This document shows positions 1-64,000 of a stretch of 64,000 nucleotides of DNA, piece after piece. This DNA is from an uncultured Dehalococcoidia bacterium (lineage in GTDB: Bacteria > Chloroflexota > Dehalococcoidia > Lucifugimonadales > UBA3495), in the NCBI GenBank assembly GCA_951812535.1, contig CATOSK010000007.1, positions 1 to 64,000 on the forward strand, read 5' to 3'. The notes under the pieces were generated by a model. That model searched no databases, was not told where the DNA came from, and saw only the letters and a list, made by a program, of their open reading frames with translations. Position numbers and translations under genes: made by a program. Position 1 is the first letter of the stretch. Each line of letters starts with the position of its first letter.

Positions 1-201
1 GAAGGAGTAGTACCGGACGCCCGGGAAGGGGACCCGGTATTCCATGTACCCGGGTCGAGGCTGGGTCGCCGGCTGGTGCCGGCAGGCCTCTTCAAGGAAT
101 TGCTCGACTTCCTGGGCAAGGGTGTTTTCGAGGGTGTCTTCAGGTGTTTCGCCGGTAACGCCGGGGACCTGGCTGCGGTCAAGAAGTTCAACTGTCGCCA
201 C
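1..201 (-). CDS. Partial hypothetical protein, N-terminal part
   Basis: The window edge cuts this gene, leaving 67 N-terminal codons (begins MATVELLDRSQ, reaches VPFPGVRYYSF at the edge). The GTG start at 201 is supported by a strong ribosome binding site, AGGAGGTGG, just upstream, and by a near-consensus sigma70 promoter at 233-261. The visible part is acidic and shows no signal peptide, membrane segment or recognised motif. It is divergent from an HspR-like regulator and its promoter overlaps an inverted repeat that resembles an HspR operator, so a stress-related role is possible. That is inference from position only; the function is unknown. Confidence 0.6.
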   Translation of the reverse strand, partial: MATVELLDRSQVPGVTGETPEDTLENTLAQEVEQFLEEACRHQPATQPRPGYMEYRVPFPGVRYYSF

Positions 202-232
202 GGTGCCACCTCCTGGTGATCAACATGGTGTA

Positions 233-261
233 AGTATAGGAGTTGATATAATTTGTGTCAA
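233..261 (-). promoter_or_regulatory. Sigma70 promoter of the cut-off gene
   Basis: On the minus strand the -35 TTGACA (261-256) and -10 TATACT (238-233) are separated by exactly 17 bases. The start codon of the partial gene is about 30 bases downstream. This is one of the best promoters in the window. Confidence 0.8.
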
Positions 262-263
262 GT
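241..263. promoter_or_regulatory. HAIR-like inverted repeat, probable HspR operator
   Basis: Two 8-base arms, AGTTGATA and TGTCAAGT, are separated by 7 bases and pair at 6 of 8 positions. The known HspR element (HAIR) is CTTGAGT-N7-ACTCAAG, so arm sequence and spacing are similar. The repeat overlaps the -35 and spacer of the minus-strand promoter and lies about 100 bases upstream of the hspR-like gene. Repressor binding here would block the divergent gene. Binding by the neighbouring protein is inferred. Confidence 0.5.
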
Positions 264-298
264 ATATTTACCATAAATATCACTAAAGGGATATTGTA

Positions 299-326
299 TT
301 GGCAGGTCTTTATCCCGCTGTATAAT
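299..326 (+). promoter_or_regulatory. Promoter of the hspR-like gene
   Basis: TTGGCA (299-304), 16-base spacer, perfect TATAAT (321-326). Transcription would start near 333, giving a short leader before the GTG at 366. Confidence 0.65.
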
Positions 327-365
327 CATCCATACGTTTAACTAGGGATGCAGGTAGGTGGAGCA

Positions 366-833
366 GTGACGCAGCCCCGGGGAATTTACTTGATAAGCGT
401 TGTGGCAAAGACGCTGGACATGCATCCGCAGACTCTGCGGAAGTACGAACGGGCGGGGTTCATCGAGCCCCTGCGTATGGGCAGCCTGAGAACCTATTCG
501 GACGAAGACGTGGCCCGGCTGCGGCTAATCAAGCACTTCGTCGAGGACATAGGGCTTAACCTGGCCGGCGTGGAGCTGGCGCTTCACCTGACCAGCGAAT
601 TGCTGGAGGTGCGGAAGGGCCTGTCCGGTGGGCGGGCGCCGGGGCAGGTGGCGGAGTCGATAAAGCGGATAGATGGGATGCTGGCAACCCTGGGGGTGCG
701 GGTAGTATCCCGTCCGAAGCGGGAGGAACGGCAGACGCTTCCCGAGCCGGGCGAAGGCTGGTTCAAGGTGAATCCGGGGGAGGCGTTGGAGTTCGACTCC
801 GGTCAGGGCCGGGTCTCGTTCACCGCAGAGTAG
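366..833 (+). CDS. hspR: MerR-family regulator, HspR-like
   Basis: A 155-residue DNA-binding regulator. The N-terminal winged helix has the MerR pattern, and the stretch HPQTLRKYERAGFIEP closely matches HspR, the repressor of heat-shock genes in Actinobacteria and related phyla. GLNLAGVELAL follows, as in HspR. The C-terminal half is variable and basic, with no effector-binding Cys motif. I chose the GTG at 366 because AGGTGG lies just before it; an in-frame ATG at 348 is the alternative. The gene is divergent from a cut-off gene whose promoter overlaps a HAIR-like repeat. No dnaK/dnaJ is nearby, so the assignment rests on sequence similarity and the operator. Confidence 0.75.
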   Translation: MTQPRGIYLISVVAKTLDMHPQTLRKYERAGFIEPLRMGSLRTYSDEDVARLRLIKHFVEDIGLNLAGVELALHLTSELLEVRKGLSGGRAPGQVAESIKRIDGMLATLGVRVVSRPKREERQTLPEPGEGWFKVNPGEALEFDSGQGRVSFTAE

Positions 834-875
834 ACCGCTGCCGGACCGCGTCAGATAAGGTCCGTATTAAATCGA

Positions 876-906
876 AAAGGGGCGTACTGCAAACGTGCGC
901 CCCTTT
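876..906. terminator. Hairpin between convergent genes
   Basis: AAAGGGGCG (876-884) pairs perfectly with CGCCCCTTT (898-906). It sits between hspR and the convergent reductase and could end transcription in both directions. The T-tract is only the three Ts within the stem plus one C. Confidence 0.5.
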
Positions 907-932
907 CGTATGGTACCGGTCTGCCCTGTGGC

Positions 933-1981
933 CTACCTTCCGACGGCCCGGATGATGCTGTCAACCAGTTCCGGGCCGGGGGTGATGGAGCCGTCGTCCA
1001 CCCCGTGCATCGCCTCGACGATGGCGTCATTGAAGGGGGTTTCCACCCCGGCTTCCCGGCCCTTGGAGCAGATCAGCCCGTTCATGAGGTCTATCTCGAA
1101 CGGCGTCCCTTGTGCACGTCCTGGGCCATTGAAGCCAGCCAGTTGACCCGGCCTCCCGACTGGGACATAAAGTCGTCCAGCTCCTCGAAGACGTCGCCCT
1201 TGTCGGCGTCGGCCCACATGGCGGCGGGCTTGCCGTTGATTGCGACGACATCCAGTCCCTGGGCCAGACCCACCTGGGCAGCCTCCTTGCAGAGGTGGAT
1301 GCGGATGGAGCGGCAGCGGGGGTCGGAGGCCATGTTCTGGGAGCCGAGGGTGGACATGGCGGATATGGCGTTGCCCATCCCGTTCTGGCACAGCTTGGCC
1401 CACCGCTCCCCCCAGAGGTTGTCGGTGGCATAGGCGGCATCGATGCAGTCCATCTTGCCGGCGATGTTCTCGGCCCGCTCGGTGATTGCGCCGTTCTGCT
1501 CGCCGATACGGAAGACAGTGTGACCGTGGTCCCGCCCCGGGGCTCCGCCGCGGTTGACGTGACCCGGCTCCCACAGGGCGACCTCGATGTGGGAAGCGAT
1601 GCAGCCCAACTCCCGGTCGTTGCCTACGATGGCGCCGATGACCGGATCGTTCCAGCAGTTCTGGAGGGAGATGAAGAAGCCGTCGGGCTTGACGTAGCGC
1701 TTGATGAAGTGGGTGGCCCATTCGGTGTCGTAGGACTTCATGGAGATGAAGGCGTAGTCGAAGGGCTCGGTGATCCCCTGGGCGTCGGTCAGGTGCATGG
1801 CATTGACCGGGACGGTGAAGTCGCCCTGGCTGCCGCTGGCCCGCAGCCCATCCCGGCGCATGGTCTCGACGTGCTCGGGCCACATGTCGATGATGGTCAC
1901 GTCCTCGTCTTCCCTGGCGAGGTAGGCGGCAGTGTAGCTGCCCAAAGCTCCGGCGCCCATGATTGCGATGCGGTCACCCAT
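933..1981 (-). pseudogene. Ketopantoate reductase family protein, frameshifted
   Basis: ApbA/PanE-type NADPH-dependent reductase; the family converts 2-dehydropantoate to pantoate or acts on related 2-keto acids. The N-terminal dinucleotide motif is GAGALGSYTAAYLA, and the C-terminal helical domain carries the usual NGMGNA region. From the ATG at 1981 (AGGAGGAACCG upstream) the frame reads 296 residues and stops at 1091, inside the expected GRR-x-EIDxMNG motif. The missing C-terminus (EIDLMNGLICSKGREAG to AVGR) continues in another frame to a stop at 933. One missing base near 1097-1101 explains the break. It may be a recent inactivation or a sequencing error. The intact protein would be about 349 residues. 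Confidence 0.8.
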
Positions 1982-2125
1982 GTCGGTTCCTCCTGATTTG
2001 GTGGCGGTTGCTTACCGGGAGACTGGCCCGGTATGGGGAATGTTCGGAATATGGCATTGGCCTGAGGCGTTTGTCAAACGGGATCCTTGGGCCATCCTGA
2101 GCGGTATGGTGGGAACCCGGGAAGC

Positions 2126-3718
2126 CTACCCTGCTACCTCCGGCATTTCCACCAGCCGGGCGCTGTTGACGTGGGGGAGGCTGCGGATTTCTGCCATGAC
2201 CGCCGGGGGGACGGGGTCGTCGAGGCCAAGCACCATCATGGCCATTCCCCGGGGGCTGAGGCGGGCCACCTTCATGTAGCTGATGTTGATGTTGTGCTGA
2301 CCCGTGACCGTTCCCACGGATCCGACCGAGCCGGGCTGGTCCCGGTTGTCCACGAACATAAGGTAGGGCACCGACGGGTCCAGGTCCACCGGGTAGTCGT
2401 TGACCCTGACGATGTGGGGTCCGTCGCGCAGGGAGGTGCCGGTGAGGGTGACGCCCTCCCGGTTGGTGTGCAGCGTGACGGTGATCAGGCTGGGGTACTC
2501 GGAGCTTTCCGCACTCTTCTGCTCGGTGATGCTCAGGCCCCGCCGCTGGGCCAGTACCGGGGCGTTGATGACGTTGACCTGCTCGGAGATTACCGGCGAC
2601 AGCAGCCCCTCCAGGACCGAGGCGGTGAGGAAGGCGGTGTCGTGGTCGGCGACCTCCCCCTGGTAGCGGATGGTCACGCCGGCGAACTGCCCGTCGGCCA
2701 GGTTGGTGAGCAGGTTGCCGAGTATGTAGGCCACCGGCTTGAAGGGCGCCAGGACGGCCTGCGCCTCGGGCCGCAGGTTGGGAGCGTTGACGGTATTGGC
2801 CGCCGGGCGTCCGGCCAGGACGGCCAGGACCTGCTCCGCCGCCTCGATGGCGACCTCCCGCTGGGCTTCCTCGGTGGATGCTCCCAGGTGGGGAGTGGAT
2901 ATCACTTTCGGGTGTTGGGCCAGGGTCATGTCCGAGGGCGGTTCCTCCACAAACACGTCCAGGGCAGCGGAGCCCAGGGTGCCGGCTTCGAGAGCTTCCA
3001 GAAGGGCTTCCTCATCCACCAGTTCGCCGCGGGCCACGTTGATAAGGCGGGTGTCGGGGCCCATCAATCCCAACTCCCGCTTTCCGATGAGCTTGTTGGT
3101 GTTGGGGGTCAAAGGGGTGTGCAGGGTTATGAAGTCGGCACTGGACAGCAGCTCATCCAGGGGGACGAGGCGGGCACCGAACCGGGCGGCGAAGTCGGCG
3201 GACACGAAGGGGTCGTGGACCAGGATGCTCATTCCGAAGGCGCGGGCGCGGGTAGCCACCTCGGCGCCTACCCGTCCCAGACCAACGATCCCCAGTGTCT
3301 TTTCCCGCACCTCGATGCCCATGAAGGCGCTGCGCCGCCACTCGCCCTGGCGCATGGAGGAATGGGCCTGTGGAACGTTGCGGGCCAGGGCCAGCATCAG
3401 GGCCAGGGTGTGTTCGGCGGCGGCGACGGTGTTGCCGAGAGGGGCGTTGACAACTGGGATGCCGGCGCTGGTGGCGGCTTCCAGGTTGATATTGTCCACG
3501 CCGATTCCGGCCCGGGCGATAACCCGCAGGTCGCGTCCGGCACGAATGACCGCGGGGGTTACCTTGGTCTCGCTGCGTACCACCAGTGCCTGGTAGTCCT
3601 TGATGGTTTCGACCAGCTCTGATTCCTGCAAGCCCCGCTTCACGTCCACTTCAGCGGCGGTTCCAAGGAGTTCCAGGCCCTCGGGGGCGATTGCATCCGT
3701 AACCAATACTTTAGACAT
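2126..3718 (-). CDS. serA: D-3-phosphoglycerate dehydrogenase
   Basis: Oxidises 3-phosphoglycerate to 3-phosphohydroxypyruvate with NAD, the first step of serine synthesis in the cytoplasm. At 530 residues it is the long bacterial form: substrate domain split around the NAD domain (GLGRVG at 146-151), catalytic Arg in NVARGE (R230), Glu in FVEEP and His in HLGAST (H277), then an intervening ASB-type domain around 320-450 and a C-terminal ACT domain (about 455-530) for feedback by serine. All key residues are present. It starts with ATG at 3718 and is divergent from a hydrolase. No other serine gene is adjacent. Confidence 0.95.
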   Translation of the reverse strand: MSKVLVTDAIAPEGLELLGTAAEVDVKRGLQESELVETIKDYQALVVRSETKVTPAVIRAGRDLRVIARAGIGVDNINLEAATSAGIPVVNAPLGNTVAAAEHTLALMLALARNVPQAHSSMRQGEWRRSAFMGIEVREKTLGIVGLGRVGAEVATRARAFGMSILVHDPFVSADFAARFGARLVPLDELLSSADFITLHTPLTPNTNKLIGKRELGLMGPDTRLINVARGELVDEEALLEALEAGTLGSAALDVFVEEPPSDMTLAQHPKVISTPHLGASTEEAQREVAIEAAEQVLAVLAGRPAANTVNAPNLRPEAQAVLAPFKPVAYILGNLLTNLADGQFAGVTIRYQGEVADHDTAFLTASVLEGLLSPVISEQVNVINAPVLAQRRGLSITEQKSAESSEYPSLITVTLHTNREGVTLTGTSLRDGPHIVRVNDYPVDLDPSVPYLMFVDNRDQPGSVGSVGTVTGQHNINISYMKVARLSPRGMAMMVLGLDDPVPPAVMAEIRSLPHVNSARLVEMPEVAG

Positions 3719-3863
3719 AAGACTCGATTAGACCTCGTTTGCGAAATGTACTATACGGGGGAGAGGGTGGCATCCGCGCCGGCGCTACGGCGTTGGCCGG
3801 GCGGCAACCGTAGATCTCTAAGATATAAAAGCCGGGGTTTATCCGCAACTTTTCGTGCTTCTC

Positions 3864-3892
3864 TTGACCCTGTCCTGCCCCGTCGGTAGGAT
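3864..3892 (+). promoter_or_regulatory. Promoter of the alpha/beta hydrolase gene
   Basis: TTGACC (3864-3869), 17-base spacer, TAGGAT (3887-3892), about 65 bases before the start codon. Confidence 0.5.
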
Positions 3893-3960
3893 GGGTTGCG
3901 GCCTACGGCCAACACCGTTATTGTATCCAGCTTTCCCGATTTTCAGTCAGGGGGTCCGGT

Positions 3961-4746
3961 ATGGCGGTCGACTTCACCGAGGAAACAATCAACGTCGGGG
4001 GATGTGACTTGCAGTTGTTCAAGGGAGGGTCGGGAGACCCGCTGCTGGTTTTGCACGGGGCCGGCGGGAACCGGGGGCCTCTGAATTATGCCCAGGCCCT
4101 GGCGGAACATTACACCGTCTACCTGCCCTCCCATCCCGGTTTCGGGAAGTCCGGACGTCCGGACTGGATTGAGTCGGTAACGGACCTGGCATCCTTCTAT
4201 ACCTGGTTCCAGGAAGAACAGGGGTTGGAAGGGGTGCGCTGCATCGGCTTTTCCATGGGCGGCTGGATGGCCGCCGAGATGGCCGCGACCTGCCGGCACG
4301 CCTTTTCTAAAATGATGCTGGTGGGCGCTGCGGGGATCAAGCCCAGCCAGGGAGAGATAGCCGACATCTTCATCATTGCCCCGGCCCAGGTGGCCGGGTT
4401 GAGCTTCCATGATCCGGCCCAGGCCCCGGAGTACGATGAAATCTACGGCGGAACACCCACTCCGGAGCAGGCAGCCCTCGCTGAACGTGACCGGGAGATG
4501 GCGGTACGGGTCTGCTGGAAGCCTTACATGCACGATCCTCGTCTGCCATTGCTGCTGGAACGGGTCACCGTCCCGACCAGGGTGCTGTGGGGGCGCCAGG
4601 ACAAGCTGGTCCCCCTGGAATGCGGGGAACAGTATCAGCAGGCCATCCGTGGCGCTGACCTGGTGGTCATCGACGACTGCGGTCACTCACCCCAAATCGA
4701 AAAGCCGCAGGAGTTCGTGGCGGCGGCATTGGAGTTCCTCGCGTAG
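3961..4746 (+). CDS. Alpha/beta hydrolase
   Basis: A 261-residue cytoplasmic hydrolase of the alpha/beta fold. The oxyanion-hole motif is LHGAGGNRGP (31-40). The nucleophile elbow GFSMGG places Ser at 98, and the acid and base are Asp214 (GRQDKLVP) and His242 (CGHSPQIEKP). A cap region lies at about 125-190. The architecture matches the meta-cleavage-product hydrolase/haloalkane-dehalogenase-like group, but the substrate cannot be read from the sequence. Its start at 3961 follows AGGGGG with a 6-base gap. It is a single gene with its own promoter, convergent with an SRPBCC gene. Confidence 0.85.
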   Translation: MAVDFTEETINVGGCDLQLFKGGSGDPLLVLHGAGGNRGPLNYAQALAEHYTVYLPSHPGFGKSGRPDWIESVTDLASFYTWFQEEQGLEGVRCIGFSMGGWMAAEMAATCRHAFSKMMLVGAAGIKPSQGEIADIFIIAPAQVAGLSFHDPAQAPEYDEIYGGTPTPEQAALAERDREMAVRVCWKPYMHDPRLPLLLERVTVPTRVLWGRQDKLVPLECGEQYQQAIRGADLVVIDDCGHSPQIEKPQEFVAAALEFLA

Positions 4747-4799
4747 GTTATTTGCGACTCCGTTGTGGATAAGGAGGTGCCCAAAATTCCTGCGGGCAT

Positions 4800-5231
4800 T
4801 TAAGCCCGTTCCGCCAGCCTCTTGAGCGTTTCCAGGGCCTTGGGCCAGACCTCTTCGAAAAAGGCTTGGTACTCGGGAAGGACATCGATGTCCACGGCAA
4901 GTTCGGTGCGGTCTTCGGTGGAGGTCAGGGTGTAGTTTTCGAAGGCTGGCGCCCACGCCTTCACTTCTTCGCTTTCCGTATCGTCCACGCCATCCAGCAC
5001 ATAGCCGATGTGCTTCAGGGAAATGAAGTCCTCGGGCCGGTGGACCTCCACGACAGCCAGCATCCCATTCCGGTCCGGCGTCAGGAAGCGCACCATGCTT
5101 CCTTCGCTCCAGTCTCCTTCGGCGTAGGAGCCTTCCGCGAATACAGCCGTCCACTGCCGGTACGTGGCGTCGTCCAGCAGGACCTCCCAGACGGTCTCCT
5201 TCAGTGCCGCTATTCCAATTGAGAAGTGCAT
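4800..5231 (-). CDS. SRPBCC-family protein
   Basis: A 143-residue protein with the START-like/AHSA1 pattern: N-terminal strand and helix (KETVWEVLLDDATYRQWTA), a central sheet (GSMVRFLTPDRNG, FISLKHIGYV) and a long C-terminal helix (YQAFFEEVWPKALETLKRLA). Such proteins bind hydrophobic ligands or act as small-ligand sensors; the ligand is not predictable. It starts only 9 bases after the stop of the DUF1801 gene upstream, so the two are probably co-transcribed. These two families often occur together in bacterial genomes. Confidence 0.75.
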   Translation of the reverse strand: MHFSIGIAALKETVWEVLLDDATYRQWTAVFAEGSYAEGDWSEGSMVRFLTPDRNGMLAVVEVHRPEDFISLKHIGYVLDGVDDTESEEVKAWAPAFENYTLTSTEDRTELAVDIDVLPEYQAFFEEVWPKALETLKRLAERA

Positions 5232-5240
5232 GAACTTACC

Positions 5241-5717
5241 CTACAGCGTGTCAAACCCGGCCCAGCCGGGCAGGACTGCGGCCTGCCGGACCCACGCCGC
5301 CAGTTGCTCCTCGTCGAGTTTCCCCTCGTAGACATCGATCCATCGCGAGTCCTTGTCCTTGCCGGCGCCGGGCGGCTCGGGACTCAGGGACGCTCCATTC
5401 AGGAAGGTCACCTTAACGTAACGGGTAAGAACGTGGTAGCTGGCGAACCAACCCTGCCCTTCGACGCCGTACCACGGCGAGTTCCACCTCACGGCTTTGC
5501 GCACGTTGGGGACGTTTCGCACGATGAGGTCGTCGATGCGGCGTCCGACTTCGCTCTTCCATCCTGGCATGGCCGCGATGTAGGCCTGCACGGGCGCGTC
5601 GCCGTCGGCCTTCGCGATCTGAGGGTTGCCCCCCGAGAGCAGCACTACCTCCCCGTCGGCTTTCCCGGGGGTCTTTGTGGATGTCTTCGTTGGTTTGCCG
5701 GACGACTTGCGGGCCAT
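5241..5717 (-). CDS. DUF1801 domain protein
   Basis: A 158-residue protein with a basic, Lys/Thr/Ser-rich N-terminal tail (about 1-25) followed by a DUF1801 domain. The domain core includes the motif VRKAVRWNSPWYGVEG and a C-terminal DKDSRWIDVYEGKLDEEQLAAWV. The family has the YdhG-like fold and no settled biochemical role. I chose the ATG at 5717, preceded by GGAGCG, rather than a TTG 18 codons upstream that lacks a ribosome binding site. It is the first gene of a probable two-gene unit with the SRPBCC protein. Confidence 0.75.
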   Translation of the reverse strand: MARKSSGKPTKTSTKTPGKADGEVVLLSGGNPQIAKADGDAPVQAYIAAMPGWKSEVGRRIDDLIVRNVPNVRKAVRWNSPWYGVEGQGWFASYHVLTRYVKVTFLNGASLSPEPPGAGKDKDSRWIDVYEGKLDEEQLAAWVRQAAVLPGWAGFDTL

Positions 5718-5973
5718 TGGGTTCGCTCCAAAACGAGCTTCGGGGTGCTGGTTTGGGTTGGGCGTATTCAAGAAGAGAGCCTTTTACGGGACCCCTTGAT
5801 ATCGCCTATCCTCCTTCCACACCTGGCTTTGTTAGGGCTATCCGCTTCGATCATGTCCTGGAAGTGTAGCATTTCGTTGCACCTCTGTATCGCTTTGCCT
5901 CATCCCCAATCTTGTCTAGTGACAAGAATTTGAGGATCATCCCCAACTCGGAAACGGGGCAAGATCAGGTCCC

Positions 5974-8900
5974 TCAATGCCAGTCGTGGGCAGCGGGCAT
6001 GGGGACTCGGGGGTGGATGCCCCGCACTTCGGAAGCGATCACGTTGGCCGTCCCGTCCCACCGGGAAACAGTTCCCCGCACCAGCAATACCTGGCTCCTC
6101 AGTTGACGGCGGCTATGGTGGAACACTTGGGGCCACAGGATAACCTGGGCGTCTCCGGTCTCGTCCTCGATGGTGACGAACACCGTGCCCTCCTGCCCCT
6201 TGGGGTGCTGCCGGGCGATGGGCCAGCCCGCCACCAGGACCTCCTCTCCCTCACTGGCGCAGTCCACGGCGGCGGCGGGCAGGACCTGGGGACTGAGGCT
6301 GGGCCGCACGAACTCCATCAGGTGGCCTTTGGGATAGATGCCCATTACCCGGTACTCACCCGCCATCCTCTCGTATTCCGTGAAGTCGGGAAGGTCGGGG
6401 CCGGCGCCGTTCCCGACAGCGGAGAAGGCCCGCTGACCGTTCCTGGAGGGCCGGATGCCCAGACCCGAGTCCCACAATGCTTTCCGGCGGTTGGGAGTAA
6501 GGGAGTCGAAGGCCCCGGCCATGACCAGCGACTCCACCGCCTGGGGCTTCAGGCCGGTGCGCCGCACTAGGTCGGCGGCCCCGGTGTAGGGGCCGTGCCG
6601 CTCCCGTTCCGACACGATAGCCTGGGCCGACGCCGTCCCCACGTCCTTGACGAACCGCAGGCCCAGCAACACTGAATCCTCCTCCGGGATGCAGTCCAGA
6701 CCGCTGCGGTTGACGCAGGGGTTGAGGAAGGGGACGCCAAAACGCCGGGCATCCTGCTTCAGGGTCTCCACCGGGTAGAACCCCATGGGCTGGTTGTTGA
6801 CCAGTGACACGAAGAACTCCACCGGGTGGTACCGCTTTAACCAGGCGGCCTGGTAGGCGGTGACGGCGAAGGCGTGGGAGTGGCTTTCCGGGAACATGAA
6901 CTGGCCATTGATCTTGGAGAATATCTTCTCCGCCACGTCCTCCGGCACTCCCTTGCTCCGCGCGCCTTCCAGGAACCGCCGCCGGTGCCGGGCGATAAGA
7001 TGTTCGTTGTTGGGCCGGGCGAAGGCCCGCCGTATCTCGTCGGCCTGGGCGGCGGTCATGCCGGCCACGTCACTAATGAGCTGCACCACCTGTTCCTGCC
7101 AAACGATAATGCCGTAGCCCCGCTCCAGGGCCCGCTCCTCCAGGGGATGGTCGTACTCCCAGGAGGCGCCATGGCGGTAACGTTCCACGAACTGAGCTAC
7201 GGCGCTGCCCTGGACACCCACGCCGGGCCGTATCAGGGCCACCTGGTAGGCCAGGTCCAGCAGGTTGCGGGACTTCAGCCGTTGCGCCATTTTCAACTGC
7301 GCCGGCGACTGGAGCAGGAACACCCCCTTGGACCGCCCGGCGTTGATCATGTCGTACACGGCAGGGTCATCGGGAGAAACGCGCCCCAGGTCGGGACGGC
7401 GGCCTTCCCTGGCTTCTACCAGGTCCAGGGCCTCCTCCAACTGGTCCAGCACCGGCAGGGACAGCAGGTCGATCTTGGCGAAGTTGGCGTCGGCCACGGA
7501 GTCCTTGTTCCAGTCCATGATGTAGCGGCCTTCGATAGCTCCGGCTCTGGTAGGCACCATCCCAGATACCGGGGAACTGCTCAGCACCATGCCGCCCACG
7601 TGCTGGCCCAAGCTGCGGGGAGCATGCATCAGTTGGGGGGCCAGTTCCACCAGATCCCGCCAGCCAGGGGAGTCCACGCGGTCGCTGAAGCCGGGCAGGG
7701 CCAGCATCTCATCCCGCAACAAGGCCCCGTCATGGGAGTGAAGATGCCGGGAGAGCAGCTTCAGGTCTTCCTTGGGCAGCCCCAGGGCCTTGCCCAGGTC
7801 CTGGACGATACCCTTGACCGAGTAGGTGCCGATGGCTCCGGTCAGGACGGCGTGGTCCGGCCCGAAGCGTTGATGCACCCGCTGGATGAGTTCGTCCCGC
7901 AGGGCGCGGGGAAAGTCCAGGTCGATGTCGGGCAGCAGGCTGGTGTCCTCGGAGATGAACCGCTCCAGGGTCAGGCCCCAGCAGAGCGGGTCCACGTGGC
8001 TGATGCCGATGAGGTAGCCCACCAGCAGGGCCACCGAGGAACCCCGGCCCCGGCCCGGAGGACGTTCTTCCAGGGGAATCTCCGGCTGGACCAGGCCTTT
8101 CTCCCCCATGATTTCCTGGGCCAGCAGGACAATCTCCCGGTAGAGCAACAGGAAACCGGCCAGGCCGTGGCGTTCAATCAACTGGAACTCCTCATCGAGA
8201 CGTTCCAGTACCTGTCGGGAGACGGAACCGTAGCGCCGCTGGGCAGCCTCGTAGCACAGTTGCCGCAGATAGCTGGCGGGAGTATAGCCTTCTGGCACCG
8301 CCGCATCGGGCAGGGTATAGCCCAGGTCATCGGCCAGGTTGAAATCGCATTGCTCCGCGATTCTGACGGTGTTGGCGACGGCTTCCGGGTACTGCCGGAA
8401 GATTTCCTTCATACGCTCCGGCGACTTCAGGCAGAGGTGCTGGTTGGGCCGAATGTGGGGCAGAGCCTGCTCGATGGTGGTGTTGCGACGGGCAGCGGCC
8501 AGCGTGTGTTGCAGGCGGTAGCGCTCCGGGCAATGGTAGTGAACGTCGTTGGTGGCAACCAACCGGGTGTCCTCGCTACGGGCCAGCCTTGCCAGCTCCC
8601 GATTGCGCGGGGTATCTCCTCTGATGAAATTCTGCTGGAGTTCCACGTACACTCCGTTCGGGCTGTACCACTCCCGGTATTCGCCCAGCAGCCGGAAAGC
8701 ATCCTTCCAGCGGCCTGCCTTAAGCAACCTGGACAGCGGTCCGTCTCGCCCGCCGGTGAGCAATATCACATCACCAGCGTGTTCCGGCAGATACACCGGG
8801 TCCAGCCGGGGTTCGCGGCGGTCGGCGGCGTTGGCCAGGGTGAACAGGCGGGAGATGTTGGAGTAGCCCTGGCGGGTCTTCGCCAGCAGGACCAGGCGGG

Positions 8901-9129
8901 ACCCATCCTTCAGGGTCAGCTCGCCTCCGGCAATGGGCTTGATGCCCATGCTGTTGGCCAGCCGGGCGAACTCCAGGGCGCCGCACAGGTTGGCGTCGGT
9001 CAGGGACAGGGCGTCGTACCCGTACTCTCCGGACTGGGCCAGCAGTTCGTGAACGTGGGAGGCGCCTATCCCGAAGGAATAGAAGCTCTTGGCGTGGAGT
9101 TCCACGTACCCGGCGGGCGTGACAGCCAT
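5974..9129 (-). CDS. dnaE2: Error-prone DNA polymerase III alpha subunit DnaE2
   Basis: A 1051-residue C-family polymerase of the mutasome, which copies past DNA lesions with the help of ImuB. Order: PHP domain (about 5-230), polymerase core with the catalytic PDIDLDF at 400-406 and a further catalytic Asp in AKIDLLSLPVLDQ, fingers with GRGRGSSVALLVGYL (around 358-372), helix-hairpin-helix, and a C-terminal OB fold (VLVAGWPIARQHPKGQ). The PHP metal motif usually read as HxH is HAK here (12-14), in line with DnaE2 proteins lacking proofreading metal sites. It begins 9 bases after the imuB stop and is the last gene of an SOS-type operon. Confidence 0.95.
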   Translation of the reverse strand: MAVTPAGYVELHAKSFYSFGIGASHVHELLAQSGEYGYDALSLTDANLCGALEFARLANSMGIKPIAGGELTLKDGSRLVLLAKTRQGYSNISRLFTLANAADRREPRLDPVYLPEHAGDVILLTGGRDGPLSRLLKAGRWKDAFRLLGEYREWYSPNGVYVELQQNFIRGDTPRNRELARLARSEDTRLVATNDVHYHCPERYRLQHTLAAARRNTTIEQALPHIRPNQHLCLKSPERMKEIFRQYPEAVANTVRIAEQCDFNLADDLGYTLPDAAVPEGYTPASYLRQLCYEAAQRRYGSVSRQVLERLDEEFQLIERHGLAGFLLLYREIVLLAQEIMGEKGLVQPEIPLEERPPGRGRGSSVALLVGYLIGISHVDPLCWGLTLERFISEDTSLLPDIDLDFPRALRDELIQRVHQRFGPDHAVLTGAIGTYSVKGIVQDLGKALGLPKEDLKLLSRHLHSHDGALLRDEMLALPGFSDRVDSPGWRDLVELAPQLMHAPRSLGQHVGGMVLSSSPVSGMVPTRAGAIEGRYIMDWNKDSVADANFAKIDLLSLPVLDQLEEALDLVEAREGRRPDLGRVSPDDPAVYDMINAGRSKGVFLLQSPAQLKMAQRLKSRNLLDLAYQVALIRPGVGVQGSAVAQFVERYRHGASWEYDHPLEERALERGYGIIVWQEQVVQLISDVAGMTAAQADEIRRAFARPNNEHLIARHRRRFLEGARSKGVPEDVAEKIFSKINGQFMFPESHSHAFAVTAYQAAWLKRYHPVEFFVSLVNNQPMGFYPVETLKQDARRFGVPFLNPCVNRSGLDCIPEEDSVLLGLRFVKDVGTASAQAIVSERERHGPYTGAADLVRRTGLKPQAVESLVMAGAFDSLTPNRRKALWDSGLGIRPSRNGQRAFSAVGNGAGPDLPDFTEYERMAGEYRVMGIYPKGHLMEFVRPSLSPQVLPAAAVDCASEGEEVLVAGWPIARQHPKGQEGTVFVTIEDETGDAQVILWPQVFHHSRRQLRSQVLLVRGTVSRWDGTANVIASEVRGIHPRVPMPAAHDWH

Positions 9130-9138
9130 CCGGCTGCT

Positions 9139-10584
9139 CTACGGGTCCTGCCGGAACCAGCGGTTTTCCCGCTGGTCCCGGAACAGGGTCACCTCCCCGC
9201 CATCCTCCCGCGCTACCCGGTAATAGGTCCTGCCCAGGGGTTGGGGCATCCACCACAGGTCGAAGCACCAACGGTCTTCAATTTTGGCTATCCTCTGCCA
9301 TCGCTTTCCCAGGTGCACCGCCGCCGGTTCGCCCTCCGGTCCCTCCCGGACCGCCACCGGGGACGGCAGAGACAGAGGCTTCATTCCCTCTCCACCAGCA
9401 GAGTAGAAAGGGACCTGCATGGCCCGCATCTCCGGGGCCGGGTGCCAGGGCGCCACCGGCACCACCCGGTACAGGGCAGGTTTGCCGCCCGTCCGGGCCT
9501 GAAGCTGCCGTTCCGCCTCGGCCAGCCTCCGCTCCCGGTCTCCCCGCAAGTCGGACGGCAGGCTCAACTGCGTTCCCGATTCCCCGGTGAGGTTGGACAG
9601 GGCCAGGATCGCCTCTTCCACCGGGGATTGAGGGTGGGCCACCTCCAGTTGGCGCCGGATGATACGGGAAGCCCCTTGCCAGTCCCCCATGGGCTGCCTG
9701 AACCGGAAGTCCTTATGCCAGGGTTGAGCCCGGTAGAGGACGCACTCCAACGCCGCCCCGCCCGCGTACCGGCCCCGCATCCGGGGCTGGGTGTAGGCCC
9801 GGCGCAGCAGGGTGTCCACCGCCGTCAGCAGCAGGTCCAGCGACGCCGAGGAGAAGGGCAGGGGAGCGTGTTCTACCACGGACTCCTCGTGCTTCAGGGG
9901 AACCACGGGACTATCGTCAATGCCCTGGGCCAGTTCCCAGGCCCTCCGTCCCTCCGGGCCGAAGCGGTCGGTAAGCGCTTCTACCTTCATGGCGGCCACA
10001 TCGCCCAGGGTGAGCAGGCCGAAGCGGTGCATCTCCGCTCTGAGTCTTGCGGGGATGGGCAGCAGGTCCACCGGCCGGGGCGCCAGGAAACCGGCCACAT
10101 CCGGGGGAACCCTGGTCGTTCCCGGGGGGTCGCAGGTCCGGGCCGCGACATAGGCAGGAAACTTGGCTTCCCCCACACCGGCCCTGGGCGCCAGGTTTTG
10201 GGACACCGCGTTCAGCAGGGTGGTCACCAGGCGGGCCTCGCCGCCGTACATGGCTTCCAACCCGTCCAGGCTCACGTAGGCCGTGCCCAGCTCCGCTTCT
10301 TCCACCCGATCGCTGACTCCCTGCAAGGAAACGAGTATCCGGTGAAACGCCCTGTGGTAGGCAGCCTCGTTCGCTTCCAGCACTACCCCGCCGGTCTGTC
10401 GGGACAGGGCTTGCTCCAGGGTCATTCCGGCAGCTACCCCCGACGCAGCAGGAAAATGGTCGACGATCATGGGCCTGCTCCTGGAGCGGTCAACGATGAG
10501 GACGGGCCGGTCCCGCAAGTCGGGCTGCCTTTGCATCTCCAACTTGGCCCGCAGGTGGGTGACCAGAAGGCAGGCGATTGTCAT
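9139..10584 (-). CDS. imuB: ImuB, catalytically inactive Y-family polymerase homologue
   Basis: A 481-residue Y-family-like protein that in other bacteria bridges DnaE2 to the sliding clamp. The first catalytic acid of active Y polymerases is absent: the N-terminal strand reads LLVTHLRAKLEMQ. The palm motif is AYVSLDGLEAMYG in place of the usual SxDE. This matches the inactive ImuB branch. The C-terminal third (FRQPMGDWQGASR onward, GRTYYRVARED, ENRWFRQDP) follows the ImuB-C pattern. The ATG at 10584 overlaps the stop of the LexA-like gene (ATGA), so translation is coupled. No imuA gene is present between these genes. Confidence 0.9.
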   Translation of the reverse strand: MTIACLLVTHLRAKLEMQRQPDLRDRPVLIVDRSRSRPMIVDHFPAASGVAAGMTLEQALSRQTGGVVLEANEAAYHRAFHRILVSLQGVSDRVEEAELGTAYVSLDGLEAMYGGEARLVTTLLNAVSQNLAPRAGVGEAKFPAYVAARTCDPPGTTRVPPDVAGFLAPRPVDLLPIPARLRAEMHRFGLLTLGDVAAMKVEALTDRFGPEGRRAWELAQGIDDSPVVPLKHEESVVEHAPLPFSSASLDLLLTAVDTLLRRAYTQPRMRGRYAGGAALECVLYRAQPWHKDFRFRQPMGDWQGASRIIRRQLEVAHPQSPVEEAILALSNLTGESGTQLSLPSDLRGDRERRLAEAERQLQARTGGKPALYRVVPVAPWHPAPEMRAMQVPFYSAGGEGMKPLSLPSPVAVREGPEGEPAAVHLGKRWQRIAKIEDRWCFDLWWMPQPLGRTYYRVAREDGGEVTLFRDQRENRWFRQDP

Positions 10585-10778
10585 GGCGCATCGTCCAGGA
10601 CGGGGGAGACGGGCACGGGCGGCGGCCATGCCCGTCTCTGTTCCACCAACCCAATGCCACGGTCGGTGCCCGGTTTCTGGACCGGGCACTCCTTTTCCTC
10701 CAGGATCCGCAGATCGTGGTGAGCGGTGCAGTCCTGGATGAACGCCAGGATTCGGGCCTGCTTGTCTCGCAATGACAT
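10581..10778 (-). CDS. Truncated LexA-like winged-helix fragment
   Basis: A 65-residue protein. Residues 1-17 (MSLRDKQARILAFIQDC) match helix 1 of the LexA DNA-binding domain. Residues 19-46 (AHHDLRILEEKE then KPGTDRGIGLVE) match the end of the LexA winged helix. The segment between, which in LexA holds the recognition helix (the PPSVREIGEAVGL region), is missing, as are the linker, cleavage site and Ser/Lys protease domain. The start and stop remain intact and the stop overlaps the imuB ATG. It may be a decayed lexA paralogue kept for translational coupling. In many bacteria a lexA paralogue opens this cassette. Confidence 0.65.
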   Translation of the reverse strand: MSLRDKQARILAFIQDCTAHHDLRILEEKECPVQKPGTDRGIGLVEQRRAWPPPVPVSPVLDDAP

Positions 10779-10990
10779 CTTCCCTGCCGCGGCCGGCCTT
10801 GGGTTGGGCTTCAGCCTGTTGCACTTATTCCGGCTCAGGTCCGGAACTGTCTGCAACGGATGACGGTTCATAGTCATTTGACGGGTTTTGGCGCTTTCGG
10901 TTTTGTACCGTCCGGGTCCCGGAATGTAAGGGACGCAGGCGGCAGGAAACCGGCCATCGGCGCGGAATCGCTCGGAGGTTGCGCTGGAGA

Positions 10991-11019
10991 ATCGTAAAGA
11001 ACTTATGTTCGTAAGTCAA
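10991..11019 (-). promoter_or_regulatory. SOS promoter of the mutasome operon
   Basis: On the minus strand TTGACT (11019-11014), exactly 17 bases, and TACGAT (10996-10991). A LexA box lies entirely within the spacer. Transcription would begin near 10984, about 200 bases upstream of the LexA-like ORF. Confidence 0.8.
10999..11010. promoter_or_regulatory. LexA (SOS) box
   Basis: GAACTTATGTTC is a perfect GAAC-N4-GTTC palindrome, the core of the Gram-positive LexA site (CGAAC-N4-GTTYC). On the minus strand it reads CGAACATAAGTTCT, so the outer C also fits. Its position between -35 and -10 would let LexA exclude RNA polymerase until DNA damage. Confidence 0.85.
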
Positions 11020-11171
11020 TAGCCCATTGGCTTGCTCCAGGGCCTTTTCAGAGTCCCTGTCCGGCTAATCGCAACTCCCGCCAACCATTCCCCGTCATCC
11101 CCGCGTAGAGCCTTACGGACCGTCCCCTGAGCACAACTTTGCAATCGTCCTGATAGCCGCGGCGGCTTGCC

Positions 11172-11200
11172 TTGACAGATTGGGGTGGCGGTATCAGGAT
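11172..11200 (+). promoter_or_regulatory. Probable promoter of the MFS gene
   Basis: Perfect TTGACA (11172-11177), 17-base spacer, weak -10 CAGGAT (11195-11200), 40 bases before the start codon. Confidence 0.45.
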
Positions 11201-11239
11201 AACGGACATATTCCCGGGGTCTGCGAAGGAACGTTCTGC

Positions 11240-12652
11240 ATGGCATTTCTTGACTTGCGGCCCAACCGATTGTCGGTTGGAGGCCAGTCCATCCATTACG
11301 CCTGGGTCATCGTGGCCGTTGCCACCATGATGCGGCTCAGCACCTCCGCCTTCCGCTCTTCCTCGAGCGTTTTGATACCCCGTCTGGTGGAAACCTTTGG
11401 GTGGAGTTACGGCGCGGTAGGTGGAGCCTTCGCCCTGCAATGGGTTGTGTCGGGAATGTTCGGACCCGCGGCGGGCTGGATGGGCGACCGCTACGGTGTC
11501 CGCATAACCATGCTGGTCGGGTCCCTGCTTTTCATGGCAGGGATGATCCTGACCGGAATGGTAAGCAACCTGTGGCAGTTCTACCTATTCTTCGGAATTA
11601 TTCTCAGCATGTCCATGGGGATTTTCCAGGTGCCATTGACGGCGGCGGTGACGCTGTGGTTTAGGCGGCATCTGGGCGTGGGAATGGGCGCGCTGCAAGC
11701 GTCCCAGGGAGTTGGCCCGCTGGTGACGGTGCCCCTTATCCTTTTAATTGTCGCGGTGTTCGGAGCAGGAGAGACCGGAAGGCATTTCGTCTCCTGGCTG
11801 CCCGGTATCGGGGGAGCGGAGAACGGGTTGCGGGCCGCTTTCTGGCTGCCGGGGATCGGCGGCGGGTTGATACTGCTCGCCCTGATCCGGCTTTTCTACA
11901 ACGAGCCGGGGGAAATAGGCATGAGGCCGCTGGGCGCCTCCTCCGACGAACCGGTGCGCCGGATGCAAAAGGGAGAGGTGGCCAGGGTCAGGACCAAGGT
12001 GTTCCTGCGGCGGGCCCAGCGGACATCGGCCTTCTGGAATTTGATAGGCATCCATTATTGGGGTTGCGCCGGACACGCCATCATCATGGTCTACCTGGTG
12101 GCGATGGCGGAGGCCCAGGGAGTTTCGCAGGGAGCGGCGGCGGGCACCTTCGTTGCCCTGTCGGTGACCAGCACCCTGACCCGGTTCGGCGTGCCCATAG
12201 CTGCCGACCTGCTGGGCAGCAAATGGGTTATGGCGGTGTGCTTCTTCCTCCAGGTGGCTCCGGTGGGCATCCTGTTCTTTGCGGAGTCGGCCTGGATGTT
12301 CTACCTGTTCGCCATCCTGTTCGGCATCGGGTTTGGCGGCGAGATGACCGCCTTCCCCATCATCAACCGGCAATACTACGCCCACGCTCCCATGGGCACC
12401 ACCTACGGCTGGCAGATGATGGGGGCGGGACTGGGGATGGCCTCGGGGGCGGCGATGGGCGGGTTCCTGGTGGACCTGACCGGAAGCTTCATGTCAACCA
12501 TGGCCCTCTCCCTGGGACTGAGCGCCATGGGCGTAATCTCCATCCTGTTCCTGCCCTCCACCTCCCGGCAGCAGGTGGAGGACTGGGAAGAGGGGTTGCC
12601 GGAGGATGTGCGTACTCCCGCGCGCGCCACCGGAGCAGCGTCGGGGGACTGA
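11240..12652 (+). CDS. MFS transporter
   Basis: A 470-residue major facilitator with about 12 membrane segments. Motif A between segments 2 and 3 reads GWMGDRYGVRIT (79-90). The large central loop (about 215-255) is charged. An odd feature is the motif WLPGIGG occurring twice in a short span (186-192 and 202-208), extending the segment 5-6 loop. I chose the ATG at 11240 with AAGGAACG upstream because the frame before it lacks transporter character. The hydantoinase-like gene follows 105 bases later on the same strand, so the substrate may be a hydantoin, ureide or pyrimidine derivative. This is inference from linkage. Confidence 0.85.
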   Translation: MAFLDLRPNRLSVGGQSIHYAWVIVAVATMMRLSTSAFRSSSSVLIPRLVETFGWSYGAVGGAFALQWVVSGMFGPAAGWMGDRYGVRITMLVGSLLFMAGMILTGMVSNLWQFYLFFGIILSMSMGIFQVPLTAAVTLWFRRHLGVGMGALQASQGVGPLVTVPLILLIVAVFGAGETGRHFVSWLPGIGGAENGLRAAFWLPGIGGGLILLALIRLFYNEPGEIGMRPLGASSDEPVRRMQKGEVARVRTKVFLRRAQRTSAFWNLIGIHYWGCAGHAIIMVYLVAMAEAQGVSQGAAAGTFVALSVTSTLTRFGVPIAADLLGSKWVMAVCFFLQVAPVGILFFAESAWMFYLFAILFGIGFGGEMTAFPIINRQYYAHAPMGTTYGWQMMGAGLGMASGAAMGGFLVDLTGSFMSTMALSLGLSAMGVISILFLPSTSRQQVEDWEEGLPEDVRTPARATGAASGD

Positions 12653-12757
12653 CGATTTCCCGCAATTGAAGCAAGGGCCGCTTCGACGGAAACGGCTGGA
12701 GGACGCCGAAGGGCTGCATCGGGCATAGCAGATTACAGCGTTACGCAGGAGGTTCTC

Positions 12758-14182
12758 ATGCTGGACATCATCATCCGCAATGGAACGGTGGTCACGCCCT
12801 GGGGAGTGGGGGACTGGGATGTGGCGATCCAGGGGGAACGAATCGTGGCCGTGGCGGCGGCCAACACCCTGACCGATGAAGTCGGAAGGGTCATAGACGC
12901 CACCGGCAAGGTGGTCATACCGGGCGGAATTGAACCCCACGCCCATATCGCCGCTCCCATCATGGGCCCGGGGAACCTGCGCACCGCGCCGCCGGAGGAA
13001 GTCAGCCGGGCCGCCCTCTTCGGCGGTACGACCACGCTGATGGACTTCGCCATCCAGTATCCCGGGATCAACATTGCCGAGGCGGTCCAGGAGCGGACGG
13101 ACGTCTGGCGGGGGAACTCCTACGCCGACTACGCCCACCACCTGATGCTGCTGGGCGAAATTCCCGAAAACATCCTGGGGTCGCTCCACGAGCATATCGA
13201 GGACGGGTTCGCCTCCGTGAAGATTTTCACCACCAACATCCGGCCCCCGGAAATGTCGGGCGAGTCCCGAATGGTCCGCATGGGACACCTCCACGACCTG
13301 ATGGAGCAGATCCAGCGGAACGACGGGATGCTCCTGGTCCACTCGGAAGACGACGACATGGTGCAGCACATGTACGAAAAGCTGGCCAGGGAAGAGCAAA
13401 ACGAGTGGTGGAACATGCACCTGGTCCACAGCAACGAGTCGGAGGACGTGTCCTTCCGGCGGGTAATCCGGGTGTCGGAGTGGACCGGCGCTCCGGTGTA
13501 CTTCGTCCACGTCAGCGCCCTCCAGGGAATCAACGCCATTGGGGAGGCCCGTTCCAAGGGACTGCCCATCTACGGAGAGACCCTGCACAACTACTGCTGC
13601 TTCAATGCCGACAACTACAAGGAAGAGTACGGCATGAAGTACCACACCTATCCCTCGTTGAAGTCCGAAGAGGACCGGCAGGCGCTGTGGCGGGGCATTG
13701 CCCAGGGTGGCCTGAACACCATGGCAACAGATGAATACTGCACGAACTGGAACCTGAAGATCCAGGGGCGTACTGTGCGGGATGTGACCGGTGGGCACAA
13801 CGGAGCGGAGACACGGGTGGGCGTCACCTACAGCGAGGGCGTGGTCCGCCAGGGGATGTCTCTGGAGCGGTTCGTGGATGTCACGTCGACCAACGCCGCC
13901 AAGATCATGGGACTCTATCCCCGCAAGGGAGCCATCGCTCCCGGCAGCGACGCGGACATCGTGCTCATAGACCCCAGCATCCAGCGGCCGCTGACCATGG
14001 ACGACTTCCACATCTCGGACTACAGCATCTGGGAGGGTTTTGCCGCCTCCGGTTGGCCGGTGATGACCATCATGCGGGGCAAGGTCGTGGTGGAGAACGG
14101 GCAGCTGAATGCTTCCCTGAGCGACGGGCAGTTCCTGCGTCGGAAGGTCAACCCGGAGGTGACCAACCGGCCTGCCTGCTAG
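12758..14182 (+). CDS. Amidohydrolase, dihydropyrimidinase/hydantoinase type
   Basis: A 474-residue TIM-barrel amidohydrolase that opens cyclic amides such as hydantoins or dihydropyrimidines. The binuclear metal ligands are visible: His61 and His63 (EPHAHI), Lys155 for carbamylation (ASVKIFTT), His195 (LLVHSED), His251 (YFVHVSA) and Asp325 (ATDEYCTN). The last motif differs from the common GTDHCPF, so substrate range may be unusual. N- and C-terminal strands form the usual beta sandwich. Start ATG at 12758 with AGGAGG 5 bases before it. It probably shares a transcript with the upstream MFS transporter, and its last four bases overlap the convergent response regulator. Confidence 0.85.
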   Translation: MLDIIIRNGTVVTPWGVGDWDVAIQGERIVAVAAANTLTDEVGRVIDATGKVVIPGGIEPHAHIAAPIMGPGNLRTAPPEEVSRAALFGGTTTLMDFAIQYPGINIAEAVQERTDVWRGNSYADYAHHLMLLGEIPENILGSLHEHIEDGFASVKIFTTNIRPPEMSGESRMVRMGHLHDLMEQIQRNDGMLLVHSEDDDMVQHMYEKLAREEQNEWWNMHLVHSNESEDVSFRRVIRVSEWTGAPVYFVHVSALQGINAIGEARSKGLPIYGETLHNYCCFNADNYKEEYGMKYHTYPSLKSEEDRQALWRGIAQGGLNTMATDEYCTNWNLKIQGRTVRDVTGGHNGAETRVGVTYSEGVVRQGMSLERFVDVTSTNAAKIMGLYPRKGAIAPGSDADIVLIDPSIQRPLTMDDFHISDYSIWEGFAASGWPVMTIMRGKVVVENGQLNASLSDGQFLRRKVNPEVTNRPAC

Positions 14183-14904
14183 GGCGTGTCGTTCATCCCG
14201 TACCCGACGTTTTTGACGGTGCGGAAATACTGCCGTCCGCTGGTCTCAATCTTGTTGCGCAGCCTGCGAATGTGGACGTCCACGGTGCGGGTGCCGCCGA
14301 AGCTCTCCACGCCCCATACGTCGGCGAGGAGCTGATCACGGGAGAAGACCCGGCCCACGTTCTCCATGAGAAACTTCAACAACTGAAATTCCATCCAGGC
14401 CAGCCCGACCCGCTCCCCGGCGACGGTCACCTGGTAAGTGTCCGGGTCGAGAGCGATTTCTCCCACCACCAGGGATGGCCGTTCCTGTTGGAGCGGCGCC
14501 CGCTCGACCAGCCGGCGGATTCTGGTGCTCAACTCCGCGGAAGTGCAGGGGACAACCAGAAAGTCGTCGGCTTCTTCCAGGATATTGCAGTTTTCCAGGT
14601 CATCATGGGTTATGCAGTCCAGCAAGCCCGGTTTGGACGCCTTCCTGGCAGCCTGCCAGACCCTCAGGTCAATGCCTTTGGTGGGGGGCCCCGGTCCCAC
14701 GACTACGACGGTTGGTGCAGATCCGGTATTCCGCGTCTGCATTTCGGAGAAGGACGCTGGAGCAATCGGATTGCTGAATCGGAACGCCCCCTGGCTGGCG
14801 AGGGCCCGTACTGCGGCGGCGGCCGACTCCCAATGCTCTCCGACCAGCAGGACGCTGATCGGTTCCTCACGAGCCGGGGCAGGACGTCCCTCCTGTTGCT
14901 GCAT
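14179..14904 (-). CDS. OmpR-type response regulator with degenerate receiver
   Basis: A 241-residue transcription factor. The N-terminal ~130 residues have the receiver outline but lack the phosphate-accepting Asp: the strand after which it should occur reads PTVVVVGPGPP. A conserved Lys-type C-terminal strand is also absent (FLVVPCTSAEL). The C-terminal winged helix is typical (FQLLKFLMENVGRVFSRDQLL, then TRTVDVHIRRLRNKIE, GVGYGM-like end as NVGYGMNDTP). It resembles GlnR-like orphan regulators that work without phosphorylation. No histidine kinase gene is nearby. The stop overlaps the end of the hydantoinase gene by 4 bases in convergent orientation. Target genes are unknown. Confidence 0.85.
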   Translation of the reverse strand: MQQQEGRPAPAREEPISVLLVGEHWESAAAAVRALASQGAFRFSNPIAPASFSEMQTRNTGSAPTVVVVGPGPPTKGIDLRVWQAARKASKPGLLDCITHDDLENCNILEEADDFLVVPCTSAELSTRIRRLVERAPLQQERPSLVVGEIALDPDTYQVTVAGERVGLAWMEFQLLKFLMENVGRVFSRDQLLADVWGVESFGGTRTVDVHIRRLRNKIETSGRQYFRTVKNVGYGMNDTP

Positions 14905-14994
14905 ACCGGGTTCCCCACGCGCCGCGTTAAAGTAGCATAACCCGGTTCTCGGCCGGGAATAGTGCTATCCTGCCATAGTGGTGTTTCGCAGGGG

Positions 14995-15008
14995 TTACGC
15001 TAACGTAA
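14995..15008. promoter_or_regulatory. Small inverted repeat upstream of the SDR gene
   Basis: TTACG-CTAA-CGTAA, a perfect 5-base inverted repeat; GTTACG recurs at 15016-15021. It lies between the divergent response regulator and SDR genes and could be an operator. No protein can be assigned. Confidence 0.3.
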
Positions 15009-15127
15009 ACTTCGTGTTACGCTCCTGCATCGGGTTGCCAACAGGCAGATAGACTTGAACTGCGTTGCTCCACCGGCCGGATATTGCCCTGGAAAGGTTG
15101 CCGGCGGAGGTCGGCGGAAGGGCAGCA

Positions 15128-15877
15128 ATGTCGAGATTCAACGGCCGTGTGGCCATCGTGACCGGCGCGGGGGAAGGCCTGGGCCTGGGCATTGCCCAAC
15201 GCTTGGGGAGTGAGGGAGCCCGGGTTACTGTCGTTGAGATCAATCCCGTGACCGCTGGGGAAGCCGCCCGGATTTTATCCGATCAGGGGACCGAGGCAGG
15301 CCTGGTGCTGGGCGACGTGGGAGACGAGGAAACGGCGTTAGAGGCCGTTGAGAGTACCATCCAACGCTGGGGCCGCATCGACATCCTGGTCAACAACGCC
15401 GGAATCAGCGGTCTCGTGGCGCCTACCTGGAAACAGACCCTGGAGGAATTGGACCGGGTTTACCGCACCAATCTGAGAGGGGTGTTTTCATTCTGCAGTC
15501 ACGTGGTCCCACAGATGCTCCAGCAGGATTACGGCCGGATCATCAACGTTTCATCCGCTGCCGCCAAGGAGGGGTTTCCCCTGGCCGCGCCTTACTCGGC
15601 GACCAAGGCGGGTGTCATCGGATTTACCAAGTCCATTGCCTGGGAGCTGGCCAGGACCGGCATTCGGGTGAACTGCGTGACGCCTGGAATAGTCATGACA
15701 AACATCCTCAACACCCTCACCCCAAAGCAGGTCGAGGCCGTGGTCGAGAAATCTCCCATGGGCCGGGTAGGAGAAGTCAGGGAGGTGGCGGCGATGGTGG
15801 CGTGGCTGGCATCCGAGGAGTGCTCCTACAGCAACGGGGCGGTGTTCGACGTCAGCGGGGGCAGGACATCCTACTGA
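15128..15877 (+). CDS. Short-chain dehydrogenase/reductase
   Basis: A 249-residue classical SDR (NAD(P)-dependent alcohol/ketone oxidoreductase). The cofactor motif TGAGEGLG is at 12-19, NNAG at 89-92, catalytic Ser in NVSS (142-143), Tyr156 and Lys160 in YSATK. The acidic residue after beta-2 (VVEIN) suggests a preference for NAD. The start at 15128 has GGAAGGGC upstream; a longer frame from 15065 has no site. Most similar families are 3-oxoacyl-ACP reductase and glucose-dehydrogenase-like enzymes, but the substrate is not clear. It is followed by a convergent hypothetical gene. Confidence 0.9.
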   Translation: MSRFNGRVAIVTGAGEGLGLGIAQRLGSEGARVTVVEINPVTAGEAARILSDQGTEAGLVLGDVGDEETALEAVESTIQRWGRIDILVNNAGISGLVAPTWKQTLEELDRVYRTNLRGVFSFCSHVVPQMLQQDYGRIINVSSAAAKEGFPLAAPYSATKAGVIGFTKSIAWELARTGIRVNCVTPGIVMTNILNTLTPKQVEAVVEKSPMGRVGEVREVAAMVAWLASEECSYSNGAVFDVSGGRTSY

Positions 15878-15887
15878 AAAGCCACGG

Positions 15888-16211
15888 TCAAGTACCGTAC
15901 AGATCTTCGTCCGAGAAGAACGGCTTGTCCCGGTCCGGGTCGGGTTCGCCGGTGAGAATGCAGGTATGGATACGGCAGGCCCGGTTCCACAGGACGATGA
16001 TCGCGTTGTTGATGATGAACTGGGGCAGACGCCGTCCATATTCCTGGTAGGCCCAACCGCTGAAGCCGTTTCCGAAGAACTCTTCCAGGAAAGGTGTGGG
16101 CTCGGCGTCGGCGGCGCAGGCTTCCAGGATTTCTACCGGAGCCTCCGAACACAACAGGTCAGGGCGGTCCAGCGCCAGTTGCAGGAACTGTTCCTCTTGC
16201 TCTCGGTCCAT
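15888..16211 (-). CDS. Hypothetical protein
   Basis: A 107-residue acidic soluble protein of no family I recognise. The N-terminal half is helical and Glu-rich (DREQEEQFLQLALDRPD). The middle carries FLEEFFGNGFSGWAYQEYG, and the C-terminal part has two Cys (RACRIHTCIL) and an Asp-rich end. It is the last gene of the minus-strand DUF1800/DUF1501/NHL run, 110 bases after the NHL gene, and may be co-transcribed. The Shine-Dalgarno sequence is weak. A real gene is supported by codon use and by the lack of a better competing frame. Confidence 0.5.
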   Translation of the reverse strand: MDREQEEQFLQLALDRPDLLCSEAPVEILEACAADAEPTPFLEEFFGNGFSGWAYQEYGRRLPQFIINNAIIVLWNRACRIHTCILTGEPDPDRDKPFFSDEDLYGT

Positions 16212-16321
16212 CAGTTCACCAGGGCTGTTTCAAAAACCGGCCCCTGGGAACAGCGACACGCCAGGGCATTCCGGCGGCGGCCACAATCCGGGGGCCGGTG
16301 AAAGGTTCCGGTTAACGGTGC

Positions 16322-17392
16322 CTAGAGGTTCATCTGGGGGACCATGTACCTGCCCAGCTTGTTGTAAAGCTGCAAGCGGCTGCGCTGGTTGTCCACGACG
16401 ATGAGCCGGTTGTTCGCCCCATCGTAGGCGATTCCGGTGGGAACGGCGAACCGCCACTCGGACTCCATGTTGCGCAGGTTGACCTCGCGGCGGCGCTTGA
16501 TGTAGTCGGCGTTGGCGTCAACGGTCATTTTTGCCCACTTGGAAAGTTCCTGGGCGTCGCCGGTCAGGGTGATTATGTAGGTGCCGTCCCGGTCGTAGGC
16601 GTGGACGCGGCCGGGATGGTGCCCGTTGTCGCCCCAGTCGCAGACGTAGACATCGCCCTGTGGATCGACGGCGACGTCGGTGGGCTTTTCGAGGCATCCG
16701 CGGCCTTCGCCGGGCTGTCCGATCTGGGCCAGCCACTCACCGCCCGGGGTGAACTTCTGGACGCGGTCGTTGAGGTGGTCGGCCACGTAGACGCAGCCTT
16801 CCGCGTCAGTGGTGACCCCCCAGGGGGAGTTGAACTGGCCGTTGCCGTCTCCCAGTCCGCCCCATCCGAGTAGAAACTGCCCATCGGTGGTGAACTTGCG
16901 GACCTCGTTGCTGCGACCGTCGGTCACGTACACATTATCGCTGGCATCAATAACGATTCCGGCGATGCCATGGGACTTGCCGTCGTCGCTTTCCAGGGCG
17001 CTCCACCTCTTCTGAAAGGCTCCATCGGAGTCAAAGACGGAGACCTGGTTGAGCCACTCATCGGAGACGTAGACGTTGTTCTGGCTGTCTACGGCTACGC
17101 CCGACCCCCAGATGAATTCTCCGTTGTTGGAGCCGTACTTGGAGAACTCGCCAAGAAACTCCTCGTCGCCTGGGGTTGGTCCGATGGTGAGCCGGCTGAC
17201 CCGGGCGCCGATGCCGGTGCGGTTCCAAGCGACGTTGCTGATGCTCTCGCTGCCCCGGTTGACGATGTACATGAGGTTGTCTTTACCCACCGCCACCGAG
17301 ACAGGTTGACTGAAGCCCATTCCAGACTGTGAGCCTCGGCCCACGGAATGGCTGTAGTCGTAAGTCCTGCCCGCTGCTACTTGTGTCAGCAT
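16322..17392 (-). CDS. NHL-repeat beta-propeller protein
   Basis: A 356-residue protein of repeated NHL blades, each with the pattern G-V-A-V-D-x-x-x-x-V-Y-V-x-D. Clear copies are SGVAVDSQNNVYVSDEW, AGIVIDASDNVYVTDG, WGVTTDAEGCVYVADH, TDVAVDPQGDVYVCDW and TGIAYDGANNRLIVVDNQ, giving a six-bladed propeller. No signal peptide is seen, so it may act in the cytoplasm or be exported by another route. Such proteins serve as binding scaffolds or sugar/peptide lyases. It lies 160 bases downstream of the DUF1501 gene on the same strand and likely belongs to the same operon. Start ATG at 17392 follows AGGGGAA. Confidence 0.85.
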   Translation of the reverse strand: MLTQVAAGRTYDYSHSVGRGSQSGMGFSQPVSVAVGKDNLMYIVNRGSESISNVAWNRTGIGARVSRLTIGPTPGDEEFLGEFSKYGSNNGEFIWGSGVAVDSQNNVYVSDEWLNQVSVFDSDGAFQKRWSALESDDGKSHGIAGIVIDASDNVYVTDGRSNEVRKFTTDGQFLLGWGGLGDGNGQFNSPWGVTTDAEGCVYVADHLNDRVQKFTPGGEWLAQIGQPGEGRGCLEKPTDVAVDPQGDVYVCDWGDNGHHPGRVHAYDRDGTYIITLTGDAQELSKWAKMTVDANADYIKRRREVNLRNMESEWRFAVPTGIAYDGANNRLIVVDNQRSRLQLYNKLGRYMVPQMNL

Positions 17393-17552
17393 ATTTTCCC
17401 CTTGCCCGAACCTTCCCCGTCGGGAGCGGTTCAGGCCTTAGCTGTTGTCGAGTTGATTACGAGCCGGAAGTTGTTGGCCGCCAAAGGGGTCAGGGTTGTT
17501 GCCCCCTGGCCCCTTCATTAGCGTCCCAATTTCCTGGTCAGAGAAGCTCAGA

Positions 17553-18680
17553 CTAAACGAACTGGGGCTTCTCGAAGACGCCGCCGACCAGGGGCTGCGC
17601 GTCCAGGCCCATCCAGTCTTCCAGGATGGTGGAGTAAACGCTGCGGAAGTCCAGGTTGGGGACCAGGTCGCCTTGCTCCAGGTCCTCGGCAGCGGTGGAC
17701 GGGTATTCGCTGTACTCGCCGCCCCTGACGTTCTCGCCGAGGACAAAGGCCGCGCCGCCCGCGCCGTGGTCGGTGCCGGAGCCGTTGTCATGGACGCGGC
17801 GTCCGAACTCGGTGAACATCAACAGGATGACGTTGTCGCCCACATCGTGGGCCTTGAGGTCGTCCATGAAGGAGGAGACGCCTTCGGAGACGTCCTTCCA
17901 CAGCTTGTCGTGCATCCCGGTCTGGTTGGAGTGGCTGTCGAAGCTGCCGTGGTCGCAGTAGAAGATGCGCGTGCCAAGGTCGGCCATGTGGACCTGGGCT
18001 ATCCCCTTGAGCTTGTTGGCCAACGGGGTGTCGGGGTACTCGACGTCGGAGGAGTACTGTTGCGGGGCCACCTTGAGGATGTCGGCGGCGGCCAGGGAGT
18101 CGAGGCCGGTCTGGCCCAGGTAGTCCATGACGAAACCGCTGCCGATGGTGGGTGAGTAGAGGCGGCTGAAGCGGTCGATGATCTTGCTCCGCTGGTCCTG
18201 TTCGGCGATGCCGGTCAGCATCCCGAAGTTGTTCAGGTCGTCAACGCAGGAAACTGGCACTCCGGGAAGCACCAGCGCCCGGAAGAGGCTGGGGCCGAAG
18301 CTGACGGTGGTGACGACGTTTTCCTTGTTGGGGTCTATCTCGCGGGTGGCCCGGCCCAGCCAGCCCTCGGTGCCCAGCTTGTCCGGCTCACAGGTGTGCC
18401 AGATGTCCATGGAGCGGAAGTGGGAACGGGGGGAGTTGGGGTAGCCGACGCCGTGGAGGATGGCCATGTTCCCCTCGTCGTAAACGGCCTTGAGGGGGGC
18501 CATCTCGGGGTGGAAGCCAACCTTGTCGTTGATCTTGAGGACGCGGTCCTCGGCGATTCCCACCGCCGGCCGGTTGTCGTAATAACGGGAGTCCGTGTAG
18601 GGGATGACCGTGTTGAAGTAGTCGTTGCCGCCGCTGAGCTGCAGGACTACCAAAACCGGGTCTTTCTTGGTCGAGGTCAT
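17553..18680 (-). CDS. DUF1501 family protein
   Basis: A 375-residue protein of the DUF1501 family, related to the alkaline-phosphatase/sulfatase fold. Diagnostic parts are LQLSGGNDYFNTVIPY near the start, HFRSMDIWHT around 87-96, CDHGSFDSHSNQ, and FTEFGRRVHDNGSGTDHGAGG. These His/Asp clusters are likely metal ligands. Many members carry a Tat signal; this one begins directly with the domain and has none. DUF1501 proteins are nearly always encoded beside DUF1800 proteins, as here. Their joint role is not established. AGGAGG precedes the ATG at 18680. Confidence 0.85.
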   Translation of the reverse strand: MTSTKKDPVLVVLQLSGGNDYFNTVIPYTDSRYYDNRPAVGIAEDRVLKINDKVGFHPEMAPLKAVYDEGNMAILHGVGYPNSPRSHFRSMDIWHTCEPDKLGTEGWLGRATREIDPNKENVVTTVSFGPSLFRALVLPGVPVSCVDDLNNFGMLTGIAEQDQRSKIIDRFSRLYSPTIGSGFVMDYLGQTGLDSLAAADILKVAPQQYSSDVEYPDTPLANKLKGIAQVHMADLGTRIFYCDHGSFDSHSNQTGMHDKLWKDVSEGVSSFMDDLKAHDVGDNVILLMFTEFGRRVHDNGSGTDHGAGGAAFVLGENVRGGEYSEYPSTAAEDLEQGDLVPNLDFRSVYSTILEDWMGLDAQPLVGGVFEKPQFV

Positions 18681-18826
18681 CGGTGGTTATCCTCCTAAAC
18701 ATCTCTGTGGGATTTGTTCCTGAATGGGCCTTAGAGCTTTATCCTGTAACTAGCAGGCCGCTCGGACGCTAAACTCCTCGCCGGAAATGACGCCTTATAC
18801 AAGCGGTTGGTGGTTGACCGTTGCCC

Positions 18827-19036
18827 TCAACCTCCCTGGAGAGCCAAAGCCACCAGAGCAGCGATGACACCACCCAAGCCGGCTAGCATTACGCCGCCCA
18901 GTCCCAGGATTGCCAGCAGAATTTGCCGCTGTCCGGCCCGTAAGTCCTGGACAGCCAGAGATAACTCGGCTACGCGTCCCTCCAACGTACCCAACTGTCC
19001 TTCCAACGTAGGCCGGATTTCGCTGTCTGTTGCCAT
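18827..19036 (-). CDS. Small coiled-coil membrane protein
   Basis: A 69-residue protein. Residues 8-35 form a heptad-like helix (LEGQLGTLEGRVAELSLAV), followed by a strongly hydrophobic segment (about 41-66, LLAILGLGGVMLAGLGG) that crosses the membrane once. It lies between the DUF1800 and DUF1501 genes on the same strand and may anchor or scaffold those proteins. The ATG at 19036 has AAGGA about 10 bases upstream; a longer frame starting at 19090 would add 18 residues. The function is unknown. Confidence 0.6.
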   Translation of the reverse strand: MATDSEIRPTLEGQLGTLEGRVAELSLAVQDLRAGQRQILLAILGLGGVMLAGLGGVIAALVALALQGG

Positions 19037-19099
19037 TCTGCAGTGAGGTCCTTTTTCGTGATGAGCGGGGAGGGCCAGTTCCCCGCTCATTAGCGGGTC

Positions 19100-20494
19100 T
19101 TAGGCGTACTGGTAGTCGCGCAGGGAGACGATGAGCTGCAACAGCTCGGAAACTCGGTCGGCCGAGCCGGAAGCGTTTTCCCAGGTCAAAGTGCCGCCGG
19201 CGCCGGCGTGGTCGATCAATTCCTGGCGGGTCTCGGCGTTGACTTCCAGCGGCCCCATCAGGTCGAGGCAGTTGTCGACCAAAGCCTCGGGAGAGAGGTC
19301 GCCATTGGCCCGGAGCCGGTTGATGATGGACTGCACGCCGGGGCGTTCAACGTCGCCAACCAGATCGGCGGTGAAGTTGATCCGGCGCATCAGGGAGCCG
19401 CTGTTGATCCACTCGACGCCGGTGTGCCAGCCCTCGACGCTGGGGGGATTCAGCAGGTCCTGGCCCATGTACTGGGCCTGGCGGGACAACTCACCGATTC
19501 CGGGAGCCGGGAAGCCGTATCCGCCGACCAGCTTCATGGTCCCGACGACGACTTCGGCGGGGTTCTTCAGCCGGGCGTAGCGGGACTCCTTGAAGAAGTC
19601 CGAGTTGAACAGGACCCGGAGGACGGACCTGATGTCGTAGTTGGACTCGACGAAGGTGTCGGCCAGCAAGTCGATGGCGTCCTGGTCCCGCGGCGGGGTC
19701 ACGGCCCACGCCGGGACCTGGGCCTCGTCAGCCACAAAGTAGTTATAGAGGTGGCGGGCGATGAAGGTGGCGGTGGCGGGGTGCTGGCAGACGATATCGA
19801 TGATGTCGTCACCGTCGAAGTCGCCCGTCTCGCCAAGGAAGGTCTTGTCGGTGCTGTCGTGGTCTTCGGGCAGGTAGGTGAAGTGCCAGTCGTGGCGTCC
19901 GAGTGGGCCTCGGGGGAGCTTGGGCTCGATAGTCCAGCCGGTGAAGGCCCGGGACGCTTCCCTCACGTCCACCTCGGTGTAGTTGCCCACGCCCATGCTG
20001 AACAGCTCCAGAAGCTCACGCCCCCAGTTCTCATTCACCGCGTCGGCGTGGTTTTCGCAGTTGTCCAGCCAGTAAATCATGGCCGGGTTCTTGGACAAGT
20101 CCAGGATGAGATCCTTGTAACTGCCCATTCCCTTTTCGCGGAACATGGCAACCATGCGGACGATCTCGTCATAGTGGTCCACCTTGGAGACGCCAGTGGC
20201 GAACACCTGGTGCCAGAAGAGGGCCATCTTCTCTTCCAGGGGCCTCTCGGTGTTGACCATGAACCAGAGCCATTCGGCGGCGCCCATCCCGGGAAGAGTG
20301 CCGGGCTTCCAGGTCCAGGGGTGGTAGCGGACCAGTTCATAGCGGTCAAGAGCAGGCTTGCTCTCGGGGTTCAGGAGCTCTTCAACGGTGGCTTCGTATC
20401 CCCGGGCAGCCCGCTCCTCCAGCTCCTCCCGGGTTGCGCCGAAACCGGCCCGGCGCATCAGGTGGGCCATCAAAGCTATATCTTGGTTTCCCAT
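19100..20494 (-). CDS. DUF1800 family protein
   Basis: A 464-residue helical protein. The N-terminus has the family motif HLMRRAGFGATREELEE. The centre has NENWGRELLELFSMGVGNYTEVDVREASRAFTGW, and the C-terminal part NPPSVEGWHTGVEW. These match DUF1800, whose function is unknown and which is paired with DUF1501 in Planctomycetota, Verrucomicrobiota and some Chloroflexota. No signal peptide is visible. AAGGAGGA lies 6 bases before the ATG at 20494, and a clear promoter lies at 20559-20588. It is the first gene of a five-gene minus-strand run. Confidence 0.85.
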   Translation of the reverse strand: MGNQDIALMAHLMRRAGFGATREELEERAARGYEATVEELLNPESKPALDRYELVRYHPWTWKPGTLPGMGAAEWLWFMVNTERPLEEKMALFWHQVFATGVSKVDHYDEIVRMVAMFREKGMGSYKDLILDLSKNPAMIYWLDNCENHADAVNENWGRELLELFSMGVGNYTEVDVREASRAFTGWTIEPKLPRGPLGRHDWHFTYLPEDHDSTDKTFLGETGDFDGDDIIDIVCQHPATATFIARHLYNYFVADEAQVPAWAVTPPRDQDAIDLLADTFVESNYDIRSVLRVLFNSDFFKESRYARLKNPAEVVVGTMKLVGGYGFPAPGIGELSRQAQYMGQDLLNPPSVEGWHTGVEWINSGSLMRRINFTADLVGDVERPGVQSIINRLRANGDLSPEALVDNCLDLMGPLEVNAETRQELIDHAGAGGTLTWENASGSADRVSELLQLIVSLRDYQYA

Positions 20495-20558
20495 AGACCA
20501 TCCTCCTTGTTATTGGCGGATTTAATACCTGTTTGGCATCCTTGCAAAGGTGGAAACG

Positions 20559-20588
20559 ATTATCCGGTAGCCGCGTTTGGAATGTCAA
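20559..20588 (-). promoter_or_regulatory. Promoter of the DUF1800 operon
   Basis: TTGACA (20588-20583), 18-base spacer, GATAAT (20564-20559). It is back to back with the promoter of the peptide-importer operon, with about 30 bases between the two -35 boxes. Confidence 0.65.
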
Positions 20589-20619
20589 ATTTCGACCGTA
20601 TTTTCCGCGCTCAATATTG

Positions 20620-20648
20620 TTGACAACCCCATGCAATCATGCTAGTTT
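20620..20648 (+). promoter_or_regulatory. Promoter of the Opp/Dpp importer operon
   Basis: TTGACA (20620-20625), 17-base spacer, TAGTTT (20643-20648). The leader to the first gene is about 155 bases and contains a perfect palindrome. Confidence 0.6.
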
Positions 20649-20710
20649 GCCTCAACCTGTTCGGGGATGGGGTTGCGGCTCTCCCGCGCGTGGCTCTCAA
20701 CTGCGCCATT

Positions 20711-20729
20711 CAAGAGGAAATTCCTCTTG
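20711..20729. promoter_or_regulatory. Perfect palindrome in the importer leader
   Basis: CAAGAGGAA-A-TTCCTCTTG: 9-base arms around one base. It lies about 60 bases downstream of the predicted transcription start, suitable for a roadblock operator. A one-base loop makes an RNA hairpin of full length unlikely. Confidence 0.45.
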
Positions 20730-20809
20730 TCCCGCGCCAGACCTGCGCCGACGGGAACTCTGCCACCGCACCCGCCGGGTAAGTTAGGAAAAGGGGGAGG
20801 AAGCGACCC

Positions 20810-22684
20810 ATGAAAAGGTATTACCCCGGAACCCGACTCTTTCTGGGCATAGCAGTACTATTGTTGGCCCTTGCAGCCGTCGCCTGCGGGTCGGCGGCTG
20901 AGACCCAGGAGCAACCCCCGGCGGCAGCTCAGGAACAACCCGCCGCTCAGGCCGCTCCCTCAGCCCCGCAGGCGGACACAGGGACCGCAGCCTCTTCCGG
21001 CAGCGGCTCCACCGGCTCCAACACCATGGAAACGGCGTCGGCAGCCCCCACCAAGGCCCCCGCAGACAGCGCAATGGCAGCCAAGCCGGCAGGAGTGGAC
21101 AACTTCACCATAATGGTGACCAGCCAGGGTAACGAGAAGTTCACCCACAAGTACTCTTCCGGCGAGAACAACCTGTGGAAGCGCCTGAGCCACACGTGGC
21201 TGCTCGGCGCCAACTTGACCGACGGCAGCCTGGTGATAGACCCGGCGACCAGCGTCGCCAGCGACTGGGAAATCTCAGCCGACGGGTTGACCTGGGAATT
21301 CACGGTGCGGGACGACATTCCCTTCCACGATGGCAGCTTCATTAATGTTGACGACCTGATGTTCAGCAACAGCTTCAATGTTTCAGAAGAAGCCACGGGA
21401 GTTTCGACGGTGCGGGTGGCGCGGGAGATCACCAACCGGGAGATCACTGGCCCCGACACCTTCGCAGTGTCGACCAAGACTCCTCTGGGCAACCTGGGAG
21501 CGGCGTGGTCGGAAATCGACAACACGACCCAGGGAGCCATCTACAGCGTAGATTACTATAAGAGCCTTCCGGAAGGGGAACCGGTGGAGAACTGCACGCC
21601 GGTGGAGTTCTGCGTGCGGTTCAGCGAGTTCGAGAAGAACCCCACCCCCGGCATGGCCGGGGCCTATAAGGTAATCGAACACCGTCAGTCGGAAGAACTG
21701 GTCTACGAGCGGTTCGAGGACTACTTCCTGGCCGACCAGCGCCCCTATCCCTTCCAGCAGATTTCCCTGCAGTTGGTGCCCGAGCTTTCTACCAGGGTCG
21801 CGGCTCTGACGGCAGGCAACGCCGACCTTATTGAGGCCGATTTGACCGTAATCGACCAGATCGAGGAGGGCGATGGCCAGGTGATGTACGTCGAAGAGGC
21901 GGTGCATATCTGGATCAACGCCAACGGCTGCGAACGGGAGACGGACAACGATGGCCAGCCCATCATGTGCAACAACCCGGACGTCCGCTACGCGCTGGAC
22001 TACGCCATCGACAAGACGGTGGTGCAGCAGCTGTACGGCGGTGAAGGGGTGTTCACCATCGCCGGATACCAGGGCATCGGCAGCCCATCTGGCCTGGGCT
22101 ACGAGGAGAACATCGCTCCGCTGCCCTTCGACCCGGACAAGGCCAAGGAACTCATGGCCAATGCCGGGTACCCCGGCGGCGAAGGATTCAACGGCGGCCG
22201 CGTTTTCCTCATCAACACCTGGACCGGCGCCGGAGCCCCGCTGACGGTGGAGGTTTCCGAGCTGATCTGCAACATGTGGACCCAGAATCTGGGCATCAAC
22301 TGCGAAGTCAACGTAGGCGAAGAAGTCTCGATGAAGAAGATCCAGTACGCCGGCGAGATCGCCGGCCAGTACCTGGTCCGCACCAACGAGAACACCTTCG
22401 ACGGCGGACGGCGGATGCTGGGCCGCTACAGCGCCGACGGCTACATCGCCAAGGACCCGGACCTGGCCGACAACATCATCAAGCCGGCCCTGGCCACCAT
22501 CGGGACCCAGGAGGAGCGTCACCAGGCTTACAACAAGGCTCTCAAGGCCGTGTTCGACAAGCACTACGACTTCAGCCCGGGCTACCTGAACCAGCCCTAC
22601 GGGGTTTCCGCCAGGGTCGATACCTGGGACCCGTGGCCGCTGTCCCCCTATCCCAGCGCCCTTTGGACGATGACGTTCAAATAG
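20810..22684 (+). CDS. Family 5 extracellular solute-binding lipoprotein
   Basis: A 624-residue ligand-capturing component of an Opp/Dpp-type ABC importer. The N-terminus is a lipoprotein signal with lipobox AAVAC, acylated Cys at 26. An Ala/Pro/Gln/Ser-rich linker follows to about residue 90. The mature domain has SBP_bac_5 features: LVIDPATSVASDWEISADG, FTVRDDIPFHDGSFINVDD, VRYALDYAIDKTVV, and a C-terminal YGVSARVDTWDPWPLSPY. Substrate could be a peptide, opine, sugar or metal chelate. Start ATG at 20810 with GGGAGGAAG upstream. It heads the five-gene operon through 26729. Confidence 0.9.
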   Translation: MKRYYPGTRLFLGIAVLLLALAAVACGSAAETQEQPPAAAQEQPAAQAAPSAPQADTGTAASSGSGSTGSNTMETASAAPTKAPADSAMAAKPAGVDNFTIMVTSQGNEKFTHKYSSGENNLWKRLSHTWLLGANLTDGSLVIDPATSVASDWEISADGLTWEFTVRDDIPFHDGSFINVDDLMFSNSFNVSEEATGVSTVRVAREITNREITGPDTFAVSTKTPLGNLGAAWSEIDNTTQGAIYSVDYYKSLPEGEPVENCTPVEFCVRFSEFEKNPTPGMAGAYKVIEHRQSEELVYERFEDYFLADQRPYPFQQISLQLVPELSTRVAALTAGNADLIEADLTVIDQIEEGDGQVMYVEEAVHIWINANGCERETDNDGQPIMCNNPDVRYALDYAIDKTVVQQLYGGEGVFTIAGYQGIGSPSGLGYEENIAPLPFDPDKAKELMANAGYPGGEGFNGGRVFLINTWTGAGAPLTVEVSELICNMWTQNLGINCEVNVGEEVSMKKIQYAGEIAGQYLVRTNENTFDGGRRMLGRYSADGYIAKDPDLADNIIKPALATIGTQEERHQAYNKALKAVFDKHYDFSPGYLNQPYGVSARVDTWDPWPLSPYPSALWTMTFK

Positions 22685-22732
22685 GCAAAACATGGGCCAC
22701 GCTCAACCCTGAATAAGGGGCTTCACCATCGG

Positions 22733-22761
22733 TCAAGGAGGGCCTTACCGGCCTTCCTTGA
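22733..22761 (+). terminator. Intercistronic hairpin after the binding-protein gene
   Basis: A 12-base-pair stem (TCAAGGAGGGCC with GGCCTTCCTTGA, one G-U pair) and 5-base loop. No T-run follows (CTTTACG). This fits a 3'-end stabiliser or partial terminator that keeps the binding protein more abundant than the permeases, rather than a full stop. Confidence 0.6.
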
Positions 22762-22845
22762 CTTTACGTAGAGGAAGCGTTGTAATTTGGCTATCTGCCC
22801 GGGAGCCTCAAAAAGGGCGGAGGGGCCAACAAACCAGAGGAGTCA

Positions 22846-23763
22846 ATGCAAAGGTTCATAGCCATACGAATTGTTCAATCCGTTTTTACGCTGCTGGTGC
22901 TCAGCGCAGTTGTTTTCTTCGGCGCCGAGCAGACCGGCGACTTGGCTCTGGTCCTCTCCACTGCTGATACAACCCAGGCGGAATTGGAAGAACTCCGGGT
23001 CAAGCTCGGCTTGGACAAGCCGGCTTACATCAGGTACGCCAACTATCTGGGCAATCTTTTCCAGGGGGACCTGGGCAACTCGGGAGTCAAGCGCCGCCCG
23101 GTCATTGAAATGCTGGCCGAGAGGCTGCCCGCCACGCTCCAACTGGCGGCGGCGGGACTGCTGGTGGCGATGTTCGTTGGAATACCCCTGGGCATCGTCG
23201 CGGCCATCAACCGGAACACATTCATCGACAAGTTCGCCAAGGTCTTCGCCATCGTCGGAATGTCGGCCCCCCAGTTCTGGATCGCCATCATGACGATCAT
23301 GCTGTTCGCCGCCTACTGGAAAATTCTCCCGACCCACGGCAAGGGAGGGCTGGACCACTACATCCTGCCGTCCATTACCATTTCCCTTTTCATTATGGCT
23401 GGTTTCATGCGCCTCACCCGCTCCAGCATGTTGGAGGTCATGGACAGCGAGTTCGTCAAGTTTGCCCGCATCAAGGGCTTGAGCGAGCGGATGGTCGTCT
23501 ACAAGCACGCGCTGAAAAACGCCATCATCCCGATCCTGACCTTCGGCGGAGTCAGCTTCGCCGGTCTGCTCAATGGCGCCATCGTCATCGAGGTTGTCTT
23601 CGCCTGGCCCGGCCTGGGAAGGTTGATGCTGGACAGCATCCGGGAAAGAGACACCCAGGTAATCATGGCGACCATTCTCACATCCGGTTTCCTTTATATT
23701 CTCATGGCAACCATCGTTGATATACTCTATGCCTACGTGGATCCCAGGATCAGGTTCGCATAG
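22846..23763 (+). CDS. ABC importer permease, DppB/OppB type
   Basis: A 305-residue inner-membrane permease with about six membrane segments. The N-terminal segment reads RIVQSVFTLLVLSAVVFFGAEQTGD, and LGLDKPAYIRYANYLGNLFQGDLG is the typical periplasmic region of DppB. The EAA loop that contacts the ATPase is FVKFARIKGLSERMVVYKHALKNA. It is paired with the downstream DppC-type permease to form the transmembrane heterodimer. AGAGGAG lies 3 bases before the ATG. Confidence 0.9.
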   Translation: MQRFIAIRIVQSVFTLLVLSAVVFFGAEQTGDLALVLSTADTTQAELEELRVKLGLDKPAYIRYANYLGNLFQGDLGNSGVKRRPVIEMLAERLPATLQLAAAGLLVAMFVGIPLGIVAAINRNTFIDKFAKVFAIVGMSAPQFWIAIMTIMLFAAYWKILPTHGKGGLDHYILPSITISLFIMAGFMRLTRSSMLEVMDSEFVKFARIKGLSERMVVYKHALKNAIIPILTFGGVSFAGLLNGAIVIEVVFAWPGLGRLMLDSIRERDTQVIMATILTSGFLYILMATIVDILYAYVDPRIRFA

Positions 23764-23825
23764 CGGCCGTACCAGGCCCCCATCCTGCGCAAGCCGGAAG
23801 ACCACCCTAACTTCGGAGGAAACCC

Positions 23826-24722
23826 GTGGCTACAGCCACCAACGAATCGACTATTGAAGTAAAACAAAGTGCGGCCCTGCAGCGCCGGTGGCGGCAGATG
23901 CAGGAACTTCGCCTTCCCTGGATTCCCATAGGCGTCCTGATGGTGCTCTTGGTCTGCGCCGTCTTCGCCAACTTCCTGGCTCCCTATGACCCCAAGGAGA
24001 TCGACGTGCTCAAGGGCGTCCAGCGTGTTGGCCCCTTCCAGACGTCGGAAAACCTGCTGGGTGTCGATATGCTGGGCCGGGACATGCTCAGCCGCCTTAT
24101 TCACGGCGCCCGCATCTCGGCGTTCATCAGCCTGGTGTCCCTGGGCTTCGGCGCCGCCGTCGGCACCGCTATCGGCATCGCCTCCGGGTACTTTGGAGGA
24201 AAGACCGACGCCTTCATCATGCGGTTATGCGACGCGGTTATGGGGTTCCCCACCATCCTGTTGGCATTGATCATTGTGGCCATCCTGGGAGCGGGAATCC
24301 TAAACGTCATCCTTGCTATCATGGCCACGGTGTGGGCCAGGTTCGCCCGCCAGATCCGCGGCGAAGTGCTGACGTTGAAGGAACGGGACTTCGTAACCAT
24401 GGCCGTAGTGGCCGGCGTGCCGTCTCGCACCATCATGGCGCGCCACATCTTCCCCAACGTGGTCAACACGGTGCTGATCGTGGTCAGCCTGTTGGTGGGA
24501 CAGACCATCCTCCTGGAGGCTTCCCTCAGCTTCCTGGGTGTCGGTGTTCCTCCTGGAGAACCGGCGTGGGGCATCATGGTGGCCGAGGGAAGAAACAACC
24601 TCATCAACGTCTGGTGGCTGTCCCTGCTCCCCGGTCTCGCCATAACCTCGGTGGTAATTGCGATGAACCTCTTCGGAGACTGGCTGCGGGACACCCTGGA
24701 CCCCAAGCTGCGGCGGACCTGA
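23826..24722 (+). CDS. ABC importer permease, DppC/OppC type
   Basis: A 298-residue inner-membrane permease. After a cytoplasmic N-terminus comes the OppC_N segment (WIPIGVLMVLLVCAVFANFLAPYDP), then HLLGTDxxGRD-like LLGVDMLGRDMLSRLIHGAR, and five further segments. The EAA loop is ERDFVTMAVVAGVPSRTIMARHIFPN. GTG start at 23826 with CGGAGGAAA four bases before it. It is complete and co-transcribed with dppB-like and the two ATPase genes. Confidence 0.9.
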   Translation: MATATNESTIEVKQSAALQRRWRQMQELRLPWIPIGVLMVLLVCAVFANFLAPYDPKEIDVLKGVQRVGPFQTSENLLGVDMLGRDMLSRLIHGARISAFISLVSLGFGAAVGTAIGIASGYFGGKTDAFIMRLCDAVMGFPTILLALIIVAILGAGILNVILAIMATVWARFARQIRGEVLTLKERDFVTMAVVAGVPSRTIMARHIFPNVVNTVLIVVSLLVGQTILLEASLSFLGVGVPPGEPAWGIMVAEGRNNLINVWWLSLLPGLAITSVVIAMNLFGDWLRDTLDPKLRRT

Positions 24723-24757
24723 TTCCTGGCTAAATCTGCAAGGGCGGAGTTGATAAC

Positions 24758-25738
24758 GTGGCAGAAGCTCCCATACTTGACGTTCAAGGGCTCAAGACCT
24801 ATTTCTTCACCCGCACCGGCGTGGTTAAGGCCGTGGACGGCGTGAGCTTCACGCTCCATCCCGGCGAAACCCTGGGAATCGTCGGCGAGTCGGGCTCGGG
24901 CAAAAGCATGACCGCCCTGTCCCTGATGCGCCTGGTGCCCCAGCCCGCGGGCCAGATCGTGGAGGGCAGGATCCTCTTTGAGGGCGAAGACCTCGTGCAG
25001 AAGACCCAGTCCGAAATGCAGCACATCCGCGGCCGCGACATCTGCATGATTCTTCAGGATCCGATGACCTCGTTGAACCCCGTGTTCACCGTCGGCAACC
25101 AGGTTGTCGAGACCGTCCGGCAGGGCGCTCCGGACCGGTCGATCGGCCTACGGGACCGCGCCATCGACCTGTTGTCCAAGGTCAAGATTGCATCGCCCGA
25201 AATCCGGTTCAGCAACTTCCCCCACCAGATGAGCGGCGGTATGCGCCAGAGAGTCGTCGGAGCCATTGCAATTGCCGGGGCCCCGAAGGTCCTGATAGCC
25301 GACGAAGCAACCACTTCCCTCGACGCAACGATCCAGTACCAGTACCTGGCCCTGCTCAAGGAACTGCAGGAAGAGACCGGGATGGCCATCATCTTCATCA
25401 CCCACGACTTCGGCATTGTGGCGAAGATGTGCGACCGGGTGGCGGTGATGTATGCCGGCAAGGTCGCCGAGATCGCCGATGTTCGCGACCTTTTCAACAG
25501 CCCGGCTCACCCTTACACCGAGGCGCTGATGCGGTCGGTTCCCAACGTGGATGAGGACGTGGACTTCCTCTATTCCATCGAGGGCCAGCCTCCCGCGCTG
25601 GACGACCTTCCGCCGGGATGCACCTTCGCCCCGCGTTGTCCCTACGTTTTCGACCGCTGCCACGAGGAATTCCCTGACCTGGTCAACGTCGGGTCAGGAC
25701 ATAGCGCGACCTGCTGGAAACTGGAAGAAGGGGGCTAA
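24758..25738 (+). CDS. ABC importer ATPase, DppD/OppD type
   Basis: A 326-residue ATPase. Walker A GESGSGKSM, Q-loop MILQDPMTSLNP, signature MSGGMRQR, Walker B VLIADEATTSLD, and switch His in FITHDFG. The C-terminal oligopeptide-transport domain has the Cys motif CTFAPRCPYVFDRC with a fourth Cys near the end (ATCW), which in this family can bind a 4Fe-4S cluster. GTG start at 24758. Its stop is 1 base before the next ATPase gene. Confidence 0.9.
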   Translation: MAEAPILDVQGLKTYFFTRTGVVKAVDGVSFTLHPGETLGIVGESGSGKSMTALSLMRLVPQPAGQIVEGRILFEGEDLVQKTQSEMQHIRGRDICMILQDPMTSLNPVFTVGNQVVETVRQGAPDRSIGLRDRAIDLLSKVKIASPEIRFSNFPHQMSGGMRQRVVGAIAIAGAPKVLIADEATTSLDATIQYQYLALLKELQEETGMAIIFITHDFGIVAKMCDRVAVMYAGKVAEIADVRDLFNSPAHPYTEALMRSVPNVDEDVDFLYSIEGQPPALDDLPPGCTFAPRCPYVFDRCHEEFPDLVNVGSGHSATCWKLEEGG

Positions 25739-25739
25739 T

Positions 25740-26729
25740 ATGGCTACGGCAACCCAAGAAGCTACGGACGCCATAATCCGTCTCGAGGAATGCAAGAAGT
25801 ATTTCCCCGTTACCAAGGGACTGGTCATCCGCAAGGCCATAGGCCAGGTCAAGGCGGTTGACGGTATTTCCTTCGAAATCCGCCAGGGCGAGACCTACAG
25901 CCTGGTGGGAGAGTCCGGCTGCGGCAAGACCACCACCGCCAAGATGGTGCTGCAGGTCGAAACTCCCACCGACGGCCTTATCCGGTTCAACGGCAAGAAC
26001 ATGGCCGAGTTCAACACCGCCGACCGCAAAAACTACCGGTCATCGGTCCAGGCCGTGTTCCAGGACCCCTGGAGTTCGCTCAACCCACGCATGAAGGTGG
26101 GTTCTATCATCCTGGAGCCCCTGCTGACCAACCAGACCATGGGCAAGCACGAGGCCAGGGAGAACCTGGAGCGCCTGCTGCGGGACGTTGGATTGCACAA
26201 TTTCCAGGCTGACTACTATCCCCACGAGTTCAGCGGTGGACAGCGCCAGCGCATCGCCATTGCCCGCGCGCTTTCCCTGCAGCCCCAGGTCATCGTGCTC
26301 GACGAGCCGGTGTCGGCGCTGGACGTGTCCATCCGTGCCCAGATCATGAACCTGCTGAAGCAACTGCAGGACCAGTACGGCGTCAGCTACCTCCTCATCG
26401 CCCACAACCTGGCAACCGTCCGGTACATGAGCCACCACGTGGGCGTGATGTACCTCGGAAAAATGGTGGAGGAAGCTCCCACCAAGACCCTGTTCGCCAA
26501 CCCCATGCACCCCTACACCAAGGCCCTCATCGCGGCGTCCCTGCCGGCCCACCCGGACATCCAGCGCGAGGACCTGGTGCTGTCGGGCGAGGTTCCCTCT
26601 CCGTTGAACCCTCCCTCGGGCTGCACCTTCCATCCCCGCTGCCCCTTTGTCATGGACCGGTGCTCGGCAGAGGAGCCCCAGCTTCGGGAGCTGGAGCCGG
26701 AACACTGGGTGCATTGCCACCTGTACTGA
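25740..26729 (+). CDS. ABC importer ATPase, DppF/OppF type
   Basis: A 329-residue partner ATPase. Walker A GESGCGKTT, Q-loop AVFQDPWSSLNP, signature FSGGQRQR, Walker B VIVLDEPVSALD, switch His LIAHNLA. The C-terminal Cys motif is CTFHPRCPFVMDRC. The ATG at 25740 overlaps nothing but follows the previous stop by one base, so the two ATPases are translated together at equal levels, as expected for a heterodimer. A strong terminator ends the operon just downstream. Confidence 0.9.
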   Translation: MATATQEATDAIIRLEECKKYFPVTKGLVIRKAIGQVKAVDGISFEIRQGETYSLVGESGCGKTTTAKMVLQVETPTDGLIRFNGKNMAEFNTADRKNYRSSVQAVFQDPWSSLNPRMKVGSIILEPLLTNQTMGKHEARENLERLLRDVGLHNFQADYYPHEFSGGQRQRIAIARALSLQPQVIVLDEPVSALDVSIRAQIMNLLKQLQDQYGVSYLLIAHNLATVRYMSHHVGVMYLGKMVEEAPTKTLFANPMHPYTKALIAASLPAHPDIQREDLVLSGEVPSPLNPPSGCTFHPRCPFVMDRCSAEEPQLRELEPEHWVHCHLY

Positions 26730-26755
26730 CCATTGGGTTTCAGACCATACCGATT

Positions 26756-26786
26756 GGGGCGGGTCCGAGACCCGCCCCTTGTCGTT
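26756..26786 (+). terminator. Terminator of the importer operon
   Basis: Perfect 10-base-pair stem GGGGCGGGTC / GACCCGCCCC with a 3-base loop, followed by TTGTCGTT. The U-tract is interrupted but the stem is very stable. Confidence 0.8.
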
Positions 26787-26810
26787 GCCGCCGGATCCAC
26801 CAGGCTCCAA

Positions 26811-26839
26811 TTGATTAGGAATGTTCACCATCGTATAAT
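26811..26839 (+). promoter_or_regulatory. Promoter of the pdxS operon
   Basis: TTGATT (26811-26816), 17-base spacer, perfect TATAAT (26834-26839), about 35 bases before the pdxS start. Confidence 0.75.
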
Positions 26840-26879
26840 TAGGCCACGAACAGACCCCATTCCTCGGGAGGAAACCCAA

Positions 26880-27770
26880 ATGGTTGATGTCCTGACCGGT
26901 ACTTTTACAGTTAAATCGGGTCACGCCCAGATGCTCAAGGGCGGCGTGATCATGGATGTGGTTAACGCAGAACAGGCCCGCATCGCCGCCGAGTCCGGCG
27001 CAGTCGCAGTCATGGCCCTGGAACGGGTCCCGGCAGATATTCGGGCCGAGGGCGGCGTCGCCCGTATGACCGACCCAGTGAAGATCGCCGAAATCATCGA
27101 CGCGGTGAGCATCCCCGTAATGGCCAAGTGCCGCATCGGGCATTTCGTAGAGGCCCAGGTCCTCCAGGCTATGGGAGTTGACTACGTCGATGAATCCGAA
27201 GTGCTGACCCTCGCCGATGAAGTCCACCACGTCTGGAAGCACGACTTCACCGTCCCCTTTGTCTGCGGTTGCCGTGACTTGGGAGAAGCTTTGCGCCGCA
27301 TCTCGGAAGGCGCGGCCATGATCCGCACCAAGGGCGAAGCCGGCACCGGCGACATAGTGGAGGCGGTACGCCACATGAGGGCCGTACAGGACGCCATTCG
27401 CAAGCTCCAGACCATGCCCGAAGACGAACTGGTGGTCGAGGCCCGCAACCTGGGCGTCAGCTTGGAACTGCTCCAGAAGACCAAAGAGGAAGGCCGTCTC
27501 CCCGTGGTCAACTTCGCCGCCGGAGGCGTGGCCACTCCCGCCGACGCCGCCTTGATGATGCAGTTGGGAGCCGACGGGGTCTTCGTGGGCTCGGGCATCT
27601 TCAAGTCCGGCAACCCCGAGCAGCGCGCCCACGCCATCGTCCAGTCGGTGACCCACTACAACAACCCCGGCATCATCGCCGAGGTTTCCAAGGACCTGGG
27701 CGAGGCGATGGTCGGGATCAGCGCCCGCAGCATCCCGCAGGATGAGCTGCTCGCGCCCCGCAGCATTTAG
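26880..27770 (+). CDS. pdxS: Pyridoxal 5'-phosphate synthase subunit PdxS
   Basis: A 296-residue TIM-barrel synthase that makes PLP from ribose 5-phosphate, glyceraldehyde 3-phosphate and ammonia supplied by PdxT. Family motifs are intact: [24 protein letters not shown], the active-site Lys in [14 protein letters not shown], the second Lys in [10 protein letters not shown], and [13 protein letters not shown] with GSGIFKS. The start at 26880 has GGGAGGAAA upstream; the longer frame from 26733 runs through the promoter. pdxT is two genes downstream, separated by a SnoaL-like gene, which is unusual because the pair is normally adjacent. Confidence 0.95.
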
Positions 27771-27813
27771 GGGACCATCTATAAGCGCGGGTACAACAAA
27801 ACGGAGAGGACGC

Positions 27814-28218
27814 ATGACGGCCGAAGACATCATCGCCGCCAACTTGGCCGTGGTCGAGGCCCACTTCCACAGCGAAGCCGTTAACGAGGTCGAGGCCGCC
27901 CTGGACCTGTACACTGACGACGTGGTCTGGGAAGCTCCGGCCCGCGACCTCGTGTTCTACGGCAAGGGGCCCGTTGCGGAAAACTACCGGGACATCTTCG
28001 CTGCAATGGCCGACGTGGAGTTCCAGAATCTGGACCGTTACGCCACGACCGACCGGGTCACCGACGACAGCATCGTGACCTTCACCCTCGTGCAGGACGG
28101 CCTCTGGCCGTTCCCGGTGGGGCAGAAGGTGGAAATGCGCCTCGTCCACATCTTCGAGATGCGCGACGGCAAGATCAGCAAGGAAATCGCCTTTGAAATG
28201 CCACGGGCCATCGACTAG
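27814..28218 (+). CDS. SnoaL-like / NTF2-fold protein
   Basis: A 134-residue protein with the NTF2-like outline: N-terminal helix (AANLAVVEAHFHS), LDLYTDDVVWEAPARDL, then a curved sheet ending FEMRDGKISKEIAFEMP. Members are ketosteroid-isomerase-like enzymes or small ligand-binding proteins. It sits between pdxS and pdxT with GGAGAGG before its ATG, so it belongs to the PLP operon. A role in PLP or aldehyde handling would be inference only. Confidence 0.75.
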   Translation: MTAEDIIAANLAVVEAHFHSEAVNEVEAALDLYTDDVVWEAPARDLVFYGKGPVAENYRDIFAAMADVEFQNLDRYATTDRVTDDSIVTFTLVQDGLWPFPVGQKVEMRLVHIFEMRDGKISKEIAFEMPRAID

Positions 28219-28312
28219 GGAGACTTTCTCCTAACTGACCGGTCGGCGCGAGGACGCTCCGAAGTACCCTCATCCCGGGCCGGCATCAATCTAAGGCAAA
28301 CAATCTGCAGAT

Positions 28313-28939
28313 TTGAAACCAGACAGCGCCGCGGACCGCTATCCTCATCTCACCGTAGGAGTCCTGGCGGTCCAGGGAGACTTCATCGAGCATATCGCTA
28401 TTCTGGGCCGCCTGGGTGTGGCCGGACGGGAAGTCCGTCTCCCCGAACAGCTTGATGGGCTCGACGGCCTGATAATCCCCGGCGGAGAAAGCACCACCCT
28501 CAGCCGGTTGATGAGCCTTTACGGCCTCCGCGAACCCGTGGCTCAAATGGCCCGGGAAAACAAGGCGGTGTGGGGAACGTGCGCGGGTATGATCATGATG
28601 GCCCATGAAATCACCGAGGAGGACCCCGTCCCGTTGCAGATGATGGACATCGGGGTCCAGCGCAACGCCTTCGGCCGCCAGGTGGACAGCTTCGAGCAGG
28701 ACCTGGACATCGCAGACTTCGACTCTGCCCCCTTCCACGCCATCTTTATCCGCGCTCCCGTTATCATCCGTGTTGGTGACGACCTCAAAGTGTTGGCCCG
28801 GCTCCCCGACGGCCGCCCGGTGGCCGTGCGCCAGGACCGCATGATGGCCACCTCCTTCCACCCCGAGTTGACCAACGATCTCCGCTTCCACCGGTACTTC
28901 CTCGACCTGGCTTCCGCGCCTCCCGGGACCCGCCAATGA
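28313..28939 (+). CDS. pdxT: Pyridoxal 5'-phosphate synthase glutaminase PdxT
   Basis: A 208-residue class I glutamine amidotransferase that feeds ammonia to PdxS. Motifs: GVLAVQGDFIEH at the start of the domain, PGGES at 56-60, nucleophile Cys90 in WGTCAGMI, and His183/Glu185 in FHPELT. The start is uncertain: the best-fitting codon is a TTG at 28313 with no clear ribosome binding site, yet the domain begins only about 14 residues later, so any true start must be close. The stop overlaps the next gene by four bases (ATGA). Confidence 0.93.
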   Translation: MKPDSAADRYPHLTVGVLAVQGDFIEHIAILGRLGVAGREVRLPEQLDGLDGLIIPGGESTTLSRLMSLYGLREPVAQMARENKAVWGTCAGMIMMAHEITEEDPVPLQMMDIGVQRNAFGRQVDSFEQDLDIADFDSAPFHAIFIRAPVIIRVGDDLKVLARLPDGRPVAVRQDRMMATSFHPELTNDLRFHRYFLDLASAPPGTRQ

Positions 28940-29886
28940 ACCAGCAGTTTCGCGTCAGCGATATTCTGCGCGGCCTGGCCATGAACACCCCCCTGGGGCC
29001 GAACTTCGCCAGTCCCGATGGAGGCCACCAGTCCCAGACGGGCCTGGCGATTTGGAAGCGCATGGTCTGGGAACAAAAGCACCGCCTTACCATCGTCGAC
29101 TGGAACGGGCTGCATTTGGACGGTCTGGTTTCTGCCCGCACTGCCACCGGCCGGGTCTTCCAGGTCGACCATCTGCATCTCCCCCACCTTCAATCCGGCA
29201 ACGGGGCCGGGCCGGGCATCTTGAACAGCAAAGAGGAATTAGGCTCGGCAGAGCCGTTGCGCCTGCTGGAATCCTTGGTCAAACTCGCCGGCTCCCGGGG
29301 TGCGGAGCGCTTGTTCCTCCGCCTGCCCAGCGGCTCTCCCGCCCTTCGCCTGGCCCAGCAGACCGGTTTCTTTCCCCATTTCCAGGAAATCCAATGGGAG
29401 GGGGATGCCCCGGAACCCTCCCTGGATTCCCAGCGTACATCCTCCCTGTTTTCCGTCAGGCAGTCCGAGGACGAACACAGGCTGTTCCAGCTATTCTCCG
29501 ACTGCACCCCGGCTCCCGTCCGCATAGCCGTCGGGGTAACCCTGGAGCAGTGGCAGGACTGGCAGTCCCTCTGGCCCCGCCAACGGCAGGAATGGACAGC
29601 CAGCGCGGAAGGCCGAATTCGGGGCTGGGTTGCGTTATCCCACAACAATAACGCCGTGGAAGCCAGGCTGATGGCCCAGCCCGATTGGCCGGAAATGACC
29701 GGCCGTTTGATCATGCTGGCCACGGAAAGCCCCGGACCCCACCGGTGGCTGGTGCCCGATTACCAGGCCCAGGTCAGCGAACGGCTGCACACCATGGGAT
29801 GGCGGGAGACCACCCGGTATAACATGCTCATAAACCGGGTTGCCGTGCCGGTGGAATCTCCCGGCATGGCGCCCGTGGAGGCCTGA
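28936..29886 (+). CDS. GNAT-like hypothetical protein
   Basis: A 316-residue protein. Two parts resemble acyltransferase folds: the first ends in RLFLRLPSGSPALRLAQQTGFF, which looks like the last helix and strand of a GNAT domain, and the second includes EARLMAQPDWPEMTGRLIML and a final LHTMGWRETTRYNMLI. The acetyl-CoA loop is not clear, so activity is uncertain. It is coupled to pdxT by an ATGA overlap and to the following ATPase by a one-base gap. The family appears lineage-specific. Confidence 0.6.
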   Translation: MNQQFRVSDILRGLAMNTPLGPNFASPDGGHQSQTGLAIWKRMVWEQKHRLTIVDWNGLHLDGLVSARTATGRVFQVDHLHLPHLQSGNGAGPGILNSKEELGSAEPLRLLESLVKLAGSRGAERLFLRLPSGSPALRLAQQTGFFPHFQEIQWEGDAPEPSLDSQRTSSLFSVRQSEDEHRLFQLFSDCTPAPVRIAVGVTLEQWQDWQSLWPRQRQEWTASAEGRIRGWVALSHNNNAVEARLMAQPDWPEMTGRLIMLATESPGPHRWLVPDYQAQVSERLHTMGWRETTRYNMLINRVAVPVESPGMAPVEA

Positions 29887-29887
29887 A

Positions 29888-31522
29888 TTGGCGACGGTGG
29901 AACGGCCGGTGCAAGGGGAATTGGATGTGCTGCTGCATGTGCTGCCTTCCAGGATTGCCGCCGAGCTTCGGGAACGGGAAGACATCGACGAGCTCCTCGA
30001 GGTGGTGCTCGACCTGGGCCGTGCCCCCGAGGCCCGTTTCTTGTCCGGTGACCTGCACCTTGACCAGGAAGAAGTCAGCCGCGGAGACCTCGATTACGTC
30101 ACCAACAAGATCGGCGATTTCGGCGACGACAACCGGGCCGGCATGGAGCGCACCCTCCACCGCATCTCCGCCATACGCAACCGGAAGGGGCAGGTAGTTG
30201 GGATCACCTGCCGCGTGGGCCGTGCCGTCTACGGCACCATCAAGATCGTCGAAGACCTCGCCTTCTCCGGCAAGAACATCCTCCTCCTCGGCCGTCCCGG
30301 CGTTGGCAAGACCACCATGCTGCGGGAGATGGCCCGGGTCCTCGCCGACGACGCTCTCAAGCGCGTCATCATCGTTGACACCTCCAACGAAATCGCCGGG
30401 GACGGCGACGTTCCCCATCCCGCCATCGGTTACGCCCGCCGCATGCAGGTCAGCACCCCCACCGCGCAGCACAGCGTCATGATCGAGGCGGTCGAAAACC
30501 ACATGCCCCAGGTCATCATCATCGACGAAATGGGCACCGAGCAGGAAGCTTCCGCCGCCCGCACTATCGCCGAGCGGGGAGTGCAGCTCATCGGCACCGC
30601 CCACGGCAACACCCTGGACAACCTGATCCTGAACCCCACCCTCTCCGACCTCATCGGTGGGGTCCAGACCGTGACCCTCGGCGACCAGGAAGCCAGGTTC
30701 CGGGGCACCCAGAAGACCGTGTTGGAGCGCAAGGCGCCCCCCACCTTCGACGTGGTCGTCGAGATCCAGAACTGGGAGCAGGTCGCCGTCCACGAAGACG
30801 TTGCCCAGGTCGTGGACCAGGCGCTGCGCGGGTACCAGGTCATCCCGGAAATCCGCGCCCTGGGACCTGAAGGCGAGGTCCAGCGCACCCAGGACTCTCC
30901 CCGCCGCAGCGAAGGAACGCCTGCCCCGTGGTCGGCGGGAAACTCCGCCCGGGGCCAGCGCTATCCCCAGGAATCCCGGCCCGCCCCCTTTTCCGCCGAC
31001 AGCGAGCCGCAGAAACGTCTCGACGAGCGGGTGTTCCTCTTCGGAGTGGGGCGGGACAAGCTGGAAGCTGCCCAAGCCGAAAGCAAGATCTACCTGGATA
31101 TCGCCAACGAGCTCCGGCGCTCCACCATGGTCGTCACCACCAAGACTCACTACCGCCGCGGCGCCCAGCTGGTGAGGGTGGCCGAATCCAGCGGGACGCC
31201 GGTGTATGTGCTCCGCAAGAACACCGTCCCTCAGCTCATCGACTTCCTCCGCACCCTCGCCCGCGAGAGGGGGATGGATACCGGACCCGCCCGCCGGGAC
31301 CCCGAGGGCCATGCCGAGGTATCCAAGGCATCGCTGGAAGAGGCCCTGCAGGAGGCGGAATCCGCAGCCGAGCGTGTGCTGGGCGGTGAATTCAGCGTCC
31401 AGTTGACTCCCCAGCGTCCCTACGTCCGCCGGCTCCAGCACCTGCTGGCCGAACGGTTCAGCCTGGCGTCCACCAGCAAGGGTCGGGAACCCGAACGGTC
31501 CGTGCTAATCTACCAGCCCTGA
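29888..31522 (+). CDS. SpoIIIAA-like AAA ATPase with R3H domain
   Basis: A 544-residue protein like the Ycf45/R3H single-stranded-nucleic-acid-binding ATPases of cyanobacteria and other bacteria. Walker A GRPGVGKTT lies at 135-143, followed by VIIVDTSNEI and Walker B VIIIDEMGTEQEA. A flexible Pro/Arg/Ser-rich linker (about 330-390) leads to a domain with TTKTHYRRGAQLV, and the C-terminal R3H motif is RRLQH within RPYVRRLQHLLAERF. I placed the start at the TTG at 29888, which has GGAGG seven bases before it. It ends the pdx operon before a strong terminator. The cellular role is unknown. Confidence 0.85.
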   Translation: MATVERPVQGELDVLLHVLPSRIAAELREREDIDELLEVVLDLGRAPEARFLSGDLHLDQEEVSRGDLDYVTNKIGDFGDDNRAGMERTLHRISAIRNRKGQVVGITCRVGRAVYGTIKIVEDLAFSGKNILLLGRPGVGKTTMLREMARVLADDALKRVIIVDTSNEIAGDGDVPHPAIGYARRMQVSTPTAQHSVMIEAVENHMPQVIIIDEMGTEQEASAARTIAERGVQLIGTAHGNTLDNLILNPTLSDLIGGVQTVTLGDQEARFRGTQKTVLERKAPPTFDVVVEIQNWEQVAVHEDVAQVVDQALRGYQVIPEIRALGPEGEVQRTQDSPRRSEGTPAPWSAGNSARGQRYPQESRPAPFSADSEPQKRLDERVFLFGVGRDKLEAAQAESKIYLDIANELRRSTMVVTTKTHYRRGAQLVRVAESSGTPVYVLRKNTVPQLIDFLRTLARERGMDTGPARRDPEGHAEVSKASLEEALQEAESAAERVLGGEFSVQLTPQRPYVRRLQHLLAERFSLASTSKGREPERSVLIYQP

Positions 31523-31601
31523 CCCCATCGGCGCCGGGATAGTGCCTTCCCCGGGCTGAGGCTGGACCCCGCGGCATCCAACCTGACCAAGCAGGAATAA
31601 T

Positions 31602-31635
31602 TCTCCGGCGTTTTTTCGGAACGCCGGAGATTTTT
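31602..31635 (+). terminator. Intrinsic terminator of the pdx operon
   Basis: Eleven-base-pair stem TCTCCGGCGTT / AACGCCGGAGA followed directly by TTTTT. It is the clearest Rho-independent terminator in the window. Confidence 0.9.
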
Positions 31636-31687
31636 AACCTGGCAGGAGATCCCCCGGCCGGGGCTTCCGGTTTTGCCTCCCAGCCCG

Positions 31688-32755
31688 CTACGGGACCGCG
31701 GCAGGCTCCCCGGGTTCAGCATCCAGCCCGGGAAGCACCCAGAGACTCAGGGTGGAATCGAGCCCGCTGCATTCGGAGAAGAGCAGGTCCCGCCGGACAT
31801 CGCCCGGCCCGCCTGCGTCCTCCCCTTCCCCGGCTTTAACCGCGAGACACCGCTCAGTGGCTGCGCCCTGGATAAGGCCGTTGCCCTGGATTTCAAACTT
31901 CTGTTGCGGGGAGTCCGAGCAGGTTAACAGGAGCAAAGACTCCCCCGAAGCCTGCACGCAACGTTCGAACGCTTCCATGTAGAACTGACCCTCTGCCGGG
32001 TAATTCCAACGGAACATCTGGTCTTCCGCTCCGGGCTTGCACGTGTGGACCTGGAGCGTGCCATTTACGATGACCCCAGTCCCCTGCCCCGGCACATCCA
32101 CGCAGTACAGCTCCGGTTCGTCCAGCGGATCGATCAGCTGCAACGCCGACCGTTGGCCAGCTTCCAGCGCCGGTTCCGGAGTGGGAGCAGGAGTGGGTAC
32201 CGGCGTAGCGGTGGGCGTTGGCGTCGCATTTCGCTGTAGTTCCGCCAGGAACTGTGTGGCCTGCTGGTTGGTAATCCTGCCAGAGTCCAGCCAGGCAAAC
32301 ACCTCCCTGATTGTCCGTGGCTTGGGAAGGGGAGTCGGCGTCGGTGTCGGCGTTGGAGTTGGCGTTGGAGTAGCTGTCGGTGTCGGTGTCGGTGTCGGAG
32401 GCAAAGCGGTGGGGACCGGAGTCGCCGTCTGCGGCCTGAAACGCACCACGTCCGGAATTCCTGCCGCCGCCAGCGTCGGCAGCACCAACGGCAGGTCGTC
32501 TGGCCCCGCCGCCAGCGGAATGTCCACCACCAGCGCCTGGGTCTCTTCCTGTGACAGCCAGAGCGTTATACCCAACACGGCCAACACAAAAATCGCCGCC
32601 CCCGCCACGGTGAACAGGCTCATCGTGAAGACGGAAAGTGCGGTCAGCCCGATGCGCCGCCAGCTCCAGCCGGGCAGCACTTCCTGGTACAACATACCCC
32701 GCACGCGTTGGGGTAGGGTTTCCCTGCCTGCGTTTTCTCCCGGTTCCTCAGCCAT
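31688..32755 (-). CDS. Membrane protein with Thr-Pro linkers and ricin-type lectin-like end
   Basis: A 355-residue protein. A cytoplasmic N-terminus (1-33) precedes one membrane segment (about 36-68). An outer region follows with two Thr-Pro-rich linkers (residues 111-143 and 178-194) flanking a short helical module (TIREVFAWLDSGRITNQQATQFLAELQ). The C-terminal domain (about 205-345) has CVDVPGQGTG, QMFRWNY, CVQASGES, QQKFEIQGNG and CLAVKAGEGE, spaced like ricin-type beta-trefoil repeats. It may bind carbohydrate at the cell surface. It is a single gene between the pdx terminator and acsA. Confidence 0.7.
   Translation of the reverse strand: MAEEPGENAGRETLPQRVRGMLYQEVLPGWSWRRIGLTALSVFTMSLFTVAGAAIFVLAVLGITLWLSQEETQALVVDIPLAAGPDDLPLVLPTLAAAGIPDVVRFRPQTATPVPTALPPTPTPTPTATPTPTPTPTPTPTPLPKPRTIREVFAWLDSGRITNQQATQFLAELQRNATPTPTATPVPTPAPTPEPALEAGQRSALQLIDPLDEPELYCVDVPGQGTGVIVNGTLQVHTCKPGAEDQMFRWNYPAEGQFYMEAFERCVQASGESLLLLTCSDSPQQKFEIQGNGLIQGAATERCLAVKAGEGEDAGGPGDVRRDLLFSECSGLDSTLSLWVLPGLDAEPGEPAAVP
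32323..32400. repeat. Thr-Pro-coding low-complexity DNA repeat
   Basis: About 80 bases of imperfect hexamer repeats (GTCGGT/GTTGGA variants) that encode the alternating Thr-Pro linker. Such tracts can change length by slippage without breaking the frame. Confidence 0.8.
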
Positions 32756-32836
32756 GCCCGCCTTCTGTCACAACCCCGCCCTCAGCCGATCTTCCTGAAA
32801 CACTGGGGCGGCCCTTCGGAAAGTGCTCGCCCCTCG

Positions 32837-34789
<1,953 letters not shown>

Positions 34790-34978
34790 AACGCTGCCTC
34801 CATCCTGGCAATGCGATGTGAGGGTTGACAGAAGGGTCCGCCGGTTGGAAAAAGGCTGTCTCCCTGGCCGCAACGGACACGGCTGCACGCTCCGGCGGAG
34901 CGTAGTTGACCGCCTTTTTGTAACACGGAGCGCGGGTTGTTGTAAATGCGGAACCGCCCCGTTCGCTGTGCTTGGGGA

Positions 34979-35701
34979 TCAGGGCTGCCGGCGGCGTTCC
35001 AGTTCCGCTTCCAGTTCCCGGACACGCGCTTCAGCCTGGAGGCGAGCCTCCCGCTCGGCGTCCGCCTGACTCTCCGCGGCGGCGCGCGCCCGCAACGTTT
35101 CGGCGTGAGTTTCCAGGTAGCGTTCCGTTGCCGGGTCCCACCACCGGAGCTTTCCGTTTTCCCAGCAAATGGCGAGGCAGAGGACCTCGCTGTGTCCCCA
35201 GAAGTTGCCCTCGGCGGTCTCCGATATTTCGATGGGACGGTAGACCCCGCCGACTATCACATCGCCGGCGAGGGCCTGCCGGTGGTACTGCCCGCCGGAT
35301 GGGTCGAAGCGCCAGTATTCCCGGACGCCGTAGTCCTGATAACCGGCATGTTTCCGTTCCTCATCCTGCTGGCCGGTACTGGACGATGCGACCTCCAGGA
35401 CAAAGTCGGGGGGCCCGCCCTGGACGTCAATGGAGTACCCACGGCGGGCGATGACGTCCGCCACGTCCACATCGAAGGCTATCATCAGGTCGGGGACCAG
35501 GAAACCCTCGCGCTGGCCGTGGCGCCAGCCAAGGGGCGTTTCACACATGACCAGGGTGGTGTCCAAGCCTCCGAAGTGCTGGTGCAGGCTGGTCATGTAT
35601 CCCGGTTGATAGAGATACAGGGGGTTGTTCATATCCTCACGGGGCGGGAATTCCGGGAAATGCCCGTCCGTCGTGGCCTGCTGTACCTGCCTGGTGGTCA
35701 T
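34979..35701 (-). CDS. Uma2-family (DUF820) putative endonuclease
   Basis: A 240-residue protein. The PD-(D/E)XK-type core is seen as VPDLMIAFDVD followed by PDFVLEVASSSTG, with DYGVREYWRFDPSG after it, all typical of Uma2/DUF820. The C-terminal 35 residues form a charged coiled coil (ARAAAESQADAEREARLQ) common in this family. Uma2 proteins are abundant in Cyanobacteria and Chloroflexota and have no settled role. The start at 35701 has GAGGAAC just upstream and is preferred over a frame extending to 35896. Confidence 0.8.
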   Translation of the reverse strand: MTTRQVQQATTDGHFPEFPPREDMNNPLYLYQPGYMTSLHQHFGGLDTTLVMCETPLGWRHGQREGFLVPDLMIAFDVDVADVIARRGYSIDVQGGPPDFVLEVASSSTGQQDEERKHAGYQDYGVREYWRFDPSGGQYHRQALAGDVIVGGVYRPIEISETAEGNFWGHSEVLCLAICWENGKLRWWDPATERYLETHAETLRARAAAESQADAEREARLQAEARVRELEAELERRRQP

Positions 35702-35792
35702 GGCGTTCCTCGTAACACGGGCGAAAGGGACAGGGTGGACAACCCGGTTATTATACGGCATTCGTCCCGCTCGAACAGGCCACGATTCACGG

Positions 35793-35821
35793 TTGACAGG
35801 CCGGAGCCGCCGGACTAGACT
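35793..35821 (+). promoter_or_regulatory. Promoter of the phosphonate-type importer operon
   Basis: TTGACA (35793-35798), 17-base spacer, TAGACT (35816-35821). The predicted leader to the first gene is about 250 bases. Confidence 0.6.
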
Positions 35822-35827
35822 TTCCCA

Positions 35828-36081
35828 CGTGCTAATCACCAGTTCGTTCACAGCGGCTCTCCGCCGCCTCCTGAGCCAGCTTTCAGCCGGCTTCACTTGA
35901 ACCCGGGACCACGGGGCCTGTACTGACGGGCGGTCCCAAGGGCAAACCCGCCGCTAGCGCCTTCACCGCAGCGGCCCTCTCCCCAGACCCTCGGCAGTCG
36001 CGCTCCAGGTAATCCGTCGGACTACCACGCAGTTCCGCGCCTCCGGGCGCTCGACTGCTTGCCAAATTGAGAGGGTCTTCC
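35828..36081 (+). other. Long GC-rich leader without a gene
   Basis: About 250 bases between the predicted start of transcription and the binding-protein gene. No convincing ORF is present. Several short complementary GC-rich segments occur, for example around 35870-35895 and 35925-35965, but I could not match a known riboswitch consensus. Confidence 0.4.
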
Positions 36082-36987
36082 ATGCCGAATCTGCGTTTAA
36101 CTGCTCTTGCCACATTACTGACAGCCGCTATGGTCGCCCTGTCTCTCGCCGCCTGCTCCGGTGCATCCGGGGGCGACGACGCTCCCACCCTCAAGGTCGG
36201 TGGCATTCCGGACCAGGACACCGCCCGCCTGGCCCGCCGCTACGAGGCTTTCTCCGAGTACCTTTCCGCCGAGCTGGATGTTCCGGTGGAGTTCGTTCCC
36301 AGCGTGGACTATGCCGCAGTGGTGACCGCTTTCTCGCAGGACCAACTGCAACTGGCCTTCTTCGGAGCGTTGACCGGGGTGCAGGCCCGCCTGCAGAACC
36401 CCGGCGCCGTCGCCATTGTCCAGCGGGAATACGACGCCGCCTTCCACTCCAAGCTGGTCGCGCGGGCCAACCTTCCGCTCAACTCCCTGGAGGAACTGAA
36501 AGGGCAGGCGGGAGACCTCACCATCACCTTCGGCAGCCCCAATTCCACATCCGGCCATCTGATGCCCCGATACTTCATCGGGCAGGCTGGGATCAATGCC
36601 GCCACCGACTTCCGGCAGGAACCAAACTTCTCCGGCTCCCACGACACCACCTGGCAGCTGGTAGAAAGCGGGGCCTTCGACGTGGGCGCGCTTTCCGACG
36701 TTGTCTGGGACCGGGCGGTACGGGAGGGCACGGCGGACACGAGCAAGGTGAAGGAGTTCTACACCACCCCCGCGTACTTCAACTACAACTGGACGGCCCA
36801 GGGCAATCTGGACGAAGTGTACGGGGAAGGGTTCACGGATAAAATCCGGCAGGCGCTGCTGGACCTGAACCCGGAAGATCATGGGGAGATCATGGAACTG
36901 TTCAGCACCGAGAAGTTCATCCCCACCAACAACGACAACTACCAGGCCATAGAGAGCGTGGCCAGGGAACTGGAAATAGTCAAATGA
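36082..36987 (+). CDS. PhnD-like phosphonate/phosphite-binding lipoprotein
   Basis: A 301-residue solute-binding lipoprotein (lipobox SLAAC, Cys25). The mature protein has the PhnD-type pattern: VGGIPDQDTARLARRYEAF, EFVPSVDYAAVVTAF, LAFFGALTGVQAR, TFGSPNSTSGHLMPRYF (the oxyanion-binding Ser/Thr loop) and SGSHDTTWQLVESGAFDVGAL. It would deliver phosphonate, phosphite or a similar oxyanion to the adjacent permeases. The ATG at 36082 follows GAGAGGG. Its stop overlaps the ATPase start (ATGA). Confidence 0.85.
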   Translation: MPNLRLTALATLLTAAMVALSLAACSGASGGDDAPTLKVGGIPDQDTARLARRYEAFSEYLSAELDVPVEFVPSVDYAAVVTAFSQDQLQLAFFGALTGVQARLQNPGAVAIVQREYDAAFHSKLVARANLPLNSLEELKGQAGDLTITFGSPNSTSGHLMPRYFIGQAGINAATDFRQEPNFSGSHDTTWQLVESGAFDVGALSDVVWDRAVREGTADTSKVKEFYTTPAYFNYNWTAQGNLDEVYGEGFTDKIRQALLDLNPEDHGEIMELFSTEKFIPTNNDNYQAIESVARELEIVK

Positions 36988-37841
36988 ATGCCGCCGACGC
37001 GCAACGCCCGGTGGTGACTGCTTCGGGGATAAGCAAGAGCTACTCCCAGGTTGCCGCCCTGTCTCCGCTGGACCTTTCCGTCATGCCCGGCGAGCGGGTG
37101 GCGGTGGCCGGTCCCAGCGGCAGCGGCAAGACAACCCTGCTGTACCTGCTGGCAGGCATCCTGCAGCCGGACTCGGGAAGCCTGGCTGTTGACGGCCAAC
37201 CTTTGACCCGGGTGAAGCCGGGCGGGGAGATGTCGCGGTTGGTGGGGATTGTCCACCAGCAGTATGACCTGGTGCCCCACCTTCCGGTGCTGCATAACGT
37301 CCTGGCGGGACGCCTGGGACAATGGGGGCTGCTGCGCTCCGCCGCATCGCTGGTGTGGCCCCAGGACCGGGGACTGGCCGAGGCGGCCCTGGATCGGATG
37401 GGCATTGGGGACAAGATCTGGGAGCGGACTTCCCACCTGTCCGGCGGCGAGCAGCAGCGGGCGGCCATCGCGCGGTTGATGGTCCAGTCGCCACTGCTGG
37501 TGCTGGCCGACGAGCCCGTCGCATCCCTGGACCCGGCGCGGGCGAGGGAGATCCTGCGGCTGCTGACCAGCCTGACGGAAGACAGCCGGAGGGCCCTGAT
37601 CGTAAGCCTGCACTCGCCGGACCTGATCCGGCGGTTCTGCACTCGGGTAATTGGGCTGAGGGACGGCCGCTTGGCCTTCGACCTGCCGGCGGAAGCGGTC
37701 ACCGGGCCCACGCTGGACGACCTGTATCACCTGGAAGCCCCCTTCGGCTACCGGCCGGAGCCAGAACCGGAAGTAGAGCCAGTGTCCGCCGCCAAAGCGA
37801 CACCGCGGTCCAAGCTACCGCCCCCGGGGGCCTTCCGCTGA
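36984..37841 (+). CDS. PhnC-like ABC importer ATPase
   Basis: A 285-residue ATPase of the phosphonate-import type. Walker A GPSGSGKTT, Q-loop IVHQQYDLVPHLPVLHNVLAGRLGQW (the last part is typical of PhnC), signature LSGGEQQR, Walker B VLADEPVASLD, switch His SLHSPD. The C-terminal 35 residues are Pro/Glu-rich and probably disordered. It overlaps the binding-protein gene by four bases and the first permease by up to four bases. Confidence 0.88.
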   Translation: MNAADAQRPVVTASGISKSYSQVAALSPLDLSVMPGERVAVAGPSGSGKTTLLYLLAGILQPDSGSLAVDGQPLTRVKPGGEMSRLVGIVHQQYDLVPHLPVLHNVLAGRLGQWGLLRSAASLVWPQDRGLAEAALDRMGIGDKIWERTSHLSGGEQQRAAIARLMVQSPLLVLADEPVASLDPARAREILRLLTSLTEDSRRALIVSLHSPDLIRRFCTRVIGLRDGRLAFDLPAEAVTGPTLDDLYHLEAPFGYRPEPEPEVEPVSAAKATPRSKLPPPGAFR

Positions 37842-38635
37842 AGTCCATCCCGTCGCTGTTGGAGAACCGGAGGCTGCTGACCCTGGGACTTCTGGCGGCC
37901 CTGGTCTGGAGCCTGACCAACATCGACTGGGGTTCGCCCATCATTCACACGGGCGGCGGGGCCTCGGCGCTGCGGTTCTTCCTGGCCCTGTTTCCGCCGG
38001 ACCTGACCCCAGAGTTCCTCGGGATCGCGCTGCGGGCCACCTGGTATACCGTGGCCTACGCGGTGGCGGGAATCACGCTGGCGGTGGCCATCGGCCTGCC
38101 GTTGGGAGTAATCGCCTCGGGAACGGTCCTGCGGGAGTCGTCGGGGTGGCAGCGTCCGGTGATGATCGGAACGCGGGCGGTCCTGGCTGGACTGCGGTCG
38201 GTGCATGAGCTGGTCTGGGCGGTGCTGCTGGTTGCCGGGATGGGTCTGTCGCCGATGGCGGGAGTCCTGGCCCTGGCCCTTCCCTACGGCGGCATCCTGG
38301 GAAGGATTTACGCAGAGCTGCTGCAGGACGTACCCCAGCCGCCGCTGAGGGCGCTGCGGGCTTCGGGAGCATCACCCCTGAGGACGCTGCTTTACGGCAG
38401 CTTCCAGATGGCCCTGCCCGACATGATCAGCTACACCTTCTACCGCTTCGAGTGCGGCATCCGCTCCGCCGCCATCCTGAGCTTTGTGGGAATCCAGGGG
38501 TTGGGGTACCAGATCCAGCTTTCCATGCACGACCTGCTGTTCAGCCAGGTGTGGACGCTGCTGGCGTTCCTGGTGGGGTTGATCGTGGCGGTGGACGCGT
38601 GGAGCACCCACGTGCGGCGGAGCATGGTGTCGTGA
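37838..38635 (+). CDS. PhnE-like permease, first copy
   Basis: About 265 residues with six likely membrane segments. The EAA loop is RALRASGASPLRTLLYGSFQMALPD. The end of the domain, FECGIRSAAILSFVGIQGLGYQIQLSM, matches phosphonate permeases. The start is uncertain: the frame is open upstream in the ATPase gene, and the possible starts are CTG at 37838 (overlapping the ATPase stop) or TTG at 37859; neither has a clear ribosome binding site. It is translated within a tightly packed operon. Confidence 0.8.
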   Translation: MKSIPSLLENRRLLTLGLLAALVWSLTNIDWGSPIIHTGGGASALRFFLALFPPDLTPEFLGIALRATWYTVAYAVAGITLAVAIGLPLGVIASGTVLRESSGWQRPVMIGTRAVLAGLRSVHELVWAVLLVAGMGLSPMAGVLALALPYGGILGRIYAELLQDVPQPPLRALRASGASPLRTLLYGSFQMALPDMISYTFYRFECGIRSAAILSFVGIQGLGYQIQLSMHDLLFSQVWTLLAFLVGLIVAVDAWSTHVRRSMVS

Positions 38636-38649
38636 CGGAGGGTCCGGCG

Positions 38650-39510
38650 GTGCGGACGGGGAACCACGAACGGCGTCGGATGACCCTTCCCCGGGCGTCG
38701 CTTTACGGGTTTATCCTGCTGGCCGTTGCATCCTGGGGATTCATTGTATTCGGGGATGGCGACGGTTTCCGGGGGTTGTTCGCACCAGGAGCGTGGGGCA
38801 ACGGGGTGCGGTTCCTGGAGTCGCTGTTGGGCCTGGACTCGGACGGGACCCCGGCCTACCTGCAGGGGAGCCGGTGGCTGGAGACGGGCAGGCTGGCGGC
38901 GGAGACGCTGGCGATGAGCCTGCTGGCCATCGGCATTGCGGGCGTGGGGGCCTTCGCAACGCTGCTGATGGCGGCCAGGAATGTCAGCGACGGAACCCTG
39001 GGAGGAAGGCCGTCAAACATCGGCCGGGCGGCCTATCACCTGACGCGGGGGTCCTACACCTTCTCCCGGGGAGTGCCGGAGTTGGTGCTGGCGATGATCA
39101 TCGTGTTCTTCCTGTCGCCGGGAATACTGCCGGGAGCGGTGGCGTTGGGACTGCACAACTACGGCATCGTCGGGAAGCTGACGGCGGAGGTGGTGGAGAA
39201 CCTGGACCCCGCTCCGGCAAGGGCGTTGCGGGCCAGCGGGGCGGGGAACATGCAGGTGCTGCTGTACGCCATCCTGCCCCAGGCGATACCCCAGTTCATC
39301 ACCTACCTGCTCTACCGCTGGGAGGTGATTATCCGGACGACGGTGGTGGTGGGATTCGTGAGCGCAGGCGGGCTGGGACGGGAGTTCACGCTCCGCCTGA
39401 GCTGGTTCCACTACACCGACGTGACGCTCCTCATCATCTGGTACCTGCTGCTGGTGGCGGGAGTAGACCTGTTGAGCGCCTTCATGCGGCGGGCGGCGAG
39501 GGCGGAGTAA
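38650..39510 (+). CDS. PhnE-like permease, second copy
   Basis: A 286-residue permease related to but clearly diverged from the first copy. The EAA loop is ARALRASGAGNMQVLLYAILPQAIPQF, followed by YRWEVIIRTTVVVGFVSAGGLGREFTLRLSWF. GTG at 38650 is preferred because GGAGGG stands seven bases before it; GTG at 38632 and ATG at 38680 are alternatives. Two different PhnE-type proteins suggest a heterodimeric channel. A GC-rich hairpin follows the stop. No C-P lyase, phosphonatase or phosphite dehydrogenase is nearby. Confidence 0.85.
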   Translation: MRTGNHERRRMTLPRASLYGFILLAVASWGFIVFGDGDGFRGLFAPGAWGNGVRFLESLLGLDSDGTPAYLQGSRWLETGRLAAETLAMSLLAIGIAGVGAFATLLMAARNVSDGTLGGRPSNIGRAAYHLTRGSYTFSRGVPELVLAMIIVFFLSPGILPGAVALGLHNYGIVGKLTAEVVENLDPAPARALRASGAGNMQVLLYAILPQAIPQFITYLLYRWEVIIRTTVVVGFVSAGGLGREFTLRLSWFHYTDVTLLIIWYLLLVAGVDLLSAFMRRAARAE

Positions 39511-39518
39511 CACCAGCA

Positions 39519-39538
39519 CCCGCCGGATGTCCGGCGGG
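39519..39538 (+). terminator. Possible terminator after the phosphonate-type operon
   Basis: CCCGCCGGA / TCCGGCGGG, a perfect 9-base stem with a 2-base gap. There is no T-run, so termination is uncertain. Confidence 0.35.
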
Positions 39539-39650
39539 CGGGAAGTGAGCAGACATGGGGATCTATCCGGCGGCGGTGACCGCCGGGTGCGGTACAGGGT
39601 GGGCCGAAATTGAGGAGCTATGCGGAGGGGGTTAACCCTCCGGTGACGTC

Positions 39651-39878
39651 CTAGTGGCCGTGCCCGCAGATTCCACCACAGCATCCACCGCCGCCCATGG
39701 GAGGCATGGGGGCGAACTCGGAGGGGCCGGAGTCGCCCTTGGAGACGGCAGCGAAGACGGAGAGGGCCCGCTTGGCGGGCTGCTCACAGCGGGGGCAGTC
39801 GGCGCCGGTGGCGCTCATGGGCTGCAGCTTGTCGAAGTGGTGGTCGCAGGTGGGGCAGTGGTATTCGTACAGAGGCAT
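39651..39878 (-). CDS. FmdB-type zinc-ribbon protein
   Basis: A 75-residue protein with the FmdB start MPLYEYHCPTCDHHFDKLQ and two CxxC pairs (CPTC and CPRC), forming one zinc ribbon. The tail is Gly/Cys/His-rich (GGGGCCGGICGHGH) and could bind a second metal. FmdB proteins are small putative regulators, also linked to the ends of amidase and redox operons. The ATG at 39878 has AAGG seven bases before it; a GTG two codons earlier is possible. Confidence 0.85.
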   Translation of the reverse strand: MPLYEYHCPTCDHHFDKLQPMSATGADCPRCEQPAKRALSVFAAVSKGDSGPSEFAPMPPMGGGGCCGGICGHGH

Positions 39879-39914
39879 GGGCACCTTCCTGATTGAGGCG
39901 GATTTTCTATCCCT

Positions 39915-39943
39915 AAATTAAAGTAAGCGGCGACAGTAGTCAA
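39915..39943 (-). promoter_or_regulatory. Promoter of the FmdB gene
   Basis: Minus strand: TTGACT (39943-39938), 17-base spacer, TAATTT (39920-39915), about 35 bases before the start codon. Confidence 0.55.
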
Positions 39944-39983
39944 GGCGAAAATGCCGGACGGGTTGGTGCTGGCCAATCCCAGC

Positions 39984-40012
39984 TTGACACGCAAACGGGG
40001 GAATGCCAGACT
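39984..40012 (+). promoter_or_regulatory. Probable promoter of the CDGSH gene
   Basis: TTGACA (39984-39989), 17-base spacer, weak -10 CAGACT (40007-40012). Confidence 0.4.
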
Positions 40013-40063
40013 ACCGGCATCGTTTGTGGCGATAACCCATTTGATATGAGTTCAGGAGGAGAC

Positions 40064-40270
40064 ATGGCCGACGTCAAGATTGAAATCCGAGCCAACGGGC
40101 CATACCGGGTGACCGGGCCCATCGACCTTACCGACCAGAGCGGCAACGCCTACACCATTCCCGAGGGGCAGTGGGTATCGCTGTGCCGCTGCGGCGCGTC
40201 GGACAACAAGCCCTACTGCGACGGCACCCACCGGGACTGCGGCTTCGAGGGCCCCAGCGAAGCCCATTAA
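40064..40270 (+). CDS. CDGSH-type iron-sulfur protein
   Basis: A 68-residue protein. The 2Fe-2S binding motif CRCGASDNKPYCDGTH carries the three Cys and one His ligands (consensus CxC-x2-S/T-x3-P-x-CDG-S/A/T-H). The N-terminal half gives a small beta domain (GPYRVTGPIDLTDQSG). Such proteins are redox or Fe-S transfer factors. The ATG at 40064 follows AGGAGGAG; a second ATG 18 bases upstream is less likely. It is a single gene with its own terminator. Confidence 0.9.
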   Translation: MADVKIEIRANGPYRVTGPIDLTDQSGNAYTIPEGQWVSLCRCGASDNKPYCDGTHRDCGFEGPSEAH

Positions 40271-40333
40271 TCCCGACCGGAGGCGTCCGGCCTGAGTTGG
40301 ACGGAACAGCCTCCCCACCAATCCGGAGGGATG

Positions 40334-40370
40334 ACCGGGAGCCGACTTGATCGTTGGTTCCCGGTTTTTT
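40334..40370 (+). terminator. Terminator of the CDGSH gene
   Basis: Ten-base-pair stem ACCGGGAGCC / GGTTCCCGGT (one G-U pair), 12-base loop, then TTTTT. Confidence 0.8.
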
Positions 40371-40425
40371 GCTGTCGCCGGGTACGGCAGAGTACGCATC
40401 CCCTATCCTCCATAAGGAGCGTCCC

Positions 40426-41223
40426 ATGTCAACGCAGACCAGATTTTCCGAAGCTGCCCGCCTCCTGTACGCAGATTATTCCGCGAAACGGGTCTATTCT
40501 ACCCTGCCCGATGAACTGGCACCCCAGACCATTGATGACGCCTATCTGCTCCAGGACGCTCTGCTGGAGTTGTTGTCCGAGCAGGGCGGTCCGCTGGCCG
40601 GATACAAGCTGGCCTACACCACGGCCACGATGCAGGAACGGGCCAACCTTTCCGAGCCGTGCGCCGGAGGGTTGCTGGCTTCGGGGATGCGGCAGTCACC
40701 CGCAAGGCTGGACCCAAGCGAGTTCGTGCGCCTGGGCGTCGAGTGCGAAATTGCGGTGGAACTGGCGGAGGAACTGTCCCCGGCTGGGGCTCCTTACAAC
40801 CGGGAGAAAGTTTCCGAGGCCGTGGGCGCGGTGATGCCCGCCTTCGAGGTTGTGGACTTCCGCACCCCCGACCTGCAGGGGTTGGCCCGGGCGCTGACGG
40901 CGATTTCGACCAACATTTCCAACGCGGGAGTGGTCCTGGGGGAGCGGGTCACCGACTGGCGATCGCTGGACCTGGCCGCGGCGAAAGGTACCCTGGAGAT
41001 CAACGGCGAGGTGGTCGGGGACGGGCACGGCTCCGATATCATGGGCCATCCATTCGAGCCGCTGGTGTGGCTGGCCAACCGCTGGGCCCAGCGGGGCCGG
41101 AGCATTCCGGCAGGATTCATCATCATCACCGGCAGCATCGTCACCCCCAAGCCGCTGACAGCCGGGGACACCTCCCGGGTCTGGGTCGAGGGGCTGGGAG
41201 AAGCGCGGTTGGCGGTGGAGTGA
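40426..41223 (+). CDS. 2-keto-4-pentenoate hydratase / FAH-family protein
   Basis: A 265-residue member of the fumarylacetoacetase superfamily, closest to MhpD-type hydratases, which add water to 2-hydroxypenta-2,4-dienoate in aromatic meta-cleavage. Metal-binding acids lie in LGVECEIAVELAEEL, and the C-terminal part has GHGSDIMGHPFEPLVWLANRWA and the strand IITGSIVTPKPL. GYKLAYTTATMQ near residue 60 is also typical. Related decarboxylases share these motifs, so the exact reaction is open. The start at 40426 has AAGGAGC upstream. Confidence 0.85.
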   Translation: MSTQTRFSEAARLLYADYSAKRVYSTLPDELAPQTIDDAYLLQDALLELLSEQGGPLAGYKLAYTTATMQERANLSEPCAGGLLASGMRQSPARLDPSEFVRLGVECEIAVELAEELSPAGAPYNREKVSEAVGAVMPAFEVVDFRTPDLQGLARALTAISTNISNAGVVLGERVTDWRSLDLAAAKGTLEINGEVVGDGHGSDIMGHPFEPLVWLANRWAQRGRSIPAGFIIITGSIVTPKPLTAGDTSRVWVEGLGEARLAVE

Positions 41224-41622
41224 GGGCAGTCCAACCAGAACCAGTTCGCTCGGACTTTGCCCCTGTGTTAAAGGCAACAGCGAATGGAATCCCTGGAGTT
41301 CAAAATGAGGAGGCTCGACTCCCCAACCCTTCATTCTTCTCCAGGGGAAACCCTCCAGGGAAACCCTCCTATGAGGGGAGCCATTCGGTCCTTTATCGCC
41401 CCGCACACAAATTCAGTGTTTGGGGCAGTTAGCACCCAGCAGTTGGTTTACCGCTGAGATCCAAAACGCAGCAGGTTTCGTCAACGAGGAATGGATTGTT
41501 TGGATTCACGGAAAAACCCTCTTGCATTGTGTCTCCGCATTCTCGGTGTTCCTGACTTACGCCAGTCAAGAACTTGACACATCCATAGCAATCGAGCTTC
41601 TTACCCATCACAACGAGAATGA
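41224..41622. other. Intergenic stretch before the transposase remnant
   Basis: No gene can be supported here. There is a short direct repeat (GGGAAACCCTCC-like, twice near 41345-41370), and lower GC after about 41390. The N-terminal half of the transposase is not recognisable in any frame, and no clear left terminal repeat was found. Confidence 0.5.
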
Positions 41623-42213
41623 CGAACCCCTGTATCGCGTATTGCAAAGGCAGTCCAGATCGAAGAATGCCGGGAGTTGGACGGCGTAGATTGGGAGTGG
41701 CAGTCCGGCGATTGCTCGATGGGGAAGGCGCGTTTTGGGGGGGGGGGCGCGATTGGACGCAATCCCACGGACCGGGGGAAGGCAGGAAGCAAGAAAAGCA
41801 TCCTGGTCGACGGGTACGGCGGGCCACTGAGCGTGGTGGTGGCCGGAGCTAATGTCCACGACACGAAACTCCTCAGGCCGATGCTGGAGAGCATAGTCGT
41901 GGACCGGCCGGAAGGCTCCCAGAACCTGTGTTTGGACCAGGGGTATGACAACCCCACCGGCCACGGGACCGTCGCCGACGCCGGATACCAACCGCACATC
42001 CGTCGTATTGGCGAAGAGAAATTGGACCAGTCGGGCGAGAAGACCCACCCGGCCCGGCGGTGGGTGGCGGAACGCACCCTGGGCTGGCTGTCCAGGTGCC
42101 GGGCGATACTGGTGCGCTACGACAAGAGGGCATCCAATTACCTTGGTCTGCTCCAACTGGCCGGTGCCCTCATCTGGTACCGCCATCAATGGAGCCTGGA
42201 TAATTTGAGATAG
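41623..42213 (+). pseudogene. IS5-family transposase, C-terminal remnant
   Basis: The frame opens after a stop at 41620 and gives about 196 residues of a DDE transposase. It contains the first catalytic Asp in WEWQSGDCSMGKA, NPTDRGKAGSKKSILVDGYGG, the second Asp in LCLDQGYDN, and the catalytic Glu in RRWVAERTLGWLSR, then the usual end YLGLLQLAGALIWYR. The N-terminal third, with the helix-turn-helix, is missing. An 11-base G run (41737-41747) lies in the coding region and is prone to slippage. The element is probably a dead insertion sequence of the IS5 group (IS427/IS1031-like). Confidence 0.8.
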
Positions 42214-42394
42214 TTAGTTAGACGAACACGCCGGGCACTAACTCTCTGATTGCGGCCCCTGGAGCCCGTGCTCGTTTGTCCTGGTTTTCAAACCGGTCCG
42301 GGCTGTTAACTTGGCTCGTCGACGATCGAGTCCGCATTTCCTCCCATTATCCACAGACCCTGACTCCGCGTTGGCCGGAACGACGGAGTCTCGG

Positions 42395-42402
42395 TATATA
42401 AT
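42395..42402 (+). promoter_or_regulatory. Possible -10 region of the NHL gene
   Basis: TATATAAT about 32 bases before the start codon. The only -35 candidate, TTGGCC at 42371-42376, gives an 18-20 base spacer, so the promoter is uncertain. Confidence 0.35.
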
Positions 42403-42433
42403 CCCTCTAAATTCCACTGAGGAGGGCAGGACG

Positions 42434-43471
42434 ATGGCGGCGTGGGACATTCCGGCAGGCATGATTCAGACGGTGGTGGGCACTGGGGAGGCGGGCTACT
42501 CCGGCGACGGCGGATTGGCGGCGGCGGCGCTGCTGCGGGAGCCGTTCATGTGCACCTTCGATCCCAGCGGAAACCTGCTGTTCTGCGAGTCGCGGAACTA
42601 CTGTGTCCGGCGGGTGGATGCGGAGACGGGCGTCTTGACGACGGTGGCGGGCGGCAACGGCGCGGGCAACTCGGGGGACGGCGGCCCTGCGACGGCGGCG
42701 ATGTTCAACGAGCCGTACAGCATCGAGTGCGACGCCAACGGCGACATCTATATCGTGGACCGCCTGAGCGCGGTGGTGCGGAAGGTGGATGGCGCCACCG
42801 GAATCATCTCCACGGTGGCGGGCACCGGCGAGATTGGCTACTCCGGCGACGGCGGCCCGGGCACCCAGGCCATGATGCGGGAGCCCAACGATTGCTTCCT
42901 GGACGGCCAGGGCGGATTGCTCATCGCCGACATCCAGGACCAGCGCATCCGGCGGGTGGATCTGGCCACCGGAATCATCGCCACCTTCGCGGGCAACGGT
43001 GAGAAGGTGCGGGGCGGCGACGGCCTTCCGGCGGCGCAGGCGTCTATCCTGGGGGCGCGGGCGGTCTGCATGGACGGCGCGGGGAACACCTACATCGCGG
43101 AGCGGGAGGGGAACGGCGTGCGGAAGGTGGACGCCAACGGCATCATGTCCACCCTGGCAGGGACCGGGGAGCGGGGCTACGACGGGGACGGCGGGCCGGC
43201 CATCGCCGCGGCGTGGGGCGCTCCCAAGGCCATCCGGTGCGACGCGGCGGGGAACGTTATCGTGGTGGACACCGAGAACCACGCCATCCGCAAGATTGAC
43301 CATGATGGCATTGTGACCACCATCGCCGGAGGCCACCTGGGACCGGACGGGGACGGCGGTCCGGCGACGGCGGCGGGGCTGGAGCGTCCCCACGGCTGCG
43401 GAATCGGTGCCGACGGAATGCTCTACATCGCCGACAGCAACAACCACCGGGTGAGGGCGGTGGGGGTGTAG
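42434..43471 (+). CDS. NHL-type six-bladed propeller protein
   Basis: A 345-residue protein made of six repeats of about 54 residues. Each starts with a V/I-A-G-T-G-E-x-G-Y-S-GDGGPA-type motif and continues with P, an I-x-C-D-A-x-G-N strand and V-R-K-V-D. Five copies keep a GDGGPA-like motif; the fourth reads GGDGLPAAQ. It has no signal peptide. The pattern resembles teneurin/NHL-type propellers of environmental bacteria. Start ATG at 42434, with GGAGGGCAGG before it. It lies just downstream of the IS5 remnant and appears to be a single gene. The ligand is unknown. Confidence 0.85.
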   Translation: MAAWDIPAGMIQTVVGTGEAGYSGDGGLAAAALLREPFMCTFDPSGNLLFCESRNYCVRRVDAETGVLTTVAGGNGAGNSGDGGPATAAMFNEPYSIECDANGDIYIVDRLSAVVRKVDGATGIISTVAGTGEIGYSGDGGPGTQAMMREPNDCFLDGQGGLLIADIQDQRIRRVDLATGIIATFAGNGEKVRGGDGLPAAQASILGARAVCMDGAGNTYIAEREGNGVRKVDANGIMSTLAGTGERGYDGDGGPAIAAAWGAPKAIRCDAAGNVIVVDTENHAIRKIDHDGIVTTIAGGHLGPDGDGGPATAAGLERPHGCGIGADGMLYIADSNNHRVRAVGV

Positions 43472-43588
43472 GGAGCAGTAGGTAGCCCGTTCTATAGACC
43501 CTATAATGATATTTGAAAATTTTGCGATCACCTTGACGGATCAACGGGTTCTGTCAGGCGACACCGCTGCAATGTGGAGGTTTGTGGA

Positions 43589-44128
43589 GTGACTGAGCCA
43601 GAAGACATCGCCCGTCAACTTGACATGGTAGAGGCAACGTGGAAGGAAAGATTTAGGGAACTGTGCGGAGATGAGGCTGCTGACGGAGTGGCTGATATGA
43701 TGGGCGAAGTAAGAGATTGGGTGGACTTAGCACTCATAAACCAATTGGAGTCTGTGGTGGGAGGACACGTTGAGGGTATCAGACACCGACGTGGGGACGC
43801 TGCGGCCCGAGAGGACGTAGGGTTCTTGGCGAGAGAATTGCAAGAAAAGGTAACATTTCCCGGTACGGGGATACCACCTCACATCTTCACGGGACGGGTT
43901 CGCATCGACGGGCAAATTGCTCCGGATGGAGCCAAGGTAGAAGCTCGCATTGACGGCGTTCTTAAAGGAAGCGCTGTGGTCATGCGGGGCCTATACACTG
44001 TGGCCGTCAAGATGGGTTCCTCAGGCCGCGTTTGCTTCTTTGTTGAGAATCATCCAACTTGCGGTGAAGTAGAGTGGTTGATAGGGGGTGCTTCGATGAA
44101 AGATTTAGATGCCCACCGAGCTAAGTGA
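43589..44128 (+). CDS. Hypothetical protein, lower-GC
   Basis: A 179-residue protein I do not recognise. The N-terminal 90 residues are helical and acidic (EPEDIARQLDMVEATWKERF). The C-terminal half has the outline of a small carboxypeptidase-regulatory or Ig-like beta sandwich: IFTGRVRIDGQIAPDGAKVE, VLKGSAVVMRGLYTVAVKM. The GTG at 43589 has GGAGG eight bases upstream. Base composition is lower in GC than the flanking genes, and it lies between the IS remnant/NHL gene and a metabolic dehydrogenase, so recent transfer is likely. Confidence 0.6.
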   Translation: MTEPEDIARQLDMVEATWKERFRELCGDEAADGVADMMGEVRDWVDLALINQLESVVGGHVEGIRHRRGDAAAREDVGFLARELQEKVTFPGTGIPPHIFTGRVRIDGQIAPDGAKVEARIDGVLKGSAVVMRGLYTVAVKMGSSGRVCFFVENHPTCGEVEWLIGGASMKDLDAHRAK

Positions 44129-44211
44129 CCTTCGTGAGAGATAAATGGTATCATCCCACGCCTCACCGATTGTGTTATAACAACGCAAACTCGGAGTTAT
44201 GAGGAGTTGTT

Positions 44212-45165
44212 ATGGAAACGGTGGGTTTTATTGGCTTGGGGAATATGGGCGGCGGAATGTCGCGGAATATCCAGCGGGCGGGGTACCCGATGGTGGTGTT
44301 CGACATCAGGGAGGGCATGACCCGTCCCCTGCTGGAGGAAGGAGCCCGGCTGGGAAGCTCTCCCGCCGAGGTGGCTGAGGCCAGCGACATAACCTTCACG
44401 TCCCTGCCCGGACCCAGGGAGGTTGAGGCGGTGGCGATGGGGCGGGAGGGAGTGCTGGAGGGCATCCGCTCCGGCAGCATCTACGTCGACCTGTCATCCA
44501 GCCGCCCGACGCTGATCCGGGAGATCGAGCCGAAGTTCCGGGAGAAGGGCGCCCACGTTCTGGACGCTCCGGTGAGCGGGGGCAAGTCGGGGGCGGAGAG
44601 CGGCAACCTGGCGGTGATGGTGGGGGGCGACCGGGCGATCTTCGAGCAGATCAAGCCCATCCTGGACGCCTTCGGGGACAAGGTGTTCTACGCCGGCGGC
44701 ATCGGTGCCGGATCCATCTGCAAGCTGGTGCACAACATGGTCGGCCACAGCGTCCGGCAGGCCATCGCCGAGGGTCTGACCCTGGGAGTGAAGGCGGGGG
44801 TGGAGCCCGAGGCGGTCTGGGAGTGCATGAGGCGGGGGTCGCTGGGCCGGATGCGGGTGCTGCACGAGGGCTTGGTGCGGACGATGTTCCGGGGGGAATT
44901 CGAGCCGGCCAGCTTTGCGCTGAACCTGGCCTATAAGGACATATCCCTGGCGACGGAGCTGGCCCATGAGTACGACGTCCCGATGCCGGTGACGACGCTG
45001 TCGGAGCAGATTGCCCTCCAGGCGATGAACCGGGGCTGGGGGGACCGGGACAGCAGCGTGACGGTGCTGCTTCAGGAGGAGCAGGCCAACGTCGAGGTCC
45101 GCGCTCCTCACATCGATCCGGCCTGGGCGGGGAGGTTCATCACCACCCACCCGGATGACGAGTAG
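44212..45165 (+). CDS. 3-hydroxyisobutyrate dehydrogenase family protein
   Basis: A 317-residue beta-hydroxyacid dehydrogenase. N-terminal NAD(P) motif GFIGLGNMGGGM (5-16), substrate-binding DAPVSGGKSGAESG, catalytic Lys in GAGSICKLVHNMV, and a C-terminal helical domain with FALNLAYKDISLATELA. The family covers 3-hydroxyisobutyrate dehydrogenase, tartronate semialdehyde reductase and related enzymes; the sequence does not separate them. High GC and normal codon use mark it as resident DNA between two lower-GC blocks. GAGGAGTT precedes the ATG. Confidence 0.88.
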   Translation: METVGFIGLGNMGGGMSRNIQRAGYPMVVFDIREGMTRPLLEEGARLGSSPAEVAEASDITFTSLPGPREVEAVAMGREGVLEGIRSGSIYVDLSSSRPTLIREIEPKFREKGAHVLDAPVSGGKSGAESGNLAVMVGGDRAIFEQIKPILDAFGDKVFYAGGIGAGSICKLVHNMVGHSVRQAIAEGLTLGVKAGVEPEAVWECMRRGSLGRMRVLHEGLVRTMFRGEFEPASFALNLAYKDISLATELAHEYDVPMPVTTLSEQIALQAMNRGWGDRDSSVTVLLQEEQANVEVRAPHIDPAWAGRFITTHPDDE

Positions 45166-45272
45166 GTCCGGGAGAAGCCTTCTCTAGGTTGACGCAGGTT
45201 AGGCGGTCTAGGGTGGTCACCCAATGCTCTTGATGAGCATGTCTCTTCTGAGTTAGGACCCTCGTTTTGATA

Positions 45273-45300
45273 TTGACTACAGGAAGCCCCAAACTATCAT
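45273..45300 (+). promoter_or_regulatory. Promoter of the DUF262/HEPN pair
   Basis: TTGACT (45273-45278), 16-base spacer, TATCAT (45295-45300), about 32 bases before the start codon. Confidence 0.55.
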
Positions 45301-45331
45301 CGAGAGCCAGTACTTGCGGCTGGAGAACAGT

Positions 45332-46417
45332 ATGACGATTACTATGGAGCCGGAAGAGGAACTCGAACTCGAACCTCTTGAAAGTGAAACCGAGGACGAA
45401 AATTCTGCTTTTGAACCGACACAGTTCAAACCTTTCGTGTACCCTGCCGATTTTACGCTTCAGGGACTACTAGACAAATGGGAAGCGAAAAGCCTCGTTT
45501 TACCTCCTTTTCAAAGGCAGTATGTGTGGACAAAGTCTAGAGCCAGCCAGTTAGTTGAGTCGTTCCTTTTGGGTTTGCCGGTTCCCGGGATTTTCTTGTA
45601 CAAGGAACGCCAAACCCAGCATCTCCTCGTAATTGATGGGCAACAACGTCTCCTGAGCGTTTTTTACTTTTTGCGGGGGAAGTTCAAAGACGAAGAAGGT
45701 CCCTTCAAGCTAACCGGCCTACGGACCCAATGGAATGGAGTCAGCTTCAATGAGATGCCTGAACCCGACCAGTTGGAGTTTACTGACTCGGTCCTTCGCG
45801 CCACTATCGTCAATCAAATTTACACTGAGGATAAGAGCAGCATCCATGACATTTTTCGACGGCTCAATACCACAACAACTCCCCTCAGTAATCAAGAAAT
45901 AAGGAACTGCGTTTCTTGGGGAAAATTGAACGACCTGCTCAACGAAATGAACCAGTCGGATCACAACTGGAGACTGATCCTAGGGAAACAACAACCTGAT
46001 TCCCGGAAAAGAGATGTCGAGCTTATCCTTCGGGTTTTGGCGTTGTTGGAACGTCGCAACGAATACAGAAAGCCGATGAAAGAGTTCTTGAACTATTACA
46101 TGGACTTGAGGCGCAATCCCGATGATGACGACCTATTTCGCCTAAGGGGAACTTTCATGAATGCCACCGAATTGATTGTTCGCGAACTAGGCGAGAAACC
46201 CTTTCATGTAAGAGCAGGCCTCAACGCAGCAGTTTGCGATTCAGTTTTGGTCGCTACCGCCAAGCATTTGGAGGATTATCCAAGCAACCTGAAAGAAAGG
46301 TACGTTGACCTGACAAAGGACGAAGACTACCGGGCGGTAACAAATTTCGGGACGACTGATGAGAACACGGTAAGCAAAAGGCTTGACTTTGCCGAGCATG
46401 AACTCTTCGTCCTGTAG
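45332..46417 (+). CDS. DUF262 (GmrS-N / ParB-like fold) protein
   Basis: A 361-residue protein. An acidic N-terminal tail (EPEEELELEPLESETEDE) is followed by the DUF262 domain with LPPFQRQYVW (57-66) and the diagnostic IDGQQR at 101-106, a nucleotide-binding/hydrolysis motif of the ParB/sulfiredoxin fold, and FRRLNTTTTPLSNQEIRNCV downstream. DUF262 is found in GmrSD-type and other phage-defence proteins, often with a nuclease domain. The nuclease here appears to be the separate HEPN gene that follows at once. Start ATG at 45332 with GGAG. GC content is clearly lower than neighbours. Confidence 0.85.
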   Translation: MTITMEPEEELELEPLESETEDENSAFEPTQFKPFVYPADFTLQGLLDKWEAKSLVLPPFQRQYVWTKSRASQLVESFLLGLPVPGIFLYKERQTQHLLVIDGQQRLLSVFYFLRGKFKDEEGPFKLTGLRTQWNGVSFNEMPEPDQLEFTDSVLRATIVNQIYTEDKSSIHDIFRRLNTTTTPLSNQEIRNCVSWGKLNDLLNEMNQSDHNWRLILGKQQPDSRKRDVELILRVLALLERRNEYRKPMKEFLNYYMDLRRNPDDDDLFRLRGTFMNATELIVRELGEKPFHVRAGLNAAVCDSVLVATAKHLEDYPSNLKERYVDLTKDEDYRAVTNFGTTDENTVSKRLDFAEHELFVL

Positions 46418-46426
46418 TTGCTAGAC

Positions 46427-46912
46427 ATGAGATTGCCCGAGGTGGATTTTGCTATTGAGCAATGTAAGGATTATCTCAATCGCACCAATTCGTTAGGTAC
46501 TCCGATAGAATCCTACTTGACCAGATACCTATTGGTGCTCATCTACTCGGAATTTGAGCGGGTGGTCAAAGAAATATTGAGCAGACGGCTTTCTTTGGCC
46601 AATGACCCCCACACTGAATCATTTTCCCGCTTTGCAGTAGACCGCCTGATACGTAGCATTAAAATCAGCGAAATCGCAGGGGTATTGGGCCGATTCGGGT
46701 CAGATTACAAGGCTGAGTTCGACGAAAAGGTTGTTAACGACCCATTGGGCAATAACTTCGATAGCATAATCAACAACCGACACATCAGCGCCCACGGTCC
46801 GGGTGCAACCGTCACTTTCAGGGACATGGAAACTTACTATGAAGAGTCCCATGTTGTTCTGGACCAAATCCAGAGCATCTTGTTTCCCAATAGCCCTGAA
46901 GGAACGGGCTAA
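46427..46912 (+). CDS. HEPN-domain protein, likely RNase effector
   Basis: A 161-residue all-helical protein. The HEPN RNase signature R-x4-H is present as NNRHISAHG (Arg118, His123), preceded by LLVLIYSEFERVVKEILSRR, as in MAE_28990/RiboL-PSP-type HEPN families. It starts 9 bases after the DUF262 stop (ATG at 46427; a TTG at 46418 would abut the stop), so the two are one transcript. By analogy with HEPN toxins it may cleave RNA on infection, with DUF262 as sensor or control. This is inferred from the motif and linkage. Confidence 0.75.
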   Translation: MRLPEVDFAIEQCKDYLNRTNSLGTPIESYLTRYLLVLIYSEFERVVKEILSRRLSLANDPHTESFSRFAVDRLIRSIKISEIAGVLGRFGSDYKAEFDEKVVNDPLGNNFDSIINNRHISAHGPGATVTFRDMETYYEESHVVLDQIQSILFPNSPEGTG

Positions 46913-46924
46913 TAGGATTAGCCA

Positions 46925-47569
46925 TTGAGAGATTCCGAGGCACCGTTACCTGTAACTATCCACCCCCCCATCCTGCTGGCCACCGGCAACCACGCCAAGC
47001 AGGAGGCATTGCGTTGGCTGGTGGAGGGGGCGCCGGTTGTTCCGGTGACTCCCGCTGAGGCGGGGGTGCTGGCCGACCCCGACGAGTCGGCGGACACTCA
47101 CCTGGCGATTGCGCGGGAGAAGGCGAGGGAGTGGTCGGAAGCGGGGCAGATGTTGGTGATTGCTTCGGATGGGGGGTTGGTCATTCCGGCGCTGGGAGCC
47201 AACTGGGAGAGCCGCCACACTCACCGCTTCGCCGGTCCGGCGGCGGATGACCGGGAGCGGGCCCGCCGGCTGCTGAAGGTGATGGAGCCGCTGCGGGGGG
47301 AGGAGCGGTCCGCTTCGTGGGTGGAGGCGGTGGCCGTGGCCGACCGGGGAGAGGTTCTGGCGTCTTGGGACCTGACCGGGGCGACGGGGTACATCGTCGA
47401 GGGGGTGCCGCCGGAGGTGGATACGTCGGGATTCTGGGTGTTTTCCCTGTGGCGCTTTCCCCGCTTCGGGAAGATTTACCACGACCTGACGGCGGAGGAG
47501 AAGGAAGCTCTGGACGACCATTGGACGCGGCTGCGGGAGTTGGTGCGGAGGTGGTTTGACCGGGGGTGA
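46925..47569 (+). CDS. Non-canonical purine NTP pyrophosphatase (HAM1/RdgB-like)
   Basis: A 214-residue protein with the ITPase outline, which removes dITP/XTP from the nucleotide pool. TGNHAKQEAL matches the substrate loop TGNxxK; VIASDGGLVIPAL matches the metal-binding SDSGL region; RFAGPAADDRERARRLL and GKIYHDLTAEEKEALDDHW follow as in RdgB. The central segment is more divergent than in standard RdgB. The start is a TTG at 46925, 13 bases after the HEPN stop. High GC returns here, so it marks the end of the lower-GC insertion. Confidence 0.75.
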   Translation: MRDSEAPLPVTIHPPILLATGNHAKQEALRWLVEGAPVVPVTPAEAGVLADPDESADTHLAIAREKAREWSEAGQMLVIASDGGLVIPALGANWESRHTHRFAGPAADDRERARRLLKVMEPLRGEERSASWVEAVAVADRGEVLASWDLTGATGYIVEGVPPEVDTSGFWVFSLWRFPRFGKIYHDLTAEEKEALDDHWTRLRELVRRWFDRG

Positions 47570-47625
47570 GCGGTAGGGGGTCTGACCGATATCTCAGTTA
47601 AGTTTTCGGGAGTGAACGCAGCAAT

Positions 47626-48840
47626 ATGACAACTTCCCGTCCCGTTATAAACGATCCTTACAATGCCTTTTGCCAGGACAGCGATGCCTTCCTGCCGGGG
47701 GAGCCCGGCGGTCCGCTGGAGGGGCTGACCTTTGCTGCCAAGGACATATTCGACGTGGCCGGTCATGTTACCGGCGGGGGCAACCCGGACTGGAAGGCCA
47801 CCCACCAGCCCGCCTCCCGGAACGCCTGGGTCGTGCAGACCCTGGTTGACGCCGGGGCGGCCATGGTCGGCAAGACCATCACCGATGAGTTGACCAGGGG
47901 CATCTTCGGGGAGAACGTCCACTACGGGACGCCGGTCAACCCCCGCGCCCCGGGACGGGTGCCGGGCGGTTCCTCCAGCGGGTCCGCCTCGGCGGTGGCG
48001 GGAGGACTGGTGGACTTTGCCCTGGGATCTGACACCGGGGGGTCGGTACGGGTTCCCTCCAGCTTCTGCGGGCTGTATGGCCTCCGTCCCACCCACGGCC
48101 TCATCCCGCTGGACGGAATCCTGCTCCAGGCTCCCAGCTACGACACCATTGGCTGGTTTGCCCGCGACATCGAGACCTTCGCCCGGGTGGCGGAGGTGCT
48201 CTTCGCCGTGAAAGACCTTGACCGGACCAGGCACACGAGGGTGATCATCGCCCGGGACGCCTTCGAGCTGGCGGAGCCCGCAGTCGCCGAGGCGCTGCTG
48301 CCCCTGGTCCGTCAGGTTGGCGATCTCTGCGGCGAGGCGGCGACGGAGGTGTTGTCTCCGCAAAGCCTGGCGGAATGGTCGGGACACCAGCAGGTCCTGC
48401 AGAGCCGGGAGGCTTGGGACTCGGTGAAGGACTGGATCGACACGGTCAATCCCCGGTTCAGCTTTGAGGTTTCCGACCGGTATGTCACGGCCCGGGAAAT
48501 CACCGACGCCCAGGTGGACGCCGCCCAGGCCGGACGGGATGCCATCGTCCGGCGGATGGACGAGGTGTTCGAGGGTGGACCGACGGTGGTCTGTCTCCCT
48601 TCCACGGTATCCCCGGCTCCGCCGCTGGGCCAGAGGGTGTCGGAACGCCACACGCTCCGCCTGCGGAACAGCGCCCTGACCTCGGTGGCGGGCAACACCG
48701 GACGCCCCCAACTGAGTATTCCGGCCGCCGAGGTGGACGGCCTGCCCATCGGACTATCGCTCCTGGGCAACCGGGGGTCAGACCTGGCCCTGATCGCCCT
48801 GGCCCGGGAGTTTGTTTTGTCCCGGGACGGCGCCGGGTAG
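47626..48840 (+). CDS. Amidase-signature enzyme
   Basis: A 404-residue amidase. The catalytic Ser-cisSer-Lys set is present: Lys in FAAKDIFDV, cis-Ser in the Gly/Ser loop VPGGSSSGSASAVAGG, and nucleophile Ser in GSDTGGSVRVPSSFCG. GLYGLRPTHG follows as usual. The C-terminal part (GNTGRPQLSIPAAEVDGLPIGLSLLG) is typical of small amidases near AtzF, plant AMI1 and indole-acetamide hydrolases. The substrate is unknown. It starts with ATG at 47626 and is followed by convergent small membrane genes. Confidence 0.88.
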   Translation: MTTSRPVINDPYNAFCQDSDAFLPGEPGGPLEGLTFAAKDIFDVAGHVTGGGNPDWKATHQPASRNAWVVQTLVDAGAAMVGKTITDELTRGIFGENVHYGTPVNPRAPGRVPGGSSSGSASAVAGGLVDFALGSDTGGSVRVPSSFCGLYGLRPTHGLIPLDGILLQAPSYDTIGWFARDIETFARVAEVLFAVKDLDRTRHTRVIIARDAFELAEPAVAEALLPLVRQVGDLCGEAATEVLSPQSLAEWSGHQQVLQSREAWDSVKDWIDTVNPRFSFEVSDRYVTAREITDAQVDAAQAGRDAIVRRMDEVFEGGPTVVCLPSTVSPAPPLGQRVSERHTLRLRNSALTSVAGNTGRPQLSIPAAEVDGLPIGLSLLGNRGSDLALIALAREFVLSRDGAG

Positions 48841-48848
48841 AACCGGCG

Positions 48849-49061
48849 CTACTGCGCTTCCGACGGCGGGGGTTCGTCGAAGGGCAGACCGTTGACCTCC
48901 GCCTCGTCGCGGCGTTTCAGCCAGGCTTCCCAACGCTGGCGCTCCTGCTGTCGGCCTTGGTCGATGAACTTTTTCCGGAGCATGGGGGCGAGAATCACCA
49001 TGGCTCTTATGACCTCCCGGGAGAGGGCGGCGAACAGGGCGATGCCTATTGCGCCGCCGGA
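48849..49061 (-). pseudogene. Tandem partial copy of the downstream membrane-protein gene
   Basis: About 70 codons (SGGAIGIALFAALSREVIRA through FDEPPPSEAQ) that match the C-terminal two thirds of the gene at 49112-49480. Both copies end with the same DEPPPSEAQ sequence, and the DNA is nearly identical at both ends and diverged in the coiled-coil part. It has no N-terminal membrane segment or start of its own. The frame stays open upstream by chance through the first copy in another frame. This is a tandem duplication fragment. Confidence 0.7.
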
Positions 49062-49111
49062 ACTTGCTGGCGATGACGGGTCGGACCGTATGCCCCGTTG
49101 AAGGTGAGGGA

Positions 49112-49480
49112 CTACTGCGCTTCCGACGGCGGGGGTTCGTCGAAGTGCTGGTTGTTGGCCTCTGCCTCGTTGCGGCGCTGAAGCCAGGCTTCCCAGCGTT
49201 GGTTCGCCCGTTCTTCGCCTTCTTGCCGGGCCCGTTCTTCGAGCCATTTCCTGAGCATCGGGGCGAGAATCACCATGGCTCTTATGACCTCCCAGGAAAG
49301 CGTTGCAAAAAGGGCGACGCCTATTGCGCCGCCGGATACCTTTGCCAGATAGTCTATCAGATTCGCCGGATGCGGCGGTTCCAGGTTTATCCAGAGGAAT
49401 GCAGCCAACCCGGCAAAAGAGACTACGTAGATGGCGCAATAGACGATCCAGGTGACGGGGTTCCTGATGGCGAGATCCAA
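49112..49480 (-). CDS. Small membrane protein with coiled-coil tail
   Basis: A 122-residue protein with two likely membrane segments (about 9-32, IVYCAIYVVSFAGLAAFLWI, and about 48-75, around GGAIGVALFATLSWEVIRAM), then a charged helix rich in Arg/Glu/Gln (KWLEERARQEGEERANQRW) and an acidic end DEPPPSEAQ. The TTG at 49480 follows AGGAG with a 5-base gap. A partial copy follows downstream. No family was recognised. It is divergent from the capsid module and may be unrelated or a holin-like accessory. Confidence 0.6.
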   Translation of the reverse strand: MDLAIRNPVTWIVYCAIYVVSFAGLAAFLWINLEPPHPANLIDYLAKVSGGAIGVALFATLSWEVIRAMVILAPMLRKWLEERARQEGEERANQRWEAWLQRRNEAEANNQHFDEPPPSEAQ

Positions 49481-49619
49481 CCCTGCTCCTGCCCAGCCAA
49501 ACTCTCCGGCCGTACGGGATGCGGCCGATGCCCGTATCCTGGAAAACTGTTGCGCGGGTATATTTTACCAGGCGCATGCTGACTTTAACAGGTCGGCAAA
49601 AATTGATGACAGCAGGGAG

Positions 49620-49649
49620 TTGACAGGCCTGGTGCCGCGTTTCTAGCCT
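49620..49649 (+). promoter_or_regulatory. Probable promoter of the capsid/tail module
   Basis: Perfect TTGACA (49620-49625), 18-base spacer, TAGCCT (49644-49649). An intrinsic terminator lies between this promoter and the first gene. Confidence 0.45.
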
Positions 49650-49708
49650 GATAGTTACCGTGCAGTCACGGACAGGTTAAGGCATTCCGGCGCAGGGCCG
49701 GCAAAGCG

Positions 49709-49746
49709 GGGGACAGACCCACCGGGGTCTGTCCCCTTTCTGTTTT
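49709..49746 (+). terminator. Terminator or attenuator in the leader of the capsid module
   Basis: Perfect 12-base-pair stem GGGGACAGACCC / GGGTCTGTCCCC with a 4-base loop, followed by TTTCTGTTTT. It ends only 36 bases before the protease start, and no gene on the plus strand needs it upstream. Confidence 0.8.
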
Positions 49747-49747
49747 C

Positions 49748-49779
49748 GCCGGCAGGGAGGTTTGCCGGCAGGGAGGTTT
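49748..49779 (+). repeat. Tandem 16-base repeat carrying two ribosome binding sites
   Basis: GCCGGCAGGGAGGTTT occurs twice without a gap (49748-49763 and 49764-49779). Each copy has a GGGAGG Shine-Dalgarno sequence; the second is correctly spaced for the ATG at 49782. Confidence 0.85.
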
Positions 49780-49781
49780 GA

Positions 49782-50471
49782 ATGACCATGGACTGGCAAG
49801 GCAAGGGCGGGGAGCCGCATCCGGAGGATGAGATGGTCTTCGTGATCTCCACCGACGAGGTGGACCGGCACGGGGACATCGTCGCGTCCGACGGGTGGCG
49901 GTTGGAGGCCTACCGCCGGAACCCGGTGGTGCTGTGGGCCCACGACTACCGGCTTCCCGTCGTGGGAAGGGCGGTGGATATCTGGACGGACACCAAGGCA
50001 TCAACGGATGGGCCGGCGGGAATGGCCGGGCGGCTGCTGGCGCGTGTCCGGTTCGCGGACACCTCCTTCGCGCAGCAGGTGGCGGGGTTGTACCGCGGCG
50101 GCTACCAGCGGGGGGTGTCGGTCGGGTTCCGCCCGTTGCGGTACGAAGAACGGCGGGACTCCAGGACCGGCGCTTTTCTGGGAGTGCGGTACCTGGAGCA
50201 GGAACTGCTGGAGGTCAGCCTGGTGCCGGTGCCTTCCAACCGGGAGGCGTTGAGCCGGAGCGGTGGCGCGGCAGAGGTCCTCCCGGCGGATAACGATGGG
50301 GAGGATGTGTTGGGAGGGGAACTGGCCGGCCTGCTGCGGGAAGCTCTCCCGGAGGCGGCTCCCGGAGCGGCATCTGCCCTTGAGGTGGAGGCGCTGCTGT
50401 CCCTCCTGCGCGGGGTACGGGTGCTGGACCCTGCTCATCCAGAAGGACGCCGAATCTATCCAAGTTGCTAA
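49782..50471 (+). CDS. HK97-family prohead protease
   Basis: A 229-residue S78-type protease that cleaves the N-terminal delta region of the capsid protein during head maturation. The catalytic His is His54 (LWAHDY), Ser is Ser113 (RGVSVGF), and the third residue lies in YLEQELLEVSLVPVPSN. FVISTDEVDRHGDIVASDGW is the usual first motif. The C-terminal 70 residues are low in conservation. It is followed after 26 bases by the capsid gene, the usual order. No portal or terminase gene precedes it. Confidence 0.9.
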   Translation: MTMDWQGKGGEPHPEDEMVFVISTDEVDRHGDIVASDGWRLEAYRRNPVVLWAHDYRLPVVGRAVDIWTDTKASTDGPAGMAGRLLARVRFADTSFAQQVAGLYRGGYQRGVSVGFRPLRYEERRDSRTGAFLGVRYLEQELLEVSLVPVPSNREALSRSGGAAEVLPADNDGEDVLGGELAGLLREALPEAAPGAASALEVEALLSLLRGVRVLDPAHPEGRRIYPSC

Positions 50472-50497
50472 CCAAGTTAAAAGAAACGGAGTTGAAC

Positions 50498-51835
50498 ATG
50501 GCATTGGGAACACAGGACCTGGAACTGATCAAGCAGGAAGTGGCGGGGATCAAGGACTTTTACACGTCCCGCATGGACGCGGAAATTCCCCCGCTGCAGG
50601 AGGAGATGGACCGCCTGTCGTCGCAGGTGGGGCAGATGCAGGAGCGGGAGCGGGAGGCGCAGCGCCGGGGCATCCTGGAGCGCGCCGCTGAGGATGGCCT
50701 GTCCCGGGTGCCCTTCGGGAAGTACCGGGGCATGGACGCGCTGGACCTGGCCTGCGCCCGCAGCGTCCTGGGGGCGCAGCTGCGGGAGCCGTCGGGGTTG
50801 AACCCCCGGATGCTGGAGGACTGGCAGTCGAACCTGAAGGCGGCGATGGACAGCACCATCGCCGGCGCCGGCGATGAGCTGGTGCCCACCGCCGAGGCGG
50901 CGGCCCTGTGGCAGGACGTGAACCTGGAGACGATGATCGCGCCCCTGTTCTCCCGGGTGGACATGCCGACCAATCCCTTCGAGATTCCGCTGCAGCTGGG
51001 GGACGTGAACTGGTACCCGGGGACGGAGAACACGGCGGTGACCAATTCCGCCCTGGCCACGGCGCGGCAGACGTTGACCGCCCACGAGCTGGTGGCCGAG
51101 GTGCCCTGGTCGCTGTCCCTGGACGAGGACGCGGTCATCGCCATGGCGGGAGAGGTGCGAAGCTCTCTGGTCCGCAACGCCGTCGAGGTCATCGACAACG
51201 TGCTGCTGAACGCCGACACCACCGCGGCCAACAACATCAACGCCGACGGAGCGGCCATCACTGCCAGCGACGCCGGGAAGGCCCAGTGGCTGGTGGGGTT
51301 CGACGGCCTGCTCCACCTGCCCCTGGTGGACAACGCGGCCCAGGCCAACAACCACAACGCCGCCGTGGACGCGGATATGTTCAACGAGGTTCGCGGGATG
51401 CTGGGCCGGTACGGAGTCCGTCCGTCGGAGCTGGCCTACATCATGGACGTGAACACCTACATCCGGTCGTTGAGCATCGACGCCTTCCGCACCCTCGACA
51501 AGCTGGGCCGCAACGCCACCCTGCTGCGGGGGCAGCTCGGTGCAGTCGAGGGAGTTCCGGTCATCGTGTCGGAGCAGATGTCCCTGGCCGACGCCGACGG
51601 AAAGGTCACCGACGACGGCAACACGGCCAAGACGGGCCGTCTGCTGATGGTCAACCGCTCCCAGTGGCGGGTGGGTTTCCGGCGGGAGCTGCTCATCGAG
51701 ACCACCCGGGACATCCAGAAGCGGCAGAACATCATGGTGGTCAGCATGAGGATCGCCTTCATGGAGCGGACCGGCGACCGCAGCAAGGCCAGGCACACGG
51801 CCCTGCAGTACAACATCACCGGCGTCGCGGCCTAG
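50498..51835 (+). CDS. HK97-fold major capsid protein
   Basis: A 445-residue shell protein. Residues 5-65 form a charged coiled coil (EMDRLSSQVGQMQEREREAQ), the delta scaffolding region normally removed by the protease. The HK97 fold follows, with LVPTAEAAALWQDVNLETMIAPLFSRVDMPTNPFEIP, an E-loop region rich in small residues, and the A-domain near AYIMDVNTYIRSL, GVPVIVSEQMSLA and IETTRDIQKRQNIMVVSMRIAF. No encapsulin-type targeting features are evident. ATG at 50498 has GGAG upstream. It is intact and has no stop or shift. Confidence 0.92.
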   Translation: MALGTQDLELIKQEVAGIKDFYTSRMDAEIPPLQEEMDRLSSQVGQMQEREREAQRRGILERAAEDGLSRVPFGKYRGMDALDLACARSVLGAQLREPSGLNPRMLEDWQSNLKAAMDSTIAGAGDELVPTAEAAALWQDVNLETMIAPLFSRVDMPTNPFEIPLQLGDVNWYPGTENTAVTNSALATARQTLTAHELVAEVPWSLSLDEDAVIAMAGEVRSSLVRNAVEVIDNVLLNADTTAANNINADGAAITASDAGKAQWLVGFDGLLHLPLVDNAAQANNHNAAVDADMFNEVRGMLGRYGVRPSELAYIMDVNTYIRSLSIDAFRTLDKLGRNATLLRGQLGAVEGVPVIVSEQMSLADADGKVTDDGNTAKTGRLLMVNRSQWRVGFRRELLIETTRDIQKRQNIMVVSMRIAFMERTGDRSKARHTALQYNITGVAA

Positions 51836-51908
51836 TCGCGCACGAGGACCTGCATTCCGGCGAAGGGACGGCCTGATAGCTGTCCCTTCGCCGCAACGGG
51901 GAGGAAAC

Positions 51909-52727
51909 ATGGCCAACACCTACGCGGACCTGGCGATGCTGAAGGCGCCGGGCGCCCTGAATATAACCGGGACCAGCTATGACGCCCGCCTGCTGACCCT
52001 GCTGGAAGCTGCGTCCCGCTGGATTGACGGCTACTGCAACCGGCACTTCTACCTGCTCCAGGCCACCCGCCGGTTCAGCGGCAAGAGGATGGCGGTGGCC
52101 GCTCCCGGCCTGGTCCGGCTGGACAGTCTCAAGATCGACCAGAACGGTGACGGGATGTTCGAGACGGTGTTGTCCTCCGGTGACTACCGGCTGGAACCGG
52201 CCAACGCCGATCCCACCCATCCGTGGGGCTTTCCGTACCAGCGGGTAATCGCCGCCGGAGGCCTGGCGGAGCGGGGCGGGTTTCCCACCGGAGCGGTGGC
52301 GGTGGAGATAACCGGCGGGTGGGGCTACCGGGAGGTCTGGGAGGACACCGGGGCCCGGCTGAATGCGGGGCAGGTGGTGACCGCCGGGGCCACCGTTATG
52401 TCCGTTGCCGGCGACGGCGAGGAGAGACTGTCCGCCGGGCAGACGCTCCGGCTGAACACGGAGCAGGTCCACGTGGCGGCGGTCACGGAGACGGGAGTGT
52501 CGGTCCGGCGGGGCGTCAACGGGACAGTGCCGTCGTCCCACTTGGGAGGATCGGCTCTGGCCCGCTTCATCTATCCGGCTCCGGTGACCGAGGCTTGCCT
52601 GCAGTTGGCCATGCGTGCCTGGCAGGGAAGAGGCGCGGAAGGAAGCGACGTGGCCGAACTGTGCCGTCCGCCGGATGCGGTGGTGGCGGGCCTGCTGGCT
52701 GGTTACCGGAGGCTGGTGGTGGGGTAG
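51909..52727 (+). CDS. Phage head-tail adaptor (gp6-like) protein
   Basis: A 272-residue protein. The N-terminal 60 residues (YADLAMLKAP, LLTLLEAASRWIDGYCNRHFY) match head-tail connectors of the HK97 gp6 class. A beta-rich insertion follows (LNAGQVVTAGATVMSVAGDG, LRLNTEQVHVAAV, VSVRRGVNGTVPSSH), a module seen in many phage connector and fibre proteins. The final helix (EACLQLAMRAWQGRG) closes the connector fold. The position right after the capsid gene agrees. ATG at 51909 with GGGGAGGAAAC upstream. Confidence 0.8.
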   Translation: MANTYADLAMLKAPGALNITGTSYDARLLTLLEAASRWIDGYCNRHFYLLQATRRFSGKRMAVAAPGLVRLDSLKIDQNGDGMFETVLSSGDYRLEPANADPTHPWGFPYQRVIAAGGLAERGGFPTGAVAVEITGGWGYREVWEDTGARLNAGQVVTAGATVMSVAGDGEERLSAGQTLRLNTEQVHVAAVTETGVSVRRGVNGTVPSSHLGGSALARFIYPAPVTEACLQLAMRAWQGRGAEGSDVAELCRPPDAVVAGLLAGYRRLVVG

Positions 52728-52744
52728 GAAGGCTGGCTGGTTCC

Positions 52745-52773
52745 GGTGAAATTGAAACCCGTGAAATTGAAAC
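52745..52773 (+). repeat. 13-base direct repeat
   Basis: GTGAAATTGAAAC at 52745-52757 and again at 52761-52773, just before the Shine-Dalgarno of the next gene. Like the pair of sites at 49748-49779, it is a short duplication in a translation start region. Confidence 0.7.
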
Positions 52774-52785
52774 AGGAGGTTGCGT

Positions 52786-53196
52786 ATGTCATTGGCAGCG
52801 GTCAGGGCGGGACTGGTGGAGCGTTTGCAGACCATTGGCGGATTACGGGTCTACTGGGACGATCCCGGGGAAGCACCCGAGACGCCGGCGGTGGTGGCGG
52901 GCAGCGGCGGCATCTCGGCCAAGTACGACCGGACCTTGGGCGGGGCGGACGTGCGGTACCGGCTGGAGCTGCTCCTGCTGGTGGACGGCGGGGACGGAGG
53001 CGAAGCCTGGGAGGATGTGGCGTCATTCGCCGCTCCCTCCGGCGGCCTGTCGATCAAGGAGGCGGTGGACGGCGATCTGGGCGGGCGGTGCGACTGGGCG
53101 CGGGTGCTGTCGGTGAAGCGTATGGGACGGGTGACCCACGGCCGCCGGGCCTACCGGGGCGCGGCCTTCCAGGTCGAGGTCTATTGCAGCGGCTAG
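52786..53196 (+). CDS. Phage neck/tail-completion-like protein
   Basis: A 136-residue protein. The outline (AAVRAGLVERLQTIGGLRVYWDD, YRLELLLLVDGGDG, EDVASFAAPSGGLSIKEAVDGDLGG, AFQVEVYCSG) matches tail-terminator/completion proteins that follow the adaptor in siphophage and gene-transfer-agent clusters. The ATG at 52786 has AGGAGG with a 6-base gap. The identification rests on gene order and general pattern rather than a firm motif. Confidence 0.6.
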   Translation: MSLAAVRAGLVERLQTIGGLRVYWDDPGEAPETPAVVAGSGGISAKYDRTLGGADVRYRLELLLLVDGGDGGEAWEDVASFAAPSGGLSIKEAVDGDLGGRCDWARVLSVKRMGRVTHGRRAYRGAAFQVEVYCSG

Positions 53197-53238
53197 CCGG
53201 GCCCAGGCAGGCGTTGTCCAGGAAAAGCGAGGTGTGGG

Positions 53239-53667
53239 TTGGCCAAATATCAGTCTTCCGGCAGCAGCCGGGTGTGGGTGGATGATGCGGAGGGTATTCC
53301 GAGAGACCTGTCTCCCTATGTGGAGGAAGTAGGGCCACTGGGGACGGCGGTGGGCTGGCTGGACGTAACCGGGTTGAGCGATCCGGCCCAGCGGGTCATC
53401 GCGGGAACCCGGGCGGCGCAGGAAATGGTCCTGCGGGGGTTGTTCGACGACAAGGCCGTCGACGGTCCCGATGTGGTGCTGGCCGGGGTGGTCGGGCAGG
53501 TGGTGACGGTGAGCTACGGTCCGGCCGGGAGTGAGTCGAGTCAGCGGCAGATTTCGGCGGAGTTCCTGTGCCTTTCCTACCGGATAACCAGCCGGACGGG
53601 GGACAAGGTGCGGTTCGAGGCCCGGTTCCTTCAGGACGGCGGGGCGACCCTGGGGGTTTGGCCGTAA
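53239..53667 (+). CDS. Putative tail tube-like structural protein
   Basis: A 142-residue beta-rich protein (SSRVWVDDAEGIPRDLSPYV, GWLDVTGLSDPAQRVIAG, FDDKAVDGPDVVLAGVVGQ, KVRFEARFLQDGG). Size, position and pattern fit a major tail or tail-tube protein, but no defining motif is visible. TTG start at 53239 with GAGGTG upstream. It is followed directly by the large baseplate-like gene, with no tape-measure gene between, so any tail would be very short or the protein has another role. Confidence 0.5.
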   Translation: MAKYQSSGSSRVWVDDAEGIPRDLSPYVEEVGPLGTAVGWLDVTGLSDPAQRVIAGTRAAQEMVLRGLFDDKAVDGPDVVLAGVVGQVVTVSYGPAGSESSQRQISAEFLCLSYRITSRTGDKVRFEARFLQDGGATLGVWP

Positions 53668-53694
53668 TGGAGTGTTCAGCAAGGAGGAGACGTG

Positions 53695-55686
53695 ATGTTC
53701 GGTCCGAAGTGGCGGGTCTGGGTGGACTGGAACGGCAACGGCGTCTGGGGCGAGGCCGGTGAGGATGTGGCCCCCTGGACAACGGGGCTGCACTGGGAGT
53801 GGGGCCGCAGCGCGGGCAGCGAGCGGTGCCCTCCGGCCCGCCTGGACCTGGACCTGCGGAACGGCGATCACCGGTTCTCGCCGCCCAACGCCGGCTCCCC
53901 TCTGTCGGGAAGCCTGGCGCAGGGACGGAAGGTGTGGGCGCAGATGGCGTGGCCCTGGGACGACTTCGTGGGCTCCATTGGAGAGAGTCTCGCTGACCGC
54001 ATCCTGCCGGTCGGCGGGGACCTGGCCTGGAAGAAGCAGAACCTGGGGGACAATGGCTTCCGGCTGGCCGGCGGCCATGTGGAAGCGGTAACGGGAACCG
54101 GCGCCCACGCCGTCCATACCGTCGACTTCGGGGACGGCGACGCCTTCGTGGGATTGCACTTCACGCGCCATTCCGATGGACACGCCGGGCTGGTCCTGCG
54201 GGCCCACAACCCCTTCAACTACCTCCGCATCCGGTTCGGCGCCAACGCTACGGTGCTGGAGCGGGTGCTCTACGGCGTGGCGGTCAACATCCGCTCCGGG
54301 GATGCGCTGGTGGCCGGGGTGGAGCACTTCGTCGAGTTGGAAATGCACGGGCCGTCCATCCGGCTGTTCGCCACCGGCCTGGCGACGGGGAGCATAGTCC
54401 GGCAGGAAATCCTCGACGGAGGCGGCGCCGCGTCCAACGGGACGGCTACCCGACACGGTCTGTGGCACGACGGAAGTCCGGCAGCAGGGTCCGGGGGCGA
54501 CCGCTGGGCCCATTTCGGGGGATGGCGCAGCTTTTTCCATGGCTCGGTGGAGAGCATCACGCCGCGGCCGGAACGGAGCCAGCAGTCCTGCCGCCTGCTG
54601 GCCCACGACGGTCTGCATGGGCTGGATAAAACGCTCCTGTTCACCCTGTTGACCGGCCGGAACCTGGCATCCGGCGGCATCGCCAACGAGGTGCTGACCC
54701 GGGCGGGATTCAGTCCCAACGACCGGGAACTGGACCAGGGAAGGACGCTGGTGGCTTCCGGCCCACGGGCCCTGTGGCGTCTCTCGGCCCGGCGGGCGTT
54801 GGACCGGCTGCAGGACGAAGAAGACGGCCTGATATATATAGACGGGCGGGGACGCCTGCGGCTGGAGGCATCCGGTCACCGGGGCGGGGGCTCCCACCTG
54901 TCCTCCCGCGCCGTGTTCGGGACCCGGGCGGGAGACGGCCCCTACGTGTCGGACCTGGCATGGAGCGACGGCGCTGGCAGGGTGGAGAACCGCACCACCT
55001 TCCGGTTCCGCTCGCTGGATGACCAGGGCGCGGAGGAGGTGTGGCGGCTGCGGGACACTCCGGCCATCCCGCCGGGGGAGTCGCAGGACTTCCTGGCCGA
55101 GAGTTCGTCCTACGAGGCGGTGGATGCCATCCGGGTCCCCGCGGCGGGGACGGACTACACCGCCAACGCCCAGGCGGACGGTTCCGGCGCGGACATGACC
55201 GCCGAGCTGACGGTCACCCTGCCGTCGCAGGCGGATTTCCAGGGGAGGGGGACGGTGGTGAGGGCGGTCAACGGCAGCGCCTCCAAGACCGCCTACGTCA
55301 CCCTCCTGAAACTCCGGGCGGGCAACGCCTACCGGGAGGCGGAAGCTACGATCTACGAGGCGTCCGACGCAGACAGCCGCCGGAAGCACGGGGAACGCTC
55401 CCGGGAGGTGGACTGCCTCTTCATCGACAACTACGCGACGGCCCGGGAAGCGGCCGAGGCCCGCCTGTCCCGCCGCAAAGACCCGGGGCCGTGGTTGTCC
55501 CTGGCCATCCCCAACGGCGACGGCGCGAACCTGTCCCAGGTGGTCCACCGGGTGCTGTCTGACCGCATCAGGGTGGTCTACGGGGATATGGGCATTGACC
55601 GGGAGTTTTTCATCGAAGGTATGGCGCTGGATGCGGTGGCGTCGACTGGCGAGGTCACCGCCCGCTGGCAGGTCAGCGGAGCGTAG
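53695..55686 (+). CDS. Large phage tail/baseplate-like protein
   Basis: A 663-residue protein. The start (FGPKWRVWVDWNGNGVWGE) is a motif of tail proteins in domesticated and free phages. A jelly-roll/LamG-like stretch occupies about 100-240 (FVGLHFTRHSDGHAGLVLRAHNPFNYLRIRF), and a tail-hub-like region follows (TLLTGRNLASGGIANEVLTRAG, RRALDRLQDEEDGLIYIDGRGR). The C-terminal part ends FFIEGMALDAVASTGEVTARWQVS, typical of baseplate hub proteins. ATG at 53695 follows GGAGGAG. It could be the adhesion or hub element of the particle. Confidence 0.65.
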   Translation: MFGPKWRVWVDWNGNGVWGEAGEDVAPWTTGLHWEWGRSAGSERCPPARLDLDLRNGDHRFSPPNAGSPLSGSLAQGRKVWAQMAWPWDDFVGSIGESLADRILPVGGDLAWKKQNLGDNGFRLAGGHVEAVTGTGAHAVHTVDFGDGDAFVGLHFTRHSDGHAGLVLRAHNPFNYLRIRFGANATVLERVLYGVAVNIRSGDALVAGVEHFVELEMHGPSIRLFATGLATGSIVRQEILDGGGAASNGTATRHGLWHDGSPAAGSGGDRWAHFGGWRSFFHGSVESITPRPERSQQSCRLLAHDGLHGLDKTLLFTLLTGRNLASGGIANEVLTRAGFSPNDRELDQGRTLVASGPRALWRLSARRALDRLQDEEDGLIYIDGRGRLRLEASGHRGGGSHLSSRAVFGTRAGDGPYVSDLAWSDGAGRVENRTTFRFRSLDDQGAEEVWRLRDTPAIPPGESQDFLAESSSYEAVDAIRVPAAGTDYTANAQADGSGADMTAELTVTLPSQADFQGRGTVVRAVNGSASKTAYVTLLKLRAGNAYREAEATIYEASDADSRRKHGERSREVDCLFIDNYATAREAAEARLSRRKDPGPWLSLAIPNGDGANLSQVVHRVLSDRIRVVYGDMGIDREFFIEGMALDAVASTGEVTARWQVSGA

Positions 55687-55804
55687 CAACTTTCCATGCC
55701 GGCCCCAACCGGGCACGAAGCAAACGAACCCTTCTTTCAGGGGGTTTGGGGGATACATCCCCCAACGTAACCCCGGTCACCCCCACCATCACAGGAGGTC
55801 AACT

Positions 55805-56104
55805 TTGGTATCGACACAGGACTTTGCCCGCGAGGTGTGGGTGTCGCTGGAAAACATCCGGGAGAGATTGGCGGTGGTGGATACGGAAATCCGCCACGCC
55901 CGCCGGGACCTGGTCCGCCTGGAAGGGGCGCTGGCGTCCCACCTGGAACGCCACAACCGCTCCAACGGCGGCGGCAGCAGCGGAGACGACTCCGGCGAGA
56001 ACGTGGTCAACCTTCGCTTCAACCGCAAGCTCCTGGGCGGCAGCGCCGCCGGAGCCGTAGCCGCCGTCACGGCAGCCCTGGGTAGGGTGTTGGGGTGGTG
56101 GTAG
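55805..56104 (+). CDS. Small coiled-coil protein with C-terminal membrane segment
   Basis: A 99-residue protein. Residues 8-52 form a coiled coil (VWVSLENIRERLAVVDTEIR), a Gly/Ser/Asn-rich hinge follows, and the last 24 residues (LLGGSAAGAVAAVTAALGR) form one hydrophobic segment. Its place at the end of the structural genes suggests a holin- or spanin-like or anchoring role. TTG at 55805 with AGGAGG six bases before it. No lysin gene is adjacent. Confidence 0.55.
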   Translation: MVSTQDFAREVWVSLENIRERLAVVDTEIRHARRDLVRLEGALASHLERHNRSNGGGSSGDDSGENVVNLRFNRKLLGGSAAGAVAAVTAALGRVLGWW

Positions 56105-56359
56105 CGGGGGATACCGGCGGCAAGATCGGACGTTGAGTCTTAGGAATGCTACAATTAAGTACGGAACGTTATTACTGTAAAGAGGCTGGAACCCGTGGTT
56201 GAGCCTCTGATTGACAGGTAGATCGAGGCTGATGTACTGCCCTGCAACGCGTCAAGCTCGTAATTCCGCAAGTTAAGCGGCGATCAGATCCGCCTCCACC
56301 AGGTTAGCGATACTGCAGGCCAACGGACCTCGCGAACCAATCACTTCTCAGGCTTACGA
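56105..56359. other. Intergenic region after the capsid module
   Basis: About 255 bases of lower-GC DNA without a gene. It contains a 7-base inverted repeat, AGAGGCT (56181-56187) and AGCCTCT (56202-56208), and the candidate promoter at 56211. No tRNA or attachment site was recognised. Confidence 0.5.
56211..56238 (+). promoter_or_regulatory. Probable promoter of the DUF6941 operon
   Basis: TTGACA (56211-56216), 16-base spacer, TGTACT (56233-56238). A 7-base inverted repeat ends three bases before the -35. Confidence 0.45.
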
Positions 56360-56785
56360 ATGCAGGAAAATGGTCATCACGCCCCAACGCCGGTACCGGT
56401 TGCATTCCTGCTCTGCGATCAGATCATCGTCGAAGCAGGATCAGGGAAGAAGACCATTGTTGGGGTGTTCGATCGCGTTGGTGTTCGACAGTTTCCCGCT
56501 ACTCACAGCCCAGCTTGGCTGTACATCAGGGTGATTGATTGTGAGGGGGAGTACGAGCATCGAATTGAATACGTGCAAGTAGCCACCCAGAAAATACTTG
56601 CTCGAGCGAATGGCACGGCTACTAGCAAGAACCGACACGTATATGCTGAGTTCGTGCTTCCCTGTCCGCCGTTACAATTGCCAGAGCCTGGCGAATACGA
56701 ATTCAGGCTTTGGTTGAACGAAAAATTCATCAGCAGAGTACGTGTCACGGCACATCCGGTTTCAGGAACGGAGGAAGGGCAATGA
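56360..56785 (+). CDS. DUF6941 family protein
   Basis: A 141-residue beta-rich protein. VAFLLCDQIIVEAGSGKKTIVGVFDRVGVRQFPA near the start and GEYEFRLWLNEKFISRVRV at the end follow the DUF6941 pattern, whose function is unknown. The middle contains WLYIRVIDCEGEY. GC is lower than the neighbours. Its stop overlaps the start of the HicB-like gene by four bases (ATGA), so the three following genes are translated as one unit. The Shine-Dalgarno sequence is weak. Confidence 0.7.
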   Translation: MQENGHHAPTPVPVAFLLCDQIIVEAGSGKKTIVGVFDRVGVRQFPATHSPAWLYIRVIDCEGEYEHRIEYVQVATQKILARANGTATSKNRHVYAEFVLPCPPLQLPEPGEYEFRLWLNEKFISRVRVTAHPVSGTEEGQ

Positions 56786-57246
56786 CGGCAATCCCATCAG
56801 TTAGGGTGCTGGGCCCAGGCACCACCGAAGCCCAAGAACACAGTATTGAAAACGAAACCAACTCGGAATCGATATCCCACGATGGGCAGGAGGTACAAGG
56901 ATCTTTGGCGATGCCGGATCGCCAGACCGAACAGCCTTCCCACCGGAATACTCCTGCCGAAAGTGCGGCGGATTATCACCATATCGCCATCGGGAGCCTC
57001 TTGGACACACGGTTGCGGATGCGTGGGACATTAACCCTGGAAATCGAACAAGAAGGGGAGTTCTATATCGCCAAGTGCGATGAACTCAACGAGTTCGGGT
57101 ACGATTACGACCCAATCGGTGCTGTGCAAGATGTTCGAGTCTCCATTGCCGAACTCTACTGGGAGTTGAAAGAAAACCAACACCGCCTCGGCGCAGATTT
57201 GACGGAGACTTGGCGAAGGTTATCGGAGTTAGTCTACGAAGCATGA
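56782..57246 (+). CDS. HicB-like antitoxin-type protein
   Basis: A 154-residue protein. The first 80 residues are low-complexity and polar. The rest resembles a HicB partial-RNase-H fold: LTLEIEQEGEFYIAKCDELNEFGYDYDPIGAVQDVRVSIAELYWELKE, with the characteristic strand pair and the helix that counts as antitoxin. No C-terminal ribbon-helix-helix is evident. It overlaps its neighbours by ATGA on both sides. The toxin role of the next gene supports an antitoxin role here. Confidence 0.6.
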   Translation: MTAIPSVRVLGPGTTEAQEHSIENETNSESISHDGQEVQGSLAMPDRQTEQPSHRNTPAESAADYHHIAIGSLLDTRLRMRGTLTLEIEQEGEFYIAKCDELNEFGYDYDPIGAVQDVRVSIAELYWELKENQHRLGADLTETWRRLSELVYEA

Positions 57247-57515
57247 CCATTCGTGCCAGGGACTTCGACCTATTGGTTCGTAAATTCGGTTTTCAGACCC
57301 GCGAATCTCGAGATATCCACGCTTGGTTTGAGCACGACGGCAAAGTCGTAGTTCGAACTAAGCGGTCTCGCACTCCCCGAAGCAGAGATCTGCCTTTCCA
57401 GCACAACATACGGCAGCAAATGAAGCTCTCCGAGGATGAACTTCGGCAGGCATTGCAATGTACGCTGGGCAAGAGCGACTACGTGGAGCTTCTTCAACGT
57501 AAGGGTGTGATTTAG
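57243..57515 (+). CDS. HicA-like toxin-type protein
   Basis: A 90-residue protein resembling HicA/YcfA double-stranded-RNA-binding toxins but longer. FDLLVRKFGFQTRESRDIHAWFEHDGKVVVRTKRSR matches the HicA core, with His in DIHAWF at the place of the catalytic His (SHHxY in classic HicA). The C-terminal 40 residues (IRQQMKLSEDELRQALQCTL, SDYVELLQRKGVI) are an extra helical part. The ATG at 57243 overlaps the HicB-like stop. Order antitoxin-toxin is the reverse of the most common hicAB order. Confidence 0.6.
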   Translation: MTIRARDFDLLVRKFGFQTRESRDIHAWFEHDGKVVVRTKRSRTPRSRDLPFQHNIRQQMKLSEDELRQALQCTLGKSDYVELLQRKGVI

Positions 57516-57712
57516 CCTCCCCCTTCCTTGTCCCTCCCCTCCCAACGGGGGTATCATAAGCGGACGATTCCCCCGGGTTTTCCGTTAAGCAGAGCCCTCA
57601 GCCCCCTTGGCCAAGCTTGCGCCCGCGTAGGCGGGCGTTACCCGAATTGGGGGCGGAAGCGCCGGCCTTTTGGGACAAACCCCTCCAATTTTCACCCTTG
57701 GGAGGTCCTGTT

Positions 57713-59212
57713 TTGCCCGATAAAGTTTATGACGTGATAGTCGTGGGGGCCGGCAACGCCGCCCTCAGCGCGGCCATCGCCGCCAGGGAACGCAGCGAAG
57801 ACATCCTGGTCGTCGAGAAGGCCCCGGAATACTTCCGGGGCGGCAACACCTACTTCACCGGCGGCATCATCCGCTTCGCCTTCGACGGCATCGACGACAT
57901 CAAGGCCCTCATCCCCGACATGTCCGAGGCCGAGGAATCCTCCATCGAGGTCGGCAGCTACACCGAGGATGACTACTACGATGACATGATGCGGGTCACC
58001 CACGGTCTGACCGACCCGGAGCTGGCCCAGATCCTCGTCAGCCAGTCCCATCCGACGATGAAGTGGCTCCAGGAACACGGGGTCCGGTTCGTCCTGTCCT
58101 TCGGACGCCAGGCCTTCAAGGATGGCGACAAGTTCCGCTTCTGGGGCGGGCTGGTCGTCGAGGCCGTCGGCGCGGGCAAGGGCCTGTCCGACCAGCAGTT
58201 CGACGTCTGCCAGCGCATGGGAGTGGATGTCCGCTACGCCACCCAGGGCGTCAACCTCATCCAGGACCAGAAGGGACGGGTCAGCGGCCTGCGGGTGCTG
58301 GGGCCCGACGGCTTCGAGGACATCCAGGCCCGTTCCGTTGTACTGGCCGCGGGCGGATTCGAGGCCAACGCCGAGATGCGCTGCCGCTACCTCGGCCCCG
58401 GCTGGGAGACGGTCAAGGTGCGGGGCATCCCCTACAACACCGGCGACGGCATCCGCATGGCCCTCGACGTGGGCGCCCAGTCCCACGGCCACTGGAGCAG
58501 CTGCCACGCGGTGGCCTGGGACATGAACGCTCCCGCCTTCGGCGACCGGGTAATCACCGAGCTCTTCCAGAAGCACTCCTACCCCTTCGGTCTCATCGTC
58601 AACCTCAACGGCGAGCGGTTCCTGGACGAAGGGCTGGACTTCCGCAACTACACCTACGTCACCTACGGGCGGGCCCTGCTGACCCAGCCCCAGGGCCTGG
58701 CCTTCCAGGTCTTCGACGAGAAGGTCAAGCACCTGCTCCGCGACGAGTACTGGATCTCCCAGGCCACCATGGCCCAGGCCAACACCCTGGAGGAACTGGC
58801 GGCGCGGCTGGACATCGACCCGCAGGGACTGGTCAACACCGTCAACGAGTACAACGCCGCCGTCCAGACGGATATTCCCTACAACCCCACCGTCAAGGAC
58901 GGCCGCCGCACCGAGGGGCTGGCGGTGGACAAGACCAACTGGGCCGAGACCATCGACACGCCTCCCTACTACGGCTGGGCGGTGACCACGGGCATATCCT
59001 TCACCTTTGGCGGAGTCAAGATCAACAACCGGGGGCAGGTCGTGACCAACGCCCAGGAACCCATCCCCGGCCTCTACGCCGCCGGCGAAATGGTCGGCGG
59101 ACTCTTCTACTACAACTACCCCGGCGGCTCCGGCCTGTCCGCGGGAATGGTCTTCGGCCGCCTCTCCGGCACCTCCGCCGCCGAAGACGCCAACCTCCTC
59201 AAGGACATCTAA
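57713..59212 (+). CDS. FAD-dependent tricarballylate dehydrogenase-like enzyme
   Basis: A 499-residue flavoprotein of the fumarate reductase/succinate dehydrogenase group, closest to TcuA, which oxidises tricarballylate to cis-aconitate. FAD-binding GAGNAALSAAIAARE (11-25) and VVEKAPEYFRGGNTYFTGG, SVVLAAGGFEAN in the middle, and the C-terminal FGGVKINNRGQV, GLYAAGEMVGGLFYYNYPGGSGLSAGMVFGR. The start is a TTG at 57713 with GGGAGG seven bases before it. No tcuB or tcuC homologue is nearby. The real substrate may be another polycarboxylate or an enoate. Confidence 0.88.
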   Translation: MPDKVYDVIVVGAGNAALSAAIAARERSEDILVVEKAPEYFRGGNTYFTGGIIRFAFDGIDDIKALIPDMSEAEESSIEVGSYTEDDYYDDMMRVTHGLTDPELAQILVSQSHPTMKWLQEHGVRFVLSFGRQAFKDGDKFRFWGGLVVEAVGAGKGLSDQQFDVCQRMGVDVRYATQGVNLIQDQKGRVSGLRVLGPDGFEDIQARSVVLAAGGFEANAEMRCRYLGPGWETVKVRGIPYNTGDGIRMALDVGAQSHGHWSSCHAVAWDMNAPAFGDRVITELFQKHSYPFGLIVNLNGERFLDEGLDFRNYTYVTYGRALLTQPQGLAFQVFDEKVKHLLRDEYWISQATMAQANTLEELAARLDIDPQGLVNTVNEYNAAVQTDIPYNPTVKDGRRTEGLAVDKTNWAETIDTPPYYGWAVTTGISFTFGGVKINNRGQVVTNAQEPIPGLYAAGEMVGGLFYYNYPGGSGLSAGMVFGRLSGTSAAEDANLLKDI

Positions 59213-59227
59213 GGGGGAGGTCACGCT

Positions 59228-59716
59228 TTGGCGGACTACGATTTGTTCATCAACGGGATATTCCGCAGTGTTCTGGAAGAGATACTGGAAACTCAGTCTG
59301 TTAATCCCGACCATACGCTCTTCCTACAGCCATATAAGGGCGTTCCTATAGCAATGCTTAGGGACAACCCTCCATCAGTTGAAGACCCGGTCAAACTCTA
59401 CGCGTCCACTAGTGATGAGCTCGGCTCCGTTTCCTATACCGCCGAAATAGTCGGATGGGAGGATAAGACGAAGTTATCTCAGGGGCGGCGGGCTGAGGTA
59501 GAGAGGTCGCTTGATTCCCTGCAGCCCAATGAAGGTGGGTTGTACAACTACTCAAGTTCGGGCAAGTCCAGCTTGAATCTGATAAGCATAAGACGGCTGG
59601 TCAAGTTGCTCAATCCGTTTCCCGTTGCTGAGTTAATCAAGGCTAGTGACGACAAGCCGTATGGTATACGTAGCCAACCCGGCGGTTGGTCGCCTGTGCG
59701 GAAAAGGGACACCTAA
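59228..59716 (+). CDS. Hypothetical protein, lower-GC
   Basis: A 162-residue protein I do not recognise. It begins MADYDLFINGIFRSVLEEIL and includes LFLQPYKGVPIAMLRDNP and VSYTAEIVGWEDKTKLSQ, a beta-rich part that loosely resembles EVE/ASCH-type RNA-binding domains, then a C-terminal helix with Ser/Asn-rich stretches. It lies 15 bases after the TcuA-like gene but has lower GC, so it is probably part of the accessory block with the ATPase pair. TTG at 59228, GGGGGAGG upstream. Confidence 0.5.
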   Translation: MADYDLFINGIFRSVLEEILETQSVNPDHTLFLQPYKGVPIAMLRDNPPSVEDPVKLYASTSDELGSVSYTAEIVGWEDKTKLSQGRRAEVERSLDSLQPNEGGLYNYSSSGKSSLNLISIRRLVKLLNPFPVAELIKASDDKPYGIRSQPGGWSPVRKRDT

Positions 59717-59774
59717 CGGAGAACCCACCGGTCCTACCTAGGTGCCTGACCGGACCGGCGGGACACCCCACACC

Positions 59775-60767
59775 ATGATCGAAACCCTCGAAATCACCAA
59801 CTTCAAGTCGGTGAAGCACCTGACGCTTCCCTGCAAGCGGTTCAACGTCTTCATCGGCGAACCCAACACCGGCAAATCCAACATCCTGGAGGCGCTGGGC
59901 CTGGTGTCGTTTGTGGGAGCCTGGCAATACCAGCCTGGCATCAAGCTGGACGGATTTGTCCGGCATGAGCGAATGTCCAACCTGTTCTACGATGAGCAGG
60001 TGGCGGAGCCGCTGAGCGTGCGGTGCGACGATGCGGCCCTGGTTCTGGCGTACCGGGACGGATGCTATCGCGGCGAGTACACCAGCGCAGGGGAGACAGC
60101 GGCCGCGATCTCGGGAGACCGGCGCACCATTACTGAGGTGGACTGTTCCCGGGAAGAGACACTGGCCCCGGTCAGGTTTTACCGCTCTCCCGCCACCGGG
60201 AATTTCCAGCCCTCCTCCTGCGATTACCTGCTGCCCCCGAATGGCAGCAACCTGCCTTCGCTGCTGATGCGGAACGCCGAACTGCGGCACACCATCAACC
60301 TTCCCTACAAGGCATTGGGGCTCCGGTTGGAAGCGGGGTCACAAGAGAACAAGATCGAAGTCGTCAGGAAAAGCGACGGTGCAACAATCTCTTACCCTTA
60401 CTCCCAGACTTCGGAGACGCTGCAGCGCCATTCCTTCTATATAGCGGCCATCGACTCAAACCGGGCTGCGGTTCTGGTATTCGAAGAACCGGAGAGCCAC
60501 ACCTTTTCACCCGATGCAGTTTTCCTCGCTGAAGTCATCGCCCGGGATGATGATGAGAACCAGTATTTCATCACCACCCATAGTCCCGATTTCCTGATGA
60601 CGCTGTTGTGCAAGGCGCCGCAGGATGATCTGGCAATCAACATCGTTCACCATGACGATTACTTGACCAAGGTGAAACAGCTTTCGCCGGAGGACCTGCC
60701 TGAACTGTTTGAGCTGGACGTTTTCTCCAACCTGGAGCGGTACCTGAAACCTTGGCTTTATACGTAG
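59775..60767 (+). CDS. AAA15/OLD-like ATPase
   Basis: A 330-residue ABC-type ATPase of the OLD/RecF-like group. The domain starts MIETLEITNFKSVKHLTL, Walker A is GEPNTGKSNILEALG (32-46), Walker B is AAVLVFEEPESHTF, and the downstream TTHSPDFL is the switch His motif. There is no Toprim domain in this protein, unlike OLD and GajA. The stop overlaps the next gene by 16 bases. The following gene has a Toprim-like acidic pattern, so the pair looks like a split OLD or PARIS-like system. ATG at 59775 begins the domain. Confidence 0.85.
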   Translation: MIETLEITNFKSVKHLTLPCKRFNVFIGEPNTGKSNILEALGLVSFVGAWQYQPGIKLDGFVRHERMSNLFYDEQVAEPLSVRCDDAALVLAYRDGCYRGEYTSAGETAAAISGDRRTITEVDCSREETLAPVRFYRSPATGNFQPSSCDYLLPPNGSNLPSLLMRNAELRHTINLPYKALGLRLEAGSQENKIEVVRKSDGATISYPYSQTSETLQRHSFYIAAIDSNRAAVLVFEEPESHTFSPDAVFLAEVIARDDDENQYFITTHSPDFLMTLLCKAPQDDLAINIVHHDDYLTKVKQLSPEDLPELFELDVFSNLERYLKPWLYT

Positions 60768-61219
60768 AATGCAAGCCCGATGAAACCCTGGCCAGAAAAT
60801 TAGTCCATCGTCGGGAGATCATCCACCTGAGAAACAAGAGCGAGGTCCTCAAGGAGCTGGAGCGCCACTCCATTGGAATTGCGATGGTTGACGAGGACCC
60901 GCTATTTGGCTCCCCAACCCAGTTGAATCGCTTCTACGCAGCCGAAGATCTGAGCGGGTTGGGGCTCCTGACAATGAAGCACCGGACCAGCGCCACCTCG
61001 GTGATTCTCATCCGCCCCAGGTTGGAAGAGTGGATCATAAGCGCGAGCCAGGAATCGGGGATCAGGTTGGACGACCGGCGGTATAACCTTCCAACCACAC
61101 CCCGAAGACTTCACCGCGAGATAACCCGAGACCTCCGCAAGCTCAACCGCCTCCTCGACGACCTCCTCTCCGCCCAATCACCCCGCCTCCTCCGCCTCCA
61201 AACCCTCCTTGCCGGATAG
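60752..61219 (+). CDS. Small Toprim-like partner of the ATPase
   Basis: A 155-residue protein. The first strand ends in an acidic residue (LYVECKPDETLARKLV), and about 40 residues later comes IAMVDEDPLFGSP with D-x-D. An early Glu followed by DxD is the order found in Toprim nucleases. The C-terminal half is helical and basic (RLHREITRDLRKLNRLLDDL). It overlaps the ATPase gene by 16 bases and starts with TTG at 60752 (an in-frame start for which the ribosome binding site lies in the ATPase gene). PARIS systems also pair an AAA15 ATPase with a Toprim-type (DUF4435) effector, but this one is shorter. Confidence 0.6.
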   Translation: MALYVECKPDETLARKLVHRREIIHLRNKSEVLKELERHSIGIAMVDEDPLFGSPTQLNRFYAAEDLSGLGLLTMKHRTSATSVILIRPRLEEWIISASQESGIRLDDRRYNLPTTPRRLHREITRDLRKLNRLLDDLLSAQSPRLLRLQTLLAG

Positions 61220-61265
61220 TTCCCCAACTCCCCACCCCCATCCATTCCCCCAGGAGCGTCCTCCC

Positions 61266-62120
61266 ATGACCACCCCTTCCGACCGAACCGACCTCCTCGA
61301 ACGCGAGGCCCGAGAACTCCTCGCCTTCCTCCAGACCCTCTCCCCGGAGGCATGGCATACCCCCAGCGCCTGCGCGGGATGGACCGTCGGCGACGTGGTG
61401 GGCCACCTGACCAGCGTCGACTTCGCCAACCGTCTGCTGCGGGGATTGGACGGCGACTACTCCCCGCCCGAGGGGTCTCCTCCCCCGGAGCGCCACGACG
61501 AGGACGCCTTCGCCCGCAGCATCTACCAGCGGGCCATCGACACCCGGGAACGGCTGGGGGATGGTCTCCTGGATGATTTCACCCAGCGCGTCGAAGAGGC
61601 AATATCCCTCTTCCGCCAGGTCGGCCCCGGCCAGTGGGACAACCTGGTCTACTGGCCCCCCGGCCCCATGTCGGTACAGACCCTCCTGACCCAGCGCATC
61701 GCCGAGCTGACCATGCACACGTGGGACATCCGGTCGCGGCTGGAGGACGATTACCACCTCTCCGATGGGAGCGTCGCCGCCCTGCTGGACACGGTGGACC
61801 GGGCCGCCCGCCGGGCCTTCCGGCCCGACCCCAATCTCGGCGGACGATACGCCCAGCGGTACCGGTTCCTGATCACCAGTCCCACGGAGCGGGTTTTCGA
61901 CCTGGTCCTCAGCGACGCCGTGGCGGAGATCATCCACCACCCTTCCGGCCAGTCCGATGAACCCGCCCACGTCACCTTCCAATGCGACGGCGAAGCCTGC
62001 GTCCTCATCCTCTACGGACGCCTCACCCCGGACGGCGCAGTCTACGCCCGGCGACTGTCCGTGGCGGACGGCGACGCCTACCTGGCATCATCCTTCCAGG
62101 AGAAGTTTGTTGGGGGGTAG
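61266..62120 (+). CDS. Maleylpyruvate isomerase / DinB-like protein
   Basis: A 284-residue protein of the DinB/mycothiol-dependent maleylpyruvate isomerase group. The N-terminal four-helix bundle has LLAFLQTLSPEAWHTPSACAGWTVGDVVGHLTS, with His in the metal-site helix, and later TLLTQRIAELTMHTWDIR supplies the second His pair. The C-terminal part is an SCP2-like domain (AHVTFQCDGEACVLILYGRLT). The enzyme class acts on thiol conjugates; the true substrate is unknown. Its start at 61266 has AGGAGC upstream. High GC places it with resident DNA. Confidence 0.8.
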   Translation: MTTPSDRTDLLEREARELLAFLQTLSPEAWHTPSACAGWTVGDVVGHLTSVDFANRLLRGLDGDYSPPEGSPPPERHDEDAFARSIYQRAIDTRERLGDGLLDDFTQRVEEAISLFRQVGPGQWDNLVYWPPGPMSVQTLLTQRIAELTMHTWDIRSRLEDDYHLSDGSVAALLDTVDRAARRAFRPDPNLGGRYAQRYRFLITSPTERVFDLVLSDAVAEIIHHPSGQSDEPAHVTFQCDGEACVLILYGRLTPDGAVYARRLSVADGDAYLASSFQEKFVGG

Positions 62121-62261
62121 GGGGTTAATCCTGCTTGAACGGGGCGGGTTTGGTCAGAGACGCAAAGAGACCCTGGCGCCGCTTTCGGTGCGGATTCCGG
62201 CGATGATGCCGGATCCTGGGCCAGGGTCTGAAAAAGGGAAGCCGGCGGGCTTCGTCAGGGA

Positions 62262-62456
62262 CTAGCCTGGGTTGTGCTTGTCAATGAACTCCAGCACCCG
62301 GGTGTCCAGGTCAGGGCGCCGGTCTTCCAGTACTCCCGAGTCGGCGAAGGCCACGGCCAGGTGGGCGTCCCGCTGGATGTCCTCCCAGTCCGGCTCCAAC
62401 TCCAGCTCGTCGCGGAGTTCTTCAAACATTGCAGTCAGAGACTCTCGGTCAAACAT
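62262..62456 (-). CDS. Small acidic hypothetical protein
   Basis: A 64-residue, strongly acidic helical protein (MFDRESLTAMFEELRDELELE, DIQRDAHLAVAFADSGVLED). The ATG at 62456 lies 13 bases after a GGAGGAGG site, which is longer than usual. The frame extends upstream to 62885 but that part is low-complexity and antisense to the Fe-S carrier's repeat tail, so it is excluded. No family was recognised. Confidence 0.5.
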   Translation of the reverse strand: MFDRESLTAMFEELRDELELEPDWEDIQRDAHLAVAFADSGVLEDRRPDLDTRVLEFIDKHNPG

Positions 62457-62674
62457 CGAAATTATCCAACCTCCTCCAGTAGTTACCGCCGTTACACCCT
62501 CCCGGGCAACAGCCAGTACAACGGCGTTTAGTCTAACTCCATTTGCCATCGCTGACAAGGGCAGCAGACCGCCGCCGGGTTCCGTTTTAGGCGGTGCAGT
62601 TCGGCAGCTTGTCCCCGTGCAGACGGCGGACGGGAAAGGGTGGTTAGGGAAGTGACTCACCGCCGCCAGCAAAG

Positions 62675-62699
62675 ACGGCCTCCCATTTCGGGAGGCCGT
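62675..62699 (-). terminator. Terminator after the Fe-S carrier gene
   Basis: Perfect 10-base-pair stem ACGGCCTCCC / GGGAGGCCGT with a 5-base loop. On the minus strand it is followed by CTTTGCTGG. It lies about 40 bases after the gene's stop. Confidence 0.7.
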
Positions 62700-62739
62700 T
62701 CCAGTTCTCGGATAACCCGGGGATCCCCCGGTTTGGGTC

Positions 62740-63111
62740 CTAGTGACCGCTTCCGCAACCGCAGCCACCGCCGCCGCAGCCACATCCACCGCCACCACTG
62801 CCGCATCCGCAGCCGCCGCCGCTGGCAAACATGGGGTTGTTGATGACGAAGCCGACCTGTCCGCCGAAGTTCTCGACGTAGTCAATGGTCGCCTCTTCCA
62901 GGAAGGGGGCGCTGTCGGAGTCCATCAGGAAATCGACCCCGTCCATCTTCAGGACCGTGTCGTCGGGCTGGAATTCGTTTTCCATGGTCAGCATGTACTG
63001 CAGGCCGCCGTGCTCGGATGGCATGGCCACCACGCGCAGGGCATTGGTGCTTTCACCTTCCTGCTCGATGACTTCCTTGAGTTTTTCGATTGCCACCGCG
63101 GTAACTTCCAT
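62740..63111 (-). CDS. A-type Fe-S carrier-like protein with CGCG-repeat tail
   Basis: A 123-residue HesB/IscA/ErpA-like protein. The core is typical: TAVAIEKLKEVIEQEG, DDTVLKMDGVDFLMDSDSAPFLEEATIDYVEN, GFVINNP. The first of the three conserved Cys is replaced: where IscA has GGCSG, this reads SEHGGLQY. The C-terminal CGCG motif is present but amplified into three CGCG units separated by Gly/Ser (Cys101, 103, 110, 112, 117, 119), ending SGH. This changes the possible metal site. It has its own promoter and terminator. Confidence 0.8.
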   Translation of the reverse strand: MEVTAVAIEKLKEVIEQEGESTNALRVVAMPSEHGGLQYMLTMENEFQPDDTVLKMDGVDFLMDSDSAPFLEEATIDYVENFGGQVGFVINNPMFASGGGCGCGSGGGGCGCGGGGCGCGSGH

Positions 63112-63202
63112 CTCGTCTCGCTCCCTGTGAGGCCATTAACAGGCTTTTAAATTGTGGTTCGGCGCCGAAAGGCGGACTTACGCCAGCCTGAGACTGAAAG
63201 TA

Positions 63203-63232
63203 AGGCTAACACACGGCCTTCGTCTCAGTCAA
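63203..63232 (-). promoter_or_regulatory. Promoter of the Fe-S carrier gene
   Basis: Minus strand: TTGACT (63232-63227), 18-base spacer, TAGCCT (63208-63203). Nested inverted repeats overlap it: CTGAGAC (63188-63194) with GTCTCAG (63222-63228), and AAGGC (63202-63206) with GCCTT (63216-63220), which suggests an operator or a DoxX-gene terminator. Confidence 0.5.
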
Positions 63233-63262
63233 TTTGACCGGCGGAAGGCAGCTGCCGGGTGC

Positions 63263-63754
63263 TTACAGGATCTCCTTGCCGCAGAACATGCGCTCCAGGC
63301 CGTACTTGCGGCTGCCCAGGACTCCGATAATGCCGGCGCAGATGAACCAGAGAATGGTGACCTCGCCGCCGTGGGCCACGAAGGCATTCCCGCCATCGGG
63401 AGGATTGGGATACAAATGAGGCCAGGGCCACACCGGACTGAGGGCTGCGTGCACCCCGAAATACGCGATAATCATGGTGACCACCAGCGCGCCGGCGCCC
63501 AACCGGGTCAGAACGCCGAAGGCGATGAGGAAGGCCGCGATGAGCTCCACCCATCCGGCAACGTCAACCAGCGCCCCGAGGCCGTTGGGGTTTGCCCCGG
63601 CGGGGAAGCCCCAGAGCAGGAACGCCTTCTGTGCCCCGTGCAGCGCCACCAGGAAGGCGAATATCAACCGGAAGAGCAGGTAGAACTCGTCAGTAAATTT
63701 CCCGAGTATCCCTCCGAATATCCCGTTGTCTCCCGAACCTGTCATTGCAGCCAC
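63263..63754 (-). CDS. DoxX-family membrane protein
   Basis: A 163-residue protein with four membrane segments: about 25-45 (FRLIFAFLVALHGAQKAFLL), 60-80 (VAGWVELIAAFLIAFGVLT), 85-105 (GAGALVVTMIIAYFGVHAAL) and 130-150 (GEVTILWFICAGIIGVLG). The DoxX pattern LHGxQK and GWVELIAAFLIAFGVLTRLGA is clear. Family members are quinone-linked or redox-stress membrane proteins. GTG at 63754 follows AGGAGAG by seven bases; the open frame to 63961 has no such site and is probably not coding. Confidence 0.8.
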   Translation of the reverse strand: MAAMTGSGDNGIFGGILGKFTDEFYLLFRLIFAFLVALHGAQKAFLLWGFPAGANPNGLGALVDVAGWVELIAAFLIAFGVLTRLGAGALVVTMIIAYFGVHAALSPVWPWPHLYPNPPDGGNAFVAHGGEVTILWFICAGIIGVLGSRKYGLERMFCGKEIL

Positions 63755-64000
63755 GGTTACACTCTCCTCTAACTTTGGACTTGTGGTCGCCTTTCCCCGG
63801 AGCATTCCCGGAAAGTCCAGCCTCAGCCGCCGCTTCAATCCCGAATCCGGGGTGGCCTGAAGCAGGGCAGGGTTGCCGGACAGGGGCGTTGCCAGGGGTG
63901 TTGAAAGGTCGGCGGCGTCGGAAACCTCCCCTTTGTGGCGAGGCTGCTTGGTGACTATCATACCACCCCCCTTGGGCAGGATTGAGTCCAGGCGAGGGTT
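63755..64000. other. Right edge without a supported gene
   Basis: The upstream region of the DoxX gene. A frame is open on the minus strand to 63961 but it is polar, lacks a ribosome binding site and is not needed by the DoxX domain. Nothing else can be supported. Confidence 0.4.

Follow-up and report, generated by a model that had tools for sequence, protein, structure and literature searches.

The described systems closest to the locus reported here pair or fuse an ATPase with a Toprim-type effector. In PARIS, AriA forms rings that sequester AriB; a viral protein triggers its release, upon which tRNA is cleaved (PMC11455837); effector release triggered by a phage protein, with tRNA cleavage, is also described in PMC12409363 (accessible part). 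DUF4435 (PF14491) is used for PARIS detection in PMC9122126 (accessible part). AAA proteins have also been paired with separate TOPRIM_OLD toxins in neutralisation assays, AbiL being an abortive-infection pair of that kind, and the effector RloB is called OLD_TOPRIM-related (PMC10440598, accessible part). For BpOLD the metal-ligand residues are E400, E404, D455, D457 and E508 (PMC6755086, accessible part). Defence is not the only role described, since Cran1 is an apparently essential OLD nickase without antiviral role (PMC12796447, accessible part).

The window analysed here is a stretch of 64,000 nucleotides from an uncultured Dehalococcoidia bacterium. The original prediction had noticed in it an AAA15 ATPase gene followed by a compact Toprim-like gene, and had proposed a split defence system related to OLD and PARIS. 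On re-reading the sequence, the coordinates, the 16-base overlap and the 155-residue small protein were found as described, together with the Walker A, Walker B and HSPDF switch motifs of the ATPase. The features are given below; counts for the ATPase refer to the 121 aligned ATPases among those listed, and counts for the small protein to an alignment of 182 rows (the window protein and its 181 best-listed relatives).

59775..60767, + strand: ATPase gene, 330 residues, AAA_15/AAA_21 (SMC/RecF/OLD-type ABC head), ATG at 59775, TAG at 60765-60767
59856..59882, + strand: Walker A GEPNTGKSN, residues 28-36; G28, G33, K34, S35 and N36 identical in 121/121
60411..60428, + strand: SETLQR, ABC-signature-like, residues 213-218; S213 in 112/121, R218 in 116/121
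60471..60494, + strand: Walker B VLVFEEPE, residues 233-240; E238 in 115/121, E240 in 121/121
60576..60590, + strand: switch motif THSPD, residues 268-272; T268 in 121/121, H269 in 111/121
60752..61219, + strand: predicted mini-Toprim gene, 155 residues, TTG start at 60752, overlapping the ATPase gene by 16 bases
60767..60781, + strand: E6 and D10 of the small protein (LYVECKPDE); E6 in 180/182, D or E at position 10 in 180/182
60890..60898, + strand: D47-E48-D49 of the small protein (AMVDEDP), the putative Toprim DxD; D47 in 180/182, D49 in 181/182
61016..61033, + strand: P89-R-L-E92-E-W94 of the small protein; P89, L91 and E92 in 182/182, W94 in 181/182

We call SETLQR signature-like on the assumption that it corresponds to the signature of ABC heads. 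Pfam gives no Toprim domain in the ATPase, in line with the original prediction. The Walker B glutamate and the switch histidine are replaced (E238N and H269Q) in the ATPases of the relatives G020 and G032, as they are at each of the two positions in six of the 121 listed ATPases; alleles of this type may fail to hydrolyse ATP. Matches of the ATPase to antibodies and to an alpha-glucosidase in a sequence search of the PDB were taken as chance.

The structure prediction called for in the original prediction yielded a Toprim-like fold for the small protein, which has the residue set of OLD/RNase M5-type nucleases. OLD, GajA (twice) and a PARIS chain make up four of the top five rows of the fold comparison, with 126-136 of the 155 residues covered; the PARIS row ties with gephyrin-type folds. 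Foldseek searches of the PDB and of a viral library gave no match at E<=0.001. The early glutamate and the later DxD already pointed out are present as E6/D10 and D47/D49, and the missing member of that motif list is E92, the invariant glutamate of the PRLEEW stretch, which in the model lies at the start of the helix (91-101) that follows the last strand. The small protein has in this way the pattern of the OLD family (E, E/D at +4, DxD, later E), matched by order, spacing and predicted structure and not by superposition. On the same grounds E6 and D10 are expected to correspond to E400 and E404 of BpOLD, by order, spacing and predicted secondary structure, and E92 to E508; counterparts of T506 and K562 of BpOLD were not identified.

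Chance does not account for these acidic residues, because the only acidic columns at least 95% identical in the 182 rows are E6, D10, D47, E48, D49 and E92, and because 177 of the 182 proteins keep E6, D/E10, D47, D49 and E92 together. Two of the five failing rows lack the N-terminus. This bears on the reading of the small protein as a Toprim-shaped but non-catalytic accessory subunit of the ATPase, or as another alpha/beta fold merely resembling Toprim. With the five expected metal-ligand positions retained, accounting for five of the six acidic positions that reach 95%, and with OLD, GajA and PARIS folds covering most of the chain, we consider that reading very unlikely.

Relatives of the small protein are numerous (1260 at E<=0.001 among 7998 candidates scored). 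The window protein has no Pfam match, and hence none to DUF4435, RloB or PF20469, and none of the 120 relatives listed carries a Pfam domain. Its profile gave non-significant alignments with nine standalone OLD-TOPRIM proteins (0.3% probability), three DUF4435 proteins (15.3%) and up to 12 C-termini of fused OLD proteins (0.8%). The first of these places E6, D10 and L91-E92 on the corresponding VE-xxxD and LE motifs, an agreement that is not counted as evidence. HisKA matches to 7 of 72 small proteins, and matches of Csa3, AriA, mREase_IV and mad4 to one to four of the 72, were taken as chance or too weak, and spike-protein matches of the profile as chance.

Compared with described systems, the ATPase scores alike to AbiLi (58.3 bits, its best PADLOC match) and AriA (57.3 bits), and its fold is common to SMC, Rad50 and RecN. 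As in PARIS (AriA-AriB, class 4 OLD), an AAA_15/AAA_21 ATPase gene adjoins a separate gene, here of predicted Toprim type. The partner nevertheless lacks DUF4435/PF14491 and has about half the length of the PARIS chain in the fold comparison (306 residues). No DUF4435 match was found in the window's genome, nor does this domain occur in the best 25 of the 37 families matched by 72 members of the small-protein family. AbiL (AbiLi-AbiLii) and RloAB likewise combine an ATPase with a separate effector, but in a Pfam search the small protein has no RloB/PF13707 match. OLD classes 1-3 and GajA share the ATPase head fold and the E, E/D, DxD, E residue set; in contrast, their two domains form one protein, whereas here they are separate frames in the window and in 51/51 loci with both genes. 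PF20469 (OLD-like_TOPRIM) matches neither the small protein nor anything in the window's genome. In Gabija (class 2) a UvrD-like helicase gene would be expected immediately downstream; the gene after the window's pair is MDMPI/DinB-like. Cran1 of the Sulfolobales, an archaeal OLD-family ATPase-nuclease, is a lead for a non-defence role, although it has both domains in one protein and is apparently essential and conserved across Sulfolobales (PMC12796447, accessible part). Resemblance to MADS is slight: MAD3 matches the ATPase N-terminus at 32 bits against a cut-off of 420, mad4 matches 4 of 72 small proteins far below family level (best E 0.0065), and 2 of the 128 proteins neighbouring other loci match a mad2 model. 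We did not assign the pair to PARIS, Gabija, fused OLD or AbiL/RloAB, from which it differs in partner family, domain fusion or neighbouring gene. OLD, GajA and PARIS, the relatives named in the original prediction, are among the top rows of the fold comparison, but the list was too narrow, as AbiL/RloB and further two-gene pairs are published (PMC10440598, accessible part).

Phylum relatives (loci L169, L172, L173, L175-L177, L179, L181 and L182) have standalone OLD-like_TOPRIM genes, open over 199-281 codons between stops, that share a conserved LEDEL[IV]R motif; no similar ATPase lies in the fetched stretch. At another locus, L185, a 236-codon OLD-like_TOPRIM frame overlaps an upstream ATPase frame on the same strand that weakly matches the window-type ATPase (E 7e-6); judged on sequence, this would be a second, unrelated-looking split ATPase and Toprim pair in a phylum relative.

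The association of the two genes was then assessed in other genomes. A collection of one genome per species (84,980 species), scanned with the small-protein alignment, returned 54 loci. The ATPase gene precedes the small gene on one strand, always in a frame of its own, in 51 of these 54 loci, all from other genomes; in a few of the 51 it is cut by a contig end or split over two frames. The three loci without a regular pair are masked just upstream (L047), lack the middle of the small gene (L060) or have it in two frames (L062). With the junction measured by a nearest-start rule, for which 49 of the 51 loci have a usable start codon, the genes overlap in 37/49, 27 of them by four bases. Among 99 related genomes a full-length small gene is found in eight (own included), some of them also counted among the 54 loci, and the ATPase adjoins it in 8/8; G003 has only a C-terminal fragment of the small gene, and G092 has the ATPase alone. 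The ATPase itself is present in 9/99 relatives and in 5/400 phylum genomes, own included in both. The other four phylum genomes hold the pair (G433), a small gene with an in-frame stop (G117), an ATPase in two pieces (G267), or an ATPase without small gene (G372). Put to the test that the original prediction set for itself, co-conservation thus stands for most genomes, some form of the small gene being found in 11 of the 13 that are ATPase-positive, and fails for G092 and G372, which have none anywhere in the assembly. Solo relatives of the ATPase exist, but they are a minority. Pairwise distances of the two proteins are correlated (r 0.80, n 47; 0/2000 shuffles as high), a value that shared descent also raises. 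The tree and the distances used 45 of the 54 genome loci plus the window and a virus; L023, L034, L038, L041, L045, L047, L060, L062 and L063 were excluded as broken, truncated, masked or without partner.

The loci come from both domains of life. By record title the bacterial ones belong to Chloroflexota, Bacteroidota, Spirochaetota, Verrucomicrobiota, Planctomycetota, Stahlbacteria, Elusimicrobia and others, and the archaeal ones to Methanophagales, Methanosarcinales, Thermococci, Thermoplasmata, Baldrarchaeota, Freyarchaeota and Aenigmatarchaeota. In a quick ATPase tree, Syntrophaceae, Methanoperedens and Stahlbacteria fall together in one clade (SH-aLRT 98); this suggests transfer between domains, with the reservation that foreign contigs can end up in bins. 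Among 50,697 phage records the only match is in Geoglobus ahangari pleomorphic virus 1, a virus named in PMC12451623 (accessible part), where the pair (gp15-gp16) is flanked by two winged-helix regulators. No plasmid record matches the pair. No relative was found when IMG/VR was scanned with the small protein, the ATPase and the virus protein, by exact peptide patterns that can miss distant copies. A search of the open-licence literature by title and abstract start found no paper on this family.

The pair of the window lies between two genes that are outside the module.

57617..59212, + strand: FAD-binding dehydrogenase (FDH), PF00890, left border; it also borders the pair in G007, G020, G027, G032 and G035
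61266..62120, + strand: MDMPI_N/DinB-like gene, PF11716, right border; in those relatives, too, the pair is followed by an MDMPI-like gene

We compared this site in the window and 20 fetched regions, 19 of which contain FDH. It is occupied by the pair in six cases (G000, G007, G020, G027, G032 and G035), holds a remnant in one (G003) and is empty in six (G002, G005, G009, G018, G026 and G029), where the MDMPI-like gene begins about 43-116 bases after FDH. Seven regions have FDH without MDMPI in the fetched stretch and are uninformative on occupancy. All five members of the genus g8 among the 99 genomes are occupied; one of the occupied relatives, G007, belongs to the window genome's own family.

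Several other elements were seen at or near the site. Between FDH and the ATPase the window genome, alone among the six occupied sites, has an extra 162-residue gene (59228-59716, TTG start) without any family match; its relatives (41-52% identity) occur in six other of the 99 genomes, none of which has the pair. The FDH-ATPase gap of 113-125 bases in the g8 genomes G020, G027, G007 and G035 (L140, L141, L142 and L144) contains a repeat-like stretch common to them (CCCTTCGACAAGCTCAGGA) and a GGGGCC-rich hairpin, a possible terminator, and G032 keeps only the hairpin-like part; either element could aid recombination at the site. Phage-type genes for a head maturation protease and a major head protein (PHROG 617, 80, 10) are found at 49782-51835 and surroundings, which may mean that a prophage or a related element ends a few kilobases short of the pair. 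Two overlapping small genes at 56785-57515 have no significant Pfam or PHROGs match; by eye we take them to resemble a HicB-HicA toxin-antitoxin pair.

Within g8 the alleles at this site are highly diverged. FDH is 95-99% identical between members; with the exception of the close pair G020-G032, the ATPases are 47-62% and the small proteins 38-57% identical, with synonymous sites saturated or nearly so. Because FDH is itself unusually conserved, PurA, PGK and neighbouring frames were used as controls, read stop to stop (the G000-G020 n 107 and G000-G032 n 214 comparisons look like wrong-frame matches and were left unused). Among G020, G027 and G035 the ATPases are 49-62% and the small proteins 40-57% identical; of ten other frames compared, nine are 86-96% identical and the tenth 78%. 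The dS of control frames is 0.38-1.00 for G020-G027 (78-96% identity), 0.75-0.96 for G020-G035 (88-89%) and 0.49-1.10 for G027-G035 (86-89%), against 1.6-3.1 or saturation for the pair in these comparisons. The closest relative also differs by gene: G027-G035 share 62% of the ATPase vs 42% of the small protein, and G020-G027 51% vs 57%.

The divergence has sharp limits. In g8, nucleotide homology extends from FDH across the intergenic stretch and 145-235 bases into the ATPase gene; beyond that, it is lost except for patches. Where it resumes varies: close to the end of the small gene, within the second half of that gene for G035-G007, and already towards the end of the ATPase gene for G020-G027. 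Taken 40 codons at a time, all six pairs of G007, G020, G027 and G035 agree fully over ATPase codons 1-40 (100% identity, 80-87% equal third positions), whereas over alignment codons 81-160 they show 17-38% identity and 18-47% equal third positions. These patterns suggest that alleles were replaced or exchanged in G020, G027, G035 and, probably, G007. Against G007 the control frames already give a high background (dS 0.73-2.4, 60-88% identity), which leaves a weak overall contrast and, as evidence, only the sharp break inside the ATPase. The window's own allele alone does not show replacement, because its pair (44-58% identical to g8) is no more diverged than the fastest other frame (48-50%). 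On the right flank, the MDMPI genes are only 66-90% identical within g8. For G020-G032, dS is 0.163 for the ATPase and 0.133 for the small gene (controls 0.11-0.19), and dN/dS is about 0.19 and 0.29 respectively vs 0.08-0.13 for controls, which indicates purifying selection in this one closest pair of relatives and fits plain vertical descent of constrained, somewhat faster genes.

The neighbourhood at other loci was surveyed with two genes on each side of 32 loci, i.e. 128 proteins of 110-800 residues from a simple reading-frame caller. Pfam matches are mainly metabolic or housekeeping, each family shown having at most three members (best 25 of 164 families). The most frequent PADLOC matches are helicase models (3/128; best 25 of 148 families), and single strong ones include a type II methyltransferase and ShosA. 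There is no clear defence-island signal among these neighbours, the counts standing without a matched control set. Two recurrent arrangements were seen: a macro-domain-like gene (by eye) directly downstream of the pair in the same direction in three Thermococci-labelled loci (L021, L037 and L038), and DEAD/DEAH helicase-like genes within about 1 kb downstream, on the same strand in L045, L052 and L053 and on the opposite strand in L014, L023 and L025.

Housekeeping neighbours, and an ATPase fold shared with SMC, Rad50 and RecN, speak for a chromosomal DNA-maintenance enzyme of the Cran1 kind, in which a split OLD nickase would serve replication or repair and have no role against viruses; that essential-looking archaeal class 5 OLD nickase outside antiviral defence is a precedent (PMC12796447, accessible part). 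But essential genes are not expected to be patchy (ATPase in 9/99 relatives and 5/400 phylum genomes), to leave empty and decayed sites in relatives, or to diverge above background as in g8, and we judge such a role quite unlikely. Presence, absence, decay and allele divergence together fit the PARIS and AAA/TOPRIM_OLD precedents better than Cran1.

Another explanation is a plain addiction module. The small protein would then be a nuclease toxin and the ATPase its antitoxin, kept by post-segregational killing and not by antiviral benefit, as the overlapping two-gene operon, the variable presence at one site and the lack of a clear defence island among the neighbours examined (without a matched control set) would allow; TOPRIM_OLD toxins with AAA antitoxins have been put through neutralisation assays (PMC10440598, accessible part). 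Divergence between alleles of congeners, with breaks inside both genes, is unexpected of a simple addiction module, and we regard this explanation as unlikely. The boundary between toxin-antitoxin and defence is not sharp, since single deletions of PARIS are non-toxic (PMC9122126, accessible part) and yet PARIS is filed as a toxin-antitoxin (PMC11455837).

We thus favour, with moderate confidence, a conflict module, antiviral or toxin-antitoxin, in which the ATPase restrains a separate predicted minimal Toprim nuclease; antiviral defence is more likely than pure addiction. The strongest evidence bearing on a defence role, although indirect, is the fixed variable site: a single address with presence, absence and highly diverged alleles, which lay outside the view of the original prediction. 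As AriA sequesters AriB in PARIS, so by analogy the ATPase and the small protein would bind each other, and the ATPase would hold the predicted nuclease inactive until infection triggers it, perhaps by sensing a viral product or a nucleotide change. Once released or activated, the nuclease, presumably using two metals, would act on DNA or RNA (cleaving tRNA if AriB-like, nicking DNA if OLD-like) and halt the growth of the infected cell. The diversity of alleles would then reflect an arms race and be maintained through recombination between conserved flanks.

The pair is a real, conserved and unannotated two-gene family of the split ATPase and Toprim kind, with a predicted function, and the most interesting new observation is the highly diverged alleles that it has at one fixed site. 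A bolder and tentative reading, possible but doubtful, is that it represents a sixth, minimal class of OLD, ancient and common to bacteria and archaea, in which a sensor ATPase and its mini-Toprim effector make up a polymorphic immune locus of the MHC kind. Species would exchange alleles of its variable core (the ATPase from about residue 60 and most of the nuclease) at one address, recombining within the conserved N-terminus of the ATPase and C-terminus of the nuclease, and each lineage would then recognise a different viral trigger. An effector of 155 residues, about half the length of the PARIS chain, is convenient for biochemistry, and the occupied, empty and decayed sites with their diverged alleles permit a direct test of an allele-specific trigger or target. 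The archaeal relatives, including the virus-borne copy, offer a route to asking about conflict between viruses.
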